Virus record (IMG/VR): IMGVR_UViG_3300021960_000414
Coordinates: 1-27,067 of that record
DNA length: 27,067 bases
Source: a virus
Strand: one strand, 5' to 3'
Positions within the stretch are counted from its first letter, which is position 1; every line of letters starts with the position of its first letter. The notes beneath the pieces were generated by a model. It saw nothing but the letters and a program-made list of their open reading frames with translations, searched no databases and had not been told where the DNA came from. Both the position numbers and the translations under genes were made by a program. Shown one piece after another: positions 1-27,067 of the stretch.

Positions 1-470
1 TAGCTAAACACAAGCACGTTACAGTAAAAAACATTATTGGAAATCATGATGACATGTCAAGTATTTTTCTTAGTATTGCAATGTCAAAATATTTTAGAAA
101 TGAACCAAGAGTAACTGTTGATACTTCGCCATCTAAATTTTGGTACTATCAATTTGGTAAAGTTTTATTAGGTAGTACGCATGGTGATACAGCAAAGCCT
201 GAAAAGCTACCGTTAATTATGGCAACAGACAAACCTCAAGAGTGGGCGATGTCAGACTTTAGATACTGGTTTACTGGTCACATCCATAATAAACAAGCTA
301 TGGAGTTCTCAGGGTGTATGTGGGAATCGTTTCGTACTCTTGCTGGAAGTGATGCTTGGCATGCTGGAGCTGGCTATCGGTCTGGAAAAGATTTAAGCTG
401 CGTTTTACTTCATAAAGACTTTGGAGAAATAGGTAGAAATACAGCGTCTTTAAAAATGGTGAGAAGTTAA
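1..470 (+). CDS. calcineurin-like metallophosphoesterase, 5' truncated
   Basis: Probable metal-dependent phosphoesterase. The reading frame is open from base 3, so the gene begins outside the window and the ATG at 54 is internal. This matters because the GNHD metal-binding motif is encoded at 39-50, before that ATG. Two further family motifs follow: HGD at 180-188 and GHIH at 276-287, the usual C-terminal metal ligands. The N-terminal DxH and GDxxD motifs are missing only because of the window edge. No signal peptide can be judged. Its TAA directly abuts the ATG of the next gene, so the two are probably co-transcribed. Phages often carry such enzymes, possibly acting on nucleotides or nucleic acid ends; the substrate here is unknown. 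The family call is confident, the role is not. Confidence 0.85.
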   Translation, partial: AKHKHVTVKNIIGNHDDMSSIFLSIAMSKYFRNEPRVTVDTSPSKFWYYQFGKVLLGSTHGDTAKPEKLPLIMATDKPQEWAMSDFRYWFTGHIHNKQAMEFSGCMWESFRTLAGSDAWHAGAGYRSGKDLSCVLLHKDFGEIGRNTASLKMVRS

Positions 471-659
471 ATGGATAAGAAAGATGATGAAGGCAAATTA
501 GAATTATCTGTAAGAATATTAGGTAATGAAATAATAGGCTTTCAAATGATTGTAGATGATTTTAAAATGAAATGGATGCTAGTAGGTTTGTTTGCTATTG
601 GAGCTATTTCTTGGATGTTGGCACAGTTCGGCCCACAGTTAGTAGAAACCTTTAAATAA
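471..659 (+). CDS. 62-aa single-helix membrane protein
   Basis: Unrecognised small protein. The N-terminal half is charged and soluble-looking. A hydrophobic stretch at about residues 35-52 (WMLVGLFAIGAISWML) can form one membrane helix, and a short polar tail follows. The ATG starts on the base after the phosphoesterase stop, implying translational coupling. It is the last rightward gene before attP. The topology (soluble N-terminus, one helix near the C-terminus) could suit a tail-anchored accessory or lysis protein, but nothing in the sequence proves a holin function. Confidence 0.7.
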   Translation: MDKKDDEGKLELSVRILGNEIIGFQMIVDDFKMKWMLVGLFAIGAISWMLAQFGPQLVETFK

Positions 660-660
660 A

Positions 661-682
661 ATGCTGTCTTAATGCTGTCTTA
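661..682 (+). repeat. tandem arm-type repeat, left arm (2 copies)
   Basis: Two perfect head-to-tail copies of the 11-mer ATGCTGTCTTA at 661-671 and 672-682, beginning two bases after the stop codon of the upstream membrane protein. They are identical to the pair at 823-844. One helical turn per copy suits side-by-side binding on one face of the DNA. Confidence 0.8.
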
Positions 683-685
683 GTT

Positions 686-710
686 AGCCCAAAACAGCCC
701 AAAACAGCCC
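686..710 (+). repeat. 10-bp tandem repeat in attP left arm
   Basis: AGCCCAAAAC occurs twice in tandem (686-695 and 696-705), followed by a third partial AGCCC (706-710). It lies between the left arm-type repeats and the inverted copy, and may be a second protein-binding site such as one for excisionase or a bending protein. Function not shown. Confidence 0.5.
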
Positions 711-715
711 TACTT

Positions 716-726
716 TTAGACAGCAT
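716..726 (-). repeat. inverted arm-type site, left arm
   Basis: TTAGACAGCAT is the reverse complement of the 11-bp arm repeat with one mismatch. It lies 35 bp left of the tmRNA-like core. Confidence 0.6.
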
Positions 727-760
727 TGAAAATAAGAATCCTTTCGTAGCAGTGTTTTAA

Positions 761-790
761 TGGTGGAGATGGGGGGAATTGAACCCTCGT
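761..790 (-). other. tmRNA (ssrA)-like 3' end, probable att core
   Basis: Read on the minus strand this is a T-arm and acceptor end: GAGGG, then the loop TTCAATT, then CCCCC, then CATCTCC and ACCA. The CATCTCC-ACCA ending is typical of tmRNA 3' ends, a common integration target. No tmRNA body or tag-coding frame is present to the right, so only the target-restoring segment is carried. The T-stem as written has one A-C mismatch (the A of GAGGG against a C). A tRNA gene rather than tmRNA as the target cannot be excluded. Confidence 0.65.
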
Positions 791-822
791 CTGTTCCTTT
801 AGTAGTAGGGTATGTAGAGTTA

Positions 823-844
823 ATGCTGTCTTAATGCTGTCTTA
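823..844 (+). repeat. tandem arm-type repeat, right arm (2 copies)
   Basis: Two perfect tandem copies of ATGCTGTCTTA at 823-833 and 834-844, same orientation as the left pair. They end six bases before the integrase stop codon. Confidence 0.8.
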
Positions 845-849
845 ACACC

Positions 850-2016
850 CTATTTTGCAGCTATTTTTACGTCAGATTCTGGGTTTATTAGGCTTGCAAA
901 TTTATCGCCAGCTTCAGGAGCATCTTCATCAATAAATCTAGCATAGGTTCTATAAGTAAAACCAGCATCTTTATGACCCATTTGTTTTGACACCCAGCCT
1001 ATATTCTCACCAGATGTTATAGCAAGAGAAGCAAATGTGTGTCTTGTTTGATAAGGATAACGATACCTTACTTCTGCTCTTCTCAATATAGGAGTCCAAG
1101 CAGTTTTACGAATAGCTTGGTCGCCCTTCCATGGTTCATTCAGTCTTGGGTTATGAAATATCTCTTGGCCCTGAAGATAAGTGTATTGTTTCTGGTCTTT
1201 GAGTGTTTTTATTACCTCTTCAGATAACTTAACCCATCTATAACTGGTTGATGTTTTTGGAAGTCCAACTACTTTTGCAGCTTGAGTCATTGCCTTATTT
1301 ACTGACAATCTATTATTAGCCCAATCAATATCATTCCATGTAAGAGCTATGTACTCACTGATTCTTAATCCAGTAAAGAAAGCAAGAGTAAATAAATTAT
1401 GTATTTGACCATCACAAGAATTTAATATTAATCTTATTTCTTTAGTTGAGCATGGGTCTATTACTTCACTCTTATTACTTAGAAGTTTGCCTTTAAATTT
1501 TTTACCATACAAAGGATTAACTGAAATTAGCTCATCATCTACAGCTTCATCTAAGGCTTGATTTAATAAAGTAAGTTTGTTTGATAGAGTCTTAGTTGTA
1601 TTGGATTGTTTCTTTATCCATTTTTTAATATCTAACCATTTAAGCTCTGCTATTGGATATTTGCCAAATTCTGGTATTAACTGATTGTATATTATGTTAG
1701 TGTTATTTTTTAAAGAAGAATCAGCGTAATTATGTTTATGTCCTTCATACCATTCAGAAAGATATTGTTTTACTTTAATTGCTGATGTAGGATTAAATAA
1801 AAACCTTTTTTCATCTTTAGGAAATGTTGTAGCGTAATCAAAAGTGCCATCTTCTATAGCATCTAAAATTCTACGTCTAAATTTAAGTGCAGCTTTTAGG
1901 TTAGCTTCAGTGGGTTCACCCCGAACTCTTGGCCTACATCTTTGTTCTTGGTAGATGAAACTAATTTCGATACTGCTTTTACTGATTCCACGAACTCCTG
2001 TCCTTTTCTTACCCAT
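850..2016 (-). CDS. int: tyrosine recombinase (phage integrase)
   Basis: Catalyses site-specific integration at attP/attB. Residues 7-60 resemble the DUF3596 (Arm_DNA-bind_2) domain, with GVR, ISF-Y and RCR-PT--NLKAA signatures. A core-binding domain lies at about 75-165 and the catalytic domain at about 185-370. Catalytic residues visible: R218 (TGLRISE), K254 (PKTSTSYR hairpin), the Y322-Q-T-R325-H box with Tyr in place of the more usual first His (normal in this subfamily), H348 of GH, and nucleophile Y358. The 388-aa length is typical. The start at 2016 is needed to keep the arm-binding domain intact, although it lies 121 bases inside the excisionase-like gene. The gene reads toward attP and stops next to the right arm repeats. 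Confidence 0.95.
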   Translation of the reverse strand: MGKKRTGVRGISKSSIEISFIYQEQRCRPRVRGEPTEANLKAALKFRRRILDAIEDGTFDYATTFPKDEKRFLFNPTSAIKVKQYLSEWYEGHKHNYADSSLKNNTNIIYNQLIPEFGKYPIAELKWLDIKKWIKKQSNTTKTLSNKLTLLNQALDEAVDDELISVNPLYGKKFKGKLLSNKSEVIDPCSTKEIRLILNSCDGQIHNLFTLAFFTGLRISEYIALTWNDIDWANNRLSVNKAMTQAAKVVGLPKTSTSYRWVKLSEEVIKTLKDQKQYTYLQGQEIFHNPRLNEPWKGDQAIRKTAWTPILRRAEVRYRYPYQTRHTFASLAITSGENIGWVSKQMGHKDAGFTYRTYARFIDEDAPEAGDKFASLINPESDVKIAAK

Positions 2017-2174
2017 AAGTTAAAGCCTTCTATACTTATTAATACTCGGTTATCAGGAGAACGCACCCAAACCTCATTCTCTCCAAACACACCTCGTTTT
2101 ATCTTAGTGCGAATAGCCTCCTCAGTGTAACCAGATTCAAGTGCGAACTGCCTAACTGTTTTATATTCTATCAT
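1896..2174 (-). CDS. xis: excisionase-like DNA-binding protein
   Basis: 92-aa probable recombination directionality factor. Residues 5-55 have the pattern of small MerR/AlpA-type winged-helix excisionases that travel with DUF3596 integrases: TVRQFALESGYTEEAIRTKI, then a GVFGENEVWVRSPDNR wing, then ISIEGFNLWV. It lies directly upstream of int and overlaps it by 121 bases, so its last roughly 40 residues are encoded in a second frame of int. Its ATG overlaps the previous gene's TGA (ATGA). Family assignment is by motif pattern and position. A transcriptional regulator is the alternative. Confidence 0.75.
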   Translation of the reverse strand: MIEYKTVRQFALESGYTEEAIRTKIKRGVFGENEVWVRSPDNRVLISIEGFNLWVRKGQEFVESVKAVSKLVSSTKNKDVGQEFGVNPLKLT

Positions 2175-2521
2175 ATCTTAGCCATTGCTAATCTAAACGA
2201 GGCATCATAGAAAGGTCTGTTCTCTATTATCCACTGCTCCTTTCTTTCTTTAGAACGGAACTGCAATAACGAATCAGTCCTGATTTTTTTCTTATTCAGG
2301 TTTTCTTGAGAGTATTCGTACCCAGCTCGTACTCCTTTCTTAGCAAGCATTGTTTTTTCATCGGCACAGTTCATTCGCTTTAAAGCTGTAGCCTTTGATT
2401 CAACACCTGTAATACGCATAACATCGTCAGCAGTTAAAACTTCACCTTTCTTCAGCGTTAAGTTGTCATTAATCTTAATGTCATCAGAAAGGGTTCTAGT
2501 TTTTAAAGTGTAGTTAGGCAT
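2171..2521 (-). CDS. hypothetical protein, 116 aa
   Basis: Not recognised. A basic, soluble protein with a helical middle section (TADDVMRITGVESKATALKRMN resembles a small helix-turn-helix-like region at about residues 30-52) and no membrane segment. Its stop overlaps the start of the excisionase-like gene by four bases, and it follows the 110-aa gene by two bases, so it belongs to the leftward operon. A nucleic-acid-binding role would fit the setting but is only a guess. Confidence 0.65.
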   Translation of the reverse strand: MPNYTLKTRTLSDDIKINDNLTLKKGEVLTADDVMRITGVESKATALKRMNCADEKTMLAKKGVRAGYEYSQENLNKKKIRTDSLLQFRSKERKEQWIIENRPFYDASFRLAMAKI

Positions 2522-2523
2522 AA

Positions 2524-2856
2524 TTAACTAAACCCAATAGAGCCATCGCTAAACATTTTTTCTTCAGCTTGTTCTTGACTAAAGCGTTGCTCAGTATTAG
2601 GTGCTTGGTCAATTTTAGGCTTTGGCTTCCATTGGTCAATCTGGACACTGTGAGTATTGCCCCATTGGTCTGTTTCACGTTTTCTCTGCACTTTCAGTTT
2701 AACGTAAGTCTTGCCATTAGAGCCTTTATTAAACCACTCAGACAGTTGTTCTATGTGTGTTAAATCAAGAGAGAAAGTAATAAAATCTCCCTCAAACATT
2801 TCTTTACCACTGCCTACATATATAGGACTTGGTTTATCTGTTTTATCAAATTGCAT
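2524..2856 (-). CDS. hypothetical protein, 110 aa (possible SSB-like)
   Basis: Unrecognised soluble protein. Residues 18-75 are predicted from composition to be beta-rich (GDFITFSLDLTH, GKTYVKLKVQRKRE, THSVQIDQWKPKPK). A Gln/Glu-rich linker and a short tail ending SDGSIGFS follow. A small beta barrel plus flexible tail, encoded beside a recombinase, is reminiscent of single-strand binding proteins, but the tail lacks the strongly acidic DDxIPF ending, so this stays speculative. A clear AGGAGA ribosome binding site precedes the ATG. Confidence 0.65.
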   Translation of the reverse strand: MQFDKTDKPSPIYVGSGKEMFEGDFITFSLDLTHIEQLSEWFNKGSNGKTYVKLKVQRKRETDQWGNTHSVQIDQWKPKPKIDQAPNTEQRFSQEQAEEKMFSDGSIGFS

Positions 2857-2865
2857 TTTTGTCTC

Positions 2866-3081
2866 CTAGTTAATTAATTTGTAATGTGCTATTCTTGATG
2901 TATCACCGAATTTATTTTTACCTTTAACCATAATGGTTTCAATTTCGTATTGTTTACGAAGAGAATGTATGTAGGCTGATAATCGACTAGTACCACATTC
3001 TGTTTCTGCTTTAATGTGGTCAATCGTGTTATAGTTTTTTAAGTAATTTAATACTCTTTGTTTTCTAGTGAGTTTTTTCAT
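2866..3081 (-). CDS. small winged helix-turn-helix protein
   Basis: 71-aa basic protein with a DNA-binding pattern: LTRKQRVLNYLKNYNTID, then HIKAETECGTSRLSAYIHSLRK as a helix-turn-helix (about residues 20-42), then a likely wing (YEIETIMVKGKNKFGDTSR). This matches short phage and plasmid helix-turn-helix proteins of the HTH_39 type. An AAGGAG site lies before the ATG, inside the end of the preceding gene, which it overlaps by 17 bases. Probably a regulator or a DNA-replication accessory; target unknown. Confidence 0.75.
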   Translation of the reverse strand: MKKLTRKQRVLNYLKNYNTIDHIKAETECGTSRLSAYIHSLRKQYEIETIMVKGKNKFGDTSRIAHYKLIN

Positions 3082-3382
3082 TGATGGTCTCCTTTACTAT
3101 TTGTATGCCTTGTTGCATACCATCTTGAAATGATTTTATTAATTCACCATCATTTTCGTCATCACCATACATTTCAACGCGTCTTACTTCTAGTAATTTC
3201 ATAGCTTCATCAAAAAGTTTTTTATGTTCAGCCATGTTTTTTTCATTATTTGTAACGCAAGATTCAAGCATTTCAATTTTTTCTTCCAAAATACTTATAA
3301 GGGTTTCTAAACTTTGCATATAAAGTTCAGGGTTTTTGTTTTTTGCATCAGGGTACAAACTATTTATATATTTTATGTCCAT
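3065..3382 (-). CDS. hypothetical coiled-coil protein, 105 aa
   Basis: Not recognised. Predominantly helical and acidic. Residues 20-75 show coiled-coil-like spacing (MQSLETLISILEEKIEMLES, then NMAEHKKLFDEAMKLLEVRRVEM). It may be an oligomeric accessory protein in the recombination/regulation operon. The start is supported by GGAG eight bases upstream. Its 3' end overlaps the winged-helix gene. Confidence 0.65.
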   Translation of the reverse strand: MDIKYINSLYPDAKNKNPELYMQSLETLISILEEKIEMLESCVTNNEKNMAEHKKLFDEAMKLLEVRRVEMYGDDENDGELIKSFQDGMQQGIQIVKETINEKTH

Positions 3383-3401
3383 TTCTGTCTCCAGTTAAAA
3401 G

Positions 3402-3433
3402 TGGGCTGCTTTCAAGGAATAGGGTGCAGCCCA
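3402..3433 (-). other. intergenic stem-loop downstream of the recombinase gene
   Basis: TGGGCTGC (3402-3409) pairs perfectly with GCAGCCCA (3426-3433), an 8-bp GC-rich stem with a 16-base loop. On the minus transcript it is followed by ACTTTTAA and then the GGAG of the 105-aa gene. It could be a leaky terminator, an RNA processing site or a translation control element. Confidence 0.45.
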
Positions 3434-3451
3434 TATAAACCCCGTATGAAA

Positions 3452-4063
3452 TTAGTTGTACTTTCTTTCAGCAGCTTCTCTACAAGAGTCTTTAATAAAC
3501 CTCTTATGCTCTGCGTTAAAATCTTTCCAAACATCCTTTTGCTGAGAAACTGTTAAATCACGATACAATTCAACAGTTTCTAATTCATCTTGCTTTTCAC
3601 AAGCTGTCATTATTTGAGCTATGTAATTACCACGCATATCTGGTTGGTCTTCATCCCATGTAGGTAAGTCAGGTAAATCTTCACCTTCATATAAATACAA
3701 ACCAAGACCATGTAAGCCAATTGCTTTTGTTACGCAGCGTTTGATTGCAGTATTAACTGCCATAGAGTCAACTGTCTCAAGTTTCTGTGCTTTATTTTGA
3801 AAATTCAAAATTGGTAAGTGTTCTATATGTTCAAGTCCACCTACTGTTACACCACACTCTACCCAAGCAGTTCTACCATCAGTGTGGTAGTTCCAGCCTT
3901 CAGCATTCTTATATACTGTGTAAGTTGCGTCTGGATGTATATTTTTTAACCATCTCCAAGCATGCGCCCACGATAAATAATTAAATTTACCTTTAGAGTC
4001 AACATTTTTTGAACAGTCAATTTCATACAATTTTTTGAACGTACTTTTTGTTTTGTTAGTCAT
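3452..4063 (-). CDS. SAK3-like single-strand annealing protein (DUF1071)
   Basis: 203-aa probable single-strand annealing recombinase of the SAK3/DUF1071 family within the Rad52-like group. Diagnostic stretches: FNYLSWAHAWRWLKNIHPDA near residues 23-43, an aromatic/acidic sheet section (YTVYKNAEGW, WVECGVTVGG), then the NTAIKRCVTKAIGLHGLG region (about residues 105-125) and YLYEGEDLPD. The C-terminal third is acidic and probably flexible. It would anneal single strands during phage recombination and pairs logically with the RusA resolvase on the other arm. The ATG at 4063 is preferred over a GTG one codon upstream because AAGGAG is then five bases away. Confidence 0.85.
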   Translation of the reverse strand: MTNKTKSTFKKLYEIDCSKNVDSKGKFNYLSWAHAWRWLKNIHPDATYTVYKNAEGWNYHTDGRTAWVECGVTVGGLEHIEHLPILNFQNKAQKLETVDSMAVNTAIKRCVTKAIGLHGLGLYLYEGEDLPDLPTWDEDQPDMRGNYIAQIMTACEKQDELETVELYRDLTVSQQKDVWKDFNAEHKRFIKDSCREAAERKYN

Positions 4064-4072
4064 CACGTCTCC

Positions 4073-4306
4073 TTAATTAAAATGTTTGTTATCCAGATTA
4101 AACTCTGAAATTACTTCTGGACATTCATCAGCATGACTTGCTTCACATTGTTCATCAAAGTGAACACATTTTTTACATGCTGCTTCTTCACTGGCTGTAC
4201 ATAACCAAAATTGTTTCATCTCTTCAAGCCAAAGCTGTTTAGAATTTTTATGGTTAAGCCAGCCAGCAAAAGTTTCATCAGATATGTTGTCAAATAAGTT
4301 ACTCAT
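4073..4306 (-). CDS. hypothetical Cys-rich protein, 77 aa
   Basis: Unrecognised acidic protein. Five cysteines lie in the second half (CTASEEAACKKCVHFDEQC, then ADEC) together with His, suggesting metal binding. I start it at the ATG at 4306-4304, which overlaps the TGA of the upstream 37-aa membrane protein (ATGA). A longer in-frame extension to 4384 has no ribosome binding site and would overlie that small gene. It ends next to the AAGGAG of the recombinase gene, so it is in the same operon. Confidence 0.65.
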   Translation of the reverse strand: MSNLFDNISDETFAGWLNHKNSKQLWLEEMKQFWLCTASEEAACKKCVHFDEQCEASHADECPEVISEFNLDNKHFN

Positions 4307-4416
4307 ACAAACAACACACCAATAAACAAGATGGATAGCATTACGAACATAAGAACGGTTGTCCATATAAATTCGTAAAGCCATACACCAATTGCTTTTA
4401 TATCTCGATTAGTCAC
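4303..4416 (-). CDS. 37-aa membrane protein with GTG start
   Basis: Very short gene. The first 18 residues are polar to mixed (MTNRDIKAIGVWLYEFIW). Residues 19-37 are almost wholly hydrophobic (TTVLMFVMLSILFIGVLFV), and the protein ends right after them. The GTG start overlaps the previous gene's TGA (GTGA), with GAGAG just upstream, and its own TGA overlaps the next gene's ATG (ATGA). The four-base overlaps on both sides and the clean single helix are the evidence that it is real. Function unknown. Confidence 0.65.
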   Translation of the reverse strand: MTNRDIKAIGVWLYEFIWTTVLMFVMLSILFIGVLFV

Positions 4417-4637
4417 AAGAAGTCTCTCATTGACATGCCAGCGTCAGCCATAGCATCAAAGTCTTGACGCTTAGATTCATTTCTAAACTCTTCAGCGTCA
4501 GAGTCATGTCGGTCATCATCAGTAGGAAGTGTTTGCATAAATAAACCTTCCTCATCAACTTCTACATAAACTCCACGTTCTTCATTGAACTCAATGTAGC
4601 CATCTTCTTCCAGAGCTAGTGCATCTTTGCCTGTCAT
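4413..4637 (-). CDS. hypothetical acidic protein, 74 aa
   Basis: Not recognised. Strongly acidic (many Asp/Glu, especially the central DDDRHDSDAEEF), no membrane segment, no cysteine. Its ATG shares a base with the upstream gene's TAA (TAATG), and its stop overlaps the GTG of the 37-aa membrane protein. Small acidic early phage proteins often act as DNA mimics or inhibitors of host factors, but nothing here identifies a target. Confidence 0.65.
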   Translation of the reverse strand: MTGKDALALEEDGYIEFNEERGVYVEVDEEGLFMQTLPTDDDRHDSDAEEFRNESKRQDFDAMADAGMSMRDFL

Positions 4638-4834
4638 TATTTACTCCTACATATGTGTGTACCAAAAGTTCCACCACTATGTAAAGAACCACATTGACAT
4701 CTATGTATTTCTTTGCCATTAGCAAGTTTTTTTATAAGACCATATTTAGTTTTACTAATGCCACTATCAAAGTAACCATCTTTTTCAGCAATATTGTTCA
4801 GAGTATCGCTTAACATTTTTTCTAAACTATTCAT
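4637..4834 (-). CDS. small Cys/His protein, first gene of the leftward operon
   Basis: 65-aa protein. The C-terminal part has a Cys/His cluster (HRCQCGSLHSGG, THIC; three Cys and several His) that could bind zinc. The N-terminal half is a charged helix. I place the start at 4834 because AAGGGA lies ten bases upstream. An open frame continues up to 4996 but would run through the control region and a terminator hairpin and has no ribosome site. It heads the leftward operon and is probably under repressor control. Confidence 0.65.
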   Translation of the reverse strand: MNSLEKMLSDTLNNIAEKDGYFDSGISKTKYGLIKKLANGKEIHRCQCGSLHSGGTFGTHICRSK

Positions 4835-4891
4835 CACGTTTTTCCCTTGTATGAAGCTGATGCCCAGCTCCGTAGCACACAAACAATCGTA

Positions 4892-4906
4892 GTAAAGTTT
4901 GTTTGT
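4892..4906. promoter_or_regulatory. candidate operator (GTAAA-N5-TTTGT)
   Basis: One of six 15-bp near-palindromes of the form RCAAA-N5-TTTGY, here with one arm mismatch. It lies in the leftward control region, 58 bp upstream of the first leftward gene. Together with its 3' flank it is 15/16 identical to the copy 60 bp away (4954-4969 against 4894-4909). Confidence 0.4.
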
Positions 4907-4951
4907 ATATACGTAATTATAATGAAAAAATACCAAATAGGTGGTTAATTG

Positions 4952-4966
4952 GCAAAGTTTTTTTGT
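4952..4966. promoter_or_regulatory. candidate operator (GCAAA-N5-TTTGT)
   Basis: Perfect match to the RCAAA-N5-TTTGY dyad. It sits between the terminator at 4977-5011 and the start of the leftward operon, where a repressor would shut off a leftward promoter. A TATAAT on the minus strand lies in this interval (inside ATTATAATT near 4916-4923), but no good -35 hexamer is visible. Confidence 0.45.
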
Positions 4967-4976
4967 ATAGGAAGGT

Positions 4977-5011
4977 AAAAAGAGAGGGAAGGCCATTGCT
5001 GAGCTTCCCTC
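4977..5011 (-). terminator. Rho-independent terminator, leftward
   Basis: GAGGGAAG (4984-4991) pairs perfectly with CTTCCCTC (5004-5011), an 8-bp stem. On the minus strand it is followed by TCTTTTTA. It ends transcription of the leftward 118-aa gene (and perhaps of the repressor transcript) before the leftward operon, so that operon needs its own promoter or antitermination. Confidence 0.7.
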
Positions 5012-5015
5012 AAGG

Positions 5016-5040
5016 GTACGCTACGTGATGTGAAGCGTAC
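5016..5040. other. second stem-loop next to the terminator
   Basis: GTACGCT (5016-5022) pairs perfectly with AGCGTAC (5034-5040), with an 11-base loop. It lies five bases from the terminator stem and 15 bases past the stop of the 118-aa gene. It has no T-run of its own, so it is more likely an RNA-stabilising 3' hairpin or a protein site than a terminator. Confidence 0.5.
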
Positions 5041-5055
5041 TACATATTATACCCC

Positions 5056-5412
5056 TTAGTGTCCTTGATGTTCCCGTATTGTCATTACTTGACTATCTAT
5101 ATTGACAGGTAATCCGATTTCTACTTTTGGTGCATTAATAGCTATTTGATGAACTACATCACAAATTTGATTTCTCATATCAACAACTTTATTTGTGTCA
5201 ATTGAAGATGGTATTGTTTTAGCAATTTCAATAATATCTTCTGCTAAATAAACAATCTGTTTAATTTGGTTAGGTAAGTTTGTACACAACTCAATTAACA
5301 AATCAAAAGATGATTTAAGTATTAATAAAAAACTTGCTTGTTGTGGTTCAGAGTAAACAGAATCATGTATGTATGAGCTGCTCACAGGGTACATATTATT
5401 TACATTTAACAT
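5056..5412 (-). CDS. hypothetical protein, 118 aa, next to the repressor
   Basis: Unrecognised soluble helical protein, most of it amphipathic helix (FLLILKSSFDLLIELCTNLP, IKQIVYLAEDIIEIAKTIP, MRNQICDVVHQIAI). A clear TAGGAG lies seven bases before the ATG. It is encoded leftward between the repressor and the leftward terminator, a place where temperate phages often carry superinfection-exclusion or rex-like genes expressed in the lysogen. That role is only positional inference. Confidence 0.65.
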   Translation of the reverse strand: MLNVNNMYPVSSSYIHDSVYSEPQQASFLLILKSSFDLLIELCTNLPNQIKQIVYLAEDIIEIAKTIPSSIDTNKVVDMRNQICDVVHQIAINAPKVEIGLPVNIDSQVMTIREHQGH

Positions 5413-5530
5413 TTACTACTCCTACGCTTTTTTGACTGGTCGTTGCGATGCCCCTCCAGTTAGTTGTACTAGGTCAAAATGAACTAGACATTTGATAATA
5501 CCAGACTATGATTTAACAAATTATTAAATT

Positions 5531-5545
5531 GTAAAATTAATTTGT
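5531..5545. promoter_or_regulatory. candidate operator at the repressor 3' end (GTAAA-N5-TTTGT)
   Basis: Fits the RCAAA-N5-TTTGY dyad with one mismatch. It overlaps the last codons of the repressor gene and is upstream of the 118-aa gene. Immediately beside it (5516-5532) is a related dyad with a longer spacer (ACAAA-N7-ATTGT). Together they could control the 118-aa gene. Confidence 0.3.
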
Positions 5546-5962
5546 ATGTCCTACAAAAACCTTATTAACTTGGCCCACAATCTCAGCTCCTTTAGGAACA
5601 AACAACGGTTCATTCTTTTTTATTTTAACAAGATGATAGTCGTAATTTGGGTCAGGCTTGACAGGAGTATCGACTGATACTATAGATATGTGTTGTTGTA
5701 TATGTATTACGTTAGGCTCTTCTTCACCTTTAACAAGATACTCAATTGACGTTCCTAAAGATTCAGCAAGCTCATTAATGTAACGTGGCATTTTTATCTT
5801 ATCGTTTTCACAGAACTGAATGTTTTGATATGTCACTCCAGCCATGTTAGCTAAGTCTGTTTGTGTCCACCCTTTTTTATTTCTAAGGTCTCTAACTCTT
5901 TGACCTAACGATGAATTTTGTATATCTGTATCTTTATTTTTTAATTTAGTTTTGTCAGTCAT
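5537..5962 (-). CDS. CI-like phage repressor, XRE-type helix-turn-helix
   Basis: 141-aa probable lysogeny repressor. Residues 20-75 form an XRE/Cro-C1 helix-turn-helix (LGQRVRDLRNKKGWTQTDLA, then GVTYQNIQFCEN, then AESLGTSIEYLVKG). The rest (to residue 141) is short and has no visible S24/LexA-type Ser-Lys self-cleavage module. The gene is divergent from the Cro-like gene with a shared intergenic control region, the classical switch layout. The ATG at 5962 is preferred over the adjacent GTG since AAGG lies eight bases upstream. Lacking the cleavage domain, it may be induced by an antirepressor or other route rather than RecA. Confidence 0.8.
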   Translation of the reverse strand: MTDKTKLKNKDTDIQNSSLGQRVRDLRNKKGWTQTDLANMAGVTYQNIQFCENDKIKMPRYINELAESLGTSIEYLVKGEEEPNVIHIQQHISIVSVDTPVKPDPNYDYHLVKIKKNEPLFVPKGAEIVGQVNKVFVGHTN

Positions 5963-5992
5963 CACTTATACCTTATAATTTGGTCTAAAATC

Positions 5993-6007
5993 ACAAAATT
6001 TCATTGT
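5993..6007. promoter_or_regulatory. candidate operator in the cI/cro intergenic region
   Basis: ACAAA-N5-ATTGT, one mismatch from the shared dyad. It lies directly upstream of, and touching, the -10 hexamer of the rightward promoter, so binding would block rightward transcription. Confidence 0.45.
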
Positions 6008-6018
6008 ATAATACTTGC
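6007..6018 (+). promoter_or_regulatory. rightward promoter -10 element
   Basis: Perfect TATAAT at 6007-6012. The expected start point (about seven bases downstream) falls on 6019, the A of the Cro-like gene's ATG. The -35 is weak (TCTAAA at 5984-5989 with 17-bp spacing, or TTGGTC at 5980-5985 with a long spacer). A second TATAAT at 5974-5979 could give a transcript with a normal leader. Confidence 0.5.
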
Positions 6019-6204
6019 ATGGATAAACTATTAGAACACTTTGGTACTCAGACAGCTTTGGCTAATTTTTTAAATATTAAGACAGGACACGTCTATTACT
6101 GGAGGAAAAACGGAATTCCACCGAGAAGAGCAATAGAAATCGAAGAAAAAACGAACGGTTTGTTCAATCGAAGGCTACTTTGTCCTGAATTCTTTAATCA
6201 ATAA
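6019..6204 (+). CDS. Cro-like helix-turn-helix protein
   Basis: 61-aa basic DNA-binding protein. The pattern LLEHFGTQTALANFLNIKTGHVYYWRKNGIPPRRAIEIEE is that of Cro/YdaS-type single helix-turn-helix proteins (helix 2 at about 13-20, recognition helix at about 23-33). It is divergent from the CI-like repressor and is the first rightward gene, so it is the likely lytic regulator. I use the ATG at 6019. An upstream TTG at 6004 is in frame but lies inside the promoter -10 region. No Shine-Dalgarno sequence precedes 6019, and the mRNA may be leaderless. Confidence 0.8.
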   Translation: MDKLLEHFGTQTALANFLNIKTGHVYYWRKNGIPPRRAIEIEEKTNGLFNRRLLCPEFFNQ

Positions 6205-6238
6205 AAAATATCCATGAAATTAACTACCAGATTATATC

Positions 6239-6253
6239 ACAAAGTTTATTTGC
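6239..6253. promoter_or_regulatory. candidate operator (ACAAA-N5-TTTGC)
   Basis: Perfect match to the RCAAA-N5-TTTGY dyad. It is located between the Cro-like gene and the first following rightward gene, suggesting a second controlled point in the rightward transcript. Confidence 0.4.
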
Positions 6254-6265
6254 ATTTTAATGGTA

Positions 6266-6439
6266 ATGACTACGACAACTTGTAAGGATAGATGTAGGGT
6301 TGCACGCATTTGTGATAGACACCAGTGCAATAGGCCTGACCCAAGGGTTAGAGACCAAGTATTTGAGAAGTTTGAGCCTGAATTAGAGAAAGATTGTCGA
6401 GGGTATGTAGAACAAGATGACGATTCAGCTACACATTAA
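6266..6439 (+). CDS. 57-aa Cys-rich protein
   Basis: Small gene in the gap before rusA. The N-terminus carries a Cys/His cluster, C6-x3-C10-x5-C16-x2-H-x-C21, in a basic context (KDRCRVARICDRHQ), followed by an acidic C-terminal half. A metal-binding nucleic-acid-associated protein is plausible. The ATG at 6266 is preceded by another in-frame ATG at 6260; neither has a strong ribosome site. The frame ends 23 bases inside rusA. Without it, 6205-6416 would be non-coding in a densely packed phage. Confidence 0.55.
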   Translation: MTTTTCKDRCRVARICDRHQCNRPDPRVRDQVFEKFEPELEKDCRGYVEQDDDSATH

Positions 6440-6743
6440 GCCTTTGTCAGTGAACGAAGCATGGCAAGGAAAGAGATTTAAAACGCCAAAGTACAAGGCG
6501 TATGAGAAAGAAGTTTTACTAATGCTCCCTTCTTACGAAATACCAGAGGGAGAGTTAGATGTTAGATTCGAGTTTGGAATTAGTAAGAATTCTGATGTCG
6601 ATAACTGCTGCAAGAGCTTGTTAGATATTTTGCAGAAGAGGTATAGCTTTAATGACTCAAGGGTAATGCGTATTGAGTTAATTAAGAAGGTCGTTAAGAA
6701 GGGCCAAGGCTATTTTAATTTTACAATAAGAGGGTATACGTGA
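6417..6743 (+). CDS. rusA: RusA-family Holliday junction resolvase
   Basis: 108-aa endonuclease that would resolve four-way junctions formed during phage recombination and replication. The RusA signature is clear: SD60-V-D62-N-CC-K66-SLLD70, then FND80-SRV, placing three acidic metal ligands and the catalytic lysine as in E. coli RusA (D70, D72, K76, D91). The N-terminal IKPLSVNEAW strand and the K-rich C-terminal sheet also fit. It overlaps the 57-aa gene at its start and the replication gene by one base at its end (TGATG). Confidence 0.9.
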   Translation: MTIQLHIKPLSVNEAWQGKRFKTPKYKAYEKEVLLMLPSYEIPEGELDVRFEFGISKNSDVDNCCKSLLDILQKRYSFNDSRVMRIELIKKVVKKGQGYFNFTIRGYT

Positions 6744-7483
6744 TGAATATACATAAACTAAAGAAGCACCAAGATGAAATACCATACTTCATGTTGAGTC
6801 GTGAAGTAGTACAGTCGCTTAAAAATCCATTGGCTTTAGCTATTTGGGTTTATCTACAATCTAAGTCTGATGATTGGAAAGTAGTCGAGGCTGACATACA
6901 GAACCAATTTAAAGTAGGCAGAACAAGTTATCTTAAGGCAATGAAATGTCTTAGAGATGCTGAGTTATACGCTGTTCAGAGATTAAAGAATGATGCTAAC
7001 CAGTTCGTTGGAAGTATCTTTCATATCTACGAAGTTCCCACAAGTACGGATTTCCACACTGATGGAGAACCACACTTACGGGATGCCACACGTATGGAAA
7101 CCCATACCGATATTAAAGAGGAAGAGATTCCTACAGAAGAAGAGATTCTTACAGAAAAAGAATTAGCAAATATTCGTTGGCAGACGTTTTACGATTTATA
7201 TCCAAAGAAAGTTGACAAGATGGAAGCTGAAAAAGTTTTTAAGAAATTGTCTTATGAAAACCAGTGTAGTGCAATATTTGATATGGAAACAAAGAGATAT
7301 GCACAAAGAGCAAAAAAATATATACCTAGTCCAGCAAAGTATTTAAGAAGAGAACTTTGGAATGATGAGCAAGATGAAGTAGAAATTACATCGCATCATC
7401 AGATTAGTTCAATGGTTAATCAACAAGCAGAAGTTAAACAGCTTAGTCAAGATGAGATTAGGAGGTTAGCAAATGCACACTAA
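6743..7483 (+). CDS. replication initiator-like protein (O-like)
   Basis: 246-aa protein with the layout of phage replication proteins. An N-terminal winged-helix domain (about 1-110; ALAIWVYLQSK, then FKVGRTSYLKAMKCLRDAEL) is joined by an acidic linker rich in Glu (residues 125-145) to a C-terminal domain bearing the common motif WQTFYDLYPKKVDKMEAEKVF and PSPAKYLRRELWNDE. Such proteins bind an origin, often located within their own gene, and recruit a helicase loader. The ATG at 6743 overlaps the rusA stop by one base with GAGGG upstream. No origin iterons were recognised in the gene. Confidence 0.75.
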   Translation: MNIHKLKKHQDEIPYFMLSREVVQSLKNPLALAIWVYLQSKSDDWKVVEADIQNQFKVGRTSYLKAMKCLRDAELYAVQRLKNDANQFVGSIFHIYEVPTSTDFHTDGEPHLRDATRMETHTDIKEEEIPTEEEILTEKELANIRWQTFYDLYPKKVDKMEAEKVFKKLSYENQCSAIFDMETKRYAQRAKKYIPSPAKYLRRELWNDEQDEVEITSHHQISSMVNQQAEVKQLSQDEIRRLANAH

Positions 7484-7970
7484 AGAAGAAAAGTTAGACC
7501 ACGCATATTATGCTAATGAGATTCTTTGTAGATTAGAAACACACTATGGCAACCTTCCGAAAGTTTCTGAAACAGTTAGACCTGAAGATTCATTGCCAGT
7601 AGCTAGACAAAAGGAATTGACTAGGCAGTTGCAGCAAATGACTAACGCAGAAGTATATTCTTGGCATATTGCTTTAGATAATATATTTAGAAGGGGAGAG
7701 CATTGGTGTCCTAACATCGCTGAAGTTTGCTATGAAATGAGGGCAGCTGTAAGAGGTATGAAGGAAGACAAGCCTATCGTTAGGATAGAGCATACAGCTC
7801 AGACTGATTTTGCTGGTATATGGAGCAATACACCAGAAGTAGACCGTATGAAGTTCTTTAAGAGGTTCTCATACAAAGATGTTCCACCAGCTACACGCTA
7901 CATTGCTAAGTCTTGGTACAAGAAGAATGGTTTTACTACAGACCAAATAGAGGAAATGATTAATGAGTAA
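7473..7970 (+). CDS. hypothetical protein, possible helicase-loader (P-like)
   Basis: 165-aa helical soluble protein overlapping the end of the replication gene by 11 bases. The stretch EVYSWHIALDNIFRRGEHWCPNIAEVCYEM (residues about 60-89) resembles the W-x-P-x-x-x-E region of lambda P-type replication proteins. The C-terminus (SWYKKNGFTTDQIEEMINE) is a helical pair. Position directly after an O-like gene supports a replication role, but the match is weak and a simple unknown is equally acceptable. Confidence 0.6.
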   Translation: MHTKEEKLDHAYYANEILCRLETHYGNLPKVSETVRPEDSLPVARQKELTRQLQQMTNAEVYSWHIALDNIFRRGEHWCPNIAEVCYEMRAAVRGMKEDKPIVRIEHTAQTDFAGIWSNTPEVDRMKFFKRFSYKDVPPATRYIAKSWYKKNGFTTDQIEEMINE

Positions 7971-7994
7971 GTTGGTACAAGGAGAATGGTTTTA
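7913..7994 (+). repeat. 23-bp direct repeat spanning a gene junction
   Basis: TTGGTACAAGAAGAATGGTT at the start of the first copy (7913-7935) recurs at 7972-7994 with a single change, A to G, that creates AAGGAG. The copies are 59 bp apart, one in the 3' coding end of the 165-aa gene and the other in the leader of the YbcO-like gene. A 13-codon frame (7963-8004, starting MSKLVQGEW) runs through the second copy and overlaps the next gene's start. Confidence 0.65.
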
Positions 7995-7996
7995 TA

Positions 7997-8284
7997 GTGA
8001 GTAAGCTACGTAAATACGCAAAGGGTCAGCCCTGTCAAGTCATGCTACCTGTTTGCATATCGGGTGGTGAGAACGAGACAACGGTCTTGGCCCACTTACC
8101 ATCATTTGGAATCAGCCAGAAATCGGGAGATTTGCTCGCAGCTCATTGTTGTTTTCAGTGCCACCAGCACTTAGATGGAGCAGTGTCTCATGACTTTGAC
8201 CCAGAGTGGTTAAGAGATAAATTTAATGAAGGAGTTATACGGACAATAAGAAAGTTGTATGCAGATAAAGTTATAAACGTATAG
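7997..8284 (+). CDS. YbcO-like nuclease-family protein (DUF1364)
   Basis: 95-aa protein matching the YbcO/DUF1364 family: LRKYAKGQPCQVMLPVCISG at the N-terminus, then ETTVLAHLP, then AAHCCFQCHQHLDGAV with the Cys/His set expected of an HNH-like zinc-stabilised fold. These proteins sit in the nin region of lambdoid phages; a nuclease role in recombination is proposed for the family. The GTG start at 7997 follows AAGGAG at a long spacing of 13 bases and overlaps the end of a 13-codon leader frame, so initiation may be coupled. Confidence 0.8.
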   Translation: MSKLRKYAKGQPCQVMLPVCISGGENETTVLAHLPSFGISQKSGDLLAAHCCFQCHQHLDGAVSHDFDPEWLRDKFNEGVIRTIRKLYADKVINV

Positions 8285-8337
8285 GGCATTTTTTTTTAGA
8301 TACTAATTTAGTGATTACATCTTAGAGTGTCCTATAC
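8279..8337 (+). other. long stem-loop in the leader of the 36-aa gene
   Basis: GTATAGGGCA (8279-8288) pairs with TGTCCTATAC (8328-8337) over ten base pairs including one G-U. The 39-base loop begins with nine T residues. The 5' arm overlaps the last codons of the YbcO-like gene. The T-run sits on the loop side, so this is not a standard terminator. RNA processing or expression control is possible. Confidence 0.5.
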
Positions 8338-8359
8338 CTTTATAACAAAGGAGTGAAGT

Positions 8360-8470
8360 ATGGAATTATTTAACAAAGCAAAAGAATGGGCAAAAGCTAA
8401 TCCGAAGATAGCAATTTTTGCAGCGTTTGTCGTTGTTGGTGTTGTTGCTAATTTATTAGGCCTTGGCTAA
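8360..8470 (+). CDS. 36-aa single-helix membrane protein
   Basis: Very small gene with an excellent AAAGGAG seven bases before ATG. The N-terminal amphipathic, Lys-rich part (MELFNKAKEWAKANPK) is followed by one hydrophobic helix (IAIFAAFVVVGVVANLLGLG) that ends the protein. The TAA shares a base with the ATG of ninB (TAATG), indicating coupling. The architecture fits a small inner-membrane protein with N-terminus inside. Function unknown. Confidence 0.7.
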   Translation: MELFNKAKEWAKANPKIAIFAAFVVVGVVANLLGLG

Positions 8471-8883
8471 TGAAACTTTACCTTGACTATGAAAACCCAG
8501 AAACTGCTGTAAGAATGTTTAAAGCCTTATGGCCTTCTTTTTGGAATACGTGTAAAGGTAAAAAAGCAGTGCTGACTCTTGAAGAAGACAAATTAACTCG
8601 CTCTCAACGTCAGAATAAATTGTATTGGAAATGGATGGATATTATTTATCAAGAAACAGACCAACCAATACACGATTATTTTGAAAATAATAAATGGCAC
8701 AAAGGATTACATACAAGATTTAAATGTGATTTTCTTGGCAAAGAGTATTACGATGGTGGCGAGTTAAAAATGAAAAGCACAAAAAATTTAAAGGTTGCAG
8801 AAATGTCTGTGTATTTAGAAAAAGTAAATCAATTCAGTGCAGAATGGGGTATCAAATTACCACAGCCTGAAGAAAAATTATAG
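8470..8883 (+). CDS. ninB: NinB-family recombination protein
   Basis: 137-aa protein of the lambda NinB (Orf) type, which modulates phage recombination by binding single-strand DNA. Family features seen: the TRSQRQNKLYWKWMDII motif (residues about 43-60, RSxxQN), LHTRFKCDFLGKE, the STKNLKVAEMSVYLEKVNQF block and the ending WGIKLPQPEE. Length is normal. Its context with RusA, YbcO and an annealing protein makes a coherent recombination set split between the two early arms. Confidence 0.85.
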   Translation: MKLYLDYENPETAVRMFKALWPSFWNTCKGKKAVLTLEEDKLTRSQRQNKLYWKWMDIIYQETDQPIHDYFENNKWHKGLHTRFKCDFLGKEYYDGGELKMKSTKNLKVAEMSVYLEKVNQFSAEWGIKLPQPEEKL

Positions 8884-8893
8884 GAGATACATA

Positions 8894-9076
8894 TTGATAG
8901 CTGAAATGGAAAAGCTGATGACTAAGATTCAAAGAGTCAAAAAGTTAGCAGAAGGTGGTCGTTACATTTGCAAAGATGAAATGGGTAAGAACAACTTTGA
9001 ATTAATTATTCGTGAGCTGGGTAACTTCCAAGACTGGCAAGCTGAAAATTCTAAAGAGCCAAAAACTGGTGAGTAG
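8894..9076 (+). CDS. hypothetical protein, 60 aa (TTG start)
   Basis: Unrecognised helical, charged protein (residues 5-20 MEKLMTKIQRVKKLAE; later FELIIRELGNFQDWQAEN). I choose the TTG at 8894 because AGGAG lies seven bases upstream. The in-frame extension into ninB has no ribosome site. The gene overlaps the next one at GTGAGTAG. Position before the terminase suggests a small late-early accessory gene. Confidence 0.6.
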   Translation: MIAEMEKLMTKIQRVKKLAEGGRYICKDEMGKNNFELIIRELGNFQDWQAENSKEPKTGE

Positions 9077-9266
9077 CATAGATGAAACAATTGAGAACTT
9101 TGATGATGATGAAGCAACTGACTTCTATTTCACAGCTCTAATTGTTATTGCTGATGAGTTCAATATTTCTGTTAATGACGCTCACTTAGGCATTGTCGAT
9201 ATGAAAGAAGAAATGGATTTAATCATAGATAAACCTAAAGAACATGAGTTACATACGAAACACTAA
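9069..9266 (+). CDS. hypothetical acidic protein, 65 aa (GTG start)
   Basis: Unrecognised, strongly acidic (SSIDETIENFDDDEATDF) with a hydrophobic core patch (ALIVIADEF) and helical C-terminus. The GTG at 9069 overlaps the upstream stop, and the TAA overlaps the ATG of the small terminase (TAATG). An upstream in-frame GTG at 9012 would lengthen it through the previous gene and is less likely. Confidence 0.6.
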   Translation: MSSIDETIENFDDDEATDFYFTALIVIADEFNISVNDAHLGIVDMKEEMDLIIDKPKEHELHTKH

Positions 9267-9658
9267 TGGATAACCAAATGCCTATCCTCATTGGGGATGG
9301 ATTAAAAGACAATCAGATTAAGTTTATTAATGCTTACGTAAATAGCTATTGTAATGTGAGCAAAGCCTGTAAAGCTGTTGATATATCTAGGCAAACATTC
9401 TATGCGTGGTCAAAAGAAGCTGACACATTTAGAGAAGCAGTTGAACAAGCTAAAGAAGCACTGAAAGATAGATGGGAAGATGAGATTAATAAACAAGTGT
9501 TTGAAGATAGAAACCCAGTAGTGTTAAACAAATTTGCTCCTATGGTTTTAAGGGATAGAGGTTACGCTGATATTAAAGATGTGAACCTACAGGGCCAGCA
9601 AGATAACAACGTGGTGATTACAGTTGTTGAAGCATTAGAGGAAGAAGTTGAAGATTGA
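9266..9658 (+). CDS. terS: terminase small subunit
   Basis: 130-aa probable DNA-recognition subunit of the packaging motor. The N-terminal helix-turn-helix (DNQIKFINAYVNSYCNVSKA, then DISRQTFYAWSKE, residues about 15-50) is the typical small-terminase DNA-binding unit, followed by helical oligomerisation sequence (FREAVEQAKEALKDRWEDEI) and an acidic tail (EALEEEVED). It directly precedes and overlaps the large terminase gene by 11 bases. Confidence 0.8.
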   Translation: MDNQMPILIGDGLKDNQIKFINAYVNSYCNVSKACKAVDISRQTFYAWSKEADTFREAVEQAKEALKDRWEDEINKQVFEDRNPVVLNKFAPMVLRDRGYADIKDVNLQGQQDNNVVITVVEALEEEVED

Positions 9659-10904
9659 TTTAAAGCTCACTAAAGAGTTCACACCATTCCTTGAGCCAAA
9701 TCGTTATAAGGTGGTTTTTGGAGGTAGGGGTAGTGGCAAGTCTTTTTCGATAGCACAGCTGTTAGTGCTTAGAGCATTCAAAGAACCAACCAGAATACTG
9801 TGTGCTAGAGAGATACAGCGTTCTATATCTGATTCAGTCTTACAATTGTTAAGTGACACAATACAACGATTAAAGCTAACAGACTTCTTTGACGTACAGA
9901 AGTCACAAATCATAGGAAAGAATGGCTCACGCTTTCTATTCTTAGGTTTAAGCAACAATATTACTAAGGTCAAGTCTTATGAAGGATTAGACATTTGCTG
10001 GGTTGAGGAAGCAGAGTCTGTGTCTTACACATCATGGGAGACATTGATACCTACTGTCAGAAAGAAAGGCTCTGAGATATGGGTGAGCTTTAACCCTAAT
10101 GATGAAATGGATGACACATACCAACGCTTTGTAGTCAATCCTCCTCCAAAAGCATACGTCAAGAAGGTCAACTACAATCAAAACCCATGGTTTCCAGATG
10201 AGCTTGAGAAGGAAAGAGTTTATCTTAAAAGTAAGAACGAAGATTTATACAATCATGTGTGGGAAGGTGAGGTACTTTCTAATCGTGATGGTGCTTACTA
10301 TGCTAAGTTTATACCTAATGACCAAATAATAGACTTTAAAGTTGAGCCTAACATTCCTGTTGATACGTACTGGGATTTAGGAGTCAGCGATTCTACTTGT
10401 ATCTGGCTAGTACAACAGATTGGTATGGAGATACGTGTGGTTGATTGCTATGAGAACCAAGGTGAAGGCCTCCAGTTTTATATAAATTGGTTACATGATT
10501 GGCGAGCTAGACATCAATCAGTGTTTGGTGAGCATTACGCTCCACATGATATACAAGTAAGGGAGTTAGGCACTGGCAAGTCCAGACTAGAGACAGCTCG
10601 TAAGTTAGGCATACACTTTAGAGTTGTGCGAAAGTTAACGATTGAGGATGGAATACATGCAGCGAGGGCCATACTACCCAAATGTTACTTTGAGAAGACG
10701 AATACAAAGGATGGCTTACAAGCACTCAGAAGGTATAGGAAGGAGTTCGATGAGAAGAAGGGTATATACAAACCACACCCACTCCACGATTGGTCAAGTC
10801 ACTACGCAGATGCCTTCAGATACTTTGCCATTGCCTTTAGAGACAGAAGCAAACAACAAAGAGTAGGACAGCCACAAGCAAACATCAGTTGGTTAACAGC
10901 ATGA
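9648..10904 (+). CDS. terL: terminase large subunit
   Basis: 418-aa ATPase-nuclease that drives DNA into the capsid, PBSX/Terminase_3-like. Walker A GGRGSGKS at 25-32; Walker B-type LDICWVEE at 114-121 with catalytic Glu; coupling motif SFNPND at 147-152. The RNase H-like nuclease has acidic residues in YWDLGVSD (D243, D248), APHD (301) and HYADAFRYF (D388). The TTG start at 9648 has GAGGAA upstream; starting later would lose conserved sequence. The family includes headful packagers, but the packaging mode cannot be read from the sequence alone. Confidence 0.95.
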   Translation: MKIDLKLTKEFTPFLEPNRYKVVFGGRGSGKSFSIAQLLVLRAFKEPTRILCAREIQRSISDSVLQLLSDTIQRLKLTDFFDVQKSQIIGKNGSRFLFLGLSNNITKVKSYEGLDICWVEEAESVSYTSWETLIPTVRKKGSEIWVSFNPNDEMDDTYQRFVVNPPPKAYVKKVNYNQNPWFPDELEKERVYLKSKNEDLYNHVWEGEVLSNRDGAYYAKFIPNDQIIDFKVEPNIPVDTYWDLGVSDSTCIWLVQQIGMEIRVVDCYENQGEGLQFYINWLHDWRARHQSVFGEHYAPHDIQVRELGTGKSRLETARKLGIHFRVVRKLTIEDGIHAARAILPKCYFEKTNTKDGLQALRRYRKEFDEKKGIYKPHPLHDWSSHYADAFRYFAIAFRDRSKQQRVGQPQANISWLTA

Positions 10905-11266
10905 CAGATTATTATTTAGGCTTTGGTGATTCAGACATTCCACATTTTTGGGATGTGTTTACTCGTAAAGGCTTTAGACATTGCTTTGCTTTTAATTGGG
11001 ATGGTTATAACTGGATATTAATAGACCCATTAGGACAAAGTTTAAACGTAGAAGTGTTGCCTTATGGTAGTGAAGATGACGTACCTCACATCTTTAAGCA
11101 AGCTGGTTACACAATTATTAGACACAAACAGAAAGACAATACAAAGTTTATCTTCAGGGGAATGCTTACATGCGTAACAGTATGTAAACAAGTCTTGGGA
11201 ATAAAAGCAGCTTGGGTAGTAACACCTTGGCAATTACACAACTATATACAAAGGAGAAATACATGA
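10901..11266 (+). CDS. phage protein, possible permuted papain-fold
   Basis: 121-aa protein starting at the ATG that overlaps the terL stop (ATGA). A His near the N-terminus in GFRHCFAFNWDGYNWILIDP is followed by beta-rich sequence and then, at about residue 92, a Cys at the start of a helix (LTCVTVCKQVLGI) and VTPWQLHNYI. This His-then-Cys order is that of circularly permuted NlpC/P60- or LRAT-like papain-fold proteins. I recall similar proteins between terminase and portal genes in T7/BPP-1-like phages, without known function. Catalysis is inferred, not shown. Confidence 0.65.
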   Translation: MTDYYLGFGDSDIPHFWDVFTRKGFRHCFAFNWDGYNWILIDPLGQSLNVEVLPYGSEDDVPHIFKQAGYTIIRHKQKDNTKFIFRGMLTCVTVCKQVLGIKAAWVVTPWQLHNYIQRRNT

Positions 11267-11526
11267 AATATATATTACCTCGATACAACCTAGAATGGTT
11301 AGAGGAAAAATTAACATTTAGCTTTAGAAGCAAACCATCAGCACCAGCACCAAAACCACCTGAGAAATCAAAAGCTGAAGTAGATGCAGATGCTAACAGA
11401 GATAGAAACCTTAGACAAGAACAATACGCTCAACGTAAACAGCAAACAGCTGGTAAGCGTAGAAGAAGAGGTCGTTCACTTTTAATTAACGATGACGAAA
11501 AAGGACTTTCAGACACATTAGGATAA
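11263..11526 (+). CDS. hypothetical small protein, 87 aa, before portal
   Basis: Unrecognised. The N-terminus (MKYILPRYNLEWLEEKL) precedes a Pro/Lys-rich linker (SAPAPKPPEKSK), a charged helix and a very basic stretch KRRRRGRS with an ending GLSDTLG. Disordered and basic, it may bind DNA or act in head assembly. The ATG at 11263 overlaps the upstream TGA (ATGA) and has AAAGGAG seven bases before it; the longer frame upstream is not needed. Confidence 0.65.
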   Translation: MKYILPRYNLEWLEEKLTFSFRSKPSAPAPKPPEKSKAEVDADANRDRNLRQEQYAQRKQQTAGKRRRRGRSLLINDDEKGLSDTLG

Positions 11527-11529
11527 ATT

Positions 11530-13095
11530 ATGCCAACTTATAAGAAAAGCCCAGAAGGTGTAGTTGCCTTAATGAAACGATATGAGGTTGCAAAACAACA
11601 TCGTTCATCATGGGAAACACATTGGAAAGAGTGTTATGAATACGCACTACCTCAAAGAGAAGTGTTTGACCAATACACTGAAGGTGCTAAAAAGAATACA
11701 AAGATATATGACTCAACAGCTTTGATAGGAACACAGCGTTTTGCTTCAAGGTTACAGTCAACTCTTGTTCCACCATTTAAGAAGTGGGCTAAGCTGTCTG
11801 CTGGTGTAAACATTCCATCAGAAGTTGCTGGCAAGATAGATAAGCAGCTTGAACAAGTCACTGATACTTTGTTTAGTTACATCAGTCAATCTAATCTAGC
11901 AACAGAAGCGCATGAAGCATTTCTTGATTTAGCTGTAGGAACTGGAGCTTTACTTCTTGATGAAGGTGAAGGTGATGACTTACTCAAGTTTACAGCTGTT
12001 CCTCTCAAAGAGTTGTTAGTGGAAGATGGGCCTCATGGAACAATTGAAACTGTCTTTAGAAGACACGAACATCCAGCTCGTAACATTAAACAAGTATGGA
12101 AGAAAGGTAAATGCTCAACAGCAGTTATGGAGATGATGGAGAACAAGCCAGATGAGTTAGTGCCAATCATTGAAGCTACTGTTTACAATCCAGACAAGAA
12201 AGTTTATGAGTATGTCATTATTGAAGAGAACACGAAGCATGTTGTCTTTGAAGATTACTTTGAAGTTTCACCTTGGATTGTGTTCCGTTGGTCTAAGGTA
12301 GCTGGTGAAAGATATGGTCGTGGCCCTATCATGACAGCACTGCCTGATATTAAGACAGCTAATCAAGTTGTTAAGTTTGTACTCAAGAATGCTGAGAAAG
12401 AGATTGTTGGTGTTTATACAGCTGTGGATGATGGTGTTCTTAATCCTTGGACAGTAAACATTAAGTCTGGAGCAGTCATACCAGTGGCAGCTGAAGGTTC
12501 TTTATCACCGTTACAGTCTGGTGGTAACTTTAATGTCAGTGAGTTAATACTCCAAGACCTTAGAGAGAACATTAAGAAGGCATTGTTTCATGACCAGCTT
12601 GGCCCAATGGAAGGCCCAACTAAGTCAGCTACTGAAGTGTCTATTAGACAGCAAGAGCTTATGTCAGACATTGGTTCATCGTTTGGTCGATTGCAGATGG
12701 AGTTTATTAACAAGCTTATAAAGAGAGCTATTGATATTCTTCAACGTAACGGAAAAGTTGCTCCTATCAAAGTAGGCAATCAAGAAGTTGAGATTAAAGT
12801 TATATCTCCACTTGCTCAGCAACAAGATATGGATGAGGTTAATAAGCTCGCTCAGTTTGTTCAGTTTGCAATGATGGTCGGTGAAGATGCAGTTAGAGTT
12901 GGTCTTGACCTTGAAGCATTCCCAGAGCATATCGCTAAATTGCTTGGTGTTGACCCTGACCTTGTTAGAGATAAACAAGAACGTGAAGCAATGAAGCAGC
13001 AGATGCAAGAAGAGGCAGCAATGGCTCAAGCAGCAGAAGCAGCAGCACAAAACCCAGAGTTAGCTCAACAAGCTATGGAGCAAATGGGTGGATAA
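11530..13095 (+). CDS. portal (head-tail connector) protein, T7-like
   Basis: 521-aa portal forming the dodecameric ring at the capsid vertex, close to the 536-aa T7 gp8. N-terminal signature: the Trp-rich HRSSWETHWKECYEYALPQR, then IYDSTALIGTQRFASRLQST and VPPFKKWAKL, as in the Head-tail connector family. The centre has VFRWSKVAGERYGRGPIMTA and the C-terminal part has MEGPTKSATEVSIRQQE. The tail is a Gln/Ala/Glu-rich helix (residues about 485-515), probably the barrel or a disordered end. It starts four bases after the previous stop, with AGGA upstream. Confidence 0.93.
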   Translation: MPTYKKSPEGVVALMKRYEVAKQHRSSWETHWKECYEYALPQREVFDQYTEGAKKNTKIYDSTALIGTQRFASRLQSTLVPPFKKWAKLSAGVNIPSEVAGKIDKQLEQVTDTLFSYISQSNLATEAHEAFLDLAVGTGALLLDEGEGDDLLKFTAVPLKELLVEDGPHGTIETVFRRHEHPARNIKQVWKKGKCSTAVMEMMENKPDELVPIIEATVYNPDKKVYEYVIIEENTKHVVFEDYFEVSPWIVFRWSKVAGERYGRGPIMTALPDIKTANQVVKFVLKNAEKEIVGVYTAVDDGVLNPWTVNIKSGAVIPVAAEGSLSPLQSGGNFNVSELILQDLRENIKKALFHDQLGPMEGPTKSATEVSIRQQELMSDIGSSFGRLQMEFINKLIKRAIDILQRNGKVAPIKVGNQEVEIKVISPLAQQQDMDEVNKLAQFVQFAMMVGEDAVRVGLDLEAFPEHIAKLLGVDPDLVRDKQEREAMKQQMQEEAAMAQAAEAAAQNPELAQQAMEQMGG

Positions 13096-13321
13096 AGACT
13101 TTGACGCAATGATAGCTCGGTTATTTAAAACTCCTGATGGTAAGAAAGTTTTAAGCCATTGGGAGGAGCGTTATATCAAAGCTCCTGTTTGTGTTCCTAC
13201 TCAGCCAGCTGAACAAGGATATTACAGAGAGGGGCAAAACAGTGTAATTCGCACTATACAAAATGCCATTAAACGTAGAACTAATGGCGATTACTTACCA
13301 CAAGGAGACAATGATGAGTGA
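13088..13321 (+). CDS. Bbp19-like small protein
   Basis: 77-aa protein overlapping the portal end by eight bases and starting with GTG. The pattern LFKTPDGKKVLSHWEERYI, then a spacer, then YYREGQNSVIRTIQNAIKR resembles the small Bbp19-type protein encoded after the portal in BPP-1-like and related podoviruses. Its role is unknown; a head assembly or morphogenesis function is assumed from position. Confidence 0.7.
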   Translation: MDKDFDAMIARLFKTPDGKKVLSHWEERYIKAPVCVPTQPAEQGYYREGQNSVIRTIQNAIKRRTNGDYLPQGDNDE

Positions 13322-14075
13322 AGAGACAATACTAAGTGAACAGGAAGTAGCACCTGAAGCTGAAGCTACAACAGAAGCTACGACAGAAACAACTGAAACA
13401 ACTGAAGCTGTTAGTGAAGGTTGGATGATGTCAGAAGATGTTAAAGGAGAGGGAGATGTTCCTGAATGGTTTAAATCTAGTAAATACAAAACTGTTGCTG
13501 ACCAAGCAAAAGCTTATGCTGGACTAGAATCTAAGCTAGGTGCATTTACTGGCGCACCTGAAGATGGATATAAAGTAGAGCTGCCTGAAGGCATTGACGC
13601 TGAGATAGATGCTGAAGACCCAATGCTTGTTAGTTTTAATGAGTGGGCTGCTGAAGCTGGACTGTCTCAAGATAAACACACTGAGCTTATGGGAATTTAT
13701 GTTAATGGTTTAATGGAATCACAGCCAGCTATTGAAGATGAAATAAAGCGTATGGGTAAAGATGCACCACAACGTATTAATGATTTTACTTCATGGGCCA
13801 AAGCTAACTTTGATGAATCTGAGTTTGAAGTAATGCAAGGATTAGCTACTACCGCTGAAGGCTTTGGTATTCTTGAAAAGATGCGTGGTATGTCCAGAGA
13901 GACAGATGTATCAGCTCCTGACAATGTAAGACCTGTAGATAGCACTACAAAAGAAGCTTTGCATGAAATGGTTGCTGACCCTAGATATGAAACATCTCCA
14001 GCGTTTAGAAAAGATGTTGAGAAAAAGTTTGCAGACTTCTATGGAACACAACCACAAAACCAGATAAGACAGTGA
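13314..14075 (+). CDS. scaffolding-like head assembly protein
   Basis: 253-aa acidic protein between portal and capsid, the usual place for scaffold. A Thr/Glu-rich disordered N-terminus (EATTEATTETTETTEAV) is followed by a small domain (PEWFKSSKYKTVADQAKAYA, then LGAFTGAPEDGY; residues about 45-85) common to phage scaffold-like proteins, then helical sequence to a basic C-terminus (FRKDVEKKFADFYG), which often contacts coat protein. Two ATGs are adjacent. The one at 13314 has AAGGAG six bases upstream; 13311 would be too close. Confidence 0.8.
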   Translation: MSEETILSEQEVAPEAEATTEATTETTETTEAVSEGWMMSEDVKGEGDVPEWFKSSKYKTVADQAKAYAGLESKLGAFTGAPEDGYKVELPEGIDAEIDAEDPMLVSFNEWAAEAGLSQDKHTELMGIYVNGLMESQPAIEDEIKRMGKDAPQRINDFTSWAKANFDESEFEVMQGLATTAEGFGILEKMRGMSRETDVSAPDNVRPVDSTTKEALHEMVADPRYETSPAFRKDVEKKFADFYGTQPQNQIRQ

Positions 14076-14248
14076 AGTATGAAATAGATGAGGTAATAGA
14101 CGCTGTTCATCACGTTCTTAAAGAATGTAATAACACAAACAGTTTTATGCACCATCATGCGACCCTTGTGACTTTAGAGTTAATGAAGTCATGGGGGTTA
14201 GCACATATTTCAGTTGCTGGAGTTAAAATAAAAGATACAAATAAATAA
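14072..14248 (+). CDS. 58-aa hypothetical protein before capsid gene
   Basis: Small gene in the gap between scaffold and capsid. The GTG overlaps the scaffold stop (GTGA). Two amphipathic helices can be drawn (EIDEVIDAVHHVLKECNN and FMHHHATLVTLELMKSWG), with a basic end. A run of three His and a Cys are present. Not recognised. The four-base overlap and helical codon pattern support it as coding. Confidence 0.6.
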   Translation: MKYEIDEVIDAVHHVLKECNNTNSFMHHHATLVTLELMKSWGLAHISVAGVKIKDTNK

Positions 14249-14249
14249 T

Positions 14250-14264
14250 ACAATTTTAATTTGT
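14250..14264. promoter_or_regulatory. candidate operator upstream of the capsid leader
   Basis: ACAAT-N5-TTTGT, one mismatch from the dyad in the immunity region. An AT-rich promoter-like tract (ATATATGTTAAAATAT) follows at 14265-14280. It may mark an internal promoter for capsid expression under repressor control, but chance is possible in such AT-rich DNA. Confidence 0.3.
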
Positions 14265-14308
14265 ATATATGTTAAAATATCCCCAACGGACACTCTTGTC
14301 TTAAAGAC

Positions 14309-14363
14309 CCGTATTCTAAAAGATAGCAACTTGTAAACATGCTAGATTCAGCCCAGAATACGG
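14309..14363 (+). promoter_or_regulatory. structured 5' leader of the capsid gene
   Basis: CCGTATTCT (14309-14317) pairs perfectly with AGAATACGG (14355-14363). Inside the loop TAGCA (14324-14328) can pair with TGCTA (14340-14344), giving a two-level hairpin. It lies about 50 bases before the capsid ATG in a 164-base leader, unusually long for this compact genome. Not followed by a T-run, so not a terminator. Likely roles are mRNA stability, RNase processing or translation control. Confidence 0.55.
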
Positions 14364-14412
14364 AAACCTGAATTGAAAAAGAACAATTTAATTTAATTTA
14401 GGAGAAGACAGA

Positions 14413-15228
14413 ATGTCTATCAATCTTTCTAGTGCAGCTTCAGCGATTTTTGATTCTGAAGTAAAGCACGCTTTCCAGACAGCTGGAAAACTCCGTAGTG
14501 CAGTTCGTTTAAGAACTGGCGTAGTTGGTGATACATACAACTTCCGTACTATGGGTAAAGGTTTGGCTAATCAAAAAGCTAGTCAAACAGACGTAACACC
14601 AATGGACATCTCACACGCTAAAGTAGCAGCAACCCTACAAAACTGGGTAGCTGGTGAATATACTGACGTGTTTGATGCTCAAGAAGTAAACTTTGATGAG
14701 CGTAGAGAACTTGCAGAGACTATTGCTGGAGCAATGGGTCGTAGAGCTGACCAATTAATCATTGATGCTCTTTCAGCTGGTTCAACTATCTCTCATGGTT
14801 CTGCTGGACTAACACTAGCAAAACTAACAACAGCTTCAAGAACATTGAATGATAACGGAGTACCATCAAGTGACCGTATTCTTTTAACTTCAGCTGAAGG
14901 TATCGAAGACTTACTAGGTGATTCTACAATTACATCAGCAGATTACAACACTGTTAGAGCGTTAGTGTCTGGTGAGATTAACAGCTTCATGGGTTTCAAC
15001 ATTATTATGATGGAAACACGTGCTGAAGGTGGCCTAGCTAAAGCAAGCACTACTCGTGACTGCTTCGCTTTCCACAAATCAGCTATTGGCTGTGCAATCG
15101 GTCTTGATATTTCAACGGAAGTTAACTACATTCCTGAGAAAACATCATGGCTTTCTTTAGGCAAATACAAAGCTGGTGCTGTCACTATTGACACTGCTGG
15201 TATTGTTAAAGTCGAAATCACTGAATAA
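14413..15228 (+). CDS. major capsid protein
   Basis: 271-aa coat protein, probably of the HK97 fold as in BPP-1-like podoviruses. Features: a helical N-terminus (FDSEVKHAFQTAGKLRSAVR), a beta-hairpin arm with basic residues (GDTYNFRTMGKG), central ETIAGAMGRRADQLIIDAL spine-like helix, and a C-terminal beta-rich region with VNYIPEKTSWLSLGKYKAGA. It is preceded by a strong ribosome site (AGGAGA), a long leader and the scaffold gene, and followed by the small capsid-associated gene and a terminator, matching a highly expressed unit. Confidence 0.9.
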   Translation: MSINLSSAASAIFDSEVKHAFQTAGKLRSAVRLRTGVVGDTYNFRTMGKGLANQKASQTDVTPMDISHAKVAATLQNWVAGEYTDVFDAQEVNFDERRELAETIAGAMGRRADQLIIDALSAGSTISHGSAGLTLAKLTTASRTLNDNGVPSSDRILLTSAEGIEDLLGDSTITSADYNTVRALVSGEINSFMGFNIIMMETRAEGGLAKASTTRDCFAFHKSAIGCAIGLDISTEVNYIPEKTSWLSLGKYKAGAVTIDTAGIVKVEITE

Positions 15229-15239
15229 GGAGTATATAA

Positions 15240-15518
15240 ATGGCTTTTGATAAAAGTAAATGGTCACGCATGACTACTTCAGCAAACAGTGCTATTCCTA
15301 CAATGTGGGGATATTCAACAACTGATGCGACAGCAGCAGTGGACTCTTCTGGTTACTTCAATGGGGTAGCTGGACAAGTTCAAGTTGGCGATATAATTAT
15401 GGCGAACACTTCAACAGGTGGTACGTTGGCAGCTGGGTTTTACCTAGTATCTGCTAATAGTGGCACTGTCGTTGACGTTAATGACGCTTTAGTTGTAACA
15501 GCAACTGATACTGACTAA
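15240..15518 (+). CDS. small capsid-associated protein
   Basis: 92-aa beta-rich protein after the capsid gene with AAGGAG before its ATG. The sequence FDKSKWSRMTTSANS, then YSTTDATAAVDSSGYF, then QVGDIIMAN and GTLAAGFYLVSANSGT resembles small proteins found beside capsid genes in many phages and presumed to decorate the head. It is translated from the same strong transcript, upstream of the terminator. Decoration is inferred from position and beta-rich composition. Confidence 0.7.
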   Translation: MAFDKSKWSRMTTSANSAIPTMWGYSTTDATAAVDSSGYFNGVAGQVQVGDIIMANTSTGGTLAAGFYLVSANSGTVVDVNDALVVTATDTD

Positions 15519-15525
15519 ATAGGTT

Positions 15526-15550
15526 AAGCCCCTTCGGGGGCTTTTCTTTC
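15526..15550 (+). terminator. Rho-independent terminator after the capsid unit
   Basis: AAGCCCC (15526-15532), UUCG tetraloop, GGGGCTT (15537-15543), then TTCTTTC. A compact and stable hairpin eight bases after the stop of the capsid-associated gene. The next gene begins only ten bases beyond the stem, so tail genes depend on read-through or antitermination unless an unseen promoter exists. Confidence 0.85.
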
Positions 15551-15553
15551 CCT

Positions 15554-16126
15554 ATGTCAGCAGTTAAAAACTACACATCCATCGACCTAGCTTCCAATGC
15601 GTTGCTACTGATTGGTGAAGAAACAATATCATCATTTACTGATGATTCTACAGCAGCTCTAGTAGCTGCAAATCTATATGAGCCTACTTATGAAAGTTTA
15701 TTAACTTTACACCCTTGGAGATTTGCTTCAAGTAAGGCTACATTGTCCAAACTAACAGCTGCGCCTGTTAACGAATGGTTATACGCATATCAATTACCAG
15801 CAGACTTCTTAGTCGCTCAACATATTGATGATGCAAACGAGAAATACCAAATTTATGGTAGTAAGTTATATTCAGACAATACATCAATTGTGCTTGATTA
15901 CACGTACAAGCCTGATGAGTCATTACTACCAGCATACTTTGCTGAGTTGCTTGAATACAGATTAGCGTCTGTGTTTGCTATTCCAATCACAGAGAGTGCT
16001 ACGAAAGGTGAGTATTATGCGTCTTTGGCAGAAAAACAACTTGCTAAGTGTAAGACCATTGATTCGCAAATGTCACCATCTTCTGCACCAGCTGGCAACT
16101 CACCATTAATAAACGCTAGAAGCTAA
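15554..16126 (+). CDS. tail tubular protein A (adaptor, T7 gp11-like)
   Basis: 190-aa adaptor connecting portal to tail nozzle; T7 gp11 is 196 aa. Signature: SIDLASNALLLIGEETISSFTD at the N-terminus, then YEPTYESLLTLHPWRFASSKATL, LPADFLVAQHID, and LLEYRLASVFAIPITESATKGEYY at the C-terminal helix pair. The first residues are part of the conserved helix, so the ATG at 15554 is right although no Shine-Dalgarno sequence is present: the bases just before it are the T-rich tail of the terminator. Confidence 0.9.
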   Translation: MSAVKNYTSIDLASNALLLIGEETISSFTDDSTAALVAANLYEPTYESLLTLHPWRFASSKATLSKLTAAPVNEWLYAYQLPADFLVAQHIDDANEKYQIYGSKLYSDNTSIVLDYTYKPDESLLPAYFAELLEYRLASVFAIPITESATKGEYYASLAEKQLAKCKTIDSQMSPSSAPAGNSPLINARS

Positions 16127-18067
16127 ATGGCAAGAGTTAACATCTCACAAACACAGTTTACATCAGGAGAATTAGACCCTAGATTAGCAGCTCGTCATGA
16201 TTATGATGGTTACTATAAAGGTGCTGAGACATTAGAGAACGTAGTTTGTCTAGGTCAAGGCGGTGTTAAACGAAGAGGGGGTATGAAATACATTGATACC
16301 CTGACTGATACTGCTGTTCGCTTTGTTACATTCGAATTTAACGTCACACAAACATACTTGCTAGTTTTCGCTAATGCAAAAATGTATGTATACAAAGATG
16401 GTGTTAAACAAACAGGCTTAAATGGTACTGGCAATGATTACATAACCGTTCCATATAACGCTACGCAAATTAAAGAAATGAGTTTTACGCAGTCAGCTGA
16501 TACTTTAATTATCTGTCATAACGCTCATGCACCAAGAAAAATAATGAGAGGTGGTTCACATTCAACGTGGACACTTTCTACAATATCTTTTTCATACTTT
16601 CCTACATTTGATTTTGACCAAAATTATGATTCCAATACCTTTTCAATAGGTTCTAATTGGAATTCAGTAGGCTCAGACGTAACTGTAACTTGTAACGCAT
16701 CAGGAAAGATAACCTCTGACCATGTAGGTGGTATGTTTGAAGGTAATGGTGGTGTTATAAGAATTGAATCAGTAGGGTCAACAACATTAACTGGTAAATT
16801 GTTACAAGAATTTATAAACAACAATACATTAGATGGTATTGATTGTTCTTTAGAAGAACCTGTTTGGTCATCTACGCATGGCTACCCAAATGCAGTTTCA
16901 TTCCATGAGTCAAGATTATGGATGGGTAATTCTACATCAAGACCACAAACATTGTGGGGTAGTGTTATTGGCGAGTTTTTTAATTATGATAGAGGTGTGG
17001 GTGGTGATGATGAGTCAATTGACATTACATTAGACACCGACCAAGTAAATGCTATTTATCATTTAGTCTCAGGTAGACACTTACAAGTGTTTACATCAGG
17101 TGGTGAATTCTACATTCCAGAAACACCTATTAAACCTTCTAGTGTTCGTATATCAAGACAAACTAAGTTTGGAGTTTTACAAAAGGTTCGCCCAATTAAT
17201 ACTGATGGTGCGACCATGTTTATACAAAGGAACGGTAAGCAAGTGCGTGAATTCGTTTTCACATACACTGAAGCGTCTTATGTCTCCTCTGAGGTGAACT
17301 TGCTTGCCCCTCACATCATTAACTTGCCAGTTGCTATGGCTAGTCAAACTGGAGATGTAGAAAACGAAGGTAACTATTTGTTTGTAGTTAATGGTGATGG
17401 CACTATGGGTGTGTTTATTACTAATCGAGCTGAGAAAGTTATGGCTTGGACAAAATATACAACTGCTGGTGACATTATGGATGTAGCAGTCGTAGAAGAT
17501 GTAGTGTATTTGTACGTTAAAAGAACAATTAATAGCTCAACTGTTTATCACGTTGAAGCATTAGACAATAGTTATTACACAGATGCGTCAAAGCAAGTAA
17601 CACAATCAGCTTCAGCAACAGTATCAGGTCTATCTCATCTTAATGGTCAATCTTGTCGTGTTCGTGCTGATTCAGCAGTTATGGCTGATGCTACACCATC
17701 TAGTGGAAGTATTACTTTAAGTAGAACAGCAACTAATATTGAAGTAGGTATTAACTTTGACGTAACTATTAAAACAATGCCTTCAGCTGTAACTTTACAG
17801 AGTGGCCCAGTTTCTACAAAGAAAAGAAGAATTAGTAGAGTATCAGCACAATTACATCAGTCTAGTGGACTTAAAGTTAATGGTAAGTCTGTTACTAATA
17901 AAAGTTTTGGAGCTAATGTATTAGGACAAGCACCAGAAGCATTTACAGGAATTAAAACCCTCCCAATACTAGGATATTCAAAGACAGCACAAGTCACAGT
18001 GACACAGACTGACCCACTGCCTATGACTTTATTGGGATTAACAATTGAACTACAGGTGACAGGATAA
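16127..18067 (+). CDS. tail tubular protein B / nozzle (T7 gp12-like)
   Basis: 646-aa nozzle protein. The N-terminal motif FTSGELDPRLAARHDYDGYY, then LENVVCLGQGGVKRRGGMKY, then VRFVTFEFNVTQTYLLVF is shared by nozzle proteins of T7/BPP-1-type podoviruses. The rest is mainly beta-propeller-like sequence, with SFHESRLWMGNS and LWGSVIGEFFNYDRG blades around residues 260-290. Shorter than T7 gp12 (794 aa). It starts on the base after the previous stop. The C-terminal portion (about 490-646) is Ser/Thr-rich beta sequence that may be a platform domain. Confidence 0.88.
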   Translation: MARVNISQTQFTSGELDPRLAARHDYDGYYKGAETLENVVCLGQGGVKRRGGMKYIDTLTDTAVRFVTFEFNVTQTYLLVFANAKMYVYKDGVKQTGLNGTGNDYITVPYNATQIKEMSFTQSADTLIICHNAHAPRKIMRGGSHSTWTLSTISFSYFPTFDFDQNYDSNTFSIGSNWNSVGSDVTVTCNASGKITSDHVGGMFEGNGGVIRIESVGSTTLTGKLLQEFINNNTLDGIDCSLEEPVWSSTHGYPNAVSFHESRLWMGNSTSRPQTLWGSVIGEFFNYDRGVGGDDESIDITLDTDQVNAIYHLVSGRHLQVFTSGGEFYIPETPIKPSSVRISRQTKFGVLQKVRPINTDGATMFIQRNGKQVREFVFTYTEASYVSSEVNLLAPHIINLPVAMASQTGDVENEGNYLFVVNGDGTMGVFITNRAEKVMAWTKYTTAGDIMDVAVVEDVVYLYVKRTINSSTVYHVEALDNSYYTDASKQVTQSASATVSGLSHLNGQSCRVRADSAVMADATPSSGSITLSRTATNIEVGINFDVTIKTMPSAVTLQSGPVSTKKRRISRVSAQLHQSSGLKVNGKSVTNKSFGANVLGQAPEAFTGIKTLPILGYSKTAQVTVTQTDPLPMTLLGLTIELQVTG

Positions 18068-18489
18068 TGCAATTAATCGGAGTAATGGCTCAAGTAGCAG
18101 CCTCACAACAAGCAGCAAAAGCGCATGAGCAATCTGGACAAGCACAAGCTCAAGCATATAGAGACCAAGCTGAACAAGCAGAAAGCAAAGCTAAAGATGA
18201 AGAGTTAATTAGATTAAAAAACTTACGTCAAGCGTTAGCATCACAAAGAGCATATTGGGCTGCTGCTGGTATTGACTCAGCCACAGGTTCACCAACAACT
18301 ATTACAGAAGCTTCTCAAGATAACTTTGAATTAGACCAAGGAGCTGCTTTAATTAATACAAGACAGCAAGTACGTTCATTTAACAATTCAGCAGACGCAG
18401 CAATAAAGTCTGGACGAATAAAAGCGAGAGGGAGTCTACTTAGTGGGGTTGCTTCTGGCATTAACACTTATAACAACAGTTTTAAATAG
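18067..18489 (+). CDS. internal virion protein, T7 gp14-like
   Basis: 140-aa Ala/Gln-rich helical protein overlapping the nozzle stop (TAATG). The pattern is that of gp14-like core proteins that are ejected first and form an outer-membrane pore: an Ala-rich N-terminal helix (VMAQVAASQQAAKAHEQSGQ), a heptad-like middle, SQRAYWAAAGIDSATGSPTT, and a C-terminal SLLSGVASGINTYNN. Shorter than T7 gp14 (196 aa). The two following large genes complete an ejection set. Confidence 0.8.
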   Translation: MQLIGVMAQVAASQQAAKAHEQSGQAQAQAYRDQAEQAESKAKDEELIRLKNLRQALASQRAYWAAAGIDSATGSPTTITEASQDNFELDQGAALINTRQQVRSFNNSADAAIKSGRIKARGSLLSGVASGINTYNNSFK

Positions 18490-18490
18490 T

Positions 18491-21232
18491 ATGGCATTTG
18501 AACAATACAAATTTACTCAGACTAGGCAAGTACAGCCAGCCGATATGAGTGAAGCTCGTGTTTGGGAGACCCTAGCCAATACTATGGATAGGTTCGCAGC
18601 TCAAATGGGGTCTATTAATAATGCAAATGCAGCTAGGGCTAAAGGTGTTAGAAATGCTCAAGACTCATTAGATGGCATGCAAGCTGGAACAATTGCTGGC
18701 AGTGAAGGCCCTTTAGAATTTATGGATGCTGGTATTCCGTTTAATGACGCATACAATAGAGGCATACTTGCTTCTTATGAAGCTGGCATAACTAATCAAA
18801 TTGAAGATACGCTTTCTACTGCTTTACAAAATTATCCGTTAGACCCTGATGGTTTTGCTACTGAGGCTTTAGCTTTAGATAAAGTTTTAACTGAAGGTAA
18901 GTCTGATTATGAGACAGCTTTAATAAGAAATACATTAGAGCGAATTTCTAAGAAAGCACAAATTAAAATTAATGGCAATGTTCAAGTTAAAGTTAAGGAA
19001 GGTCAAGTAGCTGAAATTGCTACAGCTAACAGTAACAATATTACAGAAATGGAAGACATGGCATATCTCGGTGAGCCTATCGATGAAGTCATGGCAAATT
19101 ACAAAATAAGAAATCAAAATGCAGTCGATGCTGGATTAATCAGTGCTGCTTCTTTTGCAGAACAACAATCTTTATTAGAAGATAAGTTACAACTTAGAAT
19201 AACAGAAGGTGCATTTGACAGGTTGTTAGAAACTGATGGTATTGCAGCAGCAAACTCAGCATTACAAGAATATAAAGATGACCCAACAAGTATAGACGCA
19301 CCATTAGCTCAAAATCAAAAACTTATAAATGAGTTAGACCGTAAAGTAACTAATAGCCAAGCAACAGCTAAAATTGCAGTAGAGTCAGCAATAAAAGAAT
19401 TTGAAGCTGGCAACTCTGACCTTGATATTACAGCATTACTAGGAACAGTCAAAGGTACATCATTAGAAGCACCACTTGTAAATGCACAAGCTATTTCAGT
19501 AGACTCAGATGCGTTTAAAGGTTACAACTTTATTCAAATGGATAAAGCAGAGCAAAATGCTCAAAAACTTCCAGAAGGTACTGTTAAAGAAGCATTGCTT
19601 AATAATTATGCTGAAATACGCAAGCATACTAAAGAGATGTTAGATAAAGACCCATACGCTTTAGCATTAGAAACTGGTGTTGTAAGTGGTAGTCGTTTTG
19701 ATTTATCAGACCCTAAAACTTTACAAGCCAGAATAGCAGAAGCAGAAGCAGCTTCTCAATTCTATGGCGTTAAAGTTCCTCCAATGTCTCAAGCTGAAGC
19801 AGATGGCTTACGCTATATTATTAATGAAGGCAATATAGATGACAACATGCTTGTTTTTCAACAACTTGGAACTGGATTTGGTTCTCAAACAGATGAAGTC
19901 TACAAGCTAATGTTTAAAGAGGGTGGTGGGGCTTTTGCTGTTGCTAGTGGCATGATGTTACAAGGTGATGAAGCAACAACTCAATTAATATTAAAAGGTC
20001 AAGACTTAATTAAAAATGACATTTATCCTGACATAGTTAAAGTTACAGATAAAGATATGCCAACAATAAATGCAGCTATTGATACTGTATTTGATAATGC
20101 TTATTTAGAAACACCAAATCATGTTGAAGTTTTAAGAGGCGGTATTAAAGCTGTTTATGCTCAGTATATGGCTGAGAGTGGAAACTATTCTAGTGCTGAA
20201 GGTCATGACCCTAAACTTTTACAACAAGCAATAGATAAAGTTACAGGTGGAATTGTTGAGTTAGAGTGGAATGAGTCATCAGGACTGATAGGAGCATTCA
20301 CTGACGAAGATTATTCAATAGAAGTACCTAGAGCTGGTATGGATGCAAAAGATGTTGAAAATTGGATGGAGTCTATTACAGCAAAAGACATTGACACTAT
20401 GGGTGGTGTTGCTGGCATGGAATCAGCTGAAGTTGCTATGATTATTAATGATGGTAGGGCTAAGTTACATTCGGTTGGTCATGGTCAATACACGCTTAGA
20501 AACATGACAGGAAATTGGTTTTCTTCAACTGATGCAAATGGAGAGCCTACAAAATTTGTCTTAACTTATGTTCCAGAACCAACAAGAGATAAAGAAGTTA
20601 AGGCTACTTTAGGTGGTGACATAGAACCAGCAGATACAATTGGAGAGCAAATATTAAACAGTATAGATGAAATAGAAGATGACCCAATAGATGACATGGA
20701 AGCTGACATTATTGGTGATGAAGGTTTTTTAAATTTAAGAGACCAAGCTGGTGAACTTGAAGAGCAGTTTCAAGGTGGAGCAACAGACACAACATCTTTT
20801 ATTAAAGCATTTGAGGGCCTAGAGTTAACAGCTTATTACGCTACACCAGCAGAGAAAAAGAAAGGTACAGTTTCAATAGGATATGGCTCAACAAGAAGAG
20901 CTAAAGAAGGTGAAACAATTACAGAAGCCCAAGCTGAAGCTTATCTTAAAGAAGATATAAAAGTAGCAGAACTAGCAATTAGTAAATTAGTTAAAGTTGA
21001 TTTAACGCCTCAACAACAAACAGCACTTACATCGCTTGTATTCAACATTGGAGCTGGAAACTTTAAAAGGTCTAAAGCTCTAAAAGAATTAAATAAAGGA
21101 AACATTGAAGGTTTCTTATTTGAAGCATTTGATTCTAAGCAAGGCTTTGTTAAGCAAGGTAACAAAATATTAAAAGGTCTTGTTAAAAGAAGAGCTAAAG
21201 AAAGAAAGTTATTTGAGAGTGGTACAGCCTAA
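18491..21232 (+). CDS. internal virion protein with C-terminal lysozyme-like domain
   Basis: 913-aa protein, probably ejected with the DNA and able to open peptidoglycan. About residues 1-760 are long helical, Ala/Asp/Glu-rich sequence as in T7 gp15/gp16-type core proteins. Residues about 768-913 match the T4-type/R21 lysozyme family (GH24): F774-E775-G-L, TVSIGYGST with catalytic-type Thr, TPQQQTALTSLVFNIGAGNF, and GLVKRRAKERKLF. The usual Asp nine residues after Glu is replaced by Ala in AYYATP, followed by an inserted Lys-rich loop. The start is at 18491 directly after the previous gene; an earlier in-frame start overlaps that gene without need. Confidence 0.85.
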   Translation: MAFEQYKFTQTRQVQPADMSEARVWETLANTMDRFAAQMGSINNANAARAKGVRNAQDSLDGMQAGTIAGSEGPLEFMDAGIPFNDAYNRGILASYEAGITNQIEDTLSTALQNYPLDPDGFATEALALDKVLTEGKSDYETALIRNTLERISKKAQIKINGNVQVKVKEGQVAEIATANSNNITEMEDMAYLGEPIDEVMANYKIRNQNAVDAGLISAASFAEQQSLLEDKLQLRITEGAFDRLLETDGIAAANSALQEYKDDPTSIDAPLAQNQKLINELDRKVTNSQATAKIAVESAIKEFEAGNSDLDITALLGTVKGTSLEAPLVNAQAISVDSDAFKGYNFIQMDKAEQNAQKLPEGTVKEALLNNYAEIRKHTKEMLDKDPYALALETGVVSGSRFDLSDPKTLQARIAEAEAASQFYGVKVPPMSQAEADGLRYIINEGNIDDNMLVFQQLGTGFGSQTDEVYKLMFKEGGGAFAVASGMMLQGDEATTQLILKGQDLIKNDIYPDIVKVTDKDMPTINAAIDTVFDNAYLETPNHVEVLRGGIKAVYAQYMAESGNYSSAEGHDPKLLQQAIDKVTGGIVELEWNESSGLIGAFTDEDYSIEVPRAGMDAKDVENWMESITAKDIDTMGGVAGMESAEVAMIINDGRAKLHSVGHGQYTLRNMTGNWFSSTDANGEPTKFVLTYVPEPTRDKEVKATLGGDIEPADTIGEQILNSIDEIEDDPIDDMEADIIGDEGFLNLRDQAGELEEQFQGGATDTTSFIKAFEGLELTAYYATPAEKKKGTVSIGYGSTRRAKEGETITEAQAEAYLKEDIKVAELAISKLVKVDLTPQQQTALTSLVFNIGAGNFKRSKALKELNKGNIEGFLFEAFDSKQGFVKQGNKILKGLVKRRAKERKLFESGTA

Positions 21233-23247
21233 TGATTAATTTTGACCAAGTAGGGCTTAAAAATAATACAGACAAAATATTAGCGTCTGCTGCTTCTGCT
21301 GAAACAGACAACATAGCTAATATGGGTGAAATGTTGTCAGCCAAACTTAGTTACATAATGAATGAAGATTTAGGTATTTCTAAATTTTTAAGCCAAACTG
21401 CTGGCAGAAGAGAACAGTTTCAAAAATTATATGATGTGACTGGTGATGAAAAATGGAAGACTAGTATTTTAAGTGAATTGTCAAATAACCTAACATATGA
21501 TAATGAGCTTGATTTAAGCCCAACAATAACTAAAAGAAATCAAGATTTGTACGAAGCGTCTGTTGATGAAATTAAAGCATTACAAAAAGAATACCCTAGT
21601 TTTAATATATTAACACCCGATGAGTTGACTGCATCAATTGCAGAAAGAGCAAGGCTAAATAGAGAAGAAGTATCTCGATTAGTAGCAAGGTCATCAAGTA
21701 ATGTTGATTTAGTTTCTAATATTGTCAGTATGGGTGCTTATTTTCTTGACCCAGTAGTTTTAGCTACGCTTCCTATTACTGGAGGAGCAAGTGTTGGTCG
21801 TGGAGTTGTAGGTAATGCATGGAGAAGTTTTAAAATTGAAACTGCTGTAGCTGGTGCTGCTGAAGTTGCAATCACTCCTCAAGTTGCAGAATATAAAAAA
21901 GAAATTAACAGCCCATTTACATTACAAGACGCAGCATTTAGAATTATTGGAGCATCAGCTGGAGCTGGAGTTATACGTGGAACTGGAAGTGTTGTCTTAG
22001 ATTCAGCACAATTATTCAAAGCATCAAGATTATTAAAGAAACAAGGCAAAGCAGAAGACGCTGCTGTAGTAGAGAATTATGCCAAAGTAGTAGATGGAGT
22101 AGAGCCTGAAGCACATAACGCTCACATTCAAGCATATCAAGCTGCTAGACAAGCATTAGAAGAAGGTCGTGTATTAGACAATGCTGAGATTGAACGTATC
22201 TACGCAGCTCATGATGTAGCTGTTCCAGAAGTGGTTAGAACATATCATGGTTCAAAAGCTAAATTCGATAAATTTGACCAAAGATATATGGGTTCAGGTG
22301 AAGGCAATCAAGCTTTTGGTTATGGACATTATGTTGCTGAAAGTAAAAGTGTAGCTCAAGGTTACAAAGAAAGAATTGGTGGTGGCAGAATGTTTCAAGC
22401 ACTAGAAATTAATGGTGAGTCAGCAGCACGTTATTTTGATGTAGATGAATTTGCAGAAGACACTTTAATAAAATTACATAGAAATGATGGAGATGTAAAA
22501 AAAGTTAAACGTCTTTTAAAAGAAGATAGTAAAGAAAATCCAATTAAAGGCTTGAGAGAGCGTGCAAAAAAACAACATACTTTTTTAACTAAATTTGCAA
22601 AAGAAAACAAAATTATATTTAAAGGCAAAGGTCAATTATATGAAATAGATGTTCCTCAATCATCTATCGACAAAATGATAGATTTAGATAAAACAATTGA
22701 CATGCAAAATCCTTATGTTAAAGACATTTTAGTAGACATAAGAAAAGAATTAGGTACAAGCTTTCAAAATGGCAAACGCGCTTATGAAGAAATTGTATTT
22801 GCTATGAAATTAAAAAATGTTAGAAATCCTGAAAAAGCTGCTAGTGAATATTTGTTAGAAAAAGGAATTAAAGGCAACAAGTATTTTGATGGTGATAGTA
22901 GAGCTGATAACACAGGTACGTCTAACTATGTGTTGTTTGACCCTGAAGATGCCATTATAGTTACAAGAAATGATGAGATTTTAAAACAAACACAGCCACG
23001 CAATGTTGAGCTTCGCTTAGATAAAGCAGAGCAAGATGACTTAGCTAAATCACAAATACAAGATGTCCAAGAAATGATAGATGCTGACGATGGTCTGTTT
23101 ATGGAAGTGCCTACATTTAAAACAGATGATGTAACTGGAGAGCTAGAAGTATCTACTAGGCCAGCTAAAGAAGTCTTTGAAGAAATAGACAATCAAGACA
23201 AAGCAATGGATGACATATTTTCTTGTGTTATGGGAGCAGCTGCGTAA
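21232..23247 (+). CDS. internal virion protein with ADP-ribosyltransferase domain
   Basis: 671-aa protein. Residues 1-330 are helical virion-core-like sequence with a hydrophobic Gly/Ala section (SMGAYFLDPVVLATLPITGG, 180-200). Residues about 337-575 match the ART-PolyVal type ADP-ribosyltransferase domain: Y338-H339-GSKAKFDKFD, GSGEGNQAFGYGHY367-VAES, GQLYEIDVP, then LEKGIKGNKYFDGDSR and SNYVLFDPEDAIIV near 564-577. These enzymes transfer ADP-ribose from NAD+. Sitting in the ejectosome cluster, the domain would enter the host with the genome. Its ATG overlaps the previous stop and its stop overlaps the next ATG, both TAATG. Catalytic residues are assigned by pattern only; targets unknown. 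Confidence 0.82.
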   Translation: MINFDQVGLKNNTDKILASAASAETDNIANMGEMLSAKLSYIMNEDLGISKFLSQTAGRREQFQKLYDVTGDEKWKTSILSELSNNLTYDNELDLSPTITKRNQDLYEASVDEIKALQKEYPSFNILTPDELTASIAERARLNREEVSRLVARSSSNVDLVSNIVSMGAYFLDPVVLATLPITGGASVGRGVVGNAWRSFKIETAVAGAAEVAITPQVAEYKKEINSPFTLQDAAFRIIGASAGAGVIRGTGSVVLDSAQLFKASRLLKKQGKAEDAAVVENYAKVVDGVEPEAHNAHIQAYQAARQALEEGRVLDNAEIERIYAAHDVAVPEVVRTYHGSKAKFDKFDQRYMGSGEGNQAFGYGHYVAESKSVAQGYKERIGGGRMFQALEINGESAARYFDVDEFAEDTLIKLHRNDGDVKKVKRLLKEDSKENPIKGLRERAKKQHTFLTKFAKENKIIFKGKGQLYEIDVPQSSIDKMIDLDKTIDMQNPYVKDILVDIRKELGTSFQNGKRAYEEIVFAMKLKNVRNPEKAASEYLLEKGIKGNKYFDGDSRADNTGTSNYVLFDPEDAIIVTRNDEILKQTQPRNVELRLDKAEQDDLAKSQIQDVQEMIDADDGLFMEVPTFKTDDVTGELEVSTRPAKEVFEEIDNQDKAMDDIFSCVMGAAA

Positions 23248-25667
23248 TGGATAAGTGTATATCACAAGCATTAGACGCTGGAAAAATTTCTAAAGAAGTG
23301 GCTCAAGAGTTAGAAAAAAATATTGATATGTTTGTTGAACACATGAATACAGGTGTTGGTGTTAACTCAAGAGCTGCAAGAAAGCACGCTATTAAAAAGA
23401 CATTAGAGCAAAAGAAAATACAGCTGGCTAAAGATAAAGCAAGAGCAGCAAGCAATGCTTTAAAAAGAGCTGACAATTTGAGACAAGTTAATGCTCACGA
23501 AGATAGTAAAGCAATGGGCCTTATTACAATGTTAGTTAAAGACTTAAAAGGTAGAGTGGCTTCTGACAATGTTTACTACAAAGCTAGAGGTTTAGTTGGT
23601 GGCTTCCATTCTCAAATTGCTGATGTAATGAATGACCTTAGAACTAAAAAAGCTGGTCTTACACAAGATACAGAATTAGCTAGAAATACAGTTTTAGAAA
23701 TTCAAGGCAAAAGCACTGGTGATGCTGTAGCTAAAAAACATGCACAATCAGTTACTAAGATGTTTGACTCAGTAAGAGAAATGTCAAATGCAGCTGGTTC
23801 AGATATTAAAAGATTAGACAATTGGTTTCCACACAAATGGAATGCTGAAAGAACAGCAGCTATTTCAAAAGAAGATTGGGTTGAAGAAATGTTTCCTTTA
23901 ATGGATAGAGCTAAGATGAAAAATGACTTAGAGCTTCCACTAAATGATACTGAGCTACGTGATTTGTTAGCAGCTTCTTATGACACTATTACTACTAATG
24001 GCATGAATAAGATAGAAGCTGGAACTATGGGTAAAAGGTCATTTGCTAATAGACATCAAGAACATCGAGTTTTGTTATTTAAAGACCCAGATATGTGGAT
24101 GAAGGTTAATGATAAGTATGGTGAAAATAACTTTTATACGACTATAACAGACCACATAGAAAGCATGTCTTTAGAAATTGCTTTACTTGAAAAGATGGGT
24201 ACTAATCCTGAAGTTGAATTTAGATACTTTATGGACTTAGCAAGAGCAGAAGAAAAGATACGTAACAGAGGTAAAGTAAAATTTAAAGATGGTTTAGACA
24301 CAGGTTTTGCAGAAGCTATTTGGAGCGTTACAACTGGAAAAGTAAATCAAGCTGGTCAGCCATGGTTAGGACTTAAATTACAACAAGCTAGGGCAATTCA
24401 AGTAGCAACTGATTTAGGAAGTGCTATGTTGTCTTCTATTGCTGACTTACCTTCTGTAGCTATAACTGCTAAATTTAATGGCTTGCCAGTATCTAGGGTT
24501 ATGAAAAAAGCTGTCAAGGTTATGGCTTTAAATAAACAAAAAGTTCAAGCTATTAGAATGGGCTTAGTTGCTGATGCTTTTACTTCAAGAGCTGGTGGTG
24601 CAAATCGTTTTGCAGATATTAATGGTGAAGATTGGACAACTACAGCTGCTGATTTTACATTACGAGCTTCAGGGTTAGCACCTTGGACAGATTCATTAAG
24701 AACAGCATACGGAATGGTTGCATTTGAAATGATTGCTGATATGTCTTCTAAATCTTATGCTCAACTTCCAAAAAGTTTTAAAGCTGGTTTAAAGCGTTAC
24801 GATATTAGTCCTGAAGATTGGGATGTTATACGTGACACAGGTATGGCAAAGTTTGAAGGTGAAAATTATTTTGCTTTAACTAATATGACAGATAGAACTG
24901 ATATTAGTGCTGATGTTGCAAACAAATTAAACGCTAAAGTTCAAAGAATGATTAACACTGAAACAGATTACGCTGTGTTAATGCCTGATGACAGAATGAG
25001 AGCAATTGTGACAGGTGGTCGTGCTAAAGGTACAGCTGGTGGTGAAATATTTAGGAATGTTTTTATGTACAAAACTTTTCCCATGTTAGTTATTGCTAAT
25101 CACCTTTATAGAGGTTTTACACAAGAAGGTTTGAAATCAAGAGTTTCATATTTAGCACAATTAACTGTTGGCTCAATTATCTTTGGTGCAATGGCACTAC
25201 AACTTAAAGATTTAAGTAGAGGTCGTGAGTTAAGAGATATGTCTACTAAAGAATTTTGGGGAGCAGCATATATGCAAGGTGGTGGTGCTGGAATTTATGG
25301 TGACTTTTTGTTTGAAGACCAAAACAGATATGGTGGTGGTTTATGGCAAACATTAGCGAGTCCTATGATTGGAACTATTGAGGACTTACTGAAATTAACA
25401 GTGGGTCAGGTACAAGAAATGTCACAAGGAAAAGACACAAACGTAGGCAGAGATATAAGTGAATTTGTCTCAAGACACACACCAGTAGCTTCATCTCTTT
25501 GGTACACCAGAGCTTTACTTGAGCATGGTTTGTTTGAAACTTTACAAAAAATGATAGACCCTAAAGCACAAAAAAGCTGGAAAAGAAAGATGAAATCTAG
25601 GAAGAAAAACTATGACCAAGGGTATTGGTGGAAGATGGGAGAACTTACTCCTGAATTTATGCAATGA
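23247..25667 (+). CDS. large internal virion protein (gp16-like position)
   Basis: 806-aa helical protein, last of the ejection set. The N-terminus has a short motif KCISQALDAGKISKEVAQEL and a long basic, Lys/Ala-rich helix (about 30-90). The middle contains NWFPHKWNAERTAA, and the C-terminal half has hydrophobic segments (SYLAQLTVGSIIFGAMALQL, about 630-655) and a Lys/Arg-rich end. It has no lysozyme domain; that is in the 913-aa protein. The start at 23247 overlaps the upstream stop; a TTG at 23223 is not credible. It may be the C-terminal half of what is a single giant protein in related phages. Confidence 0.75.
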   Translation: MDKCISQALDAGKISKEVAQELEKNIDMFVEHMNTGVGVNSRAARKHAIKKTLEQKKIQLAKDKARAASNALKRADNLRQVNAHEDSKAMGLITMLVKDLKGRVASDNVYYKARGLVGGFHSQIADVMNDLRTKKAGLTQDTELARNTVLEIQGKSTGDAVAKKHAQSVTKMFDSVREMSNAAGSDIKRLDNWFPHKWNAERTAAISKEDWVEEMFPLMDRAKMKNDLELPLNDTELRDLLAASYDTITTNGMNKIEAGTMGKRSFANRHQEHRVLLFKDPDMWMKVNDKYGENNFYTTITDHIESMSLEIALLEKMGTNPEVEFRYFMDLARAEEKIRNRGKVKFKDGLDTGFAEAIWSVTTGKVNQAGQPWLGLKLQQARAIQVATDLGSAMLSSIADLPSVAITAKFNGLPVSRVMKKAVKVMALNKQKVQAIRMGLVADAFTSRAGGANRFADINGEDWTTTAADFTLRASGLAPWTDSLRTAYGMVAFEMIADMSSKSYAQLPKSFKAGLKRYDISPEDWDVIRDTGMAKFEGENYFALTNMTDRTDISADVANKLNAKVQRMINTETDYAVLMPDDRMRAIVTGGRAKGTAGGEIFRNVFMYKTFPMLVIANHLYRGFTQEGLKSRVSYLAQLTVGSIIFGAMALQLKDLSRGRELRDMSTKEFWGAAYMQGGGAGIYGDFLFEDQNRYGGGLWQTLASPMIGTIEDLLKLTVGQVQEMSQGKDTNVGRDISEFVSRHTPVASSLWYTRALLEHGLFETLQKMIDPKAQKSWKRKMKSRKKNYDQGYWWKMGELTPEFMQ

Positions 25668-25685
25668 GGAATATAGGATAATAGT

Positions 25686-27067
25686 ATGGCAACAATAAGT
25701 GTAGGTGACTTAACACCTCGTAATCAATATACAGCGACAAGTGGGCAGACTGTATTTGCCTACTCGTTCCCTATCTTTGTAAACACAGATTTAAAAGTTT
25801 ACAATGGCAGCACGCTATTAACATTAACAACCCACTATACAGTCAGTGGTGCAGCAACAGATAACGGTGGTAACGTTACTCTAGGCTCTGGAGCAACTGT
25901 TGGAGACATTATCACAATTTATCGTGATATGCCAGTAGCAAGAACTTCAGACTACCAGACCAACGGTGATTTAAGAGCTGAGACTTTGAACGATGACCTC
26001 GATAAGCTGGCTATGATGATTCAGCAAATCGAGTATGACTTAAATTCAAGAACATTAAGATTTGGACAGTTTACAACAGGCATACCATTATCTGAGTTTA
26101 CTGAGTCAGCAACAGACAGAGCTGGTAAAGTTTTATCTTTTGATTCTTCTGGAGACCCAAACATTACACAAGAGCTTGGTGTCTTTAAAGGTAACTGGGC
26201 TGCATCAACTGCATTTGTTTTAAGAGATATTGTAAAAGATACATCAAACAGCAATGTCTATATATGTACAACAGCTCACACATCTTCAGGCTCACAACCG
26301 ATTAGTTCTAACACTGATGCAGCAAAATGGGCTTTATTGGTAGACGCAGCATCAGCAACAACTTCAGCTACAGCAGCAGCAACATCAGCGACAGCAGCTG
26401 CAAGTTCTGCCACAGCAGCAGCCAGCTCAGCGACAGCAGCAGCTACGTCTAAAACTGGAGCAGATACAGCTAAGACAGCAGCAGAAACTGCAAAGACAGC
26501 AGCTGAGACAGCAGAGACTAACGCAGAGACAGCAGAAACAAATGCGGAAACAGCTGAGACTAATGCAGAAACAGCAGAAGCAGCAGCTGTAGTATCTAAA
26601 AACGCAGCAGCGACAAGTGCAACAGCAGCAGCTTCAAGTGCTACTTCAGCAGCAAGCTCAGCATCAACAGCAACAACTAAGGCATCAGAAGCTAGTTCTT
26701 CAGCTTCTACTGCTTCAGGTCACAAAGACACAGCAACGACAAAAGCTAGTGAAGCTGCTTCGTCAGCAACAGGTGCAGCAAGCTCAGCTACTACAGCAAC
26801 AACTAAAGCTAGTGAATCAGCTTCGAGTGCTACAGCAGCAGCAGCCAGTGCAACAGCAGCAGCTGCGTCAGCAGATAACTTTGATGATGTTTACCTAGGG
26901 GCTAAGTCAAGCGACCCAACAGTAGATAATGATGGTGATGCTTTAACAGCTGGCGATATTTATTTTAATACTACATCTAATGTAACAAAAGTTTATAACG
27001 GTAGTTCTTGGCAAGTTACGGTAACAGATTTATCTGGAGTATTAGCTACAAGTGGTGGCACTATGAC
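25686..27067 (+). CDS. tail fibre protein, T7-like N-terminus, 3' truncated
   Basis: The frame is open to the window edge (460 codons seen). Residues 1-150 match the T7 gp17-type tail-attachment domain: YTATSGQTVFAYSFPIFVN, then LKVYNGSTLLT, IITIYRDMPVARTSDYQTNG and LRAETLNDDLDKLAMMIQQI. Residues about 150-215 form a linker domain (FKGNWAASTAFVLRDIVKD). Residues about 218-398 are an Ala/Ser/Thr repeat shaft like lambda Stf. Then VYLGAKSSDPTVDNDGD and AGDIYFNTTSNVTKVYNGSS (399-447), a conserved block following such shafts. The receptor-binding tip is outside the window. AGGA lies seven bases before ATG. Confidence 0.9.
   Translation, partial: MATISVGDLTPRNQYTATSGQTVFAYSFPIFVNTDLKVYNGSTLLTLTTHYTVSGAATDNGGNVTLGSGATVGDIITIYRDMPVARTSDYQTNGDLRAETLNDDLDKLAMMIQQIEYDLNSRTLRFGQFTTGIPLSEFTESATDRAGKVLSFDSSGDPNITQELGVFKGNWAASTAFVLRDIVKDTSNSNVYICTTAHTSSGSQPISSNTDAAKWALLVDAASATTSATAAATSATAAASSATAAASSATAAATSKTGADTAKTAAETAKTAAETAETNAETAETNAETAETNAETAEAAAVVSKNAAATSATAAASSATSAASSASTATTKASEASSSASTASGHKDTATTKASEAASSATGAASSATTATTKASESASSATAAAASATAAAASADNFDDVYLGAKSSDPTVDNDGDALTAGDIYFNTTSNVTKVYNGSSWQVTVTDLSGVLATSGGTM
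26341..26880 (+). repeat. heptad-coding Ala/Ser/Thr repeats in the tail fibre
   Basis: Imperfect 21-bp units encode seven-residue repeats: four SATAAAT/SATAAAS units, then TAKTAAE twice, TAETNAE three times, and more variable units later. The periodicity fits a trimeric coiled-coil shaft. High similarity between units makes copy-number change by slippage or recombination likely. Confidence 0.8.

What the first reader, a model, noticed from the sequence alone, without database searches (positions are those of the whole stretch)
21232..23247. ADP-ribosyltransferase domain built into a probable ejected virion protein
Residues about 337-575 show the full ART-PolyVal-like pattern (YHGS, GEGNQAFGYGHYVAES, LYEIDVP, GIKGNKYFDG, NYVLFDP) inside a protein in the T7 gp14-gp15-gp16-type ejection cluster. 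If ejected, the enzyme could modify host proteins, nucleic acids or NAD+-dependent defences at the moment of DNA entry, before any phage gene is expressed, comparable in timing to T4 Alt.
Basis: partly seen in the sequence, partly recalled or inferred. Interest (0 to 1): 0.75.

Follow-up and report, generated by a model that had tools for sequence, protein, structure and literature searches.

The report
Swappable enzyme inside phage ejection protein
A marine temperate phage carries an ADP-ribosyltransferase-fold enzyme in an interchangeable middle slot of a protein that is probably packed in the virion and ejected with the DNA; related phages fill the same slot with other enzymes, which suggests a general way of delivering effectors at the moment of infection.

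Summary
In detail: residues ~335-583 of the 671-aa protein (window 21232-23247) form an ADP-ribosyltransferase (ART) domain. Profiles built without the window's clade, an AlphaFold model and its fold matches agree. Two corrections: the residue in the place of the catalytic Glu is an invariant Asn (N565; 74/74 relatives), and the gene cluster is of epsilon15/phiV10 gp13-gp17 type rather than strictly T7 type. The protein sits at the epsilon15 gp16 position and shares an N-terminal core and a Cys-ending C-terminal tail with gp16-position proteins of many phages. Between them lies a variable slot: ART here, elsewhere Zeta-toxin-type kinase, RelA/SpoT, ddrB-ParB, lysozyme or a BECR-type nuclease. 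Phages whose gp17 is 99-100% identical to the window's carry an ART allele only 41-48% identical over most of the domain, so the ART is exchanged as a cassette. Best explanation: a virion-packed carrier with swappable cargo acting right after entry; packaging, ejection and activity are inferred. Virion-packed ARTs are an established prediction (Iyer 2017), and an ART-like domain appears in the solved cyanophage A4 pre-ejectosome. Hence: new variant of a known kind; the less familiar part is the fixed carrier with exchangeable cargo.

The parts
21232..23247 (+). epsilon15 gp16-type ejection protein carrying an ART domain, 671 aa
   Evidence: ORF; TAATG overlaps with both neighbours; between gp15-like and gp17-like genes
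21544..22179 (+). conserved helical N-core (residues ~105-316)
   Evidence: iterative HMM started from the window protein matches 78 of 83 gp16-position proteins, including phiV10 gp16; full-length model predicts helices
22231..22980 (+). ART domain (residues ~334-583): H339, Y367, N565
23032..23244 (+). conserved C-terminal tail (residues ~601-671) with near-terminal Cys665
   Evidence: tail HMM built without the window clade hits the window at E ~1e-12 in a 3-sequence search; Cys in the last 15 residues in 83/83 gp16 proteins against 47/575 other proteins
23247..25667 (+). gp17-like ejection/virion protein (phrog_684); ATG at 23247 in the ORF listed as 23223-25667
   Evidence: phrog_684 E 7e-183; 114 phage records
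18443..21232 (+). gp15-like ejection protein with C-terminal lysozyme; relatives begin at the Met near 18491
   Evidence: position; Phage_lysozyme PF00959 E 3.6e-32; alignment
20804..21202 (+). lysozyme domain of the gp15-like protein, absent in relative L001
18067..18489 (+). small internal virion protein (phrog_418)
   Evidence: phrog_418 E 9e-14

Best explanation
The gene encodes an epsilon15 gp16-type ejection protein whose conserved N-core and C-tail let it be packed with gp15 and gp17 inside the capsid and ejected at infection. The ART domain is cargo held between them. Once across the envelope it would use host NAD+ to modify a host macromolecule (protein or nucleic acid) before any phage gene is expressed, favouring take-over or blunting a defence. 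The cargo is exchanged between phages as a cassette, as expected of an effector under target-driven selection. Shown here: the ART domain and predicted fold, the gp16 position, the shared core and tail, the exchange of cargo, and cassette-like divergence of the ART. Inferred: packing in the virion, arrival in the cytoplasm, NAD+ chemistry and the target.
For: ART domain: (198 bits, window clade excluded). Cluster: phrog_418, gp15-like with lysozyme, this gene, phrog_684 in that order, as in phiV10 and SPN1S, with TAATG-coupled junctions. Carrier: N-core in 78/83 gp16-position proteins and 55/73 prophage ones; tail in 83/83 and in 1 of 575 control C-termini, that one being the overlooked gp16 of L016. 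Slot: relative L111 shares 39.5% identity over 296 N-terminal residues and the tail but carries a Zeta_toxin domain instead; RelA_SpoT, ddrB-ParB, lysozyme, PBECR and further ARTs occur elsewhere. Cassette exchange: window against L002: gp17 99-100% nt, tail 99-100%, ART 60-63% nt and 41-48% aa over residues ~361-534 with a ~60-aa length difference; against L001 most of gp15-gp17 is ~75-90% nt but the ART 91-95%. Precedent: the best PDB match of the ART model is a chain of the cyanophage A4 pre-ejectosome.
Against: No virion proteomics and no activity data. The catalytic Glu position is Asn, which might impair transferase activity or change the reaction. Direct profile comparison of the core with phiV10 gp16 is modest (prob 67%, E 5e-5). 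The full-length model is of low confidence (pLDDT 56), so the relation of ART to core and tail is unknown. A review assigns the ordered epsilon15 core to gp17 alone (PMC5850374), so packaging of gp16 there is less firm.
Confidence: 0.6

Rival explanations
1. The ART fold is a catalytically dead or purely structural domain of the ejection protein (for example a plug or binding module).
For: Asn instead of Glu at the strand-5 position; an ART-fold domain is part of an assembled pre-ejectosome in cyanophage A4, which could be structural.
Against: Motif residues H339, Y367, N565, D553 and S556 stay conserved in 72-74 of 74 relatives at about 30% identity, unlike a scaffold; gp16 proteins exist with almost no cargo or with unrelated enzymes, so the fold is not needed for assembly.
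Confidence: 0.2
2. The domain is an NADase (NAD+ glycohydrolase): on entry it drains NAD+, or competes with NAD+-dependent defences, rather than transferring ADP-ribose to a macromolecule.
For: H-Y-type ARTs include NADases (PMC9503650); loss of the catalytic acid could favour hydrolysis (inference).
Against: Draining NAD+ at entry would be expected to harm phage replication (inference); the common viral ARTs of this clade are mostly assigned to macromolecule modification (PMC9503650).
Confidence: 0.13
3. It is an antibacterial or lysogen-benefit toxin of the MuF type (like Bxa), delivered by particles into competitors rather than serving infection.
For: The phage is temperate (integrase and HTH regulator); Bxa and Apk2 are capsid-linked prophage toxins (PMC11699363).
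Against: No room for an immunity gene between gp16 and its neighbours (TAATG overlaps on both sides), and no ADP-ribosylhydrolase or macro domain among the ten other window proteins scanned; the same slot carries wall-degrading enzymes and ParB domains, which suit infection.
Confidence: 0.07

Closest known systems
Polyvalent proteins with ART domains (Iyer et al. 2017, PMC5512222)
   Same: H-Y-type ART in a phage protein predicted to be packed and injected; ddrB-ParB, PBECR, RelA/SpoT and ART cargos overlap with those found here.
   Different: Here a single ART in a 671-aa protein with a dedicated ejection-protein core and tail; strand-5 residue Asn, not the reported Asp; the paper's main text does not mention epsilon15 or phiV10.
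Cyanophage A4 pre-ejectosome protein (PDB 9k3a chain B; Hou et al. 2025 PNAS, paper not held)
   Same: ART-fold domain inside a virion-packed ejection protein (Z 11.2, rmsd 4.8, 151 residues); in the A-4L protein A4L_27 the sequence holds YHGT and GSGTYFS.
   Different: 1717-aa protein of a different phage family and host; very weak sequence similarity of the ART; activity unknown to me.
Epsilon15/phiV10 gp16 (phrog_1145)
   Same: Gene position, shared core and tail.
   Different: phiV10 gp16 has no recognised enzyme in the slot.
Phage T4 Alt
   Same: Virion-packed ART injected with the DNA (established knowledge; PMC5512222).
   Different: R-S-E clade, separate protein rather than part of an ejection protein; no close relationship claimed.
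MuF-ART Bxa of a Bacteroides prophage (PMC11699363)
   Same: Structural phage protein with an interchangeable C-terminal toxin, ART included.
   Different: MuF carrier, immunity genes, Glu active site; cargo at the C-terminus, not between a core and a tail.

Membership tests
ART superfamily, H-Y clade | ART fold | tested here: met
   AlphaFold2 pLDDT 81; best matches ART folds: 9k3a_B Z 11.2, diphtheria toxin, tankyrase and ParT Z ~7.5-8; BFVD ART-PolyVal-like proteins down to E 2e-16
ART superfamily, H-Y clade | His in strand 1 and Tyr in strand 2 | tested here: met
   H339 72/74, Y367 74/74; both in predicted strands
ART superfamily, H-Y clade | Glu, Asp or Gln as third active-site residue (strand 5) | tested here: inconclusive
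   Asn565 at the start of the predicted strand, invariant in 74/74, by motif alignment only; D553 nearby is also invariant and could be the functional acid; atom positions were not available to me
Pfam ART-PolyVal PF18760 | Score above the curated gathering cut-off | tested here: not met
   26.6 against 31.2 bits, first half only; gp16-position proteins L239 and L201 do pass
Polyvalent proteins (Iyer 2017) | Two or more unrelated effector domains in one polypeptide | tested here: not met
   Only one enzymatic domain recognised in the 671 aa
Polyvalent proteins (Iyer 2017) | Packed in the virion and injected | not testable with these tools
   Inferred from gene position and carrier homology only
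Epsilon15 gp16-type ejection proteins | Gene directly upstream of a gp17 (phrog_684) homologue and downstream of a gp15-like gene | tested here: met
Epsilon15 gp16-type ejection proteins | Shared N-core | tested here: met
   iterative HMM 78/83 including phiV10 gp16; direct profile-profile comparison modest, prob 67%
Epsilon15 gp16-type ejection proteins | Conserved C-tail with near-terminal Cys | tested here: met
Epsilon15 gp16-type ejection proteins | Presence in virions | not testable with these tools
   needs proteomics
T4 Alt/VIP2 clade | R-S-E active site | tested here: not met
   The domain has His, Tyr and Asn at the motif positions
T7 gp16 | Homology to T7 gp16 | not tested
   No T7 ejection-protein family was reported for this protein, but no direct comparison was made

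The most novel reading that the evidence does not exclude
Epsilon15 gp16-type ejection proteins are a general polymorphic effector-delivery system: one carrier (fixed N-core and C-tail, the tail acting as packing or docking signal) with a slot into which phages and prophages exchange enzymes (ART, Zeta-type kinase, RelA/SpoT, ParB, nucleases, wall hydrolases) to act in the host at the moment of DNA entry. The window's ART, with an unusual His-Tyr-Asn site, is one such cargo, swapped between otherwise near-identical phages.
Probability: 0.5. Interest if true: 0.75.

Novelty: new variant of a known kind. Interest (0 to 1): 0.55.

Why it matters
If the carrier model holds, the conserved core and tail become a search key for unknown early phage effectors in short-tailed phages, and the conserved tail could be tested as a packing signal. 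It also offers a concrete case in which effector alleles are swapped inside an otherwise near-identical ejection apparatus, which makes the question of what these enzymes do at entry directly testable.

Tried and rejected
T7-type cluster as sole description: rejected in favour of epsilon15/phiV10 gp13-gp17. Sequence search of solved structures with the ART profile gave only chance hits (gp41 constructs) and weak Cholix matches below significance; the whole protein gave nothing. PDB search with the full-length model was uninformative because the model is poor. Searches with the N-terminal or gp17 alignments of the window clade found only the same three IMG/VR contigs; a diverse gp17 alignment was needed. 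My first ART HMM missed the divergent ARTs in gp16 proteins L201 and L239, which Pfam found; 'no other ART in the slot' was therefore withdrawn. L240 carries an ART-like motif in the slot but no Pfam hit, so it is not counted. None of the other top ART loci in IMG/VR holds the gp17, core or tail signature, so most phage ARTs of this subfamily sit in other proteins. An immunity gene next to the ART was considered and not found. The cyanophage A4 paper is not held.

Full report
What is there. The window is a 27,067-base virus record from a temperate short-tailed phage: tyrosine integrase at 850-2016(-), HTH regulator at 5537-5965(-), Sak annealing protein, then terminase, a T7-type portal and scaffold, a Phage_capsid_2 coat protein, tail proteins and the ejection genes. 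The gene in question, 21232-23247(+), begins on the stop codon of the gene before it and ends on the start codon of the gene after it (TAATG at both places), as expected in a tightly coupled operon.

The ART domain is real. All quoted motifs are present at the stated residues. An HMM built from 71 other phage ART domains, leaving out the window's own clade, scores 198 bits over residues 335-582. Pfam's ART-PolyVal model gives E 1.1e-5 but stays below its gathering score, so I call it an H-Y-type ART close to, but not formally inside, PF18760. AlphaFold2 with 74 sequences gives pLDDT 81; the strands hold YHGS, GHYVA, LYEIDVP, GNKYF and SNYVL. VIA-align puts the cyanophage A4 pre-ejectosome chain first (Z 11.2, rmsd 4.8, 151 residues), followed by diphtheria toxin, tankyrase and ParT at Z about 8. 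Z near 8 alone would not be decisive, but BFVD returns named ART-PolyVal-like phage proteins with E down to 2e-16.

Active site. H339 (72/74), Y367 (74/74), D553 (74/74), S556 (74/74) and N565 (74/74) are conserved among relatives at about 30% identity. N565 starts the strand that in PARP-type ARTs starts with the catalytic Glu (my alignment by motif; established knowledge of PARP1 E988). In the gp16-position ART of L239 the same place reads EFVVFSP. Iyer et al. report H-Y-D for ARTs of polyvalent proteins (PMC5512222); whether D553 or the N565 position is the residue they mean I could not settle. Activity is likely given the conservation, but is not shown.

The carrier. The downstream gene is a phrog_684 protein (E 7e-183), with relatives in 114 phage records; the order phrog_418, gp15-like, this gene, phrog_684 matches phiV10 and SPN1S, relatives of epsilon15. 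From a diverse gp17 alignment I fetched 80 IMG/VR loci and 80 bacterial-genome loci and took the gene directly upstream of gp17. An iterative HMM started from the window's residues 1-336 finds a core (window 105-316) in 78 of 83 virus and reference proteins, phiV10 gp16 included, and in 55 of 73 prophage ones. A C-terminal tail of about 45-70 residues ending in a near-terminal Cys is shared by all 83; an HMM trained without the window clade recognises the window's tail. Of 575 other C-termini from the same loci only one matches, and that one appears to be the true gp16 of L016 that my gene-picking had missed. A Cys lies in the last 15 residues of 83/83 gp16 proteins against 47/575 controls. 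The tail HMM is trained on the proteins it matches, so the left-out test and the controls carry the weight; in the more distant prophage proteins the tail HMM reaches significance in only 21 of 73. Direct comparison of the window-type core with the phiV10-type profile is modest (67%).

The slot. Between core and tail lie 51 to 1341 residues (the one value of 0 is a truncated fragment). In 50 virus proteins Pfam finds Zeta_toxin in 18, RelA_SpoT in 5, DUF7178 in 2; in 54 prophage proteins ddrB-ParB in 14, Phage_lysozyme2 in 7, and single cases of SLT, VanY, Zeta_toxin, ART-PolyVal, PBECR1 and PBECR3. In the individually scanned proteins the matches lie between core and tail. L111 is the clearest pair with the window: 39.5% identity over 296 N-terminal residues, same kind of tail, Zeta_toxin instead of ART. 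ARTs of other subfamilies sit in the slot in L201 (Rhodomicrobium) and L239 (Caldimonas), so ART cargo was probably recruited more than once. None of the other top-scoring IMG/VR ART loci has this carrier.

Cassette exchange. Between the window and L002, gp17 is 99-100% and the gp16 tail 99-100% identical in nucleotides, while the ART region is 60-63% (41-48% aa) and the L002 allele is about 60 residues shorter; the active-site motifs remain. Between the window and L001 most of the ejection genes are about 75-90% identical, but the ART 91-95%. L001 lacks the lysozyme that the window carries at the end of its gp15-like protein. These patterns fit recombination of cargo modules; three related contigs cannot exclude very uneven rates, but the near-identical flanks make that less likely.

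Mechanism. Epsilon15 and T7-type core proteins are packed above the portal and ejected to build a channel through the envelope (PMC5850374, PMC8954989). I infer that the gp16-type protein travels with them, that core and tail serve assembly and packing, and that the ART acts in the new host. The target is unknown. Rivals are a structural or dead ART, an NADase, and a MuF-like antibacterial toxin; the last lacks an adjacent immunity gene.

Novelty. Injected ARTs were predicted in 2017 (polyvalent proteins), about 44% of phage ARTs lie in head-packaging contexts (PMC9503650), swapping of lysozyme between ejection proteins is known (PMC8954989), and an ART-like domain seems to be in the cyanophage A4 pre-ejectosome structure. 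The exchangeable slot of epsilon15 gp16-type proteins was not found in the papers searched, a limited, open-access library. I therefore rate it a new variant of a known kind.

Noticed in passing
L111:3729-6887, L110, L107, L127, L161 (gp16-position proteins): Zeta_toxin-type kinase domains (PF06414, E down to 7e-40) in the cargo slot of gp16-type ejection proteins; 18 of 50 virus proteins scanned.
   Followed up: partly
L150:4476-6986, L177, L178 and relatives: RelA/SpoT alarmone-synthetase domains in the same slot; L177 also shows a sub-threshold ART-PolyVal match after it.
   Followed up: partly
window 20804-21202: The lysozyme domain at the end of the gp15-like protein is absent in relative L001; a second swappable module in the same cluster.
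   Followed up: partly
L263:20116-25269(-), Anabaena phage A-4L gene A4L_27: Annotated 'tail protein' with an unannotated YHGT/GSGTYFS ART-like region; fold match of PDB chain 9k3a_B residues 1418-1604 to the window's ART. I assume that this gene encodes that chain.
   Followed up: partly
L004:4537-10461, Caudoviricetes sp. vir555 (Methanomicrobiales): A 1974-aa protein near a phrog_418 gene holds an ART of the window's subfamily and a metallopeptidase-like HEIGH motif; a polyvalent-type protein assigned to an archaeal host.
   Followed up: no
C-termini of gp16-type proteins; window residue C665: A near-terminal Cys is conserved in 83/83 gp16-type proteins; role unknown.
   Followed up: partly
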